Below, piece by piece: positions 1 to 64,000 of a DNA stretch of 64,000 nt; within the stretch, counting starts at the first letter, position 1, and each line of letters starts with the position of its first letter. The translations under genes and the position numbers were made by a program. This stretch comes from Pseudomonas putida (lineage in GTDB: Bacteria > Pseudomonadota > Gammaproteobacteria > Pseudomonadales > Pseudomonadaceae): positions 3,232,001 through 3,296,000 of the forward strand of contig NZ_CP029693.1 of assembly GCF_003228315.1 (NCBI RefSeq), given 5' to 3'. Under the pieces are notes generated by a model, which saw only the letters and a program-made list of their open reading frames with translations, was not told the origin of the DNA and did no database searches.

Positions 1-297
1 GCGCTTCATGAAGCGGTGGAAGTGTGTACGGGTCTTTTCCTTGAACGGCAGCGCCTCAAAGAAGGTGTCGACCAGGTAAGTCTTGCCGCGACCTACGCCG
101 CCCCAGAAATACAGGCCCTTGACCGGCGTCTGATCCTTCTTGCCAAACAGTTTGCCCAGCAGGCCTGGTTTGTTCTGCTCGGCCGCGACCAGATCGTCGT
201 ACAGGCGCTGCAAATGACGCACAGCCGTTTCCTGCGCAGCGTCATGGAAGAACTCCGGGCGTTTCAGATCAGCTTGATATCGTTCTAGGGGCGTCAT
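1..297 (-). CDS. zapE: Cell division protein ZapE (AFG1-like ATPase), N-terminal part
   Basis: Only the first 99 codons lie in the window; the gene runs off the left edge. The reverse-strand reading starts MTPLERYQADL and contains the Walker A motif GGVGRGKT followed by TYLVDTFFEALP and FHRFM, which is the signature of the AFG1/ZapE family. ZapE is an ATPase that associates with the FtsZ ring in Gram-negative bacteria and is thought to modulate constriction. The start ATG (295-297) lies just past the trpS terminator, so zapE and trpS are on the same strand but probably separate transcripts. The 3' end is missing from the window. Confidence 0.9.
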   Translation of the reverse strand, partial: MTPLERYQADLKRPEFFHDAAQETAVRHLQRLYDDLVAAEQNKPGLLGKLFGKKDQTPVKGLYFWGGVGRGKTYLVDTFFEALPFKEKTRTHFHRFMKR

Positions 298-314
298 AAT
301 TCGTTAGCAAGGCA

Positions 315-348
315 ACAAAAACGGGCCGTCACTTTAGCGATGGCCCGT
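315..348 (-). terminator. Intrinsic terminator after trpS
   Basis: Seven-base stem ACGGGCC (321-327) with GGCCCGT (342-348). Read on the minus strand it is followed by TTTTTG, so it fits a rho-independent terminator for the hydrolase-trpS transcript. Confidence 0.75.
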
Positions 349-387
349 GGGAATGGCAATCAACCCTTGGTCGGGTCGAGCCGTTGA

Positions 388-1743
388 TTATTCCTGAATC
401 GGCGTCAGCGCAATGCGCAGGGCGTCGATCGCACCGTCGCGCGCGGCGCTGTCAGCGAAAGCCGGGCTATCGCCGACGCACTCGCCTTCCAGCCAGACGC
501 TGAAGCTCAAGTCTTCGCTACGCACGTCCAATGGCTGGCCCGATTGCAGTTGCTTGGTCACCTGCCCGGCGGTTTTACCGTCAGCGAAGTTGCGCGATAG
601 CAGCAGTTGTTCACCATCGGCTGCCAGCAGGCGGAAGCGGAAGCTGCCGTCGTCTTCGCGGAAGCTGACGAAACGCGCGGCTTTCGCAGCTTTCTTCTTG
701 GTGGTCGCCGCCACTTGTGTCTGAGCGACGAAGGAGCGCAAGCCCACCGCTTCACGCAGCTCGTGAAGGAACGGCGTCGCCACCGCACGGGCCTTTTTCG
801 CACCGTGCTGCAGGATGTCTTCCAGGTCCGCCGGGCGCTCGATCAGTTGTTGATAACGCTCACGGGACTCGCCCAGTTCGTTGTCCAGCAACTGGAACAG
901 GCGGTTCTTCGCCTCGCCCCAACCCAGGCCCTGCAGCAGTTCGCTACGGAACTCGTCGGCTTGCGCGGGGGTAGCAAAGGCCTGGAACAGGGTGAACAGG
1001 TGCGAATTGTCTGGATCTTTCGCTTCGCCCGGGGCACGGGAGTCGGTGACGATCCGCGAAATCGCGTCCTTCATCTCTTTGGCGCTGCTGAACAGCGGGA
1101 TGGTGTTGTCGTAGCTCTTCGACATCTTGCGACCGTCGAGGCCCGGCAACGTCGCCACACTTTCCTCGATCAGCGCCTCGGGCATGGTGAAGAACTCCTT
1201 GCCCTGGCCGAACAGGTGATTGAAGCGTTGACCGATGTCACGGGCCATTTCCACGTGCTGGATCTGGTCGCGACCGACCGGCACCTTGTGCGCGTTGAAC
1301 ATCAGAATGTCCGCGGCCATCAGCACCGGGTAGCTGTACAGGCCCATGGTGATACCGGCATCCGGGTCTTCACCGGTCTCGACGTTCTTGTCCACCGAAG
1401 CCTTGTAGGCGTGGGCGCGGTTGAGCAGGCCCTTGGCGGCGACGCAGGTCAGCAGCCAGGTCAGCTCGGGAATCTCCGGGATGTCGGACTGGCGGTAGAA
1501 GGTCACGCGATCCACATCCAGGCCACCGGCCAGCCAGGTCGCGGCGATTTCCAGACGCGAACGCTGAATGCGCAGCGGGTCATCGCATTTGATCAGGGCG
1601 TGATAGTCGGCCAGGAAGTAGAACGAATCGGCATTGCTGTCACGGCTGGCGACGATCGCCGGGCGGATGGCGCCAGCGTAGTTGCCCAGGTGCGGCGTGC
1701 CGGTGGTGGTAATGCCGGTGAGGATACGGGTACGAGTCGTCAT
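388..1743 (-). CDS. trpS: Tryptophanyl-tRNA synthetase
   Basis: Charges tRNATrp with tryptophan in the cytoplasm. It is a class I synthetase: the HIGH-type motif reads TPHLGNY near the N terminus and the KMSKS loop reads GRKMSKSYDN. At 451 residues it is longer than the roughly 330-residue bacterial core; the extra part is a C-terminal extension of about 100 residues, as in other pseudomonad TrpS proteins. The reading frame is open further upstream, but the ATG at 1743 starting MTTRTRILTG is preferred because family homology begins there. The gene follows an alpha/beta hydrolase by 24 bases and is probably cotranscribed with it. Confidence 0.95.
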   Translation of the reverse strand: MTTRTRILTGITTTGTPHLGNYAGAIRPAIVASRDSNADSFYFLADYHALIKCDDPLRIQRSRLEIAATWLAGGLDVDRVTFYRQSDIPEIPELTWLLTCVAAKGLLNRAHAYKASVDKNVETGEDPDAGITMGLYSYPVLMAADILMFNAHKVPVGRDQIQHVEMARDIGQRFNHLFGQGKEFFTMPEALIEESVATLPGLDGRKMSKSYDNTIPLFSSAKEMKDAISRIVTDSRAPGEAKDPDNSHLFTLFQAFATPAQADEFRSELLQGLGWGEAKNRLFQLLDNELGESRERYQQLIERPADLEDILQHGAKKARAVATPFLHELREAVGLRSFVAQTQVAATTKKKAAKAARFVSFREDDGSFRFRLLAADGEQLLLSRNFADGKTAGQVTKQLQSGQPLDVRSEDLSFSVWLEGECVGDSPAFADSAARDGAIDALRIALTPIQE

Positions 1744-1767
1744 GGGTAATCGCTTGTCAGACTGCAA

Positions 1768-2397
1768 TCAATTCGAAAGACGCGGCAGGATAAGATCCTT
1801 GAGATCGGTCAGCTTGCCATGAAAGAAGTGCCCGCATTCTGCCACTTTCAGCAGCTCATGGGGACGTTCCAGTTGTTCGGACCAGTCGTAGACGACTTGC
1901 GGGTCGATGACTTCGTCGGTTTCCGGCTGAATCAGGGTCAGTTCGCCCTGCTGCGGCAGTTGATCCTGATCGCCCAGGCGCATGACCGCTGGTGCGACCA
2001 TGAACAGGTGCTTGATCTGCTCGCCTCTGGCTTCCAGGCGTCCGCCGAGGCTGGCGGCGACAAAACCGCCGAAGGAGAAGCCGAACAGGGTCAGGGGCAG
2101 ATCCGGGTGCTTTTGCCGAAACCATGCCGCTGCGGCCTGGGCATCGTCGACTTCGCCCGTGCCCATGTCATGAGTGCCTTCGCTGGCGCCGACGCCACGG
2201 TAGTTGAAGCGCAGGGTGATCAGGCCGGCATCGCGGGCGGTACGCTGCAGGGTCGAGACCACTTTATTGAGCATGGTGCCGCCCTGCACCGGGTTCGGGT
2301 GGCAGATCAGCGCAATACCGCGCGGTTGCTCGTTATCCAGATAGAGGGCTTCCAGCTGCCCAACAGGGCCATCAATCACTACAGGGGTTTCACGCAT
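1768..2397 (-). CDS. Alpha/beta hydrolase (dienelactone-hydrolase-like)
   Basis: Small serine hydrolase of 209 residues with no known substrate. Visible family features are the HPNP segment after strand 3, the nucleophile elbow GFSFGG, an acid-bearing PETDEVI segment and a C-terminal GHFFHGK that carries the catalytic histidine. There is no signal peptide, so it should be cytosolic. The open frame extends to 2550, but the ATG at 2397 (MRETPVVIDG) matches where the conserved domain begins. It lies 24 bases upstream of trpS in the same direction, which suggests a two-gene operon. Its start faces the divergent zapG-like gene. Confidence 0.85.
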   Translation of the reverse strand: MRETPVVIDGPVGQLEALYLDNEQPRGIALICHPNPVQGGTMLNKVVSTLQRTARDAGLITLRFNYRGVGASEGTHDMGTGEVDDAQAAAAWFRQKHPDLPLTLFGFSFGGFVAASLGGRLEARGEQIKHLFMVAPAVMRLGDQDQLPQQGELTLIQPETDEVIDPQVVYDWSEQLERPHELLKVAECGHFFHGKLTDLKDLILPRLSN

Positions 2398-2541
2398 CAG
2401 CAAGGAAGGAACTCCGTGACCTCGAATCAGGTCGACTCGTCTAGCAAATTGTCTGCGACTGTCCATTGCGAGTGAATCGCGGTATACAGCGCAGGTTCGA
2501 GCCGTTAACGTAAAGCAAAGCCGTTTATAGAGGAAGGACTC

Positions 2542-2976
2542 GTGGAACACTCGCTCTTAGTTTGGTTGTTGCCGACTCTTGCCCTGGTTGTGGGTGTCGC
2601 CATTGGATTCCTGATCGCTCGCCTTGCGCCGAATGCCGCGCCTAGCAGCACGCAACGTCAGCTGGACGATATTCAGGAACGCTTCGACAGTTATCAGAAC
2701 GAAGTGGTGACCCACTTCAACAGCACTGCGACACTGGTCAAGAAACTGACTCAGAGCTATCAGGAAGTGCAGGATCATCTCGCCGAGGGCGCCAACCGCC
2801 TGGCCCTGGACGAGCAGACCCGCCAACGCTTGCTGGCCTCCCTGCACGCCGATGCGACGCAGGCTCCACGGGAACGCCTGACGCCACCGCGCAGTCAGGA
2901 ACCACCGCGCGACTACGCACCTAAAGCCCCGAACGCCCCGGGCATGCTCGATGAGCATTATGGTCTGAAGAAGTAA
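2542..2976 (+). CDS. zapG: YhcB/ZapG family (DUF1043) inner-membrane protein
   Basis: 144-residue protein with one N-terminal membrane helix (about residues 6-26), then a coiled-coil-like region (QRQLDDIQERFDSYQNE and onwards) and a proline-rich, charged tail. This is the layout of the DUF1043 family, whose E. coli member YhcB (ZapG) links cell-envelope growth and division. The start is a GTG at 2542, supported by the strong ribosome site AGGAAGG at 2531-2537. It is divergent from the alpha/beta hydrolase and ends at a bidirectional terminator. Confidence 0.85.
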   Translation: MEHSLLVWLLPTLALVVGVAIGFLIARLAPNAAPSSTQRQLDDIQERFDSYQNEVVTHFNSTATLVKKLTQSYQEVQDHLAEGANRLALDEQTRQRLLASLHADATQAPRERLTPPRSQEPPRDYAPKAPNAPGMLDEHYGLKK

Positions 2977-2991
2977 GCAAATTCAGGCGAA

Positions 2992-3031
2992 AAAAAACCG
3001 CCCGAGCCATTAAGGATCGGGCGGTTTTTTT
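2992..3031. terminator. Bidirectional intrinsic terminator
   Basis: Eight-base stem CCGCCCGA (2998-3005) with TCGGGCGG (3017-3024), preceded by an A-run and followed by a T-run. It separates two convergent genes and can end transcription from both sides. Confidence 0.9.
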
Positions 3032-3054
3032 ATGTCTGGGGTTCAGTCAGACAA

Positions 3055-3786
3055 TTATGGGTATTGCTGAACGTTGCCCTGCTGCTGGGCACCATACTGC
3101 TGCCCCGGAATCGCCTTGAGGTTGACCTCTACACGACGGTTCTGTGCACGGCCATTGACGTCGGCGTTGCTGGCAACCGGGCTATCCGGACCGGCGCCAC
3201 GGGCGCTCAGGTTGGTGCCACTCACACCTTGCGAGGTCAGGTAAGTCGCGACGCTCTGGGCCCGACGCTGGGACAGGTCCATGTTGTGCTGGCGGCTGCC
3301 GGTGCTGTCGGTGTAGCCGACGATTTCGATCTGGTTCTGGTTGAATTCCTTCAGCGAGCCGGCCAGGTTGTTCAGCGGCTGGTAGAAGCTTGGAGCGATG
3401 TTCGCCGAATCGGTGGCGAAAGTGATGTTGCCCGGCATGATCAGCTTGATCTGATCGCCCTGGCGCTGCACTTCAACGCCGGTGTTGGCCATGCTGGCGC
3501 GCAGTTTCTTCTCCTGCTGGTCAGCGTAGTAGCCGTAACCGGCGGCGGAAGCACCGACCACTGCGGCACCGATCAGCGCGCCCTTGCCACGGTTATCGTG
3601 GTTGATGGCGGCACCGGCCAGTGCACCGGCCAAGGCACCGAGGCCACCGTACTTGGCGGTTTTGCTCATGCCTTGCGAGCCACCATCAGCCTGCCCCTGA
3701 CTTCCGTCATATGGGTTGGGCGATGCACAACCGGACAACAGCGCCACGGCAGTAGCAACAATAATCAAACGACGGGTGGTGAACAT
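3055..3786 (-). CDS. OmpA family outer-membrane lipoprotein
   Basis: 243-residue lipoprotein. It has a lipid signal peptide with lipobox LLSGC, then a glycine-rich zipper region (about residues 45-90, GGLGALAGALAGAAI) and a C-terminal OmpA-like peptidoglycan-binding domain (about 110-230). The OmpA domain shows IEIVGYTDSTGS and SQRRAQSVATYL plus the closing NRRVEVNL. Such proteins anchor the outer membrane to peptidoglycan. The tail is rich in Gln/Gly. The gene stands alone: a terminator follows it and about 100 bases separate it from the metallo-hydrolase upstream. Confidence 0.9.
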   Translation of the reverse strand: MFTTRRLIIVATAVALLSGCASPNPYDGSQGQADGGSQGMSKTAKYGGLGALAGALAGAAINHDNRGKGALIGAAVVGASAAGYGYYADQQEKKLRASMANTGVEVQRQGDQIKLIMPGNITFATDSANIAPSFYQPLNNLAGSLKEFNQNQIEIVGYTDSTGSRQHNMDLSQRRAQSVATYLTSQGVSGTNLSARGAGPDSPVASNADVNGRAQNRRVEVNLKAIPGQQYGAQQQGNVQQYP

Positions 3787-3889
3787 GAAGAGCTCCTACT
3801 TTTTGCATTCTGTGGTGCAAAGGACGTAAGCATCGAACCTTTGCGGGCGTTGGATCATTTCGCCCGGGGAAAATTCCGCTTGTTACAAA

Positions 3890-4531
3890 TCAGGCCCGAA
3901 CGAACGGGTTCTCACGCATTTCATCGCCCAAGCGGGTGTCAGGGCCATGCCCGGCCACCACGATTGCCTCCTCATCGAGGGTATACAGGCGCTGCTTGAT
4001 CGAACGCACGATCGTCCCCTGATCGCCACCCCACAAATCCGTACGCCCGACTCCGCGACGGAACAAGGTGTCGCCGGCAATCAGCAGTTTAGCTTCCGAA
4101 AACCAGAAGCTCATGGAACCCGGCGTATGCCCTGGCGTGTGCAGGGCAACGCCGCAGCCACAAGCCAGTTCTTCATCGTCGGCCAACCAGCGATCCGGTG
4201 ATGGCACTGGCGTGTAGGGCACGCCGAACATCTGGCATTGCATTTCCAGATTGTCCCAGAGGAACTGATCTTCCTTGTGCAAATGCAGGGTTGCGCCGGT
4301 TTTCTCCTTCAACTGACCGGAAGCCAGGAAGTGATCGAGATGCGCGTGGGTGTGGATGATGCTGACCAGCTTCAGGCCCAGTGCTTCAAGCCGGGCAAGG
4401 ATCAGTTCGTGATTGCCGCCCGGATCAACGACGATGGCCTTTTTCGTGAGCGGATCGCCGATGATCGTGCAGTTGCACTGCAACGGGCCGACGGGGAAGG
4501 TTTCTCGGATAAGGGAAGGTTGCTGGGACAT
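3890..4531 (-). CDS. MBL-fold metallo-hydrolase (glyoxalase II/YcbL-like)
   Basis: 213-residue cytosolic enzyme of the metallo-beta-lactamase fold. The zinc motif THAHLDH is followed by HTPGHTPGS, AGDTLF and a C-terminal VAGHGPDT, which together supply the usual binuclear metal ligands. The size and motif spacing fit the short glyoxalase-II-like YcbL group rather than true GloB. The ATG at 4531 (MSQQPSLIRE) is taken as start because conserved sequence begins there; the frame is open 13 codons further. The physiological thioester substrate is not known. Confidence 0.85.
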   Translation of the reverse strand: MSQQPSLIRETFPVGPLQCNCTIIGDPLTKKAIVVDPGGNHELILARLEALGLKLVSIIHTHAHLDHFLASGQLKEKTGATLHLHKEDQFLWDNLEMQCQMFGVPYTPVPSPDRWLADDEELACGCGVALHTPGHTPGSMSFWFSEAKLLIAGDTLFRRGVGRTDLWGGDQGTIVRSIKQRLYTLDEEAIVVAGHGPDTRLGDEMRENPFVRA

Positions 4532-4616
4532 CGGGGCCTGCTCGATAAACGGGACGAGCGATTTTCGCACACTTGAGTATCGAGGGATTTACCGGGCGAT
4601 GTAACGTGAAAGTTCC

Positions 4617-7355
4617 TTAACCCAAAACCCCCAGTTCCTTCGCCCGCGCCACCGCCTGTGTCCGCCGCTCGACGCCAAGCTTGCTGTTGATATGGCTGGC
4701 GTGGGTCTTGACCGTGTGCAGGGAAATGAACAGCTGGTCGCTGATTTCCTGATTCGAGCAACCCTGTGCGATCAGGCGCAGGACTGCCAGTTCCCGGGTA
4801 CTCAGTTGCTCGGAAACAGGAGCGACCTCCAGGGCAGAACGCGCAGATTGTGCCGGAAGTTTATCGACGAGGTCCTGGGCAACGGTCGTCAACGCGCCGC
4901 ATGGCAACTGCCCGCGAAGCCAGTCGGGATGTTCAGCCAGCAACCTGTCGAAGGGTTGCAGAATGCCGCCGGCGGCAGCGTCCAGTGCGTGCCCCAATGC
5001 CTTGCGTGCCTCGGGCTCACGCCCGGCGCCGAGCAATAGCGAGACTTTTTGCGTCAATGCCATCGCGCTCAACATCTGCCGACCGGTTTGCTGGCCGTGC
5101 TCGAGCAGCGCATTCAAGCGTCCTTCGGCCAGCATGGGTTGCCCTTGAATCACTTCCAGCAAGGCTTGCTGCAACTCGATGTGCAACGGCAACTGCGGGT
5201 GGAATTCCGGTGGTGCGGCCGGGTGTTCTCCGTTGTAGGTCTGCCCCAGTCGCGCCAGCCAGGCTTCCGCCAGATCGATGCGCCCCTGGGCCAGCCACAG
5301 CTCGCATTTGACCAGGGTGATCATTGCCAGATAGTAAATCGGCGGCACGTCCCAGATGTGCATCAGTCGCTCGGCTTCGGCCAGCTCGGCAAAGGCCTTG
5401 GCGAACTCCCCGCTGCTGCCTTCGAGCCGGGCAATCACGCAATGGCCGATCAGCACACTGATATCGCGACAGGCCCGCGCTTCGCTCAAGCCGACCTGCA
5501 AGCGCTGGCGCGCGGCGTGCGGTTGCAGGCGCAGCGCCAGCAGAAAACCCTCGTACAACGTCAACCGTGCGCGAACGGCATACAGGCGTTGCGGTGACAG
5601 CCCTTGCAGGCGACGCAGCCCCTGCCGGACTTCATCCATGGCGCGAAGGATCTCCCCTCGCGCTTGCAGCACCCGCGCGCGGTCGTAATGGGTCAGCGCT
5701 TCGAACAACGGGTTGCCGACACGTTGTGCCAGCTCCAGGGAATCACGGTTCAACTGGCGTGCACGCCACAAGTCACCGTCGGCAATCGCCAGATTGGACA
5801 GCGTGGACAGGCACATCAAACGCTGGCCATAGCGTTTGGCGGGCAGGCTCTCCAGCGCTTCGGTGCAATAGCGCAGCGTGAGTTCACGATTGCCGCGCCC
5901 GCGGGCGATGATCCCGCTAAGGGCCAGCCATTGGGCCAGCATCGACTTTTGCGCAGTGGCCGATGGCGCCGGCAGGAAACGGCTCAAATGCGCGGCCAAT
6001 TCCTCAGCAGCGTCCAGCTGACAGGCCAACCCCAACGCCCAGCTGTAGAGCACGATCAGCCGTGGCGTGCTGATCAGCAGGCTGTCAGGCAAGTCCATTT
6101 TCCAGCGCAGCAACATGCCGACATTCTGCTCGGCCAGCAGTTGCTCTTCCGAAAGGTTTTGCACCAGGTTCGCCGCGACATCCAGATGTCCGGCGCGCAA
6201 TGCCTGCTCTACCGCCTCGTCAAGCAAACCCTGAGCATTGAACCAGCGGCAGGCACGCAAGTGCAGGCTCGCAGCCGGCACCATCGACTGGACGGCAGGC
6301 CGCGAACGCAACAGATCGGAAAACAGATGGTGATAGCGATACCAGTGACCATGCTCATCCAGCGGCACCAGAAACACCTGATGAGCCGCCAGGAAGCGCA
6401 GGATTTCAGCGCTGTCGTGGGCATCGCGAACGGCGTCGCACAGTTCGCTGCAGAAACGCTCCTGGGGCGCGGTGTCGTAGAGGAAAGCTTGCACTTCGGC
6501 GGGCAGGCAATCGATGACTTCTTCAAGCAGGTAGTCGCGGATCAGCCCTTCCCCACCGTGAAGCGTCTGGGGCAGTGCGCCATGAGTGCCGGCTTCCGAC
6601 GCTGCCAGCAGCCAGAAACGCAATCCGGCGACCCAGCCTTCACTGCGTTGGATCAGCGCTTCCAGCGCCTCGCCACGCAGGGAGCTGCTGTGGCGATCGA
6701 GCAAGCTCAGGGCTTCGTCATGGGTCAGACGCAGGTCCTGTTCATGCAACTCCAGCAACTGCCGCGACAGGCGCAGGCGCGCCAGATGCCAGTCAGGTCG
6801 CTGACGGCTGGTGACCATCACCAGTAAACCGTCGGGAAGGTGATTGAGGAAAAACTGCAGGCAACGATCGAGTACCGGCCCCTGGGCCAGATGATAGTCA
6901 TCGAGCACCAGTAACAGCGGCGTTGCTGTCGACAGCTGCACGGCCAGTTCATCGAGCAATCCGTCGAGCCATTCCTCGAAGGCAAAAGGCTGATGGCGCT
7001 GGCGCATTTTCAGCAGCCCCAGGGACTGCCTGCCCAATTGCGGGTAAAAGTCCTGCAGGCCCTCGAGCAGCCGTTCGAGGAAGCGGCCAGGATCACTGTC
7101 CCGTGGACTCAACCCCAGCCACAAGCTCTGCCAATGACCCGGCAGCGACTGGCAGAACTCCACCGCCAACGAGCTCTTGCCGAACCCCGCTGGCGCACTC
7201 ACCAATAGCAGCCGGCCATCGAGCCCCGCGCTCAGACGTTCGCAAAGCCGCGGACGCAGCACATGACCATCGGGCAATGGCGGTCGATAAAAACGCCCGT
7301 CCAACGCCGCGATAGCGATGCTTGCAGGACCTGGTGGTGGGGACAGATCAGTCAT
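4617..7355 (-). CDS. MalT-like STAND regulator with LuxR-type DNA-binding domain
   Basis: Large transcription activator of 912 residues. The N-terminal third is a STAND/AAA-type NTPase with Walker A APAGFGKS at about 54-61 and Walker B LLLVLDDYH near 150. A long helical repeat region that senses the inducer in MalT follows. The last 65 residues are a LuxR helix-turn-helix (LSTRELAVLRLIAQG ... SLHTVKTHASHI). By family analogy it oligomerises on ATP and inducer binding and activates promoters nearby. Its neighbours, a DUF1329-DUF1302-acyl-CoA ligase set on the same strand, are the obvious candidate targets. The inducer is unknown; a fatty acid or acyl-CoA is an inference from context. Confidence 0.88.
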   Translation of the reverse strand: MTDLSPPPGPASIAIAALDGRFYRPPLPDGHVLRPRLCERLSAGLDGRLLLVSAPAGFGKSSLAVEFCQSLPGHWQSLWLGLSPRDSDPGRFLERLLEGLQDFYPQLGRQSLGLLKMRQRHQPFAFEEWLDGLLDELAVQLSTATPLLLVLDDYHLAQGPVLDRCLQFFLNHLPDGLLVMVTSRQRPDWHLARLRLSRQLLELHEQDLRLTHDEALSLLDRHSSSLRGEALEALIQRSEGWVAGLRFWLLAASEAGTHGALPQTLHGGEGLIRDYLLEEVIDCLPAEVQAFLYDTAPQERFCSELCDAVRDAHDSAEILRFLAAHQVFLVPLDEHGHWYRYHHLFSDLLRSRPAVQSMVPAASLHLRACRWFNAQGLLDEAVEQALRAGHLDVAANLVQNLSEEQLLAEQNVGMLLRWKMDLPDSLLISTPRLIVLYSWALGLACQLDAAEELAAHLSRFLPAPSATAQKSMLAQWLALSGIIARGRGNRELTLRYCTEALESLPAKRYGQRLMCLSTLSNLAIADGDLWRARQLNRDSLELAQRVGNPLFEALTHYDRARVLQARGEILRAMDEVRQGLRRLQGLSPQRLYAVRARLTLYEGFLLALRLQPHAARQRLQVGLSEARACRDISVLIGHCVIARLEGSSGEFAKAFAELAEAERLMHIWDVPPIYYLAMITLVKCELWLAQGRIDLAEAWLARLGQTYNGEHPAAPPEFHPQLPLHIELQQALLEVIQGQPMLAEGRLNALLEHGQQTGRQMLSAMALTQKVSLLLGAGREPEARKALGHALDAAAGGILQPFDRLLAEHPDWLRGQLPCGALTTVAQDLVDKLPAQSARSALEVAPVSEQLSTRELAVLRLIAQGCSNQEISDQLFISLHTVKTHASHINSKLGVERRTQAVARAKELGVLG

Positions 7356-7516
7356 GGCCGGCTCTTGTTGAATTGCAGGTGGCGGCGTTGCAGATGTCCG
7401 CAGACTAGCGGTAAACGATGAGGGAATGAAGATAATTGCTACAAATGGCTACAAAAAGACTACGAACAAAATTATCTCCGCCTGTAACGCAACGTTGTTC
7501 ACGGAAAGATCGCCAT

Positions 7517-7547
7517 AAAAAAACGCCCCGAACCAGTCGGGGCGTTT
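7517..7547 (-). terminator. Intrinsic terminator after the DUF1302-DUF1329 operon
   Basis: A perfect 11-base stem, 7521-7531 with 7537-7547, and a five-base loop. On the minus strand it is followed by a T-run. It separates the DUF1329 gene from the regulator gene downstream. Confidence 0.9.
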
Positions 7548-7576
7548 CAGAGGATGCGGCCTCGGTTTACTGACGC

Positions 7577-8941
7577 TTAACGAATGCCATCCTGACGCAG
7601 GGCGTTCGGGGTGAAGTCCGCGGTGGTCGCGGTGAAGCCGAAGTCATATGCCGACTTCTCTTCGTTCTTCATGCCCAGTGCCAGATAGCGACCCGACTGC
7701 AGGTCGTACAGGGCTTCCAGGGTGTACCACGGCACCTGAACGTTGTAGTAAGGCTGGGCATGAGCTTCCGCCACGCGCCAGAGCTGGTTGCGACCGTCGT
7801 AGTGGTCGATCACCGCCGCTTGCCAGGTGTCTTCGTCGATGTAGAAGTCACGCTTGGCGTAGATGTGGCGCTGACCTTCCTTCAAAGTCGCCACCACGTG
7901 CCAGACGCGACGCAACTCGTAACGGGCCAGATCCTGGTTGATGTGACCTGCCTTGATGATGTCGGCGTACTTGAGCTTCGGATCGTCGAGCTTGTAAGCG
8001 TCGGAGGCGATGTACATCTCTTTCTTGCCTTCCAGCTTCCAGTCGTAACGATCCGGCGCACCGTTGTACATGTCGAGGTTGTCGGAAGTGCGCAGACCGT
8101 CGGCGGCTGTACCCGGGCCGTCATAGGACACTTGCGGTGCACGACGCACACGACGCTGACCGGCGTTGTAGACCCACGCCGAACGCGGCTCGGCGACCTG
8201 GTCGAGGGTTTCGTGCACTAGCAGCACACCACCGGCCAGACGTGCCGGCGCGGTCACTTTCTGCTTGAAGTAGAACAGGATGTTGCCCGGGTTCTTCGGA
8301 TCGTAATCCTTCATCTTGTCGCGGAACACGAACTGGTCCTGGAAGTACACCAGGCTGAACGAGCCGTTGGCCTGCGGCGTGGCCTGAGTGACCAGTCGAG
8401 TCACGCTGCCGCCGCGATAGCGGGTGATGTGGTTCCAGATCACCTCGACACCGCTTTTCGGAATCGGAAACGGTACGGCGGTCTCGAAGTTCTTCAGCCC
8501 GTTGCCACCGGATACCAGCTCTGTGTTGGTGGCGTTTTTCTTGATGGCGGCGAACACGTCATCCGGCACGGTCGCACCGCGATGGGACGGGTAGACCGGC
8601 ATCTTGTAGGTGTCCGGGTAGCGCTTGAACATCGCGTACTGGCCAGGTGCGAGCTTGTCCTTGTACTGCTCGACGTTCTGCGCCGTGATGGTGAACAACG
8701 GCTTTTCACTGGCGAACGGATCGGACAGGAAGCCCTTGCTGTCGACGGTGCCGGCATTCTTCGGCAGCGGTTTCCAGGCCGGGATCGAACCGTCGGCGTT
8801 ACCCGCCATTTCCGCGCCCATCGGGGTCAGGCTCTTGCCCAGCTTGTCCGCTTCGGCCGCCGGGACTGCCGCCATTACGCTGGTCGCCAGCAGCGAAAGT
8901 CCCAGAACACCGGCGTGGAACAGACTTTTTGTAATTTTCAT
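7577..8941 (-). CDS. DUF1329 periplasmic protein
   Basis: 454 residues with a clear Sec signal peptide (cleavage after SVMA). The rest is a DUF1329 domain, a family usually described as LolA/LolB-like and almost always encoded beside a DUF1302 protein, as here (28 bases downstream of it). No enzymatic motif is evident. Genetic work on such pairs points to movement of hydrophobic compounds such as fatty acids, sterols or their esters across the envelope, but the biochemical role is not settled. Here the nearby acyl-CoA ligase suggests a fatty-acid cargo, which is an inference. Confidence 0.88.
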   Translation of the reverse strand: MKITKSLFHAGVLGLSLLATSVMAAVPAAEADKLGKSLTPMGAEMAGNADGSIPAWKPLPKNAGTVDSKGFLSDPFASEKPLFTITAQNVEQYKDKLAPGQYAMFKRYPDTYKMPVYPSHRGATVPDDVFAAIKKNATNTELVSGGNGLKNFETAVPFPIPKSGVEVIWNHITRYRGGSVTRLVTQATPQANGSFSLVYFQDQFVFRDKMKDYDPKNPGNILFYFKQKVTAPARLAGGVLLVHETLDQVAEPRSAWVYNAGQRRVRRAPQVSYDGPGTAADGLRTSDNLDMYNGAPDRYDWKLEGKKEMYIASDAYKLDDPKLKYADIIKAGHINQDLARYELRRVWHVVATLKEGQRHIYAKRDFYIDEDTWQAAVIDHYDGRNQLWRVAEAHAQPYYNVQVPWYTLEALYDLQSGRYLALGMKNEEKSAYDFGFTATTADFTPNALRQDGIR

Positions 8942-8969
8942 GTGTGTACTCGTCCTGAAAATACAGTGC

Positions 8970-10856
8970 TTAGAAGTTCACGCCGAAGCTGAGCGCAACG
9001 AAGTCGCGGTCATCCACGGTGGTGTACTTGCCGTCGAAGAAGTTGGTGTACGCCAGGCTTGCGGTGTAGGTGTTCTGGTACTCGGCGTCGACACCCAGGC
9101 TGACCGCCTTGCGGCCTTCCTCGAAGTTGCCGCCAGGGCCAGGGGAGTAACCTTCCACGTCGTGGGACCAGGCCACGTTCGGCTTGAGGTTCACACCGGC
9201 GAACACGTCGTTGTATTCCCAGATCGCACGAGCGCGATAACCCCAGGAAGTCGGTGTAGTGAAGCCTTCGTCGGTGCAATTGCGGCTGAGGTTGTTGGTC
9301 GGTGTACCTGGACCTGCACCGTTGATCGTGCTCTGGTTGAGCGCGATACAAGTGTTCTGGCCACCGGTCGCCGGCAGTTCGCCAGGACCGAATACCGGGT
9401 CACGGCCATAACGGACGTCGGAGGTGCTTTCCAGGCCGCCTACGTGGGTTACGCCCACTTCGCCCACCAGGGTCAGACGCTCGGCGCCCATGACCTGATC
9501 GAAGAAGTGCGTCAGGGTAGTCTGGAACTGGGTGACTTCCTTGCGGCGATAGCCGTGCAGATCCGAACCTGGTGGGGCGGAGAGCAACGACGCATTGGTC
9601 AGTGCGCCGCCCAGAGGACGTACACCGGCGAACAGAATGTCGGTGGTGTTGAGTTGTACCGGCGCGTTTGGACGGTAGCTGATCTCACCGCTCCACGCCG
9701 TGCCGGTAGGCAGGGTGGTGGAGAAGCTCAAGCCGTAGAGGCGGATGTCTTCCGGGTATTCGATGAAATAGCTCGAGTTACCCGCGACAATCAGCGGCGC
9801 CAACGCCTGCAACTGCGCCGGCAGAGCCCTTACCCCGGCAAAAGTCGATGCTGGAGCACCCGTGGCGCTGAAGACCGGCGCACGGCTGTGGTAGTTCATG
9901 AAGTAGGCACCGAACTCGGTGTCCAGCGGATCGAACATGTACTTGAGGGACGCGCCCCATTGGCCGCTATCCCGCGCATCGCGGTCCGGACCACGGCGCA
10001 CCAGCACACCTTCGTTGTCGACGTCGACACCCAAGCGGGTCAGAGTCGGCAGGGCCGCTGCCGGAATGGTCGAGCGTTTGTTCAACACGCGCAGGTTGCC
10101 ATCGCAACCGTCGGCGACGATGTCGGGCTGGGAGAAGAAGGTGCCGCAGTTGTCGACGACGGTCTGGTCCCATTCGAGCTGATAGAAGGCGTCGGCCGAC
10201 AGGTTGTCGGTCAGGCTCTGGGACACATAGAACATGTTGACCGGAATCAGGCCCTCCTTGATCTCGGCGCCTGGACGGCGGAACGCGGACACGTCGATCG
10301 GGTTGATCGAGTTGATACCGCCACCGATAAAGGTACTTTCACCCCAGCTGACGACCTGCTTGCCCAGTCGCACGGAACCGGGTTTATCGGCGATGGCATA
10401 GTTGTGATAAACGAAGGCGTCGAGAAGTTCGCTACCGGCGGACTTGGCGCCTTCCTTGCGGTTGTCGTCGCTGATGTCCTTGAATGGACGGCTTTCGTCC
10501 TTGAGTTCGAAGTCGTACCAGTATTTGCCACGGACGAAGACGCCGGTGTCGCCATACTTCAACTCAAGGTCATGGATGCCCTTGAAGATCTTCGAGAAGG
10601 TTTCACCGCTCTTGAAGTTCAGGTGACCGTCATCGGAAGTCTGGGACAGGCCACGGCCGCCGTTGTTGACACCGATGAGGTTCTTGTTGGCGTTCTCAGT
10701 AGACCAACTGGCACCGATCGACAGGGACGAGTCGAATTGACCTTCAATTTCTCCGATGTTGAAACTGACGCCGAATGCGGGTCCGGCGAGCGTAGAGGCA
10801 AGGCTGACGGCCAAGGGCAGTTTAGCCCGGCGCCAGAACTGGTTTACTGATGTCAT
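8970..10856 (-). CDS. DUF1302 outer-membrane beta-barrel protein
   Basis: 628 residues with an N-terminal signal peptide (LAVSLASTLAGPAFG) and many alternating, aromatic-rich strands. It ends in FVALSFGVNF, the terminal phenylalanine typical of Bam-assembled outer-membrane barrels. The DUF1302 family pairs with DUF1329, and the two genes here are 28 bases apart. It is likely the outer-membrane channel or docking partner of a lipid or fatty-acid uptake route feeding the acyl-CoA ligase upstream. The 337-base gap before it, holding palindromes, probably contains its own promoter. Confidence 0.87.
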   Translation of the reverse strand: MTSVNQFWRRAKLPLAVSLASTLAGPAFGVSFNIGEIEGQFDSSLSIGASWSTENANKNLIGVNNGGRGLSQTSDDGHLNFKSGETFSKIFKGIHDLELKYGDTGVFVRGKYWYDFELKDESRPFKDISDDNRKEGAKSAGSELLDAFVYHNYAIADKPGSVRLGKQVVSWGESTFIGGGINSINPIDVSAFRRPGAEIKEGLIPVNMFYVSQSLTDNLSADAFYQLEWDQTVVDNCGTFFSQPDIVADGCDGNLRVLNKRSTIPAAALPTLTRLGVDVDNEGVLVRRGPDRDARDSGQWGASLKYMFDPLDTEFGAYFMNYHSRAPVFSATGAPASTFAGVRALPAQLQALAPLIVAGNSSYFIEYPEDIRLYGLSFSTTLPTGTAWSGEISYRPNAPVQLNTTDILFAGVRPLGGALTNASLLSAPPGSDLHGYRRKEVTQFQTTLTHFFDQVMGAERLTLVGEVGVTHVGGLESTSDVRYGRDPVFGPGELPATGGQNTCIALNQSTINGAGPGTPTNNLSRNCTDEGFTTPTSWGYRARAIWEYNDVFAGVNLKPNVAWSHDVEGYSPGPGGNFEEGRKAVSLGVDAEYQNTYTASLAYTNFFDGKYTTVDDRDFVALSFGVNF

Positions 10857-11193
10857 CGACGCTTCTCCATGTGCATTTTATTGTTATGGCAGTGAGCACT
10901 TTTAAAAACGCTTGGAGGACAGGGAGCCAAGGCATCCCAAAGTCATTCCAAAGTTGCATCGCCCCGGTTTGTGCGTTTGCTCCGTTCTTAAAAATCCTTG
11001 AGCGGACTATAGCCAGCAGGTAGTAGTGCTTGATCCCTCTAAAGTGTGATTTGCACCTGCCAGGCACTCTGGAACAGTCCTTTGCCAGGCCGACACCCGT
11101 CGGCACGGCAAGGATGGCTGAAAATACGGATTTGACAAGCCAAGCGCTTGCTTGGTGGGGCTGGCGCGCCCTTTCGGGCACGCCGCGGGAGGA
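10857..11193. promoter_or_regulatory. Intergenic control region upstream of DUF1302
   Basis: 337 bases without a gene, between the stop of the acyl-CoA ligase and the start of DUF1302. Two features stand out. A hairpin or dyad at 11083-11110 has core GCCGAC-ACCC-GTCGGC and an outer TGCC/GGCA. A perfect ten-base palindrome CAAGCGCTTG lies at 11141-11150 and resembles TetR-type operators. No confident sigma-70 promoter or intrinsic terminator was seen. The region probably holds the DUF1302-DUF1329 promoter and regulator sites. Confidence 0.45.
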
Positions 11194-12876
11194 TTAAAGC
11201 GTCGAGAGGAAGGTGCTGTTGGTGGCTTGCCATTCGCTGATGTCGAGGCGAATTTTCTTCTTGTCGAGCTTGCCGACACTGGTCTTGGGAATTTCAGTAA
11301 CAAGGGCAATCTGACTCGGGATCGCCCATTTGCTCAGGTGTCCCAACTCCACGAAAGGCTTGAGATGTTCCTTGAGTTCCCGGGCCCCGACCACATGGCC
11401 TTCACGCACGACCAGCAAGGCAAACGGGCGCTCGCCCCACTGTGGATCGGCAATTCCCACCACTGCTACTTCGCGTACCGCCACGTGTCGACTGATCAGG
11501 TCTTCGAGGTCCAGAGAGGAGATCCATTCACCCCCCGTCTTGATCACGTCCTTGATCCGGTCGCGAATATCGATCACACCCATGCTGTCCAGCGTGGCGA
11601 CGTCACCGGTGTGCAGCCATCCGCCCGCCCAGAGCTCAGCGCCTTTCTGCGGTTCGTTGAAATAACCCTCGGTAAGCCACGGCGCACGCAGCACCAGTTC
11701 GCCCTGGGTCTCGCCATCCGCCGGAAGGAAATTGCCGTCGGTATCGACGATTGCAGCCTCCACCAATGGTCCCGGTACGCCAGCCTTGATCCGGTAGGTG
11801 GTGCGCTCGTCTTCGCTGCCGGCCATCAATTCGTCGTTGAGGTGCGCGCACGAGACCAGCGGCCCGGTTTCCGACATGCCGTAAGCCGCCGTCAGCTGAA
11901 TGCCCTTGGCCTTGGCCGCTTCGTAGAGCGCACGATTGAGCGCACTGCCGCCAATGACGATTTTCCAGCCGCCGAAATCGATGTTTTGCGCCGCCTTGGC
12001 GTTGAGGACCATTTGCAGGATGGTCGGCACGCAGTGGGAAAACGAGACCTTCTCCTTGCGCCACAACTCGACCAGGAACTCCGGATCGTAGCGCCCCGGA
12101 TAAACCTGCTTGAGCCCCAGCATGGTCGCCACATACGGCAGCCCCCAGGCATGCACGTGGAACATCGGGGTGATCGGCATGTACACGTCATTGGTGCCGA
12201 GCAGGCGCACGCTGTCGATGGCGCCCATGATGGTCGACACGCCCATCGTATGCAGGACCAGTTGCCGATGGGTGAAGTACACACCCTTGGGATTACCGGT
12301 GGTGCCCGTGGTGTAGAAAGTGGTTGCGACCGAATTTTCGTCGAAGTCCTGAAAGTCGTACTGCGGGCTCGCGGCGGCCAGCAACTGCTCGTACTCGCCG
12401 ATCAGGTTCGGCAGGTCGGCGGTCTTTTCCGGCAGGTCGGTCAGCAGCAGGGTTTTCTCGACCGTGGTCAGGTGCCCTGCAATTGCCTTGTACAGGCCCA
12501 CGAACTCGCTGTTGACCAGCACGTAGCGGTCCTCGGCGTGATTCATGGTGTAGAGGATCTGCTCCGGTGACAGGCGCACATTGATGGTGTGGATCACTGC
12601 ACCAATCATCGGAATGGCGAACATGCACTCCAGATAGCGATGGCTGTCCCAATCCATGACCGCGACCGTGTCCCCGGGTTTGACCCCGGCCGCCGTCAGC
12701 ACATTGGCCAGGCGCGCGACACGTTCGATCAGTGTCGGATAGCTGTAGCGCAACTGGTCGCGGTAAACGATTTCGCGGGTTTTCTCATATCGTGTCCCGG
12801 ACATCAGCAACCGTTTGATCAGCAGCGGATACTGGTAAGCGCCTTCGGCTGGGGGGATAACACGTGTCTGCAACAT
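11194..12876 (-). CDS. alkK: Medium-chain fatty acid--CoA ligase (AlkK type)
   Basis: 560-residue AMP-forming acyl-CoA synthetase of the ANL superfamily. It adenylates a free fatty acid and transfers it to CoA. The P-loop-like motif reads TTGTTGNPKGVYFTHR, the A5-type motif AAYGMSETGPLV, the A7 motif LHTGDVA and the hinge/lysine region VGKLDKKKIR. It resembles the AlkK proteins of P. oleovorans and P. putida. The ATG at 12876 (MLQTRVIPP) has a GGGG ribosome site just upstream and is chosen over the longer frame to 12918. It leads the set alkK-DUF1302-DUF1329. Chain-length preference cannot be read from sequence. Confidence 0.85.
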   Translation of the reverse strand: MLQTRVIPPAEGAYQYPLLIKRLLMSGTRYEKTREIVYRDQLRYSYPTLIERVARLANVLTAAGVKPGDTVAVMDWDSHRYLECMFAIPMIGAVIHTINVRLSPEQILYTMNHAEDRYVLVNSEFVGLYKAIAGHLTTVEKTLLLTDLPEKTADLPNLIGEYEQLLAAASPQYDFQDFDENSVATTFYTTGTTGNPKGVYFTHRQLVLHTMGVSTIMGAIDSVRLLGTNDVYMPITPMFHVHAWGLPYVATMLGLKQVYPGRYDPEFLVELWRKEKVSFSHCVPTILQMVLNAKAAQNIDFGGWKIVIGGSALNRALYEAAKAKGIQLTAAYGMSETGPLVSCAHLNDELMAGSEDERTTYRIKAGVPGPLVEAAIVDTDGNFLPADGETQGELVLRAPWLTEGYFNEPQKGAELWAGGWLHTGDVATLDSMGVIDIRDRIKDVIKTGGEWISSLDLEDLISRHVAVREVAVVGIADPQWGERPFALLVVREGHVVGARELKEHLKPFVELGHLSKWAIPSQIALVTEIPKTSVGKLDKKKIRLDISEWQATNSTFLSTL

Positions 12877-13017
12877 AAGAACCCCTTTTTCTGACTGCAC
12901 GGTCGTGGCTGAAAGCAAGCACTGTAGTGCGCCTTTTCGCCGGCCAAATCAGCCAAAGGAATGATTTGCAGAGCCGCATAAATGCTAGCCTTGCGCCATT
13001 ATCACTTACGTTTCAAA

Positions 13018-13029
13018 CACAACGTTGTG
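13018..13029. promoter_or_regulatory. Perfect 12-base palindrome, possible operator
   Basis: CACAACGTTGTG is a perfect palindrome in the divergent region between alkK and the glycosyltransferase. It sits about 140 bases upstream of alkK and just ahead of a possible start (13042) of the glycosyltransferase. The protein that would bind it is unknown. Confidence 0.35.
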
Positions 13030-13152
13030 ATGGATGGCACAATGTCTTTCGTGCGAGCCTATGTATCCTTTGCGAAACAATGGCCCATCGACCTGTCAGC
13101 CGTCTGGTTTCAAGGCATTTCTCGTCAACAGCGATCGGTACTGCAAACCACA

Positions 13153-14046
13153 ATGAACGATAACGCGACACCTCTTGCCGGTTCCGCCAAATCGCAAGCG
13201 CCCCTGGTTTCCATCGTGGCGCCTTGCTACAACGCGGAAAAGTATCTGGAGGAGGCCATCCAAAGCATCTTTGCCCAGGACTATCCGAACTTCGAAGTGA
13301 TCATTGTCGACGATGGGTCGAGCGACAACAGCGTCGCCATGCTCAAGCAACTGCAGAAAACCCATGACTTCCAGCTCTACACGCAACCCAACCAGGGGGT
13401 CAGTGCGGCGCTCAATCATGGTTTGCAGTATGCCAAGGGAGAATACGTCTCGACGCCCGATCTGGACGACATCATGCTCCCGCAGTCACTGCGCATAAGA
13501 GCCGATTACCTGGATAAACATCCGAATGTCGGCTGCGTGGGCGCACTGATCATTTACATGGACAGCGATGGCAAGACCATCAAGCAGCAACAGCGCGACA
13601 AGATCCATGTGTATGACTTCGATCAGATTTTAAGCGGAGCCATCGTAATCGGTGCACCCGCCGCGCTCTATCGCATGAGTGCGATGCGCAGTGCCGGTTT
13701 CTACGCACCGCACCTGCGGGTCCAGGACTTCCAGATGACCTTGCGCATTGCCCGGCTCGGTTACGAAATCCATGAATTGCCGGTCTGTGTGACCCGCTAT
13801 CGGCGGCACGCCAATAACCTGTCGAAAAAGTACAAAGTGCTGCTCCAGGCGGACCTTGAGGCCATCGAGCCGTACATGAGTCATCCTGCCTATCAGAGTG
13901 CCCGTGCCCATCTGGTGAACAAGGCCCTTAAGTACGCGGTTGTCGAAGACAAGAAAGAGGCCTGGAAACTGCTGCGCTCCATCCCCTGGCGCCACATGAA
14001 CGGAACCACCTTCAGGCGTTTCAAGCGACTAGTCCTGAAACGTTAG
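13153..14046 (+). CDS. Family 2 glycosyltransferase
   Basis: 297-residue GT-A-fold transferase that should move a sugar from a nucleotide-sugar donor to a cell-surface glycan. It shows [30 protein letters not shown] and the acidic TPDLDDIML motif that stands in for DxD. There is no membrane helix. The start is uncertain: ATG 13153 begins close to the conserved domain, but the frame is open to 12982 with another ATG at 13042. It is followed 47 bases on by an O-acetyltransferase, and the two make a small surface-glycan module. Acceptor and sugar are unknown. Confidence 0.8.
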
Positions 14047-14093
14047 ATACGCCCGCTGACCGCTCTCTTTTCCCCCGTTTTCCAGGCTTGCCA

Positions 14094-14732
14094 ATGAAAT
14101 TCCTAGAAAAACTCAAAGAACGAAAAACCAGAAAACATCTCAAGCGCCTGGAAAAACTGCAAAGGGCACCGGAAAAAATCCGCTTGCGCTACCCCCGCTA
14201 CGAGATCGGTGTGGGCACCTATGGCATCCCGGAGGTCATGGAGTTCGGTGACGATACGATTCTGAAAGTCGGCTCCTACACTTCGATCGCCGAAGGCGTA
14301 AAGATCCTGTTGGGCGGCGGGCATCGCACCGACTGGGTCAGCACCTACCCCTTTCCCCTGATGATTGATGAAGCCCGGGACATTCCCGGCGCCAGCCCGA
14401 CCAAGGGCGATGTGGTAATCGGCAGCGATTGCTGGATCTGCGCCGACGTCATGATCCTGTCCGGCGTGACTATCGGCCATGGTGCCGTCGTGGCGGCAGG
14501 TGCCGTCGTGACCCGCGACGTCGAGCCCTACGCAATCGTCGGCGGCAACCCCTGCCGCCACATCCGCTGGCGCTTTGAAGAAGACGTGCGCCGTGAGTTG
14601 CTGGCATGCGCGTGGTGGGACTGGCCCATGGAAGAGGTCAAGGTCGCGTCGCGGATTTTATGCAGCAGCGATATGGAGGGCTTTCTGGAGTACGCCCGCC
14701 AGCGTCAGGCGTCGAAGGCCGTCGCCCACTGA
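14094..14732 (+). CDS. CatB-type hexapeptide O-acetyltransferase
   Basis: 212-residue left-handed beta-helix acyltransferase of the xenobiotic/CatB group. It uses acetyl-CoA. Hexapeptide turns are visible ([19 protein letters not shown], then [17 protein letters not shown]), followed by [16 protein letters not shown] and a tryptophan-rich C terminus. GGGHRTDW contains the likely catalytic histidine. The first 40 residues are very lysine/arginine rich, which is unusual and could be a membrane-contact helix. The start ATG 14094 has AGG seven bases upstream. Being paired with the glycosyltransferase suggests acetylation of a glycan or LPS sugar rather than drug resistance. Confidence 0.82.
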
Positions 14733-14776
14733 TCGTGTGGCTGCGACGGGATACGCCGCAGCCATTTCAACCAGAC

Positions 14777-15406
14777 TCAATGCATCTCGGTAAACGCGAG
14801 CTTCACACCGATGGCGATCAACACCGCACCCATGGTCCGGTCAAACCAGTGCCCCATTCGAGCAAAACCTGCGCGCACGCGCTGCTGGCTGAACAGCATC
14901 GCCACCAGGCAAAACCAGGTTGCCGTCGCTGCCGCGAGGTAGATCCCGTAACCGGCCTGCACCATCAGCGGGGTGTGCGGGTTGATGACCACGGTGAACA
15001 ACGACAGGAAGAACAGCGTGGCCTTCGGGTTGAGACCGTTGGTCACGAAGCCTGCGGTGAAGGCGCCGCGCGCCGTACGCTCACCCGCCTCTTTGTGCAG
15101 ATTGTCCGCCACCGGCTTGGCCGGCTGTGCACGCAATGCCTTGAAGCCGATGTACAGCAGGTAAGCGGCGGCGGCCCATTTGAGCGCGTTGAACAGCATG
15201 ATCGATTGCGACACGATCAGACCGATACCCAGCAGCGAATACCCCACATGCAGGAAAATCGCCGTACCAACGCCCAGTGCCGTCCAGGTGCCGGCTCGAC
15301 GCCCATGGGTCACGCTTTCACGCACCACCACGGCAAAATCCGGGCCCGGGCTGGCCACCGCCAGCAGGTGAATCAGGGCAACGGTCAAGAATTCTGTCCA
15401 ATACAT
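14777..15406 (-). CDS. LysE/RhtB family amino-acid exporter
   Basis: 209-residue inner-membrane protein with five or six hydrophobic helices. The signature is SPGPDFAVVVRESVTHGRRAG near residues 20-38, typical of RhtB-type exporters of homoserine, threonine or lysine. The late ALGVGTAIF and GLNPKATLFFLSLF segments are also family hallmarks. The substrate cannot be told from sequence. The gene stands alone, convergent with the acetyltransferase and divergent from the hydroxyacid dehydrogenase. Confidence 0.88.
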   Translation of the reverse strand: MYWTEFLTVALIHLLAVASPGPDFAVVVRESVTHGRRAGTWTALGVGTAIFLHVGYSLLGIGLIVSQSIMLFNALKWAAAAYLLYIGFKALRAQPAKPVADNLHKEAGERTARGAFTAGFVTNGLNPKATLFFLSLFTVVINPHTPLMVQAGYGIYLAAATATWFCLVAMLFSQQRVRAGFARMGHWFDRTMGAVLIAIGVKLAFTEMH

Positions 15407-15497
15407 GAGGGCTCCTTCAGGCCAAGCGTAACTATTTATTTCATCTGATAGGCTGGGCAGATTACGCCTTCAGTCCATTGCACAAAAGGTACAGTTG

Positions 15498-16463
15498 ATG
15501 ACGAACAACCGCCGCGCCGTTTTCCTCGATCACCCGTCCCTGGATCTTGGCGATCTGGATCTCGACCCACTGCGCGGGTGCTTCAGCGAATTGAAGTTAT
15601 TCGCCCAGACACTGCCCGATCAGGTGATCGAACACCTCAAGGGCGCCACCGTCGCCATCACCAACAAGATCATGATCGACGCTGCCGCCATTGCCGCCAG
15701 CCCTGATCTGAAGCTGATCCTGATCACCGCCACCGGCACCAACAACGTCGACCTCGCCGCCGCCCGCGCCCATGGCATCACCGTGTGCAACTGCCAGGGC
15801 TATGGCACACCGTCCGTGGCGCAACACACCATCATGCTGTTGCTCAACCTGGCAACACGCCTGGGCGACTATCAGAAAGCTGTCGGTGAAGGTCGCTGGC
15901 AGCAAGCCAAACAGTTCTGCCTGCTCGACTACCCGATCGTCGAACTGGAGGGCAAAACCCTGGGCCTGCTGGGCCACGGAGAACTGGGCGGCGCCGTCGC
16001 GCGACTGGCAGAAGCGTTCGGCATGCGCGTATTGCTGGGTCAGATTCCGGGGCGCCCTGCCCGACCCGACCGCCTGCCGCTGGATCAATTGCTGCCGCAG
16101 ATCGATGCGCTGACCCTGCACTGCCCCCTCAACGAACACACCCGGCACTTCATCGGCGCCCGTGAACTGGCCTCGATGAAACCCGGTGCATTCGTGGTCA
16201 ACACCGCCCGTGGCGGCCTGATCGATGAGCAAGCGCTGGCCGATGCCTTGCGCAACGGTCACCTGGGCGGCGCCGCCACCGACGTGCTGAGCGTGGAGCC
16301 TCCGGTCAACGGCAATCCGTTGCTGGCCAACGACATCCCGCGCCTGATCGTCACCCCGCACAACGCCTGGGGCAGCCGCGAAGCTCGCCAGCGGATCGTG
16401 GGCCAGGTCACCGAAAACGCCTTGGGCTATTTCAGCGGTAAGGCATTGCGAGTCGTCAGTTGA
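15498..16463 (+). CDS. D-isomer-specific 2-hydroxyacid dehydrogenase
   Basis: 321-residue NAD(P)-dependent dehydrogenase that interconverts 2-keto acids and D-2-hydroxy acids (glyoxylate/hydroxypyruvate reductase-like). The Rossmann motif is LGLLGHGELGGAVA. The catalytic triad is seen as Arg in NTARGGLIDE, Glu in VLSVEPP and His in VTPHNAWGS. A TTG codon lies directly ahead of ATG 15498; the ATG is used. It lies 33 bases before rsmC on the same strand, so the two may be cotranscribed although their functions differ. Confidence 0.9.
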   Translation: MTNNRRAVFLDHPSLDLGDLDLDPLRGCFSELKLFAQTLPDQVIEHLKGATVAITNKIMIDAAAIAASPDLKLILITATGTNNVDLAAARAHGITVCNCQGYGTPSVAQHTIMLLLNLATRLGDYQKAVGEGRWQQAKQFCLLDYPIVELEGKTLGLLGHGELGGAVARLAEAFGMRVLLGQIPGRPARPDRLPLDQLLPQIDALTLHCPLNEHTRHFIGARELASMKPGAFVVNTARGGLIDEQALADALRNGHLGGAATDVLSVEPPVNGNPLLANDIPRLIVTPHNAWGSREARQRIVGQVTENALGYFSGKALRVVS

Positions 16464-16496
16464 TAAACTGCGGCACTTTTTTTCACAGGAGCAGTT

Positions 16497-17495
16497 ATGG
16501 ATCCGCGCAGTGAAGTACTGCTTCGTCAGGCTGAATTATTCCAGGGCGCCGTGCTGCTCGCCGGCTTGCCCGCCGATGACTTGCTCGGCCGCCTGCCCGC
16601 CGCGCGCGGTTGGTGCTGGCATGCCGGCGACCAGGCCGCGCTGGATGCACGCTTTGAAGGGCGTAGCGATTTTGGTGTGAACGTGCCGGCATTCGAATTT
16701 GAAGCCGCCGTAGTGTTTCTGCCCAAGGCCAAGGATCTGACCGACTACATCCTCAACGCCGTCGCCTCGCGACTGGAAGGTCGCGAGGTGTTTCTGGTCG
16801 GGGAGAAAAAAAGCGGCATCGAAGGCGCAGCCAAGCAACTGAACCCGTTCGGCAAGCCGCGCAAGCTCGACAGCGCACGTCATTGCCAGCTCTGGCAGGT
16901 CACCGTGGCCAATGCTCCGCCAGCCAAACCGCTGGAAAGCCTGGCCCAGGAATACGAACTGCCACTGGCCGAAGGCCCGCTCAAGGTCATCAGCCTGCCG
17001 GGCGTGTTCAGCCATGGCCGACTGGATCGCGGCAGCGCGCTGTTGCTGGAGCATCTGGACAAACTGCCGGGCGGGCACTTGCTGGACTTCGGCTGTGGAG
17101 CCGGCGTGTTGGGCGCTGCGGTAAAACGTCGCTACCCACACAATCAGGTGACGATGCTGGATGTCGACGCATTTGCCGCCGCCAGCAGCCGTTTGACCCT
17201 GGCAGCCAACGGCCTGGAAGCCGAGGTGATCACCGGTGATGGCATCGACGCCGCCCCCATGGGTTTGAGTGCGATCCTGAGCAATCCGCCGTTCCATGTC
17301 GGGGTTCACACCGACTATTACGCGACGGAGAACTTGCTGCGAAAAGCGGCCAAACATCTGAAAAACGGCGGCGAACTTCGCCTGGTTGCCAACAGCTTCC
17401 TGAAGTACCAGCCGTTGATCGAAGAGCATCTGGGCCCGTGCGCAATCAAGGCCGAAGGACAGGGCTTTCGAATCTACCGGGCCAAGCGCGGGTAG
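16497..17495 (+). CDS. rsmC: 16S rRNA (guanine-1207-N2)-methyltransferase RsmC
   Basis: 332 residues in two domains: a degenerate methyltransferase-like N-terminal half and an active C-terminal half. The SAM motif [13 protein letters not shown] and the catalytic NPPF ([12 protein letters not shown]) are in the second half, as expected for RsmC. It methylates G1207 of 16S rRNA on the 30S subunit. A GGAG-type ribosome site precedes ATG 16497. Confidence 0.93.
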
Positions 17496-17505
17496 AAATT
17501 TCTGC

Positions 17506-17534
17506 TTGCACGATGGGTTTTGCCTAGGCAGAAT
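17506..17534 (+). promoter_or_regulatory. Putative sigma-70 promoter of the riboswitch transcript
   Basis: TTGCAC at 17506-17511 is followed by a 17-base spacer and CAGAAT at 17529-17534. The start site would fall at about 17541, just ahead of the conserved riboswitch core. The -10 box is weak (four of six). Confidence 0.45.
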
Positions 17535-17540
17535 CCGCTC

Positions 17541-17735
17541 CGTCCTAGGGGAGTAGTCTCCCACGAGCGCCATGCTCGTCCGGCGTGCGTCAACATACTT
17601 GGTCCTCAGACCATGGCGCACGCGACCCAAGCGACCGCATCAGACGGATCGCAGGGTTTGACAAGACCTATGACACGAACACCTTACCCGGGGCGGGAAG
17701 GCTGTACGTGTCATAGCCGTGTCGACCCGCCCCTT
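17541..17735 (+). ncRNA. yybP-ykoY manganese riboswitch
   Basis: The leader has the family's conserved core: GGGGAGTAG at 17549-17557, CATGGCGCACGCG at 17611-17623, GACAAGACCTATGACA near 17660-17674, and the ACCTTACCCGGGGCGGGAAGGC hairpin at 17681-17702 (conserved bases ACC, CGG, GGGAAGG). An ATGACACG/CGTGTCAT stem (17670-17677 with 17707-17714) closes the last helix. GGGGCGGG of the core (17690-17697) can instead pair perfectly with CCCGCCCC (17726-17733) immediately before the ribosome site TTAGGA. That gives an expression platform acting on translation. Known members bind Mn2+ and turn on manganese exporters, which fits the gene that follows. Confidence 0.92.
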
Positions 17736-17748
17736 AGGAAAACCCCTG

Positions 17749-18333
17749 ATGCTGGATTCATTACTCGTTCCCACCGCAATCGTTGCCTTGGCCGAAATCG
17801 GCGACAAGACGCAACTGCTCGCGCTCATTCTCGCTGCCCGTTTCCGTAAACCCTGGCCGATCATCGCCGGCATCGTTGCCGCGACCCTGGCCAACCACGC
17901 GGCAGCCGGTGCGGTAGGTGCCTGGGTCGGCAGCTTCTTCTCGGACACGTTATTGCACTGGATCCTCGCGGCGAGCTTTGCGGCCACCGCACTGTGGACC
18001 CTGGTGCCGGACAAGATGGATGACGACGAAGCCAGCACCGCCCGCAAGTTCGGACCGTTCCTGACGACGCTGATTGCGTTCTTCCTGGCGGAAATCGGTG
18101 ACAAGACCCAGATCGCGACCGTGATGCTCGCGGCGCAGTATCCAGAGTTGTGGCTGGTGATCATCGGCACCACCGCCGGCATGCTGATTGCCAACGTTCC
18201 GGTGGTTCTGGCGGGTAACTTCGCTGCGGACAAATTGCCACTGGCGCTGATTCGCCGGCTGGCGGCTTCGGCGTTCTTCATCCTGGCAATTGTCGCGGTG
18301 TACAAGGCGATGCAGAGCAGTGGGTGGGTTTGA
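17749..18333 (+). CDS. TMEM165/Gdt1 (UPF0016) family manganese exporter
   Basis: 194-residue inner-membrane protein of six to seven helices made of two homologous halves, each with the signature EIGDKTQ (about residues 15-21 and 115-121). The acidic residues of these repeats form the cation site. Bacterial relatives such as MneA of Vibrio export Mn2+. The yybP-ykoY riboswitch directly upstream is strong independent support. ATG 17749 lies just after AGGA at 17735-17738; the longer frame from 17719 would overlap the riboswitch and is rejected. Confidence 0.9.
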   Translation: MLDSLLVPTAIVALAEIGDKTQLLALILAARFRKPWPIIAGIVAATLANHAAAGAVGAWVGSFFSDTLLHWILAASFAATALWTLVPDKMDDDEASTARKFGPFLTTLIAFFLAEIGDKTQIATVMLAAQYPELWLVIIGTTAGMLIANVPVVLAGNFAADKLPLALIRRLAASAFFILAIVAVYKAMQSSGWV

Positions 18334-18363
18334 CGTGACAGGTCAATAGACCGCGTCATCGTT

Positions 18364-18459
18364 CATCGCGAGCAGGCTCGCTCCCACCTATGATCTTCAG
18401 CGAACACAAAATCCGCGAACAATGAAGATCCACTGTGGGAGCGAGCTTGCTCGCGATGG
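18364..18459. repeat. REPIN (inverted REP pair)
   Basis: Two REP units in inverted orientation: ATCGCGAGCAGGCTCGCTCC at about 18365-18384 and its complement-like partner ending at 18459, about 45 bases apart. Each REP is itself an imperfect hairpin. It lies between convergent gene ends. Confidence 0.9.
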
Positions 18460-18481
18460 CGGCATCAGCCGCGCTACAGGA

Positions 18482-19297
18482 CTACTTCTTTGCCTTCTCG
18501 TAAAGCGGCATCACCTTCGGAATCGCCGCCTGCAACGAAGCCGTCCGGCTACTGGAAGACGGGTGAGTGCTCATGAACTCCGGTGGCGCGCCTTCGCTGG
18601 CCTTGCTCATCTTGCCCCACAGACTGATCGCGGCGTTCGGGTTGTAGCCGGCGCGTGCGGCCAGTTCGAGCCCAATCAAATCCGCTTCGTTTTCGTTTTC
18701 ACGACTATTGGGCAAGGTCATGCCGTAATTGGCGACCGCATCCGCCAATGCCAGGCTGTCCTGGCCGAGGCCCAACAATGCGCCGGCGCCCTGCTTGGCC
18801 ATTTCGATCCCGTAAGCCTTGGACATCGCTTCACGACCGTGCTCGCGCAAGGCGTGGGCGATTTCATGCCCCATGACCGCGGCGATTTCATCGTCGGTCA
18901 GTTGCAGCTTGTCGATCAGCCCGGTGTAGAAAATGATCTTGCCGCCAGGCCCGCAGTTGGCATTGAGCTCGTCGCTCTTGATCAGATTGACTTCCCACTT
19001 CCACTGGGCCGCATCAGGACGGAATGTCGGCGCCTGGGCAATCAGCCGATCGGCAATCGCCTGGACCCGCTTGGCATCGCTGCTGGTCTTGTCCAGCACG
19101 CCCTGATTGGTCGCCTCGCCCACCGTCTTTTGATAGGACTGGGCGTACATCTGGTTGACCTCCTGCTCAGACAACATGCTGAACATGTACTGCTTGCGCT
19201 CCACGCCGACGGCGCCAGCGCTGGTGGTATTGACCGACTGGCATCCGCCGAGCAGCAGACTGGCGCTCAGGCCACACAACACCAATGTCTTGTTCAT
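18482..19297 (-). CDS. M48 family metalloprotease lipoprotein
   Basis: 271-residue outer-membrane-type lipoprotein with a lipobox (LLLGGC) after a short signal peptide. The zinc protease motif HEIAHALREH lies near residue 145 and the third ligand glutamate in ENEADLIG about 60 residues later. It resembles LoiP/YcaL-type periplasmic proteases that degrade misassembled outer-membrane proteins. A TTG precedes the ATG at 19297; the ATG is used. It stands alone between the REPIN and the chemoreceptor. Confidence 0.9.
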   Translation of the reverse strand: MNKTLVLCGLSASLLLGGCQSVNTTSAGAVGVERKQYMFSMLSEQEVNQMYAQSYQKTVGEATNQGVLDKTSSDAKRVQAIADRLIAQAPTFRPDAAQWKWEVNLIKSDELNANCGPGGKIIFYTGLIDKLQLTDDEIAAVMGHEIAHALREHGREAMSKAYGIEMAKQGAGALLGLGQDSLALADAVANYGMTLPNSRENENEADLIGLELAARAGYNPNAAISLWGKMSKASEGAPPEFMSTHPSSSSRTASLQAAIPKVMPLYEKAKK

Positions 19298-19519
19298 CAA
19301 TTAACTCCCTGAAAAACCTGACCGTTATCCTAGGCGTGTAAATGTATCGACGCCAGATACAACCTGACTTACATCGCAGCTAAGACGCAGAATTCGGACA
19401 AAGCTCTCGCCAGCGCAGTAAAAAACTCACAAACCCGGCAAACCCGTGTCGTTTACGAACCGCGACGATCCATTTGCGACATCCACCCTGCAAAAAGCAA
19501 TGATTTCGACTTGGGCCGC

Positions 19520-19547
19520 TCATGCCCTTCGAATCCCCTGCCGATAT
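19520..19547 (+). promoter_or_regulatory. Putative FliA (sigma-28) promoter of the chemoreceptor
   Basis: TCATG (19520-19524), 15 bases, then GCCGATAT (19540-19547). The usual motility-class pattern in Pseudomonas is TCAAG-N15-GCCGATA, so only one -35 base differs. It sits 36 bases ahead of the start codon. Confidence 0.6.
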
Positions 19548-19582
19548 TGCTCCGCAGATGACCTATTGCGTGCGGAGCACCC

Positions 19583-21724
19583 ATGAAATTCAAGTCGATC
19601 CAGTTTTCCGTGGCAGCCCTGGCGGGCGCCATCGTTCTCAGTGTGGTGGCAGCGCTGGTGGTCTACGCGCTGTTTTCCGGTGCCCGGACGCAAGACATGG
19701 TCCAGGAGCGGACCCAGGCTCAATTCGAGCAGGTCATCGAACAGCGCCTGACCTCCCTGGCACAGACCCAGGTCAGCCAGATCCAGCGTGAACTCGAAGC
19801 GCCACTGCTGATCGCCGGCGGCCTGGTGCGTGTGAACACCCTGATCGGTACCAAGGGTGCCGACGGCCAGCCGGCGCTGACCTTGAGCCGCGAGCAGTTG
19901 ATCGGCCTGATCAAGGAAAACGTCGCCAAAAACCCGAAAATCCTCGGCACCTACATCGGCTGGGAAAAAGACGCGCTGGACCACAACGACGCCGCCTACA
20001 TCGGCACCCAAGTGGTCGGCATCGACGCCAAGGACGGACGCTTCCTGCCCTGGTGGTTCCGCAACGCGGATGGCAGCCTGGGCCAGGACAAACTGGTGGA
20101 CGTGGATGACCAGAAAACCCTGTCCACCGGGGTGCGCGCCAGCGAGTACTACCTGTGCTCCAAGGAAACCAAAAAATCCTGCGTGATCGATCCGGCGCCC
20201 TACAAGGTCGGCGACAAGATCGTCATGCTTGCCTCCTTCATCGAACCGATCATGCTCAACGGCGCTTTCCAGGGCATTGTCGGCGCCGACCTGTCGGTGA
20301 ACTTCATCCAGGAAATGCTCCTGGGTGCCAACCAGAAACTCTACGGTGGCGCCGGCGAAATGGCCCTGATCGGCGGTAACGGCCGGATCGTTGCCTACAC
20401 CAAGGATCCGAGCAAGTTCGGCGAGAAAGTCAGCGACATCCTCGACAGCCAGCAGATTGCCAACATGGCCAATCTCAAGCGCGGCGAAGTCACCTACACC
20501 GTCGACAAGGCCCAGGGCCGCATCGAGTTGTACCTGCCCTTCGGTATCGGCCAGACCGATGCCCGCTGGACCATGATGCTGCAATTGCCGCTGAACGCGG
20601 TGATGGCCGACTTGCAAAAGCTGCAGGCTGATCTGAACACCCAGCGCAAATCCGACACCTTCGGCATGGCCATGGTCGGCCTGCTGATCGCCGGCCTCGG
20701 CTTGCTGGTGATCTGGCTGGTCGGCCACGGCATTGCCCGCCCGCTGAAGCAGATGGTCGCCATGCTCGACGACATCGCTCAAGGCGAAGGCGACCTGACC
20801 CGCCGCCTGAGCAGTGATCGCGCCGACGAACTGGGCTCGATCGCCAAGGGCTTCAACACCTTCCTGGCCAAGCTGCAGGCAATGATCACCCAGGTGGTGA
20901 CGTCGGTGCAGAGTGTCAGCGACTCATCCGAACACACCGCCGATATCGCCATCCGCACCAACACCGGCGTGCACAAGCAAATGGCCGAGATCGACCAGGT
21001 GGCCACCGCCGTGCAGGAAATGACCGCTACCGCCCAGGACGTGGCGCGCAACGCGACGCAGGCCGCGCAAGCCGCCAGCCATGCCGACCAGGCGGCCAGC
21101 CAGGGCAAACAGATTGTCCATGACACGTCCAATTCCATTGGCGCACTGGCGGTGGAAATCGGTCGCGCGGTGGGCGTGGTGCAGACCCTGGCCAAGGACA
21201 GCGAGAACATCAATGCGATCCTCACCGCCATCCGCGGGATTGCCGAACAGACCAACCTGCTGGCGCTGAACGCGGCCATCGAGGCGGCGCGGGCCGGTGA
21301 ACAGGGGCGTGGTTTTGCGGTGGTGGCCGATGAAGTGCGCAACCTGGCGCAGAAGACCCAGGGCGCTACCGAAGAAATCCAGACCATGATTCAGCAGCTG
21401 CAGCAAGGCACGCGGGACGTGGTGCGGGTGATGGAGGACAGCCAGCACCGTACCGATGAAAGCGTGCAGCACGCGGCCAAAGCGGCTGAAGCGCTGGAAA
21501 CCATCACCCAGGCGGTGTCGGTGATCAATGACATGAACACCCAGATCGCCAGTGCCGCCGAGGAACAAAGCGCGGTGGCGGACGACATCAACCGCAACGT
21601 GATCAACATCGGTCAGGTGGCTAATGAAGTGGCGGGTGGCGCGGATGAATCGAGTGCGGCCAGTGCGGACTTGACCAAGCTGGCTGAGCAGCAACGGCGG
21701 TTGATCAATCAGTTCAAGGTTTAA
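19583..21724 (+). CDS. Methyl-accepting chemotaxis protein with double-Cache sensor
   Basis: 713-residue transmembrane chemoreceptor: TM1 at about 8-30, a periplasmic dCache-like domain at about 40-350, TM2 at about 358-380 ([20 protein letters not shown]), HAMP, then a cytoplasmic signalling hairpin with the conserved tip [19 protein letters not shown]. It lacks the C-terminal pentapeptide for CheR/CheB tethering. The sensor region ([33 protein letters not shown]) resembles the polyamine/histamine receptors McpU and TlpQ, but that ligand call is tentative. A sigma-28-like promoter upstream fits control by the flagellar cascade. Confidence 0.88.
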
Positions 21725-21733
21725 TCATCGAGG

Positions 21734-21750
21734 AAGGTCCTGCGGACCTT
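21734..21750 (+). terminator. Short hairpin after the chemoreceptor gene
   Basis: AAGGTCC-TGC-GGACCTT is a perfect seven-base stem ten bases past the stop. There is no T-run, so it is a weak terminator or an RNA 3' end stabiliser. Confidence 0.4.
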
Positions 21751-21841
21751 ATCGCGGGCAAGCCTTGCTCCCACAGGATTGCGTCTGGCCCCCCATTGGG
21801 AATTGCCTCAATCCCGTAGGAGCAAAGCTTGCTCGCGATGG
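21751..21841. repeat. REPIN, divergent variant
   Basis: REP units at 21751-21776 (ATCGCGGGCAAGCCTTGCTC type) and 21816-21840 (inverted, GCTTGCTCGCGATG type). The two arms differ in their central bases, so they are not perfect partners. Lies between two convergent genes. Confidence 0.85.
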
Positions 21842-21860
21842 GGCCGGTACAAACACCCCA

Positions 21861-22484
21861 TTAACCCGGGGTCAAACACTCCGGCCCATTGAGCTTCGGA
21901 TCATTGACCATGTTCGCCAGCACCCGCTCGCGCAATGCGGCGGGCTCACTGGCCAACAGGGCCTGCAAGGTGTGCAACGGCGTTTGCGGATCGAGCCAGG
22001 CCGCCTGCCCCGTCGCATCCAGAATCAACGGCCGACGCTGACTGGCTGCCGGCTGGGTGATCACCGCCGTGCTCAGCCACACCTGCTCCTGCACCGGATA
22101 AGCCTCCCAGATGGCCGCGAAAAACAGCGACGAGCCCTCCCCCGGCGTCAGCCAGTACGGGCGTTTGCGCGTGCCGCCACGCCATTCGTAGAAACCGTTG
22201 GCCGGCAACAGGCAACGGCGCAAGCGCAGGGCTTCGCGAAACATCGGTTGCTCGGCCACGGTTTCGGCCCGGGCGTGGGCCGGGGTGCGCGACATATCGG
22301 TCAGCCACGGTGGTGTAAGCCCCCAGCGCGCACGCGCGAGATTGCGTTGCCCGTTTTCGCCGGCACGCAGGATCAACACCGAATCATTGGGGGAAATGTT
22401 CCACTGGGCCTGCTGATCGGCAGGGAAGCCAGGCAGGGCGGCAAAGGCGGGATTCCAGCGAAACAGGGCATAACGTCCACACAT
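21861..22484 (-). CDS. SRAP domain protein (HMCES/YedK family), divergent active site
   Basis: 207-residue SRAP protein. Family members crosslink through Cys2 to abasic sites in single-stranded DNA and shield them. Met-Cys2 (MCGRYA), an early Asn (WNISP, Asn29) and the glutamate of NGFYEW (Glu100) are present. Compared with E. coli YedK, the Asn of the NAR-ET motif (Asn75) is His70 here (PAHARAET), and the His of the IHDRRPLVL motif (His160) is Ser148 (ASQRRPLIL). So half of the catalytic set is changed. The start is the ATG at 22484, since Cys2 must be exposed after Met removal; the frame is open four codons further. Confidence 0.88.
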   Translation of the reverse strand: MCGRYALFRWNPAFAALPGFPADQQAQWNISPNDSVLILRAGENGQRNLARARWGLTPPWLTDMSRTPAHARAETVAEQPMFREALRLRRCLLPANGFYEWRGGTRKRPYWLTPGEGSSLFFAAIWEAYPVQEQVWLSTAVITQPAASQRRPLILDATGQAAWLDPQTPLHTLQALLASEPAALRERVLANMVNDPKLNGPECLTPG

Positions 22485-22520
22485 GGCGCAGCACAACTCT
22501 TGATCGAACGAACGGCCAGC

Positions 22521-22781
22521 CTAACAGACCAGCGTGCCCGGAAAGCTCTCCGGTTCATCACCGGGGAGCGGCAGCGCGGCATTGTACGCGCTGATCAGCT
22601 CGCGGGCGTATTCGGCCTGATCGTTGTCCACCGCCAGGCCCAGCAGTCCGAAAATCGGCAACTCGCCGCTGGCACCGACCAGGTCGCGTCCCACCAGATG
22701 CGCCTCGATGCCCTCGCTGGCGAGCATGCCTTGCAGCAATTCGCCTTCCATCAGGTTTTCCGGTTCGTAGATTCGCTGCAT
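22521..22781 (-). CDS. DUF2007 small protein
   Basis: 86 residues beginning MQRIYEPENLMEGEL, typical of the DUF2007 ferredoxin-like-fold family of putative signal-transducing proteins, function unknown. It lies eight bases after the CPXCG protein gene on the same strand, so the two form an operon. The ATG at 22781 has AAGG upstream and is preferred over the longer frame. Confidence 0.82.
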   Translation of the reverse strand: MQRIYEPENLMEGELLQGMLASEGIEAHLVGRDLVGASGELPIFGLLGLAVDNDQAEYARELISAYNAALPLPGDEPESFPGTLVC

Positions 22782-22789
22782 ATAAACCT

Positions 22790-22972
22790 TCAATCGTTCT
22801 CGCTGAAGACTTCGAGATGCCATTCATCTTCGTGAACCTGCAACACAAAGGTTATCGGCCGACAGCACACCTGACAGTCTTCAATATAGGTCTGATCCCC
22901 ACCGGACAGGTCCAGCGTGGTTTCGACTTCCTCACCACAATACGGACATTCATAACTTGCAGTCTCCAGCAT
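22790..22972 (-). CDS. CPXCG-motif cysteine-rich zinc-ribbon-like protein
   Basis: 60 residues with two cysteine pairs, CPYCG near the N terminus and CQVCC in the middle, a probable zinc ribbon. Members of this family are small and widespread in proteobacteria, function unknown. First gene of a two-gene unit with the DUF2007 gene. Confidence 0.85.
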   Translation of the reverse strand: MLETASYECPYCGEEVETTLDLSGGDQTYIEDCQVCCRPITFVLQVHEDEWHLEVFSEND

Positions 22973-23114
22973 CGCGGTCTCCCGAGTGACTTGTGCGTAT
23001 AATCGCCGGTCTATTTGCAGGGCTATTTTTGTCTGACTACTTTTTCAGACCGCGCCCTGCCGGTTTTCGATCAGAACCTTTACTTACCCTAGCCGTTTCT
23101 AACAAGAGAGCATG

Positions 23115-24278
23115 ATGGGCGAATTCGATGCCATCCGACCTTACGACGACAGCGAAGTCCCGGCAGTGCTGGCACGACTGCTCGGCGACAAGGCGTTTCT
23201 AGATATCCTCACCCACTTCCGCTTTCCGCGTTTTGCCGGTGCCCTGGGCTGGGCGCTCAAACCTCTTATAGCTCATCGTCTGCGTCGTGAGTTCGCCGGT
23301 ATCACGTCGGTGGCGACCTTGCAGGACAAAGTCGAGCATTACGTCGACCACACCATCGAGCGCGCCACCGACGGGGTGACCTACACCGGTGTCGAGCAGT
23401 TCAAGTCCGGCAGCGCCTATCTGTTCATCGCCAACCACCGCGATATCGTGATGGACCCGGCCTTCGTCAACTACGCCGTGTATCACGCCGGCCTGCCGAC
23501 GCCGCGTATCGCCATCGGCGACAACCTGCTGCAAAAGCCCTTCGTCAGCGACCTGATGCGCCTGAACAAGAGCTTTATCGTGCACCGCTCGATCACCGGC
23601 CGCCGCGAGAAAATGGCGGCTTATCAGTTGCTGTCGGCCTACATCAACCATTCGATCCGCAACGATTGCGCGTCCATCTGGATCGCCCAGGCCGAAGGCC
23701 GTGCCAAGGACGGCGACGACCGCACCGAGTCGGCGATCCTCAAGATGTTCCACATGAGCCGCAAGGACGAGCCGTTCGGCGAGGTCATCCGTTCGCTGAA
23801 CCTGACGCCGGTGTCGATCAGCTATGAATACGACCCGTGCGACCAGGCCAAGGCCCGCGAACTCTACATCCGCGCCACCACCGGCACCTACACCAAGGCG
23901 CCGGGCGAGGACGATGTGAGCATTGCCAAGGGCATCACTGGCTACAAGGGCCGGGTTCACGTGAACTTTGCAGCGCCCATCACTGAGCTGTATGAAGACA
24001 CCAAGCAATTGGCGGTCGAGATGGACAAGCAGATTCTGGGCGGCTATCGCCTGTTCCCGGTGCACTACCTGGCTTATGCACAGTGGAAAGACGCCGACCC
24101 GCAGTTGCAGGTGCCAAACGCCGCCGAACTGTTCGCGACCGACGAATTGGCCAAGGCCCGGGAACAATGGCAGCAACGCCTGGATGCCTGCCCTGAAGAA
24201 CATCGCCCCTACCTGGTGCTGCAATATGCGACGCCGGTGCGCAATCAGTATCGGGTCAAGGCCGGGTTGCCGCTGTAA
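23115..24278 (+). CDS. PlsC-like glycerolipid acyltransferase
   Basis: 387-residue protein of the 1-acylglycerol-3-phosphate acyltransferase superfamily. The acyltransferase core is visible as FIANHRDIVMDPAF, LMRLNKSFIVHR and IWIAQAEGRAKDG. The usual HX4D catalytic motif is spaced HX5D here (NHRDIVMD), which seems to mark this subfamily. No clear membrane helix is present. Two ATGs (23112, 23115) are possible; the second has better spacing from the AGAG ribosome site. It ends at an intrinsic terminator. Substrate unknown. Confidence 0.8.
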   Translation: MGEFDAIRPYDDSEVPAVLARLLGDKAFLDILTHFRFPRFAGALGWALKPLIAHRLRREFAGITSVATLQDKVEHYVDHTIERATDGVTYTGVEQFKSGSAYLFIANHRDIVMDPAFVNYAVYHAGLPTPRIAIGDNLLQKPFVSDLMRLNKSFIVHRSITGRREKMAAYQLLSAYINHSIRNDCASIWIAQAEGRAKDGDDRTESAILKMFHMSRKDEPFGEVIRSLNLTPVSISYEYDPCDQAKARELYIRATTGTYTKAPGEDDVSIAKGITGYKGRVHVNFAAPITELYEDTKQLAVEMDKQILGGYRLFPVHYLAYAQWKDADPQLQVPNAAELFATDELAKAREQWQQRLDACPEEHRPYLVLQYATPVRNQYRVKAGLPL

Positions 24279-24291
24279 CCCCGCATACAAC

Positions 24292-24315
24292 AACGGCGCC
24301 TTCGGGCGCCGTTTT
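24292..24315 (+). terminator. Intrinsic terminator after the acyltransferase
   Basis: Nine-base stem AACGGCGCC (24292-24300) with GGCGCCGTT (24305-24313), TTCG tetraloop, then TTT. Confidence 0.85.
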
Positions 24316-24317
24316 CA

Positions 24318-24596
24318 TTAAACCTGTGTGCTGATCCACGACACCAGCAGCGCCAGCCCCATGCAGGCAAAGCCGAAGACGTAGAAAAAGCGATTCATGC
24401 GCAGGGTCGCCCAGTCCAGCGCAGGTTCTTCACCGGAACCATTCTGGCGCTGCGCCTGGAGACTGGCCATGGCGCGTTGCTCGCGACGACGGGTGGCATG
24501 CAGCAACCATCCGCCCGGGAATGCGAACAGCAAAGCCAGCAGATTGATCAATTTGGCGGGATGGGCGGTAAACAGCGTCATCAAGTGCAGCGACAT
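24318..24596 (-). CDS. Small inner-membrane protein, function unknown
   Basis: 92 residues with two membrane helices, one near residues 12-30 (LINLLALLFAFPGGWLL) and one at the C terminus (FFYVFGFACMGLALLVSWI). The charged middle carries RRREQR. ATG 24596 has GAGG about eight bases upstream and is preferred to the longer frame. Convergent with the acyltransferase. No recognised family. Confidence 0.68.
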   Translation of the reverse strand: MSLHLMTLFTAHPAKLINLLALLFAFPGGWLLHATRRREQRAMASLQAQRQNGSGEEPALDWATLRMNRFFYVFGFACMGLALLVSWISTQV

Positions 24597-24776
24597 CACA
24601 AGCCTCAAGCAAAACAGGTAGGGCAGACGCCGAGCGACGACCGCGGCCGGGATTCTACCGAATGCCTTTGGGCCTGCCCTCTCTTTCCGACAATTAGCTG
24701 ATGATTACCCTGGTTTATCTGCCAGAACGCGGACTCCTTCACTGCTCGGTGCATACGCACCTGCTCAGCAGGCATG

Positions 24777-24812
24777 AAAAAGCCCGGGACCATTGCTGGT
24801 ACCGGGCTTTTT
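24777..24812. terminator. Bidirectional intrinsic terminator after yajG
   Basis: AAAAAGCCCGG (24777-24787) with CCGGGCTTTTT (24802-24812). On the minus strand it ends the yajG transcript. Confidence 0.88.
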
Positions 24813-24828
24813 CGCATCCGGCGAAAGA

Positions 24829-25413
24829 TTATTCGCCGAGAATCTGACCTATCGTCGGATCCTTGAACAGACGGGTCAACGCATCGCTCAGCACGTCACT
24901 GACCAGCTTGGTGTTGGTTTCCTGGTTCGGCGCCATGCCGAAACGCTGGTCCAGGGATGAGCCATAACGGCCGCTGTAACGACGGTTGGCGTTCTGCACG
25001 TCGGAACGGAAGGTCGCGCCGATGGTTGCCTCGGTCACGTACATGCCTTCTTTAGGCGACTGGTACTTCAGTTCGGCCAGAGTGACGGTCAACTGCGGTG
25101 CGTTCATCGCATTGGCGGTCGGGGTGAAACCCAACAGGCGAACGGCGGCTTCGGCCTGGGCCTGCAGCTTTGGCAGGATCTGCGCGCCCTGTACGGTAAT
25201 CGCGCTGGTCTCCGGGTACAGACCGCCACGGGTGCCCAGGGTTGGCGACGGACGTCCGTCCACCACACGCACCACCACTGGCTGACCATGACCTACCGGT
25301 GCCAGTTGCGCCGTCAGTTTCGGTTCCGGGCTCAGTTGTTGCGGACTGTGGGCGCAGCCGACCAGCGTCAAGCTGGTCACAGTGATCAAACCGAACAACA
25401 GGCGTTGCAACAT
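24829..25413 (-). CDS. yajG: YajG family lipoprotein
   Basis: 194-residue lipoprotein: short signal peptide, lipobox LTLVGC near residue 20, then the YajG domain (VVVRVVDGRPSPTLGTR near the start, TNTKLVSDVLSDALTRL near the end). Function unknown; in E. coli yajG sits by ampG, which is not the case here. ATG 25413 is used because the signal peptide starts there; the frame is open eight codons more. Followed by a terminator. Confidence 0.88.
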   Translation of the reverse strand: MLQRLLFGLITVTSLTLVGCAHSPQQLSPEPKLTAQLAPVGHGQPVVVRVVDGRPSPTLGTRGGLYPETSAITVQGAQILPKLQAQAEAAVRLLGFTPTANAMNAPQLTVTLAELKYQSPKEGMYVTEATIGATFRSDVQNANRRYSGRYGSSLDQRFGMAPNQETNTKLVSDVLSDALTRLFKDPTIGQILGE

Positions 25414-25619
25414 GCTCTTCTCTCCATAATCAGGCACAAAAACAGGCCGGCAGTATAGCGGTGCGCCACTGCAGCGAACCAGCGTCGCACGGTGATTACT
25501 GAAATCTCTGACACATCCGCCGGACCGGGGTTCCTGTCACAGATTTTTCACCGGCCTTTCACCGGCGCGTCACGACAGTCTGACAATCTAGGCAGCAATC
25601 AGCCAAAAGGTCATTTGCC

Positions 25620-25853
25620 ATGCGCTTTCTCGTCTCGCTGTTCGCGCCACGCCCATTGCACCGCTGCTTCGCCCTGCTCGATCACAACGGCCATTGCCAG
25701 GCATTCAAGCAATGCAGCCTGCAGCCCATGGGCGACGGATGGGTCGAAATCGAGGAAATCCGCCTCAACTGGCTGCACCAGCCCCTGCCCGCCAGCGCCC
25801 GCATCACCGAGCATCAGTCCCGCCCACGGGTACGACAACTGTTGACCACCTGA
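25620..25853 (+). CDS. Small conserved-looking protein, function unknown
   Basis: 77 residues, MRFLVSLFAPRPLHRCFALLD at the start, no recognised domain. A ribosome site (AAAGG) lies 10-14 bases upstream and GC at third positions is high, so it looks coded. The sequence around DHNGHCQAFKQC and WVEIEEIRLNWL suggests a compact beta-rich domain. Stands alone. Confidence 0.6.
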   Translation: MRFLVSLFAPRPLHRCFALLDHNGHCQAFKQCSLQPMGDGWVEIEEIRLNWLHQPLPASARITEHQSRPRVRQLLTT

Positions 25854-26593
25854 CCAGACGCCTAATAAAAGTCGTTAAACACGCCCATTTCCCTGCATTT
25901 CTTAGATACAATCTCCCCCCGATTATAAGGACGTCTCCTGATCGGGCCTCGCAACACCGTCAATGCTCCGGTATTGGCAATCCGCACCGCCCACAGAGAG
26001 CCGCCCACACAGATCGAGTGAAGCTGGCGCGCTTGCTGTTCCTCTGGCAAAACCACCACTTTGCGCGAATCTGCAGAGCTGTCATTACGCTCGGTCACTG
26101 AGCTGTTTGCCCGATTTGCCCGTCATGTACTCCCTGGCGGCCAACCCTGCGGGCACAGTGCCAGGCTGGGACAGCCCTTTTTGAGGTTCACGTCTTCAAA
26201 AGAGCGTGAAAAAAACGGGTTTTCACAACTTCACAAGAGTGTGGCGAGCAAATGAATAGTTTTGCGTTTGGATATGCACCATTAGCGTCTACAACAGCCC
26301 GACGACACAGGACCGAGTACTCCTCGAATACCGGGGCCTGAAGCCTGTCCGCTACGGATTTGGTTGCACGAACGGATGTATCGACCATAAGTCGAATTGC
26401 CAGTCGCCCGTTGAAATGAGTTCATATGGACTCTGATTAGACCCGGCAGGCAGCGTCCGTCGAAGTTGCAAAAAATTGCGAAGATTCGGACATGGCGATC
26501 CTGCCATGAGTTTGAGGGGCATCACTGACTCGCCCCGGAACACCTGGCAGCCATGCCGTCAATTTGGTGCTGCAGATTTTGGAGACGCGTTAA
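25854..26593. promoter_or_regulatory. Long non-coding region upstream of mqo
   Basis: 740 bases with no convincing gene; the small frames in it have poor codon use. It holds a TACAAT -10-like box (25907-25912), a possible terminator hairpin (26164-26183), a GTGAAAA/TTTTCAC dyad (26206-26226) and a perfect six-base inverted repeat CATGGC-N6-GCCATG (26491-26508) about 85 bases ahead of the mqo start. A region this long before one metabolic gene suggests complex control of mqo and perhaps an independent RNA. Confidence 0.5.
25913..26183 (+). ncRNA. Candidate small RNA upstream of mqo
   Basis: A possible transcript from just after TACAAT (25907-25912) to a hairpin GGCTG-GGA-CAGCC (26164-26176) followed by CTTTTTG. 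It would be about 260 bases. There is no family match I can name, the -35 box is poor, and the terminator stem is only five bases, so this is a weak candidate. Confidence 0.3.
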
Positions 26594-28105
26594 ATGGCGC
26601 ATAACGAAGCAGTCGACGTAGTACTGGTAGGGGCCGGCATCATGAGCGCCACCCTGGCCGTACTGCTCAAAGAGCTCGACCCCGCGATCAAGCTGGAAGT
26701 CGTCGAGCTGATGGATTCCGGTGCCGCGGAGAGTTCCAACCCGTGGAACAACGCCGGTACCGGTCACGCCGGCCTGTGCGAGCTGAACTACACGCCGCAG
26801 TCTGCCGATGGCAAAGTCGACATCAAGAAAGCCGTGCACATCAACACCCAGTTCGAGGTGTCGAAGCAGTTCTGGTCGTACCTGACCAAAAAAGGCACCT
26901 TCGGTTCGTGCAAATCCTTCATCAGTCCGGTGCCGCACCTGAGCTTCGTCCAGGGCGACAAAGGCGTGTCGTTCCTCAAGGAACGCTTCAAGTTGCTGAG
27001 CAAGCACCACGCCTTCTCCGACATGGAGTACACCGAAGACAAGGCCAAGATGGCCGAGTGGATGCCGCTGATGATGCCAGGTCGGGCGAAGGATGAAGTC
27101 CTCGCCGCCACCCGCGTGATCAATGGTACCGACGTCAACTTCGGCGCCCTGACCAACCAGTTGCTCAAGCACCTGACCAGCGCCCCCGATGCGCAGGTCA
27201 AGTACTGCAAGCGCGTGACCGGCCTGAAACGCAACAAGAGCGGCGGCTGGACCGTCAGCATCAAGGACGTCAACAGCGGCAACAGCCGTGAAGTCGATGC
27301 CAAATTCGTCTTCCTCGGCGCTGGCGGTGCGGCATTGCCGCTGCTGCAGGCTTCGGGCATTGAAGAGAGCAAGGGCTTCGGCGGTTTCCCGATCAGCGGC
27401 CAGTGGCTGCGCTGCGACAACCCGGAAGTGGTCAAGCACCACCAGGCCAAGGTTTACAGCCAGGCTGCGGTGGGTTCGCCACCGATGTCCGTGCCGCACC
27501 TGGACACCCGCGTCGTCGACGGCAAGAAGTCCCTGCTGTTCGGGCCGTACGCCGGTTTCACCACCAAGTTCCTCAAGCATGGTTCCTTCATGGACCTGCC
27601 GATGTCGGTTCGCGCCGGCAACATCGGCCCGATGCTGGCGGTGGCGAAAAACAACATGGACCTGACCAAGTACCTGGTCAGCGAAGTGATGCAATCGATG
27701 GAGCAGCGCCTGGACTCCCTGCGCCGCTTCTACCCGGAAGCCAAAGCCGAAGACTGGCGCCTGGAAGTGGCCGGCCAACGGGTGCAGATCATCAAGAAAG
27801 ACCCGAAAAAAGGCGGCATCCTGCAATTCGGTACCGAACTGGTCGCGGCCAAGGACGGCTCTCTTGCCGCCCTGCTCGGCGCTTCGCCAGGTGCATCGGT
27901 GACCGTTTCGATCATGCTGGAACTGATCGAAAAATGCTTCCCGGGCAAAGCTTCCGGCGAATGGGCTGCCAAACTAGCGGAAATCTTCCCGGCTCGCGAA
28001 AAAGTCCTGGAAACCGACGCTGCGCTGTATCGCAAGATCAACACGCAGAACAACGTCGCCCTGGAACTGGTTGAAGCCAGCAGCGAAACCGAAAGCTACG
28101 CTTGA
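26594..28105 (+). CDS. mqo: Malate:quinone oxidoreductase
   Basis: 503-residue FAD enzyme that oxidises malate to oxaloacetate and reduces membrane quinone, replacing or supplementing malate dehydrogenase in the TCA cycle. The FAD motif [17 protein letters not shown] is at the N terminus, and [20 protein letters not shown] and [11 protein letters not shown] are Mqo hallmarks. It is peripheral to the inner membrane. The gene has a long non-coding region upstream and a strong terminator after it, so it is monocistronic. Confidence 0.95.
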
Positions 28106-28117
28106 TCCGGCCCCAAT

Positions 28118-28157
28118 AAAAAACGCCCCGCCCTCATTGAGGGCGGGGCGTTTTTTT
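28118..28157. terminator. Strong bidirectional terminator after mqo
   Basis: CGCCCCGCCCTC (28124-28135) pairs with GAGGGCGGGGCG (28139-28150), flanked by A- and T-runs. It serves mqo and the convergent small gene. Confidence 0.93.
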
Positions 28158-28168
28158 ATGCCTTCGGA

Positions 28169-28456
28169 TTAACCGCGAGCCTTTTCGATCAGCTCGATGT
28201 ATTCCGGCGCGTTGCGCTGATCCTGGATCAGGGCAACGAAGTCATTGCCGTGCTCGTCCTTGCCGTTCACGTCATAACCGGCCTCGATGAAGAACGTCAG
28301 GAAACGTTCGAAATCGTCGATGCGCAAGCCACGGTAGGCCTTGATCAGTTTGTGCAACGAAGGCGAAGTGGCGTCGACCGGTTCGAAATTGAGGAACAAC
28401 TTGATCTGCTCATCGCCGATTTCGTCACCAATCACTTGTTTCTTATCTTTACGCAT
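28169..28456 (-). CDS. PA4642-like small protein
   Basis: 95-residue acidic cytosolic protein, conserved next to mqo in pseudomonads. It starts MRKDKKQVIGDE and contains FEPVDATSPSLHKLIKAYRG and FFIEAGYDVNGKDEHG, which read like a short ankyrin-like or helical repeat. No function known. Confidence 0.78.
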   Translation of the reverse strand: MRKDKKQVIGDEIGDEQIKLFLNFEPVDATSPSLHKLIKAYRGLRIDDFERFLTFFIEAGYDVNGKDEHGNDFVALIQDQRNAPEYIELIEKARG

Positions 28457-28519
28457 TGCCGGCTCCAGCTCGCAGACATTTCACGGGGCGGGCAGTTTAC
28501 CCCCGCGCGGGCCCGGCAC

Positions 28520-29005
28520 TCAACGCGGACGAACGCTGCCGGTGTGCAGATCGGCCCAGATATGGCCGTTGGCGTAGCTGAGGAACTGGCAATACACGGT
28601 GTCATTGCGCAGCAGATCGATGATCACTCGATACTGAGCCAACGGGTAGTAAAGCGTCAGGGTCTTGCTCTGGTCGTCGTAGACCGGCTTTTTCAGGCTT
28701 TTGCTTTCGCCATCGAAATTGACCAGCACCTGGCTGATCGTCGCGCCCTTGTTCAGGGATTTGCCCTTGAGGCGGATCAACAGTGGAGAAGTGACCGGGA
28801 TAGGTTGCTGGTTGGACTGACGCTGGCTGCCGACCACCACCGAATACTCGGTAACCTGCAACAACTGTTGTTGCTCGGGCTCCGCGTCACGCAGGGTCAG
28901 GTCATCCGGGGGCAGGAATTGAGCGTGCATCGGTGCCGGGGCGGCGGCCAGGGGCAGGCTGAGGGTCAGCAACAGGGCGGCGCAGCAGCGGATCAGATGG
29001 CTCAT
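28520..29005 (-). CDS. Secreted protein of unknown function
   Basis: 161 residues with a Sec signal peptide (LLLTLSLPLAAAPAP). The mature part is beta-rich, with YSVVVGSQRQSNQQ and VYDDQSKTLTLYYPLAQYRVI and a single cysteine in VYCQFLSY. No named domain recognised. ATG 29005 has GGAG seven bases upstream; a longer frame exists but lacks this. Confidence 0.72.
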   Translation of the reverse strand: MSHLIRCCAALLLTLSLPLAAAPAPMHAQFLPPDDLTLRDAEPEQQQLLQVTEYSVVVGSQRQSNQQPIPVTSPLLIRLKGKSLNKGATISQVLVNFDGESKSLKKPVYDDQSKTLTLYYPLAQYRVIIDLLRNDTVYCQFLSYANGHIWADLHTGSVRPR

Positions 29006-29054
29006 GGCGGGCTCCGGAAACGGGGCCGAGCACTCTACCACGCGCGTCCTCCCC

Positions 29055-29155
29055 TGTAGGAGCGAGCCTGCTCGCGATGGTCGTCAACGATGACGCGGAA
29101 AACCTGATACCACGTGGTGTTCTCAGGTCCATCGCGAGCAGGCTCGCTCCTACAG
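29055..29155. repeat. REPIN with the common spacer
   Basis: REP units TGTAGGAGCGAGCCTGCTCG (29055-29074) and its inverted partner ending at 29155. The spacer contains TCGTCAACGAT, the reverse complement of a block shared with three other REPINs here. Confidence 0.92.
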
Positions 29156-29170
29156 AGGTGGTGTACAAAA

Positions 29171-29644
29171 TCAATCGAACTGCGCGCGCATCCAGGCCTG
29201 GTATTCGGCGACACCCGGCTCGCCCTCACGGGGCGCCCAATGTGCCAGCTCACCTTCACCGACCGGCCGATAAGGGCCTGCCTTGCACTCGAACATCAGG
29301 CTGTCGGCTTCCAATACCACCAGACCGTGGAACACCCCGGTCGGCAGATCCACGCCGACACAGTCGCCACCGGCCTGCAGGATCTGCTTTTTCACCACTG
29401 CGCCGGACTCGTCAAAAATCAACAGCCCAAGGCGCCCCTTGAGGACCAGCAAGGTTTCAGCCTTGTTTTCCCCCAGGTGACGATGAGGCGGGATATAGGT
29501 GCCCGGTTGCAGACCGACCGCCATGCGATGACAGGCCTCTTCCATCTGGTGGAAGTTGTGGTGCTGGCGCCCACGCGGATTGGCCCCGGCTTTCTCGGCC
29601 AATTCAGTGAACAGCGTTTGATCAAGAAAGCTCGGTGTGGCCAT
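29171..29644 (-). CDS. WbuC family cupin metalloprotein
   Basis: 157-residue cupin of the WbuC group. Metal-site sequence is visible in PHRHLGENKAETLLVL and VFHGLVVLE. The role is unknown, although some wbuC genes lie in O-antigen clusters. The gene follows hpt by three bases on the same strand, so it is probably translated from the hpt transcript. Confidence 0.84.
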   Translation of the reverse strand: MATPSFLDQTLFTELAEKAGANPRGRQHHNFHQMEEACHRMAVGLQPGTYIPPHRHLGENKAETLLVLKGRLGLLIFDESGAVVKKQILQAGGDCVGVDLPTGVFHGLVVLEADSLMFECKAGPYRPVGEGELAHWAPREGEPGVAEYQAWMRAQFD

Positions 29645-29647
29645 TGC

Positions 29648-30205
29648 TTACATTCCTTTAACGGCAAAAATTCCGTTGGCGTTGCGCCAGTAACCTTTGT
29701 AGTCCATGCCGTAACCGAAGATGTAGCGGTCGATGCACGGCAAACCGACGAAATCGGCCTTCAGGTCCGGGCGAGCCTTGCGGTCGTGGTCCTTGTCGAT
29801 CAGGACGGCGGTGTGCACTTTACGTGCGCCGGCGTGTTTGCAGAAGTCGATGATTGCGCCCAGGGTGTGACCTTCATCGAGGATGTCGTCGATGATCAGC
29901 ACGTCACGGTCGATAAACGAGATTTCCGGCTTGGCTTTCCAGAACAGCTCGCCGCCGCTCGTTTCGTTGCGATAGCGGGTGGCGTGCAGGTAGGACGATT
30001 CCAGCGGGAAGTTCAGATGGGTCAGCAGCTTGCCGGAGAAAATCAGCCCGCCGTTCATCACACAGAACACCACCGGGTTGCTGTCCGCCAGTTGATCGTT
30101 GATTTGCGCACCGACGCGGGCGATGGCCGCCTCGACTTCAGCTTCGGTGTACAGGCAGTCAGCCTCTCGCATGATTTGACGGATATGCTCGAGATTAGCG
30201 GACAT
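29648..30205 (-). CDS. hpt: Hypoxanthine-guanine phosphoribosyltransferase
   Basis: 185-residue purine salvage enzyme that joins hypoxanthine or guanine to PRPP. The PRPP loop is DVLIIDDILDEGHTL, and VVFCVMNGGLIFSGKL supplies the pyrophosphate-binding loop. The ATG at 30205 (MSANLEHIRQ) is chosen because family homology starts there; the frame extends 17 codons upstream. Divergent from upp, with 175 bases between them. Confidence 0.92.
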   Translation of the reverse strand: MSANLEHIRQIMREADCLYTEAEVEAAIARVGAQINDQLADSNPVVFCVMNGGLIFSGKLLTHLNFPLESSYLHATRYRNETSGGELFWKAKPEISFIDRDVLIIDDILDEGHTLGAIIDFCKHAGARKVHTAVLIDKDHDRKARPDLKADFVGLPCIDRYIFGYGMDYKGYWRNANGIFAVKGM

Positions 30206-30380
30206 GGCGCTCTCCAGGGGAATGAGGGGGAGGGTCGATTTCGGAAAAGCGGGCAAAGGTACGCATCCCGAACGGCCAGATCAAGCGTTTGTGGACTAAC
30301 GTACTCTATGTCTATAGGACATCAACCTCGGATAGATTAATCTAGGCCGGTTTTTTTGCCCGCCGCCGGAGCCTTTTCCC

Positions 30381-31019
30381 ATGCCCATCCTCGAGATCCG
30401 CCATCCGCTGATCCGTCACAAACTAGGCCTTATGCGCCGCGCAGACATCAGCACCAAGAATTTCCGTGAGCTCGCTCAGGAAGTCGGCGCCCTGCTCACT
30501 TATGAAGCCACCAAAGACCTGCCGCTGGAAACCTACGATATCGAAGGTTGGTGCGGCACCGTGTCGGTGGAAAAAATCGCCGGCAAGAAGATTACCGTGG
30601 TGCCGATCCTGCGTGCCGGTATCGGCATGCTCGAAGGCGTGTTGAGCCTGATCCCGGGCGCCAAGGTCAGCGCCGTGGGCGTAGCCCGCAACGAGGAAAC
30701 CCTCGAAGCCCACACCTACCTTGAGAAACTGGTCCCGGAAATCGACGAGCGCCTGGCCATGATCATCGACCCGATGCTCGCCACCGGCGGTTCGATGGTC
30801 GCCACCATCGATCTGTTGAAGAAAGCCGGCTGCAAGGACATCCGCGCCATGGTGCTGGTCGCCGCGCCGGAAGGCATTGCCGTGGTCGAGAAGGCACATC
30901 CGGACGTGACCATCTACACCGCCTCCATCGATCAGAAACTCAACGAACACGGTTACATCATCCCGGGCCTGGGCGATGCCGGTGACAAGATCTTCGGCAC
31001 CAAGCAGAAGGACGCGTGA
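30381..31019 (+). CDS. upp: Uracil phosphoribosyltransferase
   Basis: 212-residue pyrimidine salvage enzyme making UMP from uracil and PRPP. The PRPP site [20 protein letters not shown] and the uracil-site [17 protein letters not shown] are intact. It is followed by uraA with only two bases between stop and start, the standard upp-uraA operon. Confidence 0.96.
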
Positions 31020-31021
31020 CC

Positions 31022-32296
31022 ATGCAGGATGAGTTCAACGATCCGCTCTGGCGCACGGTGCTGTCTGGCGCGCAGATGCTGTTCGTGGCTTTTGGCGCCC
31101 TGGTGCTGATGCCACTGATCACGGGCCTGGACCCGAACGTGGCGCTGTTTACCGCAGGTCTGGGGACGATTCTGTTCCAGATCGTCACCGGGCGTCAGGT
31201 GCCGGTGTTTTTGGCGTCGAGCTTTGCCTTCATCACTCCGATCATTCTCGCCAAGGGCCAGTTCGGCCTGGCGGCGACCATGGGCGGCGTGATGGCGGCC
31301 GGCTTCGTCTATACCTTCCTCGGCCTGGCCGTGAAGATCAAAGGCACCGGCTTCATCGACCGCCTGCTGCCGCCCGTGGTGATTGGCCCGGTGATCATCT
31401 CCATCGGCCTGGCCATGGCGCCGATCGCCGCCAACATGGCGATGGGCAAGGCCGGCGACGGTTCCGAGCTGATTCATTACCAGACGGCCATGATGATCTC
31501 GATGCCAGCGCTGCTGACCACCCTGATCGTCGCGGTGTTCGGCAAAGGCATTTTCCGCCTGGTACCGATCATCTCCGGCGTGCTTGTGGGTTTTGGCATG
31601 TCGTTCTATTTCGGCGTGGTCGACACCGCGAAGATTGCAATGGCACCGTGGTTCGCCATCCCGAACTTCACTGCACCGGAATTCAACTGGCAGGCGATCC
31701 TGTTCATCGTTCCGGTGGCACTGGCGCCGGCCATCGAGCACATCGGCGGCGTGATTGCGGTGGGCAGCGTGACCGGTCGCGACTACCTGAAGAAGCCAGG
31801 CCTGCATCGCACCCTGCTCGGTGACGGCATCGCCACCACCGCAGCCGGCCTGTTCGGCGGCCCGCCCAACACCACCTATGCCGAAGTGACTGGCGCGGTG
31901 ATGCTGACCAAGAACTACAACCCGAAAATCATGACCTGGGCGGCGATCTTCGCCATCAGCCTGGCGTTCATCGGCAAATTCGGCGCGTTGCTGCAGAGCA
32001 TTCCGGTGCCGGTGATGGGCGGGATTCTGTGCCTGTTGTTCGGTTCGATCGCGGCGGTGGGCATGAACACGCTGATTCGCCACAAGATCGACCTGGGCGA
32101 AGCGCGCAATCTGGTGATCGTCTCGGTAACCCTGGTGTTCGGGATTGGTGGCGTACTCGTCGGCACCGGTACCGGTCCGGACGATTTCGGCCTCAAAGGC
32201 ATCGCGCTGTGCGCGGTGGTGGCGATTGCGCTGAACCTGATCCTGCCGGGCAATGACAGCTGGAAGCACAAGAAGGCGGATGAGCCGCTGATTTAA
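31022..32296 (+). CDS. uraA: Uracil permease
   Basis: 424-residue nucleobase:cation symporter (NCS2 family) with about 14 membrane helices. The family signatures VALAPAIEHIGGVIAVG and GLFGGPPNTTYAEVTGAV provide the substrate-binding glutamates. The ATG at 31022 is used; a GTG at 31016 overlaps the upp stop and is unlikely. Cotranscribed with upp, supplying its substrate. Confidence 0.95.
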   Translation: MQDEFNDPLWRTVLSGAQMLFVAFGALVLMPLITGLDPNVALFTAGLGTILFQIVTGRQVPVFLASSFAFITPIILAKGQFGLAATMGGVMAAGFVYTFLGLAVKIKGTGFIDRLLPPVVIGPVIISIGLAMAPIAANMAMGKAGDGSELIHYQTAMMISMPALLTTLIVAVFGKGIFRLVPIISGVLVGFGMSFYFGVVDTAKIAMAPWFAIPNFTAPEFNWQAILFIVPVALAPAIEHIGGVIAVGSVTGRDYLKKPGLHRTLLGDGIATTAAGLFGGPPNTTYAEVTGAVMLTKNYNPKIMTWAAIFAISLAFIGKFGALLQSIPVPVMGGILCLLFGSIAAVGMNTLIRHKIDLGEARNLVIVSVTLVFGIGGVLVGTGTGPDDFGLKGIALCAVVAIALNLILPGNDSWKHKKADEPLI

Positions 32297-32312
32297 TTGG
32301 CCTTCAGTACGC

Positions 32313-32405
32313 CATCGCGGGCAAGCCTTGCTCCTACAGGTTTTATGTCGACCTCACCATTGTGAAACGACGCGAAACCTGTGGGAGCAAGGCTTGCCCG
32401 CGATG
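32313..32405. repeat. REPIN, second subtype
   Basis: REP units CATCGCGGGCAAGCCTTGCT (from 32313) and AGCAAGGCTTGCCCGCGATG (to 32405). The pairing extends inward through ACAGGTTT/AAACCTGT. The spacer is unlike that of the GAGCAGGCTC-type REPINs. It separates the convergent uraA and hemH. Confidence 0.9.
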
Positions 32406-32408
32406 CTT

Positions 32409-33431
32409 TTAAAGGGTCAAAGGCGCCCTTTCGCACAACGTGCTCAATGCCCGCGCCCACCGCGGATCATCATTGAGGCACGGCACCAACACCAACTCCT
32501 CCCCTCCCGCCTCGCGGAACTGCTCCAACCCGCGATCGCCGATTTCTTCCAGGGTCTCGATGCAGTCAGCCACGAAGGCAGGGCACATCACCAACACCTT
32601 CTTTACACCGCTTTTAGCCAGCTCATCGAGGCGCGCTTCGGTATAGGGCTCGATCCATTTGGCGCGTCCCAGGCGCGACTGGAAGGACACCGACCACTTG
32701 CCGTCCGGCAGGCCCATGCGCTTGGCAAACTCCCTGGCGGTGCGCAGGCACTGGCCGCGATAACAGGTGGCAACCACTTGCGGCGGCGCACCGGCGCAGC
32801 AGTCGCCTTCGCCGTCGAAGCGATGGCCCGGATTGAGTTTGGTCAGGTGTCGTTCCGGCAATCCGTGGAAGCTCAGCAACAAGTGATCGTAATCCTGTTG
32901 CAGGTAAGGACTGGCCGTTGCCACGAGGGCGTCGAGGTATTCCGGCTGATCGTAGAACGGCTGGAGCACTGACAGTTGCAGATCGAGTTTCTTGTCGCGC
33001 ACAACCCGCCTGGCTTCCTCGATCACAGTGGTCGTGGTGCTGTCGGCGAACTGTGGATAAAGCGGTGCCAGGGTGATGCGCTTGTGCCCTTGGGCGACCA
33101 GCTTCAACAGGGCGGACTCAATGGACGGCTCGCCGTAACGCATCGCCAGTTCAACCGGACCGTGATGCCATTGCGAGCTCATGGCCTGTTGCAGGCGTCG
33201 GCTTAGCACCACCAGCGGCGAGCCCTCCTCCCACCAGATCGAGGCATAGGCGTGGGCCGACTGTTCCGGGCGCTTGATCAGGATCAATGACACCAGCAAA
33301 CGCCGCACCGGCCATGGCAGGTCGATCACGTAGGGATCCATCAGAAACTGATTGAGGTAGCTGCGCACATCCGCCACCGAGGTGGAGGCCGGTGAGCCCA
33401 GGTTGACCAGGAGCAACGCGTGATCGGTCAT
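32409..33431 (-). CDS. hemH: Ferrochelatase
   Basis: 340-residue enzyme that inserts ferrous iron into protoporphyrin IX to make haem. [11 protein letters not shown] carries the metal-binding histidine and [17 protein letters not shown] and [15 protein letters not shown] are family hallmarks. The start ATG 33431 ([14 protein letters not shown]) is where homology begins, although the frame is open further. The yfcH-like gene upstream ends 13 bases before it, so the two form an operon. Confidence 0.95.
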
Positions 33432-33444
33432 GCAACGTCCTATT

Positions 33445-34347
33445 TCAGAGGCGGCTGGACAGATCATCCAGGGCCGCGCGCAAATCAGTGAACTGGAAAG
33501 TGAAACCTGCCTTGAGCAAGCGAGCCGGCATGGCTCGCTGACCACCCAACAACAGCAACGACAATTCGCCCAACCCGACCTTCAGCGCAATCGCCGGCAT
33601 CGGCATGAACGCCGGACGGTGCAGCACGCTACCGAGGGTTTTGGCAAACTCGCGATTGCGCGCCGGCTTCGGTGCGCAGGCATTATAGGGACCGCTGGCT
33701 TCATTGCGATGCAGAAGAAAATCGATCAGGGCGATTTGATCGTCGATATGGATCCACGGCATCCACTGCCGACCATTGCCAATCGGCCCGCCCAGCCCCA
33801 GTTTGAACGGCAATAACAGCCGCGACAAAAAGCCGCCCTCGGCCGACAGCACCAGCCCGGTGCGGATGAGTATCACGCGAATGCCCAAGGCTTCGGCACG
33901 CTGGGCCGTTTCCTCCCAGGCAATACACAACTGACTGGCGAAATCGTCGATTACCGGTGGCGACGCCTCAGTCAGTTCACGCTCGCCGCCATCGCCATAC
34001 CAGCCCACGGCGGAACCGGAAATCATCAGCCGTGGTTTCTGCTCCCGGCTTTCGAGCCAGGCCAGCAGAGTTTCCGTCAGGGTAATGCGACTGCTCCATA
34101 ACAACGCTTTGCGCTTGTGCGTCCATGGACGATCGGCGATCGGTGCGCCGGCGAGATTGACGATGGCATCGACAGGCTCCTGCCCCACTTCCTCCAGTCG
34201 AGCGATTCCCCGCACTTGAGCACCACAGATTTTCGCCACTTTGACCGGCGTGCGACTCCACACAGTCAGCCGATGCCCCTGACTCAACCAGTGCCGACAG
34301 AGCTGACGTCCTATCAAACCAGTACCGCCGGTCAGCAATATGTGCAT
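33445..34347 (-). CDS. yfcH: TIGR01777 family NAD(P)-dependent epimerase (YfcH-like)
   Basis: 300-residue extended short-chain dehydrogenase with a Rossmann motif at the N terminus ([13 protein letters not shown]) and the typical [14 protein letters not shown] catalytic Tyr segment. The C-terminal DUF1731 part ([21 protein letters not shown], then [10 protein letters not shown]) completes the family pattern. Function unknown. Pairs with hemH. Confidence 0.88.
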
Positions 34348-34473
34348 GACTTCTTCCTCGCGTGGCGTTTTACCTTGATCACTAGTCTATTTTTATAAGC
34401 AAGGGATCTTTGATATCGGGCAGCCTCTGTGTTTAACAATAGGTCAAGCTGTCGGAACGAGAACGCGAGAAGT

Positions 34474-35535
<1,062 letters not shown>

Positions 35536-35540
35536 CCCTC

Positions 35541-35569
35541 TGTAGGGGCTGCCGAAGGCCGCTCCTACA
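35541..35569. repeat. Single REP-like hairpin
   Basis: TGTAGGGGCTGCCGAAGGCC starts the element, and the other arm ends CCTACA at 35569. It folds on itself with a GAA loop. It belongs to a different REP subtype and lies just after the renalase stop, where it may protect or end that transcript. Confidence 0.75.
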
Positions 35570-35575
35570 TAAACT

Positions 35576-35649
35576 TGTACAAAAAATTTGACTTGCACAC
35601 CTTTGAATCTATGATGAACCCAAGTTGTACAGATACCAAAAGCTGTACA
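35576..35649 (+). promoter_or_regulatory. Double PplR/LitR-type operator with sigma-70 promoter
   Basis: Direct repeat 1: TGTACA (35576-35581), 12 bases, TGCACA (35594-35599), one mismatch. Direct repeat 2: TGTACA (35626-35631), 12 bases, TGTACA (35644-35649), a perfect match to the PplR1 consensus. A good promoter lies within and beside repeat 1: TTGACT (35588-35593), 16 bases, TATGAT (35610-35615). So repeat 1 covers the -35 box and repeat 2 lies just after the start site. This should control the four- or five-gene light operon. Confidence 0.82.
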
Positions 35650-35672
35650 GGTTTTGATTCCGAGGTGCTTCC

Positions 35673-36632
35673 ATGCCCCTGCCCGCCACCAAACCGAAAA
35701 TCGCCATCAGCGCCTGCCTGATGGGCGCCGAGGTGCGCTACAACGGTGGACACAAGGCATCACGACTGTGCCGCCAAACACTTTCCGACTACTTCGATTT
35801 CGTGCCGGTCTGCCCGGAAGTGGCCATCGGCCTGGGCATTCCCCGTGAACCGATCCGGCTGGTGGGTGATGTGGACCAGCCCCAGGCAATCGGTACGGTC
35901 ACTCCCCAGCTCAACGTCACCCGGCCACTGGCCGAATACGGCCAACACATGGCGGTGGAACTGGACGATATCTGCGGCTACATCTTCATGCAGCAGTCAC
36001 CATCCTGTGGACTGGAGCGGGTCAAGGTCTACCACGCTAACGGCGCACTGCTGGACCGTGGCGGCCAGGGCATCTACGCCCGGGCCTTTTGCGCGTCGCG
36101 TCCCGATTTGCCGGTGGAGGAAGACGGACGGCTGAACGACCCGGTCCTGCGGGAAAACTTCCTCACCCGCGTATTCGCTTTCCACGCCTGGCAGCAACTG
36201 CTGCAAGAAGGTTTGAGCCGTCGCGGCCTCACCGACTTTCATTCGCGCTACAAGTACCTGCTGATGGCGCATAACCCGGTGCAATACAAAACACTGGGCA
36301 ACCTGCTGGGCAACATGGGCCGCACTGATCCACGAACACTGGGTCCGCGTTACTTCAGCGAACTGATGACAGCCCTGAAACGCTGCGCCACGCGAGGCAC
36401 GCACACCAACGTCCTGCAACACCTCAGCGGTTATCTGAAACAGGCGATCAGCGCCGAGGATAAACAGGAAGTGCAGCACGTCATTGGCCAGTATCGTCAC
36501 GGCATCGTGCCGCTGGTGGTGCCGCTGACGCTGCTCAAGCATCACTTTCGCCAACACCCTGATCCCTACATTGCGCAGCAGGTCTACCTGCAGCCGCACC
36601 CGGAAAACCTCAGTTTGCGAAACGCCATTTGA
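35673..36632 (+). CDS. TudS-like DUF523 desulfurase fused to DUF1722
   Basis: 319 residues. The N-terminal DUF523 domain (about 1-150) keeps cysteines at 15 (ISACLMG), 47 (PVCPEV) and 112 (QQSPSCGL), which in TudS hold a [4Fe-4S] cluster. TudS proteins remove sulfur from 2-thiouracil and related thiobases. The C-terminal DUF1722 domain (about 180-300, FHSRYKYLLMAHNPVQYKTLG) is a common fusion partner. Whether thiouracil is the real substrate here is unknown. First gene of the light operon; its stop overlaps the MerR start (TGATG). Confidence 0.8.
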   Translation: MPLPATKPKIAISACLMGAEVRYNGGHKASRLCRQTLSDYFDFVPVCPEVAIGLGIPREPIRLVGDVDQPQAIGTVTPQLNVTRPLAEYGQHMAVELDDICGYIFMQQSPSCGLERVKVYHANGALLDRGGQGIYARAFCASRPDLPVEEDGRLNDPVLRENFLTRVFAFHAWQQLLQEGLSRRGLTDFHSRYKYLLMAHNPVQYKTLGNLLGNMGRTDPRTLGPRYFSELMTALKRCATRGTHTNVLQHLSGYLKQAISAEDKQEVQHVIGQYRHGIVPLVVPLTLLKHHFRQHPDPYIAQQVYLQPHPENLSLRNAI

Positions 36633-37573
36633 TGAACGCCCGACCCGACAGCAGCGCCAGCGAAGACCTGGGCGCGGACTTTCGCAAAGCCCTCGACGAA
36701 GGCTGGCTTCCTATTCGAGAAGTGGCCCGTAAGACGGGGGTGAACGCCATCACCCTGCGCGCCTGGGAACGCCGCTATGGCTTGATCGTGCCGCAGCGCA
36801 CGCCCAAGGGGCACCGGCTGTTCTCGGCCGAACATGTGCAACGCATCCTGACTATTCTGACCTGGCTCAATCGTGGTGTCGCCGTCAGCCAGGTCAAGCC
36901 ATTGCTCGACACTCCGCAGGCCATCAGCGGCCCCGTGGAAAACGATTGGCAACGGTTGCGCCAGACTCTTTTGCAAGCGGTTACGCATCTGGCCGAGCGC
37001 ACCCTGGACGACACCATCAACCAGAACATCGCGCTGTACCCGCCGCGAACCTTGTGCGAGCACCTGCTGATGCCCTTGCTGGCGGATCTGGAGCAACGCT
37101 GGCAAGGCCAGTTTGGCGCCCAGGTGGAGCGCGTATTTTTTTATTCCTGGCTACGCAGCAAATTCGGCGCGCGCATCTACCATAACAACCGCCAGCTAAA
37201 CACTTCGCCCCTGTTATTGATCAATCACTCGGACCTGCCACTGGAACCGCATCTGTGGCTCACCGCCTGGCTGATCAGCAGCGCCGATTGTCCGGTGCAA
37301 GTGTTCGACTGGCCGCTGCCCGCCGGAGAACTGGCGCTGGCGGTGGACCATCTGCAACCCCGGGGCGTGCTGCTGTATTCCAGCAAAGCCATGAACCTTG
37401 CGCAGTTGACGAAACTTTTGAATGGCGTCAACTGCCCAAAAATGATCGCCGGACCAACGGTGTGCATCCACCACGCCGAGTTGTCCGAAAGAACTGCCGT
37501 GATTGCTGAGTTGTACCTGGCCCAAGACCCGTTGCTGGCACACCAGGCACTCATTCGGCACGGGTTGATTTGA
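36632..37573 (+). CDS. MerR family regulator, class II LitR/PplR type
   Basis: 313 residues. The N-terminal MerR helix-turn-helix reads REVARKTGVNAITLRAWERRYG. The C-terminal part follows the LitR/CarH layout (YPPRTLCEHLLMPLLADLEQRW), but the DxHxxG base-off cobalamin motif of CarH is absent, so it should not bind B12. This matches class II LitR (PplR) proteins of P. putida, which depend on a LOV photoreceptor and repress photolyase and other genes in the dark. No LOV gene is in the window. Translation is coupled to the gene before it by TGATG. Confidence 0.85.
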   Translation: MNARPDSSASEDLGADFRKALDEGWLPIREVARKTGVNAITLRAWERRYGLIVPQRTPKGHRLFSAEHVQRILTILTWLNRGVAVSQVKPLLDTPQAISGPVENDWQRLRQTLLQAVTHLAERTLDDTINQNIALYPPRTLCEHLLMPLLADLEQRWQGQFGAQVERVFFYSWLRSKFGARIYHNNRQLNTSPLLLINHSDLPLEPHLWLTAWLISSADCPVQVFDWPLPAGELALAVDHLQPRGVLLYSSKAMNLAQLTKLLNGVNCPKMIAGPTVCIHHAELSERTAVIAELYLAQDPLLAHQALIRHGLI

Positions 37574-37586
37574 TATGGACGTCTGC

Positions 37587-39032
37587 ATGCAATTGATCTG
37601 GCTGCGCTGCGACTTGCGCGTAAACGACAACACCGCCCTCTCGGCCGCCGCCGCGGCAGGCCCCTGCGTGGCGGTGTATCTGTTGAGCCCCGGGCAATGG
37701 CTGGAACACGACGATGCGCCGTGCAAAGTGGACTTCTGGCTACGCAATCTGGCGCATCTGAGCCAGGCGCTGGGCGAGCTGAACATTCCCCTGTTGATCC
37801 GCTCGGCCGACCACTGGGATCAGGCGCCAGAGGTACTGCTGGAGTTGTGCCGGCAACTGAAGATCGACGCCGTGCATTTCAACGAGGAATACGGCATCCA
37901 CGAAAGCCAGCGCGACACGGCAGTGACCGACACGCTGCAAGGCGAAGGTATTGCCGTTCACCGTTATCTCGATCAACTGCTGTTCCGGCCTGGCAGCGTG
38001 CTGACCAAAACCGGCACGTACTTCCAGGTTTTCAGTCAGTTTCGCAAGGTCTGTTACGAACGCCTGCACCATTCCTTGCCCGGTCTGGTTAAAGCACCCA
38101 GAGCGCAAAAGCCGGTGAAGGTTGCCAGCGACGAGATCCCGACCCGGATCGAGGGCTTTGCCCCTCCCACCGAGCACCTGCGCCGGATGTGGCCCGCCGG
38201 CGAGGTTGAAGCAAGACGGCGCCTCGACAGTTTCACAGACGCCCAGATCGACCACTACCAGGCCGAGCGGGACTTCCCGGCCAAACCCGGCACCAGCCAA
38301 CTGTCGGCCTATCTCGCCACCGGCGTGATTTCCCCGCGCCAGTGCCTGCACGCGGCATTGCAGAGCAATCAGGGGGAGTTTGAAAGCGGCAAGGTCGGCG
38401 CGGTGACCTGGATCAATGAACTGCTGTGGCGCGAGTTCTACAAACACATCCTGGTGGGCTACCCAAGGGTGTCCCGCCACCGTGCATTCCGCCCGGAAAC
38501 CGAAGCCCTGGCCTGGCGCGATGCGCCTGATGAGCTTGCCGCCTGGCAGGAGGCCCGCACCGGCCTGCCGATTATTGACGCGGCCATGCGTCAGTTGCTG
38601 GAAACCGGCTGGATGCACAATCGCCTGCGCATGATTGTGGCCATGTTCCTGACCAAAAACCTGCTGATCGACTGGCGCGAAGGCGAGCGCTTTTTCATGC
38701 GTCACCTGATTGATGGCGACCTGGCCGCCAATAATGGCGGCTGGCAATGGAGTTCATCGACCGGCACCGACTCAGCGCCTTACTTCCGCATATTCAACCC
38801 GTTGAGCCAGTCGGAAAAATTCGACGCTCAAGGCGTGTTCATCAAGGCATGGCTGCCGGAACTGGCGGGGCTGAACAAAAAAGAAGTCCATAACCCGGAT
38901 GTCGGTGGCCTCTTCGGGGTCGCGGATTACCCGCCGCCGATTGTCGATCTGCATGCCTCCCGTGCCCGAGCCCTCGCCGCGTTCAAGAACCTGCCGCCAC
39001 GTCAGAGCGCCGGAGGTGAACATGGATACTAA
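37587..39032 (+). CDS. phrB: Deoxyribodipyrimidine photolyase
   Basis: 481-residue flavoprotein that splits cyclobutane pyrimidine dimers using blue light. The N-terminal domain binds the antenna cofactor (LIWLRCDLRVNDNTAL, FNEEYGIHE). The C-terminal FAD domain shows TSQLSAYLATGVISPRQCL, WINELLWREFYKHIL, MHNRLRMIVAMFLTKNLL and GGWQWSSSTGTDSAPYFRIF, including the electron-relay tryptophans. ATG 37587 begins where homology begins; an ATG four codons earlier (37575) is also possible. Third gene of the light operon, directly after MerR. Confidence 0.93.
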   Translation: MQLIWLRCDLRVNDNTALSAAAAAGPCVAVYLLSPGQWLEHDDAPCKVDFWLRNLAHLSQALGELNIPLLIRSADHWDQAPEVLLELCRQLKIDAVHFNEEYGIHESQRDTAVTDTLQGEGIAVHRYLDQLLFRPGSVLTKTGTYFQVFSQFRKVCYERLHHSLPGLVKAPRAQKPVKVASDEIPTRIEGFAPPTEHLRRMWPAGEVEARRRLDSFTDAQIDHYQAERDFPAKPGTSQLSAYLATGVISPRQCLHAALQSNQGEFESGKVGAVTWINELLWREFYKHILVGYPRVSRHRAFRPETEALAWRDAPDELAAWQEARTGLPIIDAAMRQLLETGWMHNRLRMIVAMFLTKNLLIDWREGERFFMRHLIDGDLAANNGGWQWSSSTGTDSAPYFRIFNPLSQSEKFDAQGVFIKAWLPELAGLNKKEVHNPDVGGLFGVADYPPPIVDLHASRARALAAFKNLPPRQSAGGEHGY

Positions 39033-39117
39033 TTGGCGACTCGCCGGGTTACTGTTTTTGGAATTTTTATCGATATGGGATCGGGGCAACCCTCGATCGA
39101 GAAGGAGCACGGGATGA
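39022..39117 (+). CDS. Possible 31-residue ORF bridging phrB and the SDR gene
   Basis: ATG 39022 has a good ribosome site (GGAGGT at 39013-39018, though only three bases away). It overlaps the last codons of phrB in another frame and stops at TGA 39115-39117, giving an ATGA overlap with the SDR start at 39114. The peptide begins MDTNWRLAGLLFLEFLSIW and ends in basic residues. It may be a real small protein, a coupling ORF or chance. Confidence 0.3.
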   Translation: MDTNWRLAGLLFLEFLSIWDRGNPRSRRSTG

Positions 39118-39896
39118 GCCTTACGCCCCCACGACGATATTGGCTGACAGGCGCAAGTAATGGCCTGGGCGCCTCGCTGGCTGAAGAAATACTGAAAACC
39201 GGTGCCCATCTGGCCGTCACTTCACGTTCGCTGGCGCCTTTGAAAGTCTTGTCTCAACGGTATCCGGGGCAAGTGCTGGTGCTGGCTGGCGATATGACCG
39301 ACAGTCAGACCGTGCGCGAGACCGGCGAGCAGATTGCCGAGATCTGGGGATCCCTGGATACGTTGATTCTCAATGCCGGCACCTGCGAATACGTGGATGC
39401 CAAACAGTTCGATGCCTCGATCGTCGAACATGTTGTACGCACCAACCTGCTTGCCAGCAGCTATTGCGTCGAAGCTGCGTTGCCGCTGTTGCGCGCCGGA
39501 ACTGCACCGCACTTGGTCGGCCTGGCCAGCCCGGTCACCTACCTGCCGCTCCCGCGAGCGGAGGCTTATGGCAACTCCAGAGCCGGCTTGCGCTACCTGT
39601 TCGAGTCCATGCGCCTGGACGTTGCATCAGATGGAGTCGAAGTCACCGTGGTCAGCCCCGGCGCTCCCGACACCCCGCCAGCTGCCAAAAAAGACCCATC
39701 GGCCCCTTTCCTCTGGCCGGCCGCCAAAGCCGCACGCTACATCTTTGAAAAACTCAAAAACCGCCCGTTGGAAATTCACTTTGCAGGGACGACTGTCGCC
39801 GAGCTGTGGCCGATGGCGAAATTGCCGTGCAAGACAGAACTGACTATCGGCAAAAGCATGGTGCGCAGCAGTCCACCGATCATGGACTCACCGTGA
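39114..39896 (+). CDS. Short-chain dehydrogenase/reductase with altered active site
   Basis: 260-residue SDR with the cofactor motif TGASNGLG, NAG (LILNAG) and catalytic Ser in GLASPVTY, 13 residues before the catalytic Tyr. The YxxxK motif reads AYGNSRAG, so the catalytic lysine is arginine (codon AGA, rare in this genome). It may have weak or changed activity. A ribosome site GAAGGAG (39101-39107) sits well before ATG 39114. Last gene of the light operon. Substrate unknown. Confidence 0.8.
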   Translation: MSLTPPRRYWLTGASNGLGASLAEEILKTGAHLAVTSRSLAPLKVLSQRYPGQVLVLAGDMTDSQTVRETGEQIAEIWGSLDTLILNAGTCEYVDAKQFDASIVEHVVRTNLLASSYCVEAALPLLRAGTAPHLVGLASPVTYLPLPRAEAYGNSRAGLRYLFESMRLDVASDGVEVTVVSPGAPDTPPAAKKDPSAPFLWPAAKAARYIFEKLKNRPLEIHFAGTTVAELWPMAKLPCKTELTIGKSMVRSSPPIMDSP

Positions 39897-39975
39897 GTAG
39901 CGCCATAAAGGCACGCGCCTGAGCGTCCGTCAGAGCGTTCACACACTGTCGACGGCGTGCCTTACACTGCGCGCC

Positions 39976-40281
39976 ATGAAAACCATTCCCCATCTGCAAA
40001 TTGCCGAGCCGGCCGTGACGTGTTCGACCTGCGCGGCTTGCTGCTGCCAGCTCGAAGTGATGCTGATCACCGATACGGGCGTGCCCGAGCGCTATGTCGA
40101 TACCGATGAGTGGGGCGGGGAAGTCATGCTGCGCCTGGATGACGGCTGGTGTGCCGCGCTGGATCGCGACACGATGATGTGCACCATCTATGAAAAACGC
40201 CCGCTGATCTGTCGGGAGTTCGAAATGGGCGCGCCAGAATGCCTTGAAGAACGCGAGGGGATTTCGACGGCGTATCGCTGA
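39976..40281 (+). CDS. YkgJ family cysteine-cluster protein
   Basis: 101-residue protein with seven or more cysteines: CSTCAACCC at residues 16-24, then WCAALD, MCTIY, LICREFE and PECLEE. This is the pattern of YkgJ/UPF0153 proteins thought to bind zinc or an Fe-S cluster. Function unknown. It is separated from the SDR by 79 bases and followed by a REPIN. Confidence 0.85.
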   Translation: MKTIPHLQIAEPAVTCSTCAACCCQLEVMLITDTGVPERYVDTDEWGGEVMLRLDDGWCAALDRDTMMCTIYEKRPLICREFEMGAPECLEEREGISTAYR

Positions 40282-40301
40282 AATCCATCACGCAGCCCCC
40301 C

Positions 40302-40401
40302 TGTAGGAGCGAGCCTGCTCGCGATGGACTTCAGGACGCCGCGGGGTCTCAGATTCCCAGCGTTATCGTTGACGACCATCGCGAGCAGGCTCGCTCTTAC
40401 A
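40302..40401. repeat. REPIN with the common spacer
   Basis: REP pair of the GAGCGAGCCTGCTCGCGATGG type, 40302-40326 and 40377-40401. The spacer ends in CGTTATCGTTGACGA, shared with other copies. One arm has a single base change (CTCTTACA). Confidence 0.92.
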
Positions 40402-40411
40402 AGGGCCAGCG

Positions 40412-40930
40412 TTACAACGGCATTGTGTAATGCAACGCGTAACTTTCTACACCGTCGTTGCTGTCGCTGAGTCCGGCATTGGAGTAGTGCGTTGCACGGA
40501 TGCCAACTTCATGACCGCCGGCAAAACGCAGTCCAAAGCCGAACCGGTCTTCGAACTGGAAAGCACCGCCGATATTGTTGTCTTCAAGTCTGGTGTGAGA
40601 GAACACTGCCACGCCAATCCCTGCCTCGATGTAGGGTTTGACACTCTGTCCGGCAAACTCATAAACGAATACCGGGGAGAAGGACAGGCTGTTATTGCTG
40701 GAGGTCTTGTCACCTTCCCAATAGGTATAAGCGCCGCTCCAATAGCCGGTCAGTCGACCGACATCGCTCTGCCACCAACTCTTGTCCCAATCGAATTGCA
40801 TGCCCAGTCGATAAGTCATGGTCGAATCACTGGTTTGACCGACCCCGAACTCCACCCCTGCCGCCTGTGCCGTAAAACTTTGCCCCATCAATGCAGCCGC
40901 AATCGCGGCCAAGCAGAATAGTCGCTTCAT
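40412..40930 (-). CDS. pagL: Lipid A 3-O-deacylase PagL
   Basis: 172-residue outer-membrane barrel with a signal peptide (cleavage after AQA, residue 23). It removes the 3-O acyl chain from lipid A, which lowers recognition by host receptors and helps polymyxin tolerance. It resembles P. aeruginosa PagL in many blocks (MTYRLGMQFDWDKSWWQ, VFVYEFAG, VKPYIEAGIGVAVFS). The catalytic triad is intact as His148, Ser150 (THYSNAG) and Glu162. Monocistronic, about 110 bases after murI. Confidence 0.93.
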   Translation of the reverse strand: MKRLFCLAAIAAALMGQSFTAQAAGVEFGVGQTSDSTMTYRLGMQFDWDKSWWQSDVGRLTGYWSGAYTYWEGDKTSSNNSLSFSPVFVYEFAGQSVKPYIEAGIGVAVFSHTRLEDNNIGGAFQFEDRFGFGLRFAGGHEVGIRATHYSNAGLSDSNDGVESYALHYTMPL

Positions 40931-41040
40931 AGAAACATCCTTTTCCGAACGATTTCGTTTGGTTTTATTGTTGCTTGACGCTCACAGCTATAGAAGTCGA
41001 CGGTAAATCAGAAGTTCACCTCTTTTTTAGTTGCCCCCAA

Positions 41041-41832
41041 CTACCTTTCAAAGCTTCGCACAACACCGCCGTTATGCCACAGGATCGGCAATATATTTGT
41101 GAAATGTTCGGGATCGGCGCTGCTCCAGAATTGCGCCGCTTGCGCAGGCCCTTCGGCGAGCAGTTCGCGCTCGGCCAGCAAGCGTTGAAGTTGCCGTGCA
41201 ACAGCGGCGCCGGTGTCGATCAGGCTGATGTCATCAGGGATCATCTGCTTGAGCAGTGGCTTGAGAAAAGGGTAATGGGTGCAGCCAAGAATGATGGTAT
41301 CGGCGCCTGCGGCAAGTAGCGGCCGTACGTAGTGTTCCAGTAACTGGCGCAAGGCCGGGCTGTGCAGATCACCACTCTCGATGAGTTCTACCAGCCCGGG
41401 ACAAGGCTGGGTGATGACCTGCACATCGTTGGCGAAACGGTCGAGCAGCGCCGCAAAGCGGGCACTCTGCAGCGTGCCTGTCGTCGCCAGCACACCGACC
41501 ACGCCACTGCGGGTGGCGGCCGCGGCCGGCTTGACCGCGGGCTCCATGCCGACGATGGGCCACTGGGGATAGTCGCGTCGCAGGTTGGCCACGCCCGCCA
41601 CCGTTGCGGTGTTGCAGGCCAGCACCAGCGCCTTGGCACCCTGCTGCTGGAAAAAATCGGCGATGACGCTGCAACGCTGCTGGATGAATTCCGGGGTTTT
41701 CTCGCCGTAGGGAATGTTCCCGCAATCGGCAACGTACAAAAGCGATTCGTTGGGCAGCAAGCGCTGGATTTCGGCCAGCACCGATAGCCCGCCGACTCCG
41801 GAATCGAACACGCCAATCGGCGCTTCACGCAT
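41041..41832 (-). CDS. murI: Glutamate racemase
   Basis: 263-residue enzyme that makes D-glutamate for peptidoglycan. Both catalytic cysteines are present, Cys73 in LACNTAT and Cys184 in LGCTHYPF, as is the N-terminal [17 protein letters not shown] 41832 overlaps the moeB stop by eight bases, so translation is probably coupled. Last gene of the hemA-prfA-prmC-moeB-murI operon. Confidence 0.95.
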
Positions 41833-42580
41833 GCGTTGGCCCACAGACCGTGCAGCCCGGATCCCGCTTGACTCGCAACTCACGGAAACGCGAGCCCAGT
41901 GCATCGATCAGCAACAAGCGCCCCACCAGCGGCTCGCCGAATCCGGCCAGCAACTTCAGCGCTTCGAGCGCCTGCAAACTGCCCACCAGGCCTACCAGCG
42001 GGCCGACCACACCGGCCTCACTGCAGGTCAATTCGGCCTCGCTGCCGTGCCCGTACAAACAGTGATAACACGGACTTTCCGGGCGGCGCGGGTCGAACAC
42101 CGACAACTGCCCTTCCAGGCGAATCGCCGCGCCGCTGACCAGTGGTTTGCCCGCCGCTACGCAAGCGGCATTGACCGCTTCACGAGTGGAAAAGTTGTCG
42201 GAACAGTCGAGGACCAGATCCACGCCGGCCACGACCGCCGCCAGCGAGTCTTCATCCAGCGCGGCGCGATGGGCGACCAGCCGGACCTCGGGATTGATTG
42301 CTGTCAGGCGCTTGATCGCCGAATCGACTTTGGTCGCGCCGACGCTGTCGGTGTCGTGAATGATCTGGCGTTGCAGATTGGTCAGGTCGACCGTATCGAA
42401 GTCCGCCAGGTGCAATTCGCCAACACCTGCCGCCGCGAGATACAGCGCCACCGGAGCGCCGAGACCACCAAGGCCGACGATCAGCACGCGGCTGTCCTTG
42501 AGCCGCAACTGACCGTCGATGTCGATGTGCGCCAACAGGATCTGTCGGCTGTAACGCAGCAACTCCTGATCATTCAGCAC
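41825..42580 (-). CDS. moeB: Molybdopterin-synthase adenylyltransferase
   Basis: 251-residue E1-like enzyme that adenylates the C-terminal glycine of MoaD in molybdenum cofactor synthesis. The nucleotide site [17 protein letters not shown], the DCSDNFSTR segment and two zinc CxxC pairs (CYHC, CTVC) are visible. It overlaps prmC by seven bases and murI by eight. Confidence 0.93.
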
Positions 42581-43404
42581 GGCAGGCGCCCCAGACTGAT
42601 GCGTTGGTGGCCGCCCAGGTCGGTGCGGCTGTGGACTTCTTCAAAGCCGCGGGTCAGCAGCAGGTCGCGCACGGCTTCGGCCTGATCGTAACCGTGTTCG
42701 AGCATCAACCAGCCGCCGGCCTCCAGATGATCCGGCGCCTGGGCAACGATCAACCGCAGATCGTCGAGCCCGTCGACACCCGCCACCAAGGCGCTGGCCG
42801 GTTCGAAACGCACATCACCTTCGACCAGATGCGGATCCGCCGCGGCGATGTAGGGCGGGTTGCTGATGATCAACTCAAAACGCTGGCCTTGCAGCGCACT
42901 GAACCAATGGCTGCTCAGTACTGTGGCGTTGGTCAGATTCAGGCGTTGGCGGTTGCGCTCGGCCAGGGCCACGGCTTCCAGCACGCGGTCCACGGCAGTG
43001 ACCTTCCACGCCGGACGCTCGCTGGCCAGAGCGAGAGCAATGGCACCGCTTCCGGTGCCGAGGTCCAATACTTTTGCGGGCGTGGCCGGCAGCAATTCGA
43101 GTGCGGCCTCCACCAGCAATTCGGTGTCGGGGCGCGGGATCAGCGTGTGCGGCGCAACTTCCAGGTCAAGCTTCCAGAAACCTTGCTGACCCAGGATGTA
43201 GGCCACTGGCTCACCGCTGCGACGACGCTGCAGATAGCTGGTGAAGGTCAATGCCGCTTCACTCGGGACGATACGTTCCGGCCACGTGTGCAAAAAACTG
43301 CGGGACTTGCCCAACGCCGCCGCCAGCAACAACTCGGCATCCAGACGCGCCGTGGGCGAGTCAGGCAAATCGGCGGCACGCAACAGACTGGCGATGATCG
43401 TCAT
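42574..43404 (-). CDS. prmC: Peptide chain release factor glutamine methyltransferase
   Basis: 276 residues. Methylates the glutamine of the GGQ motif in release factors. SAM site VLDLGTGSGAIALAL and catalytic NPPY (ISNPPYIAAADPHL) are intact, and the N-terminal RF-binding helical domain is present. It starts directly after the stop of prfA, whose product is its substrate. Confidence 0.95.
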   Translation of the reverse strand: MTIIASLLRAADLPDSPTARLDAELLLAAALGKSRSFLHTWPERIVPSEAALTFTSYLQRRRSGEPVAYILGQQGFWKLDLEVAPHTLIPRPDTELLVEAALELLPATPAKVLDLGTGSGAIALALASERPAWKVTAVDRVLEAVALAERNRQRLNLTNATVLSSHWFSALQGQRFELIISNPPYIAAADPHLVEGDVRFEPASALVAGVDGLDDLRLIVAQAPDHLEAGGWLMLEHGYDQAEAVRDLLLTRGFEEVHSRTDLGGHQRISLGRLPC

Positions 43405-44487
43405 TTACTCACCTATCGCTGCCAGTTGATCGGCCTGATATTCGGCCAGCAGCGGCTCGATTACGGCTTCCACACCGCCGGCGAGGATTTCGTCGAGGGA
43501 GTACAGGGTCAGGTTGACCCGGTGATCGGTCACGCGACCCTGGGCAAAGTTGTAGGTACGGATACGCTCGGAACGGTCACCGGAGCCCACCAGCAACTTG
43601 CGCTCGCTGGCGATGGCATTGGCGGCGGCGCTGGTCTGCTGATCGTTGAGCTTGGCCGACAGCCAGGCCATCGCCCGCGCACGGTTCTTGTGCTGCGAAC
43701 GTTCCTCCTGGCACTCGACCACGATGCCGGACGGCAAGTGGGTGATGCGGATCGCCGAGTCGGTCTTGTTGACGTGCTGACCGCCGGCACCGGAAGAACG
43801 GTAGGTATCGATCCGCAGGTCCGCCGGGTTGATCTCGATCGCTTCCTGCTCGTCCGGCTCAGGCAGAACAGCCACGGTGCAGGCGGATGTATGGATTCGC
43901 CCCTGGGACTCGGTCGCCGGAACGCGCTGTACGCGATGGGCGCCGGACTCGAATTTCAACTTGCCGTAGACATTCTCGCCTTCGACCCGGGCGATGACCT
44001 CTTTGTAGCCGCCGTGCTCACCCTCGTTTTCCGAGAGGATTTCCACGCGCCAGCCACGACGCTCGGCGTAGCGTGAATACATGCGGAACAGGTCGCCGGA
44101 GAAAATCGCCGCCTCGTCACCACCGGTGCCGGCGCGGATTTCGAGGAACACATTGCGTCCGTCGTTCGGATCCTTGGGCAGCAACATGCGTTGCAGGCTG
44201 GCTTCCAGTTCGACCAGTTGCTCCTTGGCTTCGCGGACTTCTTCCACGGCCATCTCGCGCATGTCCGGGTCGCTGTCCTTGAGCAGTGCCTGCGCACCTT
44301 CGAGGTCGCCCTGCACTTTGACCAACTGTTTATAGGTTTCGACAATCGGCTCGACTTCCGCGTACTCCTTGGAATAGGTGCGGAATTTGGCCTGATCGGA
44401 AATGACTTCGCCGTCGCCCAGCAAGGCGGTCAATTCTTCGAAACGATCCTGGAGGACATCCAGCTTATTGAGCAGTGACGCTTTCAT
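43405..44487 (-). CDS. prfA: Peptide chain release factor 1
   Basis: 360-residue release factor that reads UAA and UAG stop codons. GGQ ([11 protein letters not shown]) is at residues 235-237. The codon-recognition tripeptide is PAT at 190-192, in the RF1 (PxT) class. It overlaps the hemA stop by four bases (ATGA). Confidence 0.97.
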
Positions 44488-45773
44488 TGCGGTTTCTTTT
44501 CCGAAAAGCTTTCCGATGAGCCCTCATTGAGGGCAAAGAGTTCCTGGGCCATCGCCAGCGCATCGAGGCGCCCTTCGGCAGAGAGCTTTTTCAGTTGCAC
44601 GCTCGGGGCGTGCAACAGTTTGTTGGTCAGGCCTCGGGCCAGTTGCACCAGCACCTCTTCGGCGCTGCCGCCATTGGCCAGCAGGCGCTGGGCCTTTTGC
44701 AGTTCTTCGTCGCGCAAGCGCTCGCTCTGTTGACGATACGCCTTGAGCACGTCCACCGCCGCCAGTTCGCGCAGGCGGACCATGAAATCCTCGGCACCGA
44801 CCGAGACCATCTCTTCCGCGGCCTGCGCGGCGCCCTGACGGCTCTTGAGGTTCTCGGCGACCACTTCGTGGAGATCGTCGACGCTATAGAGGTAAACGTC
44901 GTCCAACTCGCCGACTTCAGGTTCGATATCGCGAGGAACGGCGATATCCACCATGAAGATCGGCTTGTGCTTGCGCAGCTTCAGGGCACTTTCCACGGCA
45001 CCCTTGCCGAGAATTGGCAATTGGCTGGCGGTCGAACTGATCACGATGTCGCTGCGCACCAGTTCCGCTGGAATGTCGGACAACAGCACGGCATGCGCAC
45101 CGAACTGTTCGGCCAGGGTGCTGGCGCGCTCCAGCGTGCGGTTGGCCACGACGATGCGTTTGACCCCGAGGTCATGCAGGTGGCGGGCGACCAGGGTGAT
45201 GGTCTCGCCGGCGCCGATCAGCAAAGCCTGGCTGCGTTGCAGGTCGCTGAAAATCTGTTTCGCCAGGCTGACCGCGGCAAACGCCACGGAGACCGGGTTT
45301 TCACCGATGGCGGTGTCGGTACGCACTTGCTTGGCGGCGTTGAACGTGGCCTGGAACAGCCGCCCGAGCAAAGGCCCGATGGTACCGGCCTCGCGGGCCA
45401 CAGCGTAGGCCGATTTCATCTGGCCGAGAATCTGCGGTTCGCCCAGCACCAGCGAGTCGAGCCCGGAAGCGACGCGCATCATGTGACGAACTGCCGCATC
45501 ATCTTCGTGCACATAACTGCTCGCGCGCAGCTCTTCGAGGCTCAATTGATGATATTCGGCCAGCCAGCGCAGCACGATATCGGCCGACAGGTGATCCTGT
45601 TCTATATAGAGTTCGCTGCGATTGCAGGTGGAGAGGATCGCAGCTTCGCGGCTGTCGGTGAGTCGGCAGAGCTGCTGCAAGGCCTCAACCAGCTGCTCAG
45701 GGGTAAAGGCCACGCGCTCGCGGACGTCTACTGAAGCAGTCTTATGGTTAATACCGAGTGCGAGGAAGGCCAT
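44484..45773 (-). CDS. hemA: Glutamyl-tRNA reductase
   Basis: 429-residue enzyme that makes glutamate-1-semialdehyde from glutamyl-tRNA, the first committed step of haem synthesis. The catalytic cysteine lies in [11 protein letters not shown] (Cys50) and the NADPH domain shows [16 protein letters not shown]. First gene of the five-gene operon. It is divergent from the TPR lipoprotein gene over a 237-base region that should hold both promoters. Confidence 0.96.
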
Positions 45774-46010
45774 TCAAAGTCGCTGATGGTGACGTGAAGC
45801 CGGCAATTGTCCTACTTCGAAAGAGTCAGGACAACTACTCGATATCTATAGCTTTGGTAGAGATTGCCGACGATTGCGAGCCGTTCTCGTTTGTACGACC
45901 GCGGCACTCCTGCCTCAATCCGCGAATCCGGTAAATTGCCGGGCCGGTTATGTTTGACCGAAAGCTTGTGTCATGATGATCCGACCGCAGGTTAGTCGTC
46001 CTCTTCCTAT
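45774..46010. promoter_or_regulatory. Divergent promoter region of hemA and the TPR-lolB operon
   Basis: 237 bases between oppositely oriented genes. It must carry both promoters but no box is convincing by eye. The part at 45830-45900 is AT-richer than its surroundings. Confidence 0.4.
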
Positions 46011-47735
46011 ATGAATAGATCTTCCGCGTTGCTCCTCGCTTTTGTCTTCCTCACCGGCTGTCAGGCCCTGGCCCCGACGTCGTCGGACGGCACCTCGACG
46101 GCCGAAGACAGCACCCCGGCACCTGAAAAGCCCAAGGTTTACAGCTCGTTCAGCGAAGACACGGTCTTTAGTCTGTTGAGCGCCGAACTGGCAGGCCAGC
46201 GCAATCGCTTTGACATTGCTCTGGACAACTACGTGACCCAGGCGATCAACACCCAGGATCCGGGCGTTTCCGAACGTGCATTTCGCATTGCCGAATACCT
46301 GGGTGCCGACCAGCCTGCCCTGGACACTGCGCTGATCTGGGCCAAAAACGCCCCGGATGACCTGGAAGCTCAACGCGCTGCTGCGGTGCAACTGGCGCGG
46401 GCCGGGCGCTATGACGACTCCATGGTCTATATGGAGAAGGTTCTGCAAGGCAAGGGCGACACCCATTTCGATTTCCTCGCCCTGTCCGCGGCTGACACCG
46501 ACCAGGACACCCGCAACGGCTTGATGAAGAGCTTCGACCGTTTATTGCAGCGCCATCCGAACAACGGCCAGCTGATCTTCGGCAAAGCCTTGCTGCTGCA
46601 ACAGGACGGCGACTCCCGAGGCGCGCTGACCCTTCTGGAAAACAATCCGCCGGATGACGGTGAAATAGCACCGATTCTGCTGCGTGCACGCCTGCTGCAA
46701 TCCCTGGGTCGCAGTGATGAAGCCCTGCCGCTGCTGCAAAAAAGCATCAAGAAGTACCCGGACGACAAGCGCTTGCGCCTGACCTACGCCCGTATGCTGG
46801 TTGAACAGGACCGCATGGATGACGCCAAGGCCGAGTTCTCCAGCCTCGTCCAGCAGTACCCGGATGACGACGAGTTGCGTTATTCCCTGGCACTGGTCTG
46901 CCTGGAAGCCAAGGCCTGGGATGAAGCCAAAGGCTACCTCGAGGACCTTATCGCCCGGGAAAGCCATGTCGACTCGGCACACCTGAACCTCGGCCGTATC
47001 GCCGAAGAGCGTAACGACCCACAGGGCGCGTTGATCGAGTACGGCAAGGTCGGTCCGGGCAACGACTATCTGCCGGCACAGTTGCGCCAGGCCGACATCC
47101 TGATGAATAACGGCAAGACTGCCGAAGCCCAAAGCAAGCTGGCGGCCCAGCGCGATGAACAACCGGATTACGCGATCCAGCTTTACCTGATCGAAGCCGA
47201 AACCCTGGCCGCCAACAAACAGGGCGACAAGGCCTGGCAGGTTCTGCAAAAGGCGCTGCAGCAGTACCCGGATGATCCGAACCTGCTGTACACCCGAGCC
47301 ATGCAAGCGGAAAAACGTAACGACCTTGCGCAGATGGAAAAAGACCTGCGCCTGATCATCAAGCGCGATCCGGACAACGCGATGGCACTTAACGCCCTCG
47401 GTTATACCTTGTCCGATCGCACGACCCGTTATGCCGAGGCCAAGGCCCTGATCGAGCAGGCACACCAGATCAATCCGGAAGACCCGGCGGTGCTCGACAG
47501 CCTCGGCTGGGTGAATTTCCGCCTGGGTAATCTTGATGAAGCGGAGCGCTTGCTGCGCCAGGCCCTGGACCGTTTCCCGGATCAGGAAGTCGCCGCGCAC
47601 CTCGGTGAAGTCCTGTGGGCCAGCGGCAAACAGCGCGAAGCCCGGCAAATCTGGGACAAGTTCCTCAAGGCACAACCCGACAGCCCTATCCTGCGCAGCA
47701 CCATCAAGCGCCTGACCGGTTCAGAGACTCTTTAA
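46011..47735 (+). CDS. Tetratricopeptide-repeat lipoprotein
   Basis: 574 residues with a lipoprotein signal peptide (lipobox FLTGC, about residue 17) and then a long array of TPR units, the clearest near 390-540 ([49 protein letters not shown]). It should sit in the outer or inner membrane leaflet facing the periplasm and act as a scaffold. In pseudomonads it is always next to lolB (PA4667 position). It lies five bases before lolB, suggesting one transcript and a related envelope role. Confidence 0.88.
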
Positions 47736-47739
47736 GATT

Positions 47740-48357
47740 ATGTTTTTGCGTCACATCATCGCCTTCAGCTTCATCGCCCTGCTCGCCGGTTGCGCGGGTT
47801 TCGGTGCCCGCGAATCAGTCGAGGGCCACGGCAACCCTGCTCAATGGCGCGAACACAAAGAGCAACTGACCAACCTTGATGGCTGGCAGATCGACGGCAA
47901 GATCGGCATCCGCGCGCCGAAAGACTCGGGCAGCGGCACGCTGTTCTGGCTGCAGCGCCAGGATTACTACGACATCCGTCTCTCCGGGCCTTTGGGTCGC
48001 GGCGCTGCTCGGCTGACCGGCCGCCCGGGTAAAGTGTCGCTGGAAGTCGCCAACCAGGGACGCTATGAAGCGCCGACGCCGGATGCCTTGCTCGAAGAAC
48101 AGCTGGGCTGGAAGCTGCCGGTTTCCAACCTGGCCTGGTGGGTCCGCGGCCTTCCGGCGCCGGACAGCAAAAGCCGTTTGACCCTGGACGGCGACAGTCG
48201 CCTGGCCAGCCTCGAACAGGACGGCTGGCAGGTTGAATACACGGCCTACACAGAGCAAAACGGCTACTGGCTGCCCGAGCGAATCAAGCTGCACGGCAGT
48301 GACCTTGATGTCACGCTGGTGATCAAGACCTGGCAGCCGCGCAAGCTGGGGATATGA
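47740..48357 (+). CDS. lolB: Outer-membrane lipoprotein LolB
   Basis: 205-residue lipoprotein that takes lipoproteins from LolA and inserts them in the outer membrane. Lipobox LLAGC follows a short signal peptide. The LolA/LolB fold is seen in [24 protein letters not shown] and [20 protein letters not shown]. It sits between the TPR lipoprotein and ispE, one base before the ispE start. Confidence 0.93.
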
Positions 48358-48358
48358 C

Positions 48359-49210
48359 ATGCCGACCGCTCGCCTGACCCTGCCCGCCCCGGCCAAACTC
48401 AATCTGATGCTGCACATTCTTGGTCGCCGTGAAGACGGCTACCACGAACTGCAGACGCTGTTTCAGTTTCTCGATTACGGCGACGAACTCACCTTTGCCC
48501 TGCGCGAAGACGGGGTGATTCAACTGCATACCGAGTTCGAAGGCGTCCCTCACGACAGCAATCTGATCGTGAAGGCGGCGAGAAAACTTCAGGAACAATC
48601 GGGCTGCACGCTCGGTATTGATATCTGGATCGATAAAGTCCTGCCCATGGGCGGCGGGATCGGTGGCGGCAGCTCGAATGCCGCGACGACCTTGCTGGGC
48701 CTCAATCATCTCTGGCAACTGGACTGGAATGAAGACCAACTGGCCGCGCTGGGCCTGACGCTGGGGGCCGACGTTCCGGTTTTCGTTCGTGGTCATGCGG
48801 CTTTTGCCGAAGGCGTGGGGGAGAAACTGACCCCGGTTGAGCCCGAAGAACCCTGGTACGTCGTACTGGTGCCGCAAGTCTCTGTAAGCACAGCAGAAAT
48901 TTTTTCCGATCCGTTGTTGACACGTAACACGCCGCCCATTAAAGTGCGCCCCGTTCCCGAGGGAAACAGTCGAAACGACTGCTTGCCGGTGGTATCAAGA
49001 CGTTATCCAGAAGTACGTAACGCCTTGAATTTGTTAGGTAAATTTACCGAAGCAAAACTCACCGGAACTGGAAGTTGTGTGTTTGGGGGCTTCCCAAGCA
49101 AAGCTGAAGCTGATAAAGTCTCGGCCCTTCTTACAGAGACCCTTACAGGTTTTGTAGCAAAAGGAAGCAACGTTTCGATGTTGCATCGCAAGCTTCAAAG
49201 TCTGCTCTAA
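48359..49210 (+). CDS. ispE: 4-(cytidine-5'-diphospho)-2-C-methyl-D-erythritol kinase
   Basis: 283-residue GHMP kinase of the MEP isoprenoid pathway. The ATP loop is [18 protein letters not shown], the N terminus [17 protein letters not shown] carries the catalytic lysine region, and [12 protein letters not shown] closes the site. The last 300 bases (from about 48890) are markedly AT-richer and use less common codons than the rest, and contain a promoter-like TTGACA-N17-TAAAGT. A tRNA gene follows 36 bases downstream. Confidence 0.94.
48917..48945 (+). promoter_or_regulatory. Promoter-like sequence inside ispE
   Basis: TTGACA (48917-48922, perfect), 17 bases, TAAAGT (48940-48945, four of six). 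It could drive tRNAGln-prs independently of the lolB-ispE transcript. Confidence 0.45.
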
Positions 49211-49246
49211 AGGAACCGAGTACCGGGTACTCGTTGCAACAGATAC

Positions 49247-49321
49247 AGGGGCGTCGCCAAGCGGTAAGGCAGCAGGTTTTGATCCTGCCATGCGTTGGTT
49301 CGAATCCAGCCGCCCCTGCCA
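49247..49321 (+). tRNA. tRNA-Gln (anticodon TTG)
   Basis: 75 bases. Acceptor stem AGGGGCG with CGCCCCT, then discriminator G and encoded CCA (49318-49321). The anticodon loop TTTTGAT gives anticodon TTG. The T arm contains GGTTCGAATCC. Positioned between ispE and prs, as in other pseudomonads. Confidence 0.96.
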
Positions 49322-49368
49322 TTTTCCTATACTCATCCAGGTATACCCTCAGCCTTCAGGTACTGCGC

Positions 49369-50310
49369 GTGTCCAAGATGATGGTCTTTACGGGGAACGC
49401 TAACCCCGATCTGGCTCGGCGTGTCGTACGTCAGCTGCATATCCCTCTCGGTGACATCTCTGTCGGTAAATTCTCCGACGGCGAAATTACAGCCGAGATC
49501 AATGAAAACGTTCGCGGTAAAGACGTCTTCATTATTCAGCCGACTTGCGCTCCGACCAACGATAACCTGATGGAACTGGTAGTGATGGCTGATGCCTTCC
49601 GCCGCTCCTCGGCTACTCGTATCACTGCTGTTATTCCTTACTTTGGTTATGCCCGTCAGGATCGCCGTCCGCGTTCCGCACGTGTGGCTATCAGCGCGAA
49701 AGTCGTTGCTGACATGCTCACCGTAGTCGGCATCGACCGTGTTCTCACGGTTGATCTGCATGCTGACCAGATTCAGGGCTTCTTCGATATTCCGGTAGAT
49801 AACATCTACGGCTCCCCGGTTCTGGTGGATGACATCGAAGATCAGCGCTTCGAAAACCTGATGATCGTGTCCCCGGACATTGGCGGCGTCGTGCGTGCAC
49901 GTGCCGTTGCCAAATCCCTGGGCGTGGATCTCGGGATCATCGACAAACGCCGTGAGAAAGCCAATCACTCTGAAGTGATGCATATCATCGGTGATGTCGA
50001 AGGGCGTACCTGCATCCTGGTCGATGACATGGTCGATACCGCCGGCACCCTGTGCCACGCGGCCAAGGCCTTGAAAGAGCATGGCGCTGCCAAGGTTTTC
50101 GCCTACTGCACGCACCCTGTGCTGTCGGGTCGGGCGATCGAAAACATTGAAAATTCCGTGCTGGACGAGCTGGTGGTGACCAACACCATCCCGCTGTCCG
50201 CTGCAGCACAAGCCTGTGCGCGTATCCGTCAACTGGATATCGCACCGGTAGTTGCCGAGGCGGTCCGCCGCATCAGCAATGAAGAATCGATCAGCGCGAT
50301 GTTCCGCTAA
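49369..50310 (+). CDS. prs: Ribose-phosphate pyrophosphokinase
   Basis: 313-residue enzyme that makes PRPP from ribose-5-phosphate and ATP, the precursor for nucleotides, His, Trp and NAD. The ATP-site [30 protein letters not shown] and the PRPP loop [13 protein letters not shown] are intact. The start is GTG 49369, giving the family's [13 protein letters not shown] start and 313 residues. A strong terminator follows. PRPP also feeds the hpt and upp enzymes in this window. Confidence 0.95.
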
Positions 50311-50348
50311 GGGCCCTGCCCTTCTCGAACACCCCGTTGACGAAAAGC

Positions 50349-50386
50349 GCCCCGCCCCGGCATCCCTGCCGGGGCGGGGCTTTTTT
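50349..50386 (+). terminator. Strong intrinsic terminator after prs
   Basis: A perfect 14-base GC-rich stem, 50349-50362 with 50367-50380, TCCC loop, six T residues. Confidence 0.95.
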
Positions 50387-50450
50387 GCCCATACCGTGCC
50401 TGGCGCTGGTCGCAAACGCCTGCCGGTGATGGCTATTTTGGAGATACAAA

Positions 50451-51047
50451 ATGACTGAATTTACTCTGAACGCTCAAGCGCGTACTGACCTGGGGAAAGG
50501 TGCGAGCCGCCGCCTGCGTCACGCTCTGAACATCCCTGCCGTTGTATACGGTGGCAACAAGCCTGCTGAATCCGTGACCATCCTGGCCAAGGAAATCGCC
50601 AAGCTGTTCGAAAACGAAGCAGCTTTCAGCCACGTTATCGAGCTGAACGTCGACGGCACCAAGCAGAACGTTGTTGTTAAAGCGATGCAGCGTCACCCAG
50701 CCAAGCAATTCATCATGCACGCTGACTTCGTGCGCGTTGTTGCTGGCCAGAAACTGACCGCTAAAGTACCGGTTCACTTCATCAACGAAGAAGCTCCGGT
50801 CAAGAAAGGCGGCGAGATCTCCCACGTTGTGAACGAGATCGAAGTTTCCTGCGAAGCCAAGGATCTGCCTGAATTCATCGAAGTCGACCTGGCTAACGCC
50901 GAAGTCGGCGCGATCATTCACCTGTCCGACCTCAAAGCCCCTAAAGGCGTTGAGTTCGTTGCTCTGGCACACGGCGATGACAAGGCAGTTGCCAACGTCC
51001 ACGCTCCACGTGTTGCTCCAGAAGCTGCAGAAGGCGCTGCAGAGTAA
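50451..51047 (+). CDS. rplY: 50S ribosomal protein L25/general stress protein Ctc
   Basis: 198-residue two-domain L25 (TL5/Ctc type) that binds 5S rRNA in the large subunit. The N-terminal L25 domain begins [21 protein letters not shown]; the C-terminal beta domain runs from about residue 100. It uses codons typical of highly expressed genes. Lies after a terminator, so it has its own promoter. Confidence 0.96.
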
Positions 51048-51074
51048 TTTCACTCTGTACGCCGGAGTGAAGGA

Positions 51075-51187
51075 AACATCGCGGACTGGAACGTAGCGAG
51101 AAAGCGGGCGGGAACGCGGAGTTTACATTCATGGTAAATGAGCATTTTTCGTCCACTTTCGCCGCTTGCACTGCTCGCGGCGATGTT
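51075..51187 (+). repeat. Long imperfect hairpin between rplY and pth
   Basis: 113-base inverted repeat: AACATCGC (51075-51082) with GCGATGTT (51180-51187), then GCGAG (51096-51100) with CTCGC (51174-51178), AAGCGGGCG (51102-51110) with CGCCGCTT (51160-51167, one bulge), and TTTAC with GTAAA near the tip. No T-run follows. It may be a dispersed repeat, an RNA-processing site or an attenuator. Confidence 0.55.
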
Positions 51188-51216
51188 ATCCACCACTTCA
51201 AGGAAGGGCCCCTATC

Positions 51217-51801
51217 GTGACTGCCATAAAACTGATCGTTGGCCTGGGTAATCCAGGCGCCGAATACGAACAGACCCGGCATAACGCAGGGGCCCTTTTT
51301 GTTGAGCGCATCGCGAACGCACAAGGCGTAAACCTTGTGGCGGACCGCAAATATTTCGGCCTGACCGGGCGCTTTTCGCATCAGGGTCAGGATGTTCGTC
51401 TGTTGATTCCCACCACCTACATGAACCGCAGCGGCCAGGCCGTGGCGGCACTCGCCGGTTTCTTCCGCATCAAGCCCGAAGAAATCCTGGTGGCGCATGA
51501 CGAACTCGACCTGCCTCCGGGCGTTGCCAAACTCAAGGTTGGCGGCGGCCATGGCGGTCACAACGGGTTGCGCGACATCATTGCGCAATTGGGCAATCAG
51601 AATACGTTCCACCGCTTGCGACTTGGCATTGGCCATCCGGGCGTAGCCAGTATGGTTTCAAACTTCGTCCTGGGTCGTGCGCCACGCGCCGAACAGGAAA
51701 AACTCGATGCCAGCATCGACTTTGCCCTCGGCGTGCTGCCGGATATCCTCGCCGGTGAATGGAACCGCGCGATGAAAAACCTGCACAGCCAGAAGGCCTG
51801 A
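51217..51801 (+). CDS. pth: Peptidyl-tRNA hydrolase
   Basis: 194-residue enzyme that frees tRNA from dropped-off peptidyl-tRNA. The motifs [18 protein letters not shown] (catalytic His in RHNAG), PTTYMNRSG and HDELDLPPG are intact. The start is GTG 51217 with ribosome site AAGGAAGG upstream; the in-frame ATG at 51166 is too far from one and lies in the hairpin. It pairs with ychF, 22 bases downstream. Confidence 0.96.
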
Positions 51802-51823
51802 CTCTTACCCGAGGGGAAACACC

Positions 51824-52924
51824 ATGGGATTCAATTGCGGCATCGTCGGCCTGCCTAACGTCGGCAAGTCCACCCTGTTCAACGCCCTGACCAAATCCGG
51901 TATCGCGGCCGAGAACTTCCCCTTCTGCACCATCGAGCCCAACAGCGGTATCGTGCCGATGCCGGATTCGCGCCTGGATGCCCTGGCAGCCATCGTCAAT
52001 CCAAAGCGCATCCTGCCGACCACCATGGAATTCGTCGACATCGCCGGCCTGGTTGCCGGTGCATCGAAAGGTGAAGGCCTGGGTAACAAGTTCCTGGCCA
52101 ACATCCGCGAAACCGACGCCATCGCTCACGTGGTCCGCTGCTTCGAAGACGAGAACGTGATTCACGTCTCCAACAGCGTCGACCCGAAACGCGACATCGA
52201 AATCATCGACCTGGAACTGATCTTCGCCGACCTGGACAGCTGCGAGAAGCAACTGCAGAAAGTCGCGCGCAACGCCAAGGGCGGTGACAAGGACGCAGTG
52301 GTCCAGAAAGGTCTGCTGGAGCAACTGATTGCTCACTTCACCGAAGGCAAACCGGCGCGCAGCCTGATGAAGAACATGAGCACCGACGAGAAAGCGGTGA
52401 TCAAGGGCTTCCACCTGCTGACCACCAAGCCGGTCATGTACATCGCCAACGTGGCTGAAGACGGCTTCGAGAACAACCCGCACCTGGACGTGGTCAAGGC
52501 CATCGCCGAAGAAGAAGGCGCCGTGGTTGTTCCGGTCTGCAACAAGATCGAAGCGGAAATCGCCGAACTGGATGACGGCGAAGAAAAAGACATGTTCCTC
52601 GAAGCCCTGGGCCTTGAAGAACCAGGTCTGAACCGCGTGATCCGTGCCGGTTACGAAATGCTGCACCTGCAGACCTACTTCACCGCCGGTGTCGAAGAAG
52701 TCCGCGCCTGGACCGTCCGCGTCGGTGCCACCGCACCACAAGCCGCTGGCGTGATCCACACCGACTTCGAAAAAGGCTTCATCCGCGCCGAAGTGATCGC
52801 CTACAACGACTTCATCCAGTACAAGGGTGAAGCCGGTGCCAAGGAAGCCGGCAAATGGCGCCTGGAAGGCAAGGACTACATCGTTAAAGATGGCGACGTG
52901 ATGCACTTCCGCTTCAACGTGTAA
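51824..52924 (+). CDS. ychF: Redox-regulated ATPase YchF
   Basis: 366-residue Obg-family P-loop protein, an ATPase in its characterised relatives. P-loop [14 protein letters not shown] near the N terminus, switch [18 protein letters not shown], a coiled-coil insert (about 130-200) and a C-terminal TGS domain (about 280-366). It binds ribosomes and modulates the oxidative-stress response. Follows pth in an operon and ends at a terminator. Confidence 0.96.
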
Positions 52925-52938
52925 GACACACCGCCCAC

Positions 52939-52969
52939 AAAAAAGCCGCGTTTGATACGCGGCTTTTTT
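52939..52969 (+). terminator. Intrinsic terminator after ychF
   Basis: AGCCGCG (52944-52950) with CGCGGCT (52958-52964), seven-base loop, then a T-run; A-run on the other side. Confidence 0.9.
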
Positions 52970-53006
52970 GTGCCTGAAATATTCGCTAGCCACACCACCG
53001 ATCAAC

Positions 53007-53090
53007 TGTAGGAGCGAGCCTGCTCGCGATGGTGTGTCAGTCAGCACTTTGTTATCTGATACACCATCGCGAGCAGGCTCGCTCCTACAG
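53007..53090. repeat. REPIN, short spacer
   Basis: REP pair TGTAGGAGCGAGCCTGCTCG (from 53007) and its inverse ending at 53090. The inner part GGTGTGTCAG...CTGATACACC continues the pairing. The spacer is shorter than in the other copies. Confidence 0.92.
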
Positions 53091-53103
53091 TGGATGGATT
53101 TGA

Positions 53104-54321
53104 TCAGGCCTTTTTGGTACGCGGCAGGAAGATTGCCAGCACACCCAGCAACGGCAAGAACGAGCACAGGAAGTACACATATTCGATCCCGTGAATATCC
53201 GCCAGATGCCCCAGCAGTGCCGCCCCGATCCCGCCGAAGCCGAACATCAACCCGAAGAACACCCCGGCAATCATCCCCACATTGCCCGGCACCAGTTCCT
53301 GGGCATACACCACGATGGCCGAGAACGCCGACGCCAGAATGAAGCCGATGACCACGCTGAGAATGCTGGTCCAGAACAGGTCGACATGGGGCAAGACCAG
53401 GGTAAAAGGTGCCACGCCGAGGATCGAGAACCAGATCACCGCCTTGCGCCCGATCCTGTCGCCGATCGGCCCGCCAAAGAAGGTCCCCGCCGCGACCGCG
53501 CCGAGAAACAGGAACAGGTGCAGCTGTGAACTGGCCACCGAGAGGTCGAACTTTTCGATCAGGTAGAAGGTGAAGTAGCTGGTGAAACTGGCCATGTAGA
53601 AGTACTTGGAAAACACCAGCAGCCCCAGCACCACCAGCGCGCTGATCACCCGCCCACGAGACAGGCCGTGAGTCGCCGCCTGGCCCTTTTTGAGCTTGAA
53701 CAGGCTCAAGTGATTGGCGTACCAGCGGCTGATCCGATAGAGCACGAACAGCGCGAACACAGCAAACAACCCGAACCAGGCCACATGCCCCTGGCCGTAA
53801 GGAATGATGATCGCCGCGGCCAGCAATGGACCGAAGGCCGAGCCCGCATTACCGCCGACCTGGAAGGTCGATTGCGCCAGCCCGAAACGCCCGCCAGAGG
53901 CCAGCCGCGCGACCCGGGATGCTTCCGGGTGAAAAGTCGAGGAACCGATGCCGATCAGCCCCGCCGCCAGCAGAATCAACGGGAAACTGCCCACCACCGA
54001 CATCATCAGAATGCCGATCAACGTGCAGACCGTACCGGCCGGTAGCAGCCACGGCTTGGGATGGCGGTCGGTGTGATAACCCACCCAGGGTTGCAGCAGC
54101 GAGGCGGTCAATTGAAAGGTCAGCGTGATCAGGCCGACCTGAGTAAAGGTCAGGCCGTAACTGGCCTTGAGCATCGGATAGATCGACGGCAGTACCGATT
54201 GAATCAAGTCGTTGATCAAGTGCGCCAGCGCCACCGCGCCAATGATCCGCATGACCAGAGGACTGCTTTGTGAACTGGCAGGCGCCGACGTAGCGGCGGA
54301 TTGGGCATTGCTGATAGCCAT
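53104..54321 (-). CDS. MFS transporter, fosmidomycin-resistance (Fsr) type
   Basis: 405-residue inner-membrane protein with 12 predicted helices. ALAHLINDLIQSVLPSIYP, GYHTDRHPKPWLLP and STFHPEASRVARLASGGRFG fit the Fsr drug exporter family; GDRIGRKAV is the MFS loop signature in the second half. The real substrate is not known. Start ATG 54321 with GGAAA upstream. Lies between a REPIN and the divergent chemoreceptor. Confidence 0.88.
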   Translation of the reverse strand: MAISNAQSAATSAPASSQSSPLVMRIIGAVALAHLINDLIQSVLPSIYPMLKASYGLTFTQVGLITLTFQLTASLLQPWVGYHTDRHPKPWLLPAGTVCTLIGILMMSVVGSFPLILLAAGLIGIGSSTFHPEASRVARLASGGRFGLAQSTFQVGGNAGSAFGPLLAAAIIIPYGQGHVAWFGLFAVFALFVLYRISRWYANHLSLFKLKKGQAATHGLSRGRVISALVVLGLLVFSKYFYMASFTSYFTFYLIEKFDLSVASSQLHLFLFLGAVAAGTFFGGPIGDRIGRKAVIWFSILGVAPFTLVLPHVDLFWTSILSVVIGFILASAFSAIVVYAQELVPGNVGMIAGVFFGLMFGFGGIGAALLGHLADIHGIEYVYFLCSFLPLLGVLAIFLPRTKKA

Positions 54322-54650
54322 GGGGATTTCCGGACAACAGAGGGTGCACACAGGCAGGTGCGTCAATGTGCCATTTTTCCGTGCATCAACGCCATCCCCT
54401 TAGCCTGCTAACGACTTGGATGTTCATTGACAGAGCGTTGATAGCCCTTAGCCATGGTCTGAATCTTGCCTTGCTTCTCCACTTCAACGCGGCCCCCTTA
54501 CAAAGGGGACCGAGAATGGGAAGTTTCGCCACAGAGTCGGCCTACAGAGCTGACGAGGGTGACTTTTCGAGGCCTTTTAAAGGGCACGGGTCGAGAGCGC
54601 CGTCTCTCGATGCACGCCAATGGTGCGTGGTGTCCGGGGGAGTCATGGGC
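54322..54650 (+). promoter_or_regulatory. Intergenic region before the second chemoreceptor
   Basis: 329 bases between divergent genes. It holds a hairpin CCCCTT-ACA-AAGGGG near 54492-54506 and TCGAGAG/CTCTCGA near 54592-54611, both in the probable leader of the chemoreceptor. No sigma-28 box was found. The frame is open across it, but codon use and the ribosome site favour a start at 54651. Confidence 0.4.
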
Positions 54651-56708
54651 ATGCAGGCTTTTTTATCACCGGGGATCGGGCTGCTGGGGCGTTTCGGCTT
54701 CGCACGTAAATTCCAGCTGCTGTTTCTGCTATTCATCCTGCCGCTGGCCGGCAGCCTGTGGATGATCGGCCAGGACTATCGCGACAAATTGAATCTGATC
54801 TCCGGCGAACGTGCCGGAGTTCGTCAGCTGCTGGCCCTCGATGCGCTGGATAATTTGCTGTCCGCTCAACGGGATCGCGCAGCGCGCTGGCGTGCCACTG
54901 AAACCAATCGGCAGCCGACGCCGGCCACCCTCTCCGCCATGGCCGCGTTCGATGCGGTTCAACCTGCCGTCGCCCAGGCCACTGCTGATCTAAACAACAC
55001 GCTGCAAGTGGAAGGCGCCGAGGGCGAAACCCTGGTCCGCTTTCAAGCGCTGCAAAAAGCCCTCGAAGGTCTGGACTCCAAGAGCCTGAGCAGCGTCGGC
55101 TGGTGGCCGGACGGCTATGACCGCTTCACGGGCGCCTTGAGTGCCCTGCAAGCCCTGCGCGAGCAGATCGCAATGGACAATCGCCTGACGCTGGCGCCAT
55201 GGCTGGAAACCTGGTTGCTGACACAGATCTCCACCCAGCACGCGCCGGATCTGATCGAGCGGGTCGGTCGTCTTGCAGCCGTCGGCCAGGCGTCGGTGGT
55301 GTCCGGTCAATTCACCCTGCAAAGTCGCCTGCAACTTCGCGACCTGCGCAGCCGTATCGGTGACGCCCGCGAACAGTTGGTGAAAACCGCCGGCCTGCTC
55401 GAAGCGCGCCTGCCCACCGCGCTGCAAGCCTGGGCCCGGCAGTATGAGGAGAGCCTCAAGCGCCTTGATGGCGGACTGAATGTCCTTGATGACGGTGTGT
55501 TCGGCGGCAGCATCACTCTCAAGCCGGAAGATTTCGAGCGCAACATGGATACCCTGCTCTCGGACCTTGCGACACTGCGCCAGCAATCATTGGTGTCACT
55601 GGATCAACGCCTGGATTCCTACCACGGCTCGGCAATTCGTCAGTTCATCGTCGTGGCAAGCGTCTTTGGCATCCTGTTGCTGGCCGCGCTGTACCTGTTC
55701 ATCTGTTTGCAGGCTTCGATCCGCCGCAGCGCCAGCGGTATTACCTTGCTCGCGCAAGCCCTGCGCGATGGCAACCTGAGCCTGCAGGCGCCGGTAGAGG
55801 GTCGCGATGAGCTGGCAGCCATCGGCACGGCCCTGAATGTCGCGGTCGTGCAACTGCGCGGCAGCCTGTTGGGTGTCGATCACGAAACCTCGCAACTGAG
55901 CCACGCGGTACAAACCCTCAATCATCATTCCAGCGACGCCCTTGGCGAAGTCGAAGCCCAGCAACTGCAGATCAGCCAGATCGCCGCCGCGGCCACGCAA
56001 CTGGCCGCCACCTCCCAGGGGGTCGCCCAGAGCTGCGAACGGGCCTCCGGCAGCGCCCAGCACACAAGGCGCATCGCCGCCGACAGCAGCCGTGACAGCC
56101 AGCGCACCACCGCCAGTATCCAGCAGCTCAATCAGCGCCTGAATGACACGGCAGCCGCCCTGGGACGGGTCAGTGAACAGGGGCAACAGATTCAACTGGT
56201 GGTCGACACCATTCGCGGTGTCGCCGAGCAGACCAACCTGCTGGCACTCAACGCCGCCATCGAGGCCGCTCGTGCCGGGGAACAGGGGCGCGGATTTGCG
56301 GTGGTGGCCGACGAAGTGCGCAGCCTGTCGCAGCGCACCCAGTCCTCGACCGCGCAGATTGCCGGGACGGTCGACAGTTTACGCAGCACAGTGAACGAGG
56401 CTGTCAGCCTGATGGAAGCCGCCTGCGGCCAGGCACAATCCGACGCACAAGCCGTCACCGGCCTGGGTGAACGCCTGGGCGAAATTGCCAGCGCCGTGCA
56501 GGGGGTCACCGATACCCTCGCGCAGATCGCCAGCGCCGTTGACGAACAGGCGAGCACCGCCGACGAAGTCAGCGGCAACATCCAGCAAGTCGATCAGGCG
56601 GCGGTTCGTCTGCTTGAAGGCGCACGGGCAGTAAACCTGGCAGCCGATACCCTGAGCCAGGGCAGCAAGGCCCTGAGTGCCAATACCGGCAGATTCCAGC
56701 TCAAGTGA
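54651..56708 (+). CDS. Methyl-accepting chemotaxis protein
   Basis: 685-residue membrane chemoreceptor. TM1 is at about 20-38 (QLLFLLFILPLAGSLWMIG), then a mostly helical periplasmic region of about 290 residues, TM2 (FIVVASVFGILLLAALYLF), HAMP and a signalling domain with [19 protein letters not shown] and RSLSQRTQSSTAQIAG. The ligand domain is helical and not recognised. ATG 54651 has GGGGGAG eight bases upstream; ATG 54645 is too close to it. It lacks a CheR-tethering pentapeptide. Confidence 0.86.
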   Translation: MQAFLSPGIGLLGRFGFARKFQLLFLLFILPLAGSLWMIGQDYRDKLNLISGERAGVRQLLALDALDNLLSAQRDRAARWRATETNRQPTPATLSAMAAFDAVQPAVAQATADLNNTLQVEGAEGETLVRFQALQKALEGLDSKSLSSVGWWPDGYDRFTGALSALQALREQIAMDNRLTLAPWLETWLLTQISTQHAPDLIERVGRLAAVGQASVVSGQFTLQSRLQLRDLRSRIGDAREQLVKTAGLLEARLPTALQAWARQYEESLKRLDGGLNVLDDGVFGGSITLKPEDFERNMDTLLSDLATLRQQSLVSLDQRLDSYHGSAIRQFIVVASVFGILLLAALYLFICLQASIRRSASGITLLAQALRDGNLSLQAPVEGRDELAAIGTALNVAVVQLRGSLLGVDHETSQLSHAVQTLNHHSSDALGEVEAQQLQISQIAAAATQLAATSQGVAQSCERASGSAQHTRRIAADSSRDSQRTTASIQQLNQRLNDTAAALGRVSEQGQQIQLVVDTIRGVAEQTNLLALNAAIEAARAGEQGRGFAVVADEVRSLSQRTQSSTAQIAGTVDSLRSTVNEAVSLMEAACGQAQSDAQAVTGLGERLGEIASAVQGVTDTLAQIASAVDEQASTADEVSGNIQQVDQAAVRLLEGARAVNLAADTLSQGSKALSANTGRFQLK

Positions 56709-56824
56709 TGCCCTCCTCCGAGCCGTTTTTGCGGCTCGGGAGGATAAGCGGTTGAAAGTGTAGAGAAATATTTTTGAATTACGCTTGACGCATCTGCATT
56801 ACCGGTGAATAATGCGCGCCACTT

Positions 56825-56901
56825 GGCTACATAGCTCAGTTGGTTAGAGCATAGCATTCATAATGCTGGGGTCCGGGGTTCAAGTCCCTGTGTAGCCACC
56901 A
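56825..56901 (+). tRNA. tRNA-Met (elongator, anticodon CAT)
   Basis: 77 bases with encoded CCA. The acceptor stem GGCTACA pairs with TGTAGCC. The anticodon stem AGCATT-CAT-AATGCT gives CAT. The body matches elongator tRNAMet (GGCTAC...GTAGCCACCA), not initiator tRNA, nor the lysidine tRNAIle. Confidence 0.94.
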
Positions 56902-56909
56902 AGTACTAA

Positions 56910-56942
56910 AAACGGCTTACCGCGAGGTAGGCCGTTTTTTTA
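56910..56942 (+). terminator. Intrinsic terminator after tRNA-Met
   Basis: AACGGCTTACC (56911-56921) with GGTAGGCCGTT (56926-56936), GCGA loop, then seven T residues. The same core occurs after the ggt gene. Confidence 0.93.
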
Positions 56943-56978
56943 TGCCTCGAGAAAATGTTCGCTCATTCTTTTGCTCTC

Positions 56979-57079
56979 TGTAGGAGCGAGCCTGCTCGCG
57001 ATGGACTCAAGCACACCGCGATTAGCCAGCAAGCACGCGTAATCGTTGACGACTATCGCGAGCAGGCTCGCTCCTACAG
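56979..57079. repeat. REPIN with the common spacer
   Basis: REP pair TGTAGGAGCGAGCCTGCTCG (from 56979) and its inverse ending at 57079. The spacer ends GCGTAATCGTTGACGA, homologous to the copies at 29.1, 40.3 and 62.1 kb. Confidence 0.92.
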
Positions 57080-57094
57080 AAAAGCAAGCACGTT

Positions 57095-58204
57095 TCAGAG
57101 GCGGATCGTCGGTAGCGCCGACAACGCCTTCTCCCATATCTGCCAGGTGCGCAGCCACACCATCGCCTGCCAATCGCTGTCGGCCGGATAGAACTGCTCA
57201 AGCAGATTAAGTTTGATGTCGCGCCCCGTCGCATCGCTCGGATTACCGTGCAGATGCAGCCAATGGTCATCACGCAGATGACGATGAACGTCCGGCCCCG
57301 GATAAGTCCCGCACTCAATGACGAACGGCATCAGTCGCACCTGAGGCAGCCCGTTGATCAGCGCCTGCGAGGTGTAGCCGGTCGCGGTCGCCGCCACCCC
57401 GGTTTCGCTCACAGCGCCAGCACCGGTGTGCAAGGTGTAGAGCCACGGGCCATAAATCGCCTGGGCATCTGGCAGCGCCGGATAGGCAGACTCGGTGATG
57501 GTCAGCAGCATCGGATGACCATACTCGCCGGCACCGGTGTGCAGGTCGAAACACATCGCGACCTCGGCATGGCTCAAGTGCTTTTGCATGATTTGATGCA
57601 GCGTGCGATTGGACCAGCTCGGCGCCACCCCGCCGAAGAACAGGCCATCGGGATGCCGATGCTGCCCGCCTTCGACAATCGACATGACCGCCGACCAGCC
57701 GTGCTGGCGGATCTGCTCATCGAGTTGCGCATCGGCATGCTCACGCTCGGGACCTTGCAACTGCGGGCAGCCATAAATGCCGTGCAGCGCATCATAGGCC
57801 CGGTTGTCCGGCAAAGGCCCATCGAAGTTCAGGTGATTGCGGTTCAAGTCGATGTTGTCTTCGTTGACCCGACGCAACCAGGCCATGCCCCAAGGATTGA
57901 TCCCATGGATCATCACGACGGCCACATCGGCCGGCAGGGAGCGCTTGCCCAGATCCTGCAGCCATTTGGTCTGGCAACCCGAGCCATAGTAGCCCTCCAC
58001 ACCGTGGGTACCGCTGAGGGTGACGAGCAGGCGTTTGGCGGCTGGATCGCCGAGGATCGCCACATCCGTACTCAGTGGCTCACCGAACGGCCCCTTGAGC
58101 GGGTGTGGGTACTCCGTCAGCGTGGCGCCGGCCGCACTGGCCGCGGCGAGAAATTGTTCACGCTGGGAACGGTAGCTTGGCTGGGTCGGAAATTCGTTGT
58201 GCAT
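57095..58204 (-). CDS. M14-like metallopeptidase, DUF2817 family
   Basis: 369-residue protein of the DUF2817 family, related to carboxypeptidase-like M14 zinc enzymes. Candidate zinc ligands are in SGTHGVEGYYGSG and CFDLHTGAGEYG; the catalytic Glu is likely in FVIECGTYPG. There is no signal peptide. ATG 58204 (MHNEFPTQ) has AGAGG upstream and is chosen over a longer frame to 58351. Convergent with nothing nearby; a REPIN follows it. Substrate unknown. Confidence 0.82.
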   Translation of the reverse strand: MHNEFPTQPSYRSQREQFLAAASAAGATLTEYPHPLKGPFGEPLSTDVAILGDPAAKRLLVTLSGTHGVEGYYGSGCQTKWLQDLGKRSLPADVAVVMIHGINPWGMAWLRRVNEDNIDLNRNHLNFDGPLPDNRAYDALHGIYGCPQLQGPEREHADAQLDEQIRQHGWSAVMSIVEGGQHRHPDGLFFGGVAPSWSNRTLHQIMQKHLSHAEVAMCFDLHTGAGEYGHPMLLTITESAYPALPDAQAIYGPWLYTLHTGAGAVSETGVAATATGYTSQALINGLPQVRLMPFVIECGTYPGPDVHRHLRDDHWLHLHGNPSDATGRDIKLNLLEQFYPADSDWQAMVWLRTWQIWEKALSALPTIRL

Positions 58205-58369
58205 GTCTGCCTCTTGTCGATTGTTCTGGCGGGCTATTGGCAATGACCCTACAGAAAATCCAGCCATTGATGAAGGATAAAAGCGCCGTTGTCGTAGGAC
58301 GTTGTTTGCGCCACTTCCCAACGGTCGATAAAGTCCCTGAACCCTTTCCAAGGACAGAGAACCTCGCGC

Positions 58370-60214
58370 ATGTCTTCAGCCTTCCGCCTGAACCGCTTTC
58401 GCCTGCCAGCGCTCTCGCTGATTGTCGCCGCGCTGACGCTGGCCGCCTGCAACGCGCCGCCCTCCTCGCCCTCGGTGTCGACGCTGCCATTGGCACCGGA
58501 AAACGCCTCCGGTTTCCGCACCGATCTGCAAACCCGCCACGCGTCCAAATACATGGCCGCCGCCGCCAATCCGCTGGCAGCCGAAGCCGGGCGCGAGATG
58601 CTCCGGCGCGGTGGTTCGGCCATCGACGCGGCGATTGCGATGCAGGCTGTACTGACCCTCGTAGAACCGCAATCGTCGGGCATCGGTGGCGGCGCGCTGA
58701 TCGTGCTCTGGGACGGTAAAAACGTACGGACCTACGATGGCCGTGAAACGGCACCAAGCGGCGCGACGGAGAAACTTTTCCTGCAGGCCGATGGGCAACC
58801 GATGGGGTTCACCCAGGCGCAGATTGGCGGTCGCTCGGTGGGAACACCGGGCGTGTTGCGCGCCCTTGAACTGGCCCACCAAAAACACGGACGCCTGCCG
58901 TGGGCACAGCTGTTCGAACCCGCGATCAAGCTCGCCGATCAAGGTTTCGCCATCTCGCCGCGTCTTCATCTGCTGATCGCCTCGGATTCGAAACTGCCCG
59001 GCTCGCCCGACATGGCGGCGTATTTCCTGAACGCCGATGGCAGCCCGAAAACCGTCGGCACGTTGCTGAAAAACCCGGCACTGGCCAACGTCTTTCGGCG
59101 GATCGCCAAGGAAGGTCCGGACGCCTTGTACAAAGGCGCCATCGCCGAGGAAATCGTGGCCAAGGTGCAAGGCCACGCCAACCCCGGCAGTCTGTCGCTG
59201 AACGACCTCAAGGGCTACAGCGCCAAGGAGCGCGCGCCGCTGTGCACCGATTACAAACGCTGGCAGGTGTGCGGCATGCCGCCACCGTCATCGGGCGGGA
59301 TCGCCGTGGCGCAGATCCTCGGCACGCTGCAAGCCCTGGAGGCACGCGATAAGCGCTTTACCCTGGCGCCGATGAAACCGACCAAGACCCACTTTCCGGC
59401 TGGCATCGAACCGTCTCCCTATGCCGTGCACCTGATTTCCGAAGCTGAACGGCTGGCCTACGCCGACCGCGCGCAATACGTGGCCGATACGGACTTTGTG
59501 CCAGTGCCCGTCAAGGGACTGGTCGACCCGACCTACCTGGCCAGCCGCGCTGCGCTGATCGGTGAGCGCAGCATGGGCACGGCCGAACCGGGCACGCCCC
59601 CCGGCATTCAGGTGGCCTACGCGAAGGATCGTTCGCCGCTGCGAATCTCCACCTCGCAAGTAGTGGCGGTCGATGATCAGGGTGGTGCAGTTTCCATGAC
59701 CACCACGATCGAATCAGCCTTCGGTTCGCACCTGATGGTTCAAGGCTTCCTGCTCAACAACGAGATGACCGACTTTTCATTCATCCCCGAAGAGCACGGA
59801 CAGAAAGTCGCCAACCGCGTCGAACCCGGCAAGCGCCCGCGCTCATCCATGGCGCCGACATTGATCTTCGACCGCCAGAGCGGTGAGTTCGTCGCCAGCG
59901 TCGGCTCACCCGGCGGCTCGCAAATAATCGAATACGTGGCCAAGACCACCATCGGCCTGCTCGACTGGAACCTGGACGCGCAAACGGCCATTAACCTGCC
60001 CAACTTCGGCAGCCGCAACGGTCCGACCGAACTGGAACAAGGCCAATTCAGCCCCGCCCTGATTCAGGCGCTGAAGGACAGGGGCCACAACGTAGGTGAA
60101 ATCGACATGACCAGCGGCACCCAGGCGATTGTTCGGGTGAAGGATGCACAGGGTAAGGTTTCGCTGACAGGAGGCGCTGACCCTCGGCGTGAGGGGGAAG
60201 CGCTGGGGGATTGA
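58370..60214 (+). CDS. ggt: Gamma-glutamyltransferase
   Basis: 614-residue N-terminal nucleophile hydrolase that hydrolyses or transfers the gamma-glutamyl group of glutathione. It is made as a precursor and cleaves itself before Thr428, which becomes the nucleophile (RISTSQVVAVDD). The usual second Thr and His of the TTH motif are Ser and Gln. A lipoprotein-type signal (LTLAAC, about residue 26) places it in the periplasm, membrane-attached. PPPSSGGIAVAQILG and GSPGGSQIIEYV are family blocks. Confidence 0.9.
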   Translation: MSSAFRLNRFRLPALSLIVAALTLAACNAPPSSPSVSTLPLAPENASGFRTDLQTRHASKYMAAAANPLAAEAGREMLRRGGSAIDAAIAMQAVLTLVEPQSSGIGGGALIVLWDGKNVRTYDGRETAPSGATEKLFLQADGQPMGFTQAQIGGRSVGTPGVLRALELAHQKHGRLPWAQLFEPAIKLADQGFAISPRLHLLIASDSKLPGSPDMAAYFLNADGSPKTVGTLLKNPALANVFRRIAKEGPDALYKGAIAEEIVAKVQGHANPGSLSLNDLKGYSAKERAPLCTDYKRWQVCGMPPPSSGGIAVAQILGTLQALEARDKRFTLAPMKPTKTHFPAGIEPSPYAVHLISEAERLAYADRAQYVADTDFVPVPVKGLVDPTYLASRAALIGERSMGTAEPGTPPGIQVAYAKDRSPLRISTSQVVAVDDQGGAVSMTTTIESAFGSHLMVQGFLLNNEMTDFSFIPEEHGQKVANRVEPGKRPRSSMAPTLIFDRQSGEFVASVGSPGGSQIIEYVAKTTIGLLDWNLDAQTAINLPNFGSRNGPTELEQGQFSPALIQALKDRGHNVGEIDMTSGTQAIVRVKDAQGKVSLTGGADPRREGEALGD

Positions 60215-60232
60215 GTCTTACATGTGCGTGAG

Positions 60233-60262
60233 AAAGGGCTTACCGCGAGGTAGGCCCTTTTT
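60233..60262 (+). terminator. Intrinsic terminator after ggt
   Basis: AAAGGGCTTACC (60233-60244) with GGTAGGCCCTTT (60249-60260), GCGA loop, short T-run. The central GGCTTACC-GCGA-GGTAGGCC is the same as after tRNAMet. Confidence 0.88.
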
Positions 60263-60274
60263 GCTTGCGAGCGC

Positions 60275-61369
60275 TCATCGGCTGATTTTCAGCGCCCGCC
60301 GTGCCTCGTGCTTCTCAAGCGCCAACTCGATCAAACGGGTGACCAGTTCGCTGTAGGTCATGCCGGCGGCCTGCCAGAGTTTCGGGTACATGCTGATGCG
60401 GGTGAAGCCTGGCAGCGAGTTGATCTCATTGATCAACACCTCGCCGCTCTCGGTCAGGAACACATCGACCCGCGCCAGCCCGGAACATCCCAGCACCTGG
60501 AACGCCTCGACCGCCATCGCGCGGATACGCTCGCTGGCCTCGACGCTGATAGTGGCCGGCACTACCACCTCGGCAGCCTTGTCGTCGATGTACTTGCTGT
60601 CGTAGGAATAGAAGCCGCTGTGCACGACGATTTCGCCGCAGCCACTGGCAATGGCGGTTTCATTGCCCAGCACCGCGCATTCGATTTCGCGACCGCTGAC
60701 GGCAGACTCGACCAGCACCTTTTCATCGAACCCCAGCGCCAGCTCGATCGCGGCGGTGTATTCGGCCTCGTCAGTGGCCTTGCTCACGCCCACGGAAGAA
60801 CCCTGGTTCGCCGGTTTGACGAACAGTGGAAGGCCCAGTTTGGCGGCAACCTCGGCGAACGTAGTGCGCTGCGCCGTCCGGCGAGTCAGGATCACGAACG
60901 GCGTGACCGCCAGCCCGGCATCGCGCAGCAGGCGCTTGCTGATGTCCTTGTCCATGCACACCGCCGAGCCCAGCACGTCGGAGCCCACGAACGGCAGGTC
61001 CGCGATGCGCAGCAGGCCTTGCAGGCAGCCGTCTTCCCCAAGGGTGCCGTGGACGATCGGGAAAATAACATCAACGTGCCCCAGCAGCTCCTGGCTGGAG
61101 GTCTCCACCAATTGCTGGCTGGCCTTGCCGGGCACGACCGCCAACTCGCGGTTGGATTGATTGAGCGCGATCAGCGCCGGATTTTCCTGGTTCAACAGGA
61201 AATTCGACGGGTCGTTGAGGTGCCAGTGGCCTTGTTTGTCGATGCCGATCAGCACTGGTTCGAAGCGTGAACGATCCAGCGCATCGACGATGTTTTTGGC
61301 CGACTGCAGCGACACTTCATGCTCGGCCGAGCGGCCGCCAAAGATAATTCCTACTCGCAATTTGCTCAT
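60275..61369 (-). CDS. ddlA: D-alanine--D-alanine ligase
   Basis: 364-residue ATP-grasp enzyme joining two D-alanines for peptidoglycan. N-terminal [24 protein letters not shown]-grasp [16 protein letters not shown] and C-terminal [18 protein letters not shown] are intact. The length and sequence suit the DdlA subfamily; a ddlB copy would be expected in the mra cluster elsewhere. Convergent with ggt; the flavin reductase lies 24 bases upstream on the same strand. Confidence 0.94.
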
Positions 61370-61393
61370 TGCCTGCCCCCAATGTGACTGTGT

Positions 61394-61993
61394 TTATGGC
61401 TGCAACGCTTTGCCGTCCACCGGCTCGCCAATGGTCAAGAAGTGCCCGCCCGCGACGTGGTGCAGGGTGCGCAGCGCGTCATGGCCCTCGAAGTGCCAGC
61501 GCCCGTCACTGAACACGCGCTCGTCGGCCTGGGCGGCAATCACTTCGGCGACGAACAGGTCGTATTGCTGATGGTTACCGGGTTCGGGCAGCAGTTTGCA
61601 TTCAAGCCAGGCGACGCAACCGTCGAGCATCGGTGCTTCAATCAACTCGGCCAGGAAGGTGGGCAAACTATAGATCTGGAATTTGTCGCGCCCGTGCTCA
61701 CGGGTCAGTTCCAGGCCGGAAGTCGAGCCGACGGTTTGCGCGATATCGGCTTGAGCAGCGCAGGGGACGTTGAGCACGAAGGTGCCGGACGCTTCCAGCA
61801 GTTGGCGGGTCCAGGTGGACTTATCCAGCACCACGGCGATTTTCGGTGGTTCGAAATCCAGCGGCATGGCCCAGGCCGCCGCCATGATATTGCGCTCGCC
61901 ACCATGGGCGGCGCTGACCAGCACGGTCGGCCCGTGGTTGAGCAAACGATAGGCCTTGGACAAGGGAACCGGGCGGCGGTGGGAAACGCTCAT
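61394..61993 (-). CDS. Flavin reductase-like domain protein
   Basis: 199-residue FMN-binding split-barrel protein. VLVSAAHGGERNIMAAAW, ALDFEPPKIAVVLDKST-like and TFVLNVPCAAQADIAQTVG fit the flavin reductase/flavoredoxin group, which reduces FMN or binds it for a partner oxygenase. No partner gene is adjacent. Start ATG 61993 is chosen because the region before it is a REPIN. It may be cotranscribed with ddlA. Confidence 0.85.
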   Translation of the reverse strand: MSVSHRRPVPLSKAYRLLNHGPTVLVSAAHGGERNIMAAAWAMPLDFEPPKIAVVLDKSTWTRQLLEASGTFVLNVPCAAQADIAQTVGSTSGLELTREHGRDKFQIYSLPTFLAELIEAPMLDGCVAWLECKLLPEPGNHQQYDLFVAEVIAAQADERVFSDGRWHFEGHDALRTLHHVAGGHFLTIGEPVDGKALQP

Positions 61994-62051
61994 GGGTGTC
62001 TGCTCCTTGGGGAAATGAGCAGATTGTAACGACATACGAGCCCCAAAAACC

Positions 62052-62151
62052 TGTAGGAGCGAGCCTGCTCGCGAAGAACGTCCGGACAACGCGGGCATTC
62101 AGACAGCACGCGTTATCGTTGACCTCCATCGCGAGCAGGCTCGCTCCTACA
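62052..62151. repeat. REPIN with the common spacer
   Basis: REP pair TGTAGGAGCGAGCCTGCTCG (from 62052) and inverse ending at 62151. Left arm ends GCGAAG instead of GCGATGG. Spacer ends GCGTTATCGTTGAC, the shared block. Confidence 0.91.
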
Positions 62152-62161
62152 AGGTGACATC

Positions 62162-63478
62162 TCAGCTCGACAACTGATTGGCGAATTGTCCTACCGCATT
62201 GACTACTTTCTGCGCACCGTCCTGGATCTCGACGATCACCGTGCCCGCTTCCGCCGCGAGTGCCAGGCCCTGCTCCGCCTGGAGCTTGCCATCGGTCATC
62301 AGGGCCACGGCATTGCGCGCCATGTCCTGGTTTTGCCGCACCACCAGCACGATCTCATCGGTGGCCTGGCTGGTGCGCGAGGCCAGTTGCCGTACCTCGT
62401 CCGCCACCACGGCAAACCCCCGACCCTGCTCACCGGCGCGAGCGGCCTCGATGGCAGCGTTCAGCGCCAGCAGGTTGGTCTGCTCGGCAATGCCGCTGAT
62501 GGTTTTGACGATGGTGCCGATCACCAGCGACTGCTCGTTCAGCGCTTCAATGCCGTCACCGGCGGTCTGCATGTGTTTGGCCAGATCACGCATCACGTCC
62601 ACCGCCTGGGTCACGACGGCGGTACCACGCTGGGCGCTCTGGTCGGTTTGCTGCGAAGTGCTGTAGGCAATGTTCGCCGCTTCAGCGACGGCTTGTTCCT
62701 GATGGACCTGATCGGTAATCACAGTGGCGAATTTCACCACTTTGTAGAGCTTGTTGTTGGCATCGACTACCGGGTTGTAGGACGCCTCGAGCCAGACCGG
62801 ACGGCCATGGCTGTCGACACGCTGGAATCGGTCCGCCACGTATTCGCCAGCGTTCAGGCGGCGCCAGAAGTTCTGGTATCCGGCACTGTTGGCGTCCTCT
62901 GGCCGGCAGAAGGTGCGGTGATGTTTGCCCTTGATCTGCGCCAGGCTGTAACCCATGCCGGAAAGAAAGCGGTCGTTGGCTGCGAGTACGTGGCCATTGA
63001 GGTCGAACTCGATCACTGCCGTCGAACGCACCAGGGCGCCGATCAGGTTTTCATGTTCGCGAGAGGCTTCGATGGTACGGGTCAGGTCGCTGGAGAAGAT
63101 CGAGAAGTGCCGGATCCGACCATCGGACGAGCGCACCGGCTGCACGATTGAACGCAACCAGGCTTCCTCACCACTGCCGCGCAACAGGCGCACGGCACCG
63201 GCGAAGTGCTCGCCACGGGTCAGTGCCGCCTTGAAGCGGTTATGGAAGTCATCGGTTTTAACGTGCTCGGGAACGATGTCCTCGATGTGCCGGCCGATCA
63301 GGTCATGGCTTTTGTAATGCATCTCGCCAAGGAAGTTCTGGTTGACCGACAGTACCCGCCCATCCGGGTCGAGGGTCAGCACCAGCATCTCGCTTTCCAG
63401 GCTTTCCTTCACTTGCTGAAGGCTGGAGAGTTCTTCGCGAAGAGCCTGCAGCTCCTGCTTCAAGCGTTTATTGAACAT
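62162..63478 (-). CDS. Soluble PAS-PAS chemoreceptor (BdlA-like)
   Basis: 438 residues without a membrane helix. A short N-terminal coiled coil (about 1-25) is followed by two PAS domains (about 26-140 and 145-260; [19 protein letters not shown] and [20 protein letters not shown]) and an MCP signalling domain with [19 protein letters not shown]. This is the build of BdlA, the P. aeruginosa biofilm-dispersal regulator, and of Aer-type redox sensors. The PAS domains may bind haem or FAD; this cannot be read with certainty. Monocistronic. Confidence 0.86.
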
Positions 63479-63608
63479 GGGAAAGCACCGATGGACAGGG
63501 ATGGAAAGCGTTATGCAGCCTAACCATCGGCCTTGCGGATTTTTTCTGAAGTGCGCTTGAGCCTTGTCCTACAAAAATAGTTGCGGCACGCAGGCCGATC
63601 CTTTCCTG

Positions 63609-64000
63609 TTACGCCGCACCGGCGGCCGAACAAGTACCGACTCTCGGCATTCGCGCACCGAAATACGCGGCACTGCCCACGCCCACCGCGCCCATTACCG
63701 CGCAGAACATCACGCAGATCCATGGACTCCAGGGCATCAGACCGATCAGCAGCAACGGCGTGAAACTCGCCCACGCGGCGTAGGCAATGTTGTAGGTAAA
63801 GGAAATTCCGGAAACACGAATTCGCGCCGGAAACAGGCTGACCATCACCGATGGCACCGCACCGACCACTCCGCAAGCCAGGCCCGCCACCGAATAGGCC
63901 ATCGCGATCCAGCTGCCACCATGGATCAGGCAGGCGTAGAGCACGCCAATACCCAACGGCAGCAGCAGGCTATAGAGCATGACCGTGCGCCAGGCGCCGA
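63609..64000 (-). CDS. MFS transporter (MHS family), C-terminal part
   Basis: Only the last 130 or so codons lie in the window; the start is beyond the right edge. Four hydrophobic helices are visible. SLFPARIRVSGISFTYNIAYA is the typical segment of metabolite:H+ symporters (MHS group, such as shikimate or alpha-ketoglutarate permeases). The last residues are small and non-polar (CSAAGAA). Substrate unknown. Confidence 0.8.
   Translation of the reverse strand, partial: GAWRTVMLYSLLLPLGIGVLYACLIHGGSWIAMAYSVAGLACGVVGAVPSVMVSLFPARIRVSGISFTYNIAYAAWASFTPLLLIGLMPWSPWICVMFCAVMGAVGVGSAAYFGARMPRVGTCSAAGAA

Follow-up and report, generated by a model that had tools for sequence, protein, structure and literature searches.

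The promoter described here lies in a 64,000-nucleotide stretch of the genome of a Pseudomonas putida strain (hereafter, the window; the genome is of 6.85 Mb, in one contig) and is that of an apparent operon of close-packed genes on the + strand, coding for RudS, a MerR-family regulator of the LitR type, the DNA photolyase PhrB and a short-chain dehydrogenase (SDR). The features of the region, with the evidence for each, are:

34474-34497, + strand: third LitR-like site, TGTACC-N12-TGTACA (one mismatch), before the FAD-oxidoreductase gene at 34549
35576-35599, + strand: repeat 1 (Site 1), TGTACA-N12-TGCACA, putative LitR operator over the -35; one mismatch to TGTACA-N12-TGTACA; in the position of Site 1 of P6650 (PMC9758184)
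35588-35593, + strand: -35 hexamer TTGACT, within the N12 of repeat 1; from a sigma-70-like promoter search, conserved in relatives
35610-35615, + strand: -10 hexamer TATGAT, after a 16-bp spacer; from the same search; TTGACT-N16-TATGAT identical in P6650
35621-35625, + strand: expected transcription start, placed from the -10; the mapped start of P6650 is 48 bp before its ATG (PMC9758184)
35626-35649, + strand: repeat 2 (Site 2), TGTACA-N12-TGTACA, between the expected start and the ATG; zero mismatches; half-sites conserved, spacer much less so
35673-36632, + strand: RudS, a fusion of TudS (2-thiouracil desulfidase) and DUF1722, first gene; Pfam PF04463, PF08349
36632-37573, + strand: MerR-family class II LitR (PplR1/PmlR1 type), second gene; PF13411, PF00376, PF02607
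37575-39032, + strand: PhrB DNA photolyase; PF00875, PF03441
39033-39896, + strand: SDR, probably the fourth gene, the true start of which may be further in; PF00106

The MerR gene shares one base with the RudS stop codon, and upstream of the promoter lie the FAD-oxidoreductase gene, on the + strand, and genes for an epimerase and a ferrochelatase, on the - strand. The closest protein to RudS among the matches listed is 91% identical, and its named relatives are from Pseudomonas. The MerR protein joins a MerR helix-turn-helix (HTH) to a region similar to B12-binding_2 (PF02607), and at E up to 0.001 no other B12-binding domain was recognised in it; this is the make-up of a class II LitR, in which the cobalamin-binding domain is missing.

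A first-pass annotation of the DNA had described two operator repeats round one promoter, repeat 1 overlapping the -35 and repeat 2, a perfect match, just beyond the start, with the regulator gene second in the operon. The sequence is exactly as described: the N12 of repeat 1 contains TTGACT, TATGAT follows after 16 bases, repeat 2 begins 10 bp past the -10, and the start-to-start offset, from coordinates 35576 and 35626, is 50 bp. TTGACT-16-TATGAT is the sole sigma-70-like match in 34340-35700 (10 of 12 positions matching); since shuffled sequence of this region gives a mean of 0.4 such matches, the hexamers alone are weak evidence and prove little. The operators are far less expected by chance: with at most one mismatch to TGTACA-N12-TGTACA, three sites were found in the 64 kb, all within 34474-35649, against 0.02 expected from 100 dinucleotide shuffles (at up to three mismatches there are 26 sites against 9.5 expected, and sites known only at that level were given no weight). 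The class II LitR operator consensus, T(G/A)TACA-N12-TGTA(C/T)A, was derived from PplR1 of P. putida (Sumi 2020, as cited in PMC9758184); repeat 2 agrees with it exactly and repeat 1 departs from it at one base, in TGCACA.

The same design is found in P. mendocina NBRC 14162, in which the promoter P6650 was mapped in 2022 (PMC9758184). P6650 has TTGACT-N16-TATGAT; its Site 1 covers the -35, and its Site 2 falls between the start and the ATG. The operon that it heads is predicted to have nine genes, and the region holds pmlR1, phrB, an SDR gene, an FAD-oxidoreductase gene and ufaM (PMC9758184). The two promoters thus have in common their hexamers, spacer and placement of Sites 1 and 2, as well as the kinds of genes that follow, and both species carry a class II LitR and a short LOV protein in the genome. 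PME6650, the first gene of the P6650 operon, was called hypothetical (PMC9758184); from its operon and from PMC11417400, we infer that it is the RudS orthologue. The comparison is between different species, the window system being known from sequence and orthology being drawn from the description in PMC9758184; moreover, both P. mendocina sites are perfect TGTACA-N12-TGTACA, whereas repeat 1 of the window ends in TGCACA. A likeness is also seen to the PplR1-PplR3 regulon of P. putida KT2440, in the operator consensus and in the RudS-LitR-PhrB operon (Sumi 2020, as cited in PMC9758184; PMC11417400). In the accessible part of PMC11417400, RudS, LitR and PhrB are named as one LitR-controlled operon, with reference to the P. 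mendocina work.

In P. mendocina, binding at both sites, repression, and relief of repression by a LOV protein have been demonstrated (PMC9758184). PmlR2, a LitR paralogue encoded away from the operon, gives one continuous DNase I footprint on P6650, covering +32 to -45 of one strand and +37 to -54 of the other, and represses P6650 in run-off transcription in vitro; PmSB-LOV, a blue-light-activated short LOV protein, relieves this repression when lit (PMC9758184). Light induces pmlR1 roughly 6- to 10-fold, and phrB roughly 27- to 33-fold (PMC9758184). A two-hybrid interaction between LOV and repressor was seen both in the dark and in the light, and gel shift and BIAcore disagree on whether the lit LOV protein removes PmlR2 from DNA (PMC9758184). 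No further study of these operators was found among the matches listed in our literature search.

To see how widely the arrangement is kept, RudS loci were collected from 57 genomes, of which 47 (window included) were positive, 35 in the genus and 12 outside it. Among the 35 same-genus loci, window included, the offset of the pair is 49-51 bp in 27 (50 in 19, 49 in seven and 51 in one) and 45-46 bp in three (L030, at 45, L035 and L036), and one, L031, has a weak pair only, at 33 bp; in the remaining four (L013, L014, L034 and L048) no recognisable pair was found, L048 being a locus in which the protein match starts at residue 159, so that its promoter is not properly placed. Outside the genus, none of the 12 RudS loci has a pair. 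Of the 31 loci with a pair, window included, 25 have TTGACT at the corresponding position. A second sample, overlapping the first in part (L004/L105, L009/L176), consisted of 80 named close relatives: 78 have a pair at 49-51 bp, one has a pair only at 32 bp and L108 has none at our threshold, with TTGACT in the same place in 78 of 79 loci.

For the 61 close relatives with an offset of 50, the four half-sites are conserved, in order, at 95.4, 96.7, 99.7 and 98.1%, the -35 at 99.7% and the -10 at 96.2%; the 12-base spacer of Site 2 (59.8%), the stretch from the -10 to Site 2 (76.6%) and the rest of the Site 1 spacer (81.4%) are less conserved. Common descent contributes to these figures, since the stretch between Site 1 and the -10 is conserved at 94.3% and that just after Site 2 at 85.9%. 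In two species the pair upstream of RudS keeps its 50-bp offset (L028, 1386-1459; L029, 1402-1475) with ACTATT or AGTTCT in the place of the -35 and TGTGCT in that of the -10; with such sequences there, another sigma factor or an activator may act at the RudS promoter of these species. L035 and L036 have no clear -35 or -10 at the usual place, and a further pair of the rarer 45-46 bp class is present in L081 (G075).

We then asked how the distance between the two sites varies over the genus. A strict pair pattern, open to offsets of 32-62 bp, matched in 182 of 249 Pseudomonas genomes, whereas the reversed control pattern matched in none of the 249. The other 67 genomes lack a strict-pattern pair; the window genome is among them because its repeat 1 carries TGCACA, and the pattern is not exhaustive, since it also passes over the pair of L030, at 45 bp. 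Allowing a looser second half-site, offsets of 32-48 were found in three of the 249 genomes, all at 46, and offsets of 52-82 in six, all at 52. From these looser searches it follows, as a lower bound, that at least 173 of the 182 genomes have pairs solely at 49-51 bp. Among the matches listed, four genomes (G024, G148, G210 and G211) have two pairs each. Two pairs, both at an offset of 51, belong to a second type of double-operator promoter: L058 1501-1575 (G078, for which it is the sole match among those listed) and L073 1501-1575 (G148). In both, Site 1 has TTGACT or TTGACC at the corresponding position, with TAGACT or TAGGCT 16 bp on, and the promoter faces a gene for a SnoaL-like protein, followed by an SDR gene in L058 and with an FAD-oxidoreductase gene downstream in L073; on the other side of the L058 promoter are PAS/LOV-like and MerR genes. 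That a different operon has the same spacing suggests that the spacing is selected, though promoter geometry is also common to both. Relative to the accessible text of the published accounts, this quantified, near-fixed spacing between LitR sites across Pseudomonas is the new element of our analysis.

The first-pass annotation took the offset for nearly five helical turns and placed both repeats on one face of the DNA. With the B-DNA repeat taken as 10.5 bp per turn, offsets of 45, 46, 49, 50, 51 and 52 bp correspond to 4.29, 4.38, 4.67, 4.76, 4.86 and 4.95 turns, and of the observed offsets only 52 is near a whole number of turns. Thus, the site centres share a face only approximately (at 4.76 turns, they are about 86 degrees short of five), whereas the inner half-sites, 32 bp or 3.05 turns apart, are in register; half-sites within a site are 18 bp or 1.71 turns apart. 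For pairs at 45-46 bp, 27-28 bp separate the inner half-sites, which at 2.57-2.67 turns are out of register. The range of 45-52 bp therefore weakens the exact helical-phase argument from the offset. Cooperative repression, as suggested in the first-pass annotation, is nevertheless plausible, because the offset varies within narrow limits and because PmlR2, which elutes at about 226 kDa as a large oligomer, gives one continuous footprint (PMC9758184). A precedent is CarA, which binds as two dimers cooperatively over about 55 bp (PMC9304148). The fixed offset fits, without proving cooperativity, one fixed repressor-DNA assembly, and we infer that such an assembly holds both sites.

In its strongest form, which we hold tentatively and at slightly under even odds, this idea has a LitR oligomer of two or three dimers that must clamp all four half-sites as one composite element of fixed length, with the inner half-sites about three turns apart; the geometry (49-52 bp, with the rarer 45-46 bp class) would be kept genus-wide, and in two light operons, for a steep response to light. 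Nearly as probable is that the operators are independent, each blocking RNA polymerase alone (one at the -35, the other at or after the start) without contact between repressors, so that the offset reflects no more than the anchoring of each site to the promoter. In most loci the sites do have a fixed place relative to the -35 and -10, and in L058 and L073 the -35, the 16-bp spacer and the -10 are again at the same place. BIAcore shows PmlR2 binding to Site 2 on its own, and this binding is lost when both TGTACA of the site are changed (PMC9758184). Locus L030 retains its Site 2 although the site lies 5 bp nearer to the -10, which is unchanged. However, promoter anchoring accounts less readily for offsets of 49-51 bp in at least 173 of the 182 genomes when 32-62 were open and looser searches added only 46 and 52, for the 50 bp held by L028 and L029 despite their degenerate -35, or for protection that is continuous across both sites (PMC9758184). 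Over 31 loci, the distance between Site 2 and the first aligned RudS residue (which is not a mapped start codon) has a standard deviation of 7.3 bp, against 3.2 bp for the offset, the 33-bp outlier included. On the whole, the data separate a bridged repressor poorly from two promoter-anchored sites.

As to the protein that binds, a search of the genome with the window MerR (E up to 1e-5) hit two places, the window gene itself and one paralogue (locus L002, 1444-2403, + strand), with 39% identity in the genome search and 36% in a pairwise BLASTP. The paralogue matches MerR models and, weakly, HTH_Tnp_1, and does not reach the B12-binding_2 model at E up to 0.001. About 0.7 kb away is the gene for a single-domain PAS protein of 158 aa (L002, 3077-3553, - strand), which contains CRFLQ, presumably part of the LOV cysteine motif. 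By this motif, the protein is a putative short LOV, and the genome that holds the operon thus also has a litR paralogue close to a putative short LOV gene. The LOV1 protein of P. cichorii is reportedly the subject of a separate study (PMC11231323). KT2440 is reported to have three LitR and two short LOV proteins, as against the two LitR found here (Sumi 2020, as cited in PMC9758184).

The LitR/CarH ancestry of the regulator raises the question of whether a CarH-type vitamin B12 photoreceptor could read the light directly and bind at the window sites. The system resembles that of CarA and CarH at Pcrt, in Myxococcus and relatives, in having a MerR-type light repressor with an operator over the -35, and in Myxococcus the anti-repressor CarS sequesters the DNA-binding domain, like the LOV anti-repressor (PMC9304148). 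The window protein has a B12-binding_2 domain, the TnnACA core described for the repeats of CarH (PMC9304148) is contained in TGTACA, and in the accessible part of PMC11417400 these LitR regulators are called B12-dependent, against PMC9758184, in which B12 is reported as unnecessary in P. putida. CarA and CarH, however, act on tandem 11-bp repeats, CarH with B12 (PMC9304148), whereas in the window the promoter is flanked by two dyads with an offset of 50 bp. Here the half-sites of a dyad are 18 bp apart and the four fall at 0, 18, 50 and 68, with no 11-bp period, a cobalamin-binding domain was recognised in neither LitR, and the paralogue falls below even the B12-binding_2 model; we regard a CarH-type operator as very improbable.

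The MerR-family proteins MerR, CueR and SoxR activate transcription by binding and untwisting a long promoter spacer of 19-20 bp. That the window regulator, itself of this family, should bind between the -35 and -10 and activate in the same manner is the least probable reading of all, given a spacer of 16 bp, dyads that lie round the -35 and after the expected +1 rather than over the spacer, and repression by the P. mendocina homologue in vitro (PMC9758184).

The third LitR-like site, before the FAD-oxidoreductase gene, is conserved in its own right: 58 of 58 readable loci have a site with at most two mismatches at this position (110 loci, window included, 52 of which were not readable that far upstream). 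An additional TGTACA is present at 34519-34524, 27 bp after the third site. Half-site spacings of 18 then 27 differ from those of the RudS promoter and, for this reason, suggest a separate light promoter. A wide LitR regulon is unsupported: outside the window the genome has 16 places with at most one mismatch, and all nine of those examined are inside ORFs of at least 100 aa. In two of the nine, L101 (119 aa) and L099 (206 aa), the frame may not be a gene. A degenerate LitR site is reported for folM of P. mendocina (PMC9758184). The stretch of our genome with litR2 and the short LOV gene (L050) has no LitR site at up to two mismatches, so that a canonical folM site is not seen there.

We conclude, with a probability of about 0.9, that the window contains the light-inducible promoter of the RudS-LitR-PhrB-SDR operon and that this promoter carries two class II LitR operators, through which it would be repressed by LitR in the dark, with relief by a LOV protein in blue light. 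Without light, RNA polymerase would be kept off the promoter by a MerR repressor of the LitR type, bound at Site 1, where it masks the -35, and at Site 2, just past the start; this repressor would be the LitR of the operon, the paralogue encoded near the short LOV gene, or both. In blue light, the short LOV protein would bind the HTH domain of the repressor and cause its release, allowing photolyase, RudS and the regulator itself to be made. The sites, promoter, operon genes and sensor genes are all present here and the arrangement is conserved across the genus; by analogy with P. mendocina, the switch probably operates in the same way in this strain. Repression and autoregulation, as proposed in the first-pass annotation, agree with the footprint, the run-off repression and the light induction of pmlR1 in P. 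mendocina (PMC9758184). That proposal missed the light signal, and the MerR of the operon need not be the only or the main repressor, because the demonstrated repressor, PmlR2, is a paralogue encoded elsewhere.

The design is real, conserved and already described, and is ordinary for the genus; the first-pass annotation, made from sequence alone, arrived base for base at a promoter architecture that had been published. The near-fixed distance between LitR sites offers a ready test of a bridged, cooperative repressor as a light switch. P. putida RudS lowers 4-thiouridine in tRNA when expressed in E. coli, and a light-induced role has been proposed for it (PMC11417400). Through this operon, light would be tied both to DNA photorepair and to the removal of 4-thiouridine from tRNA, as is proposed in the accessible part of PMC11417400.
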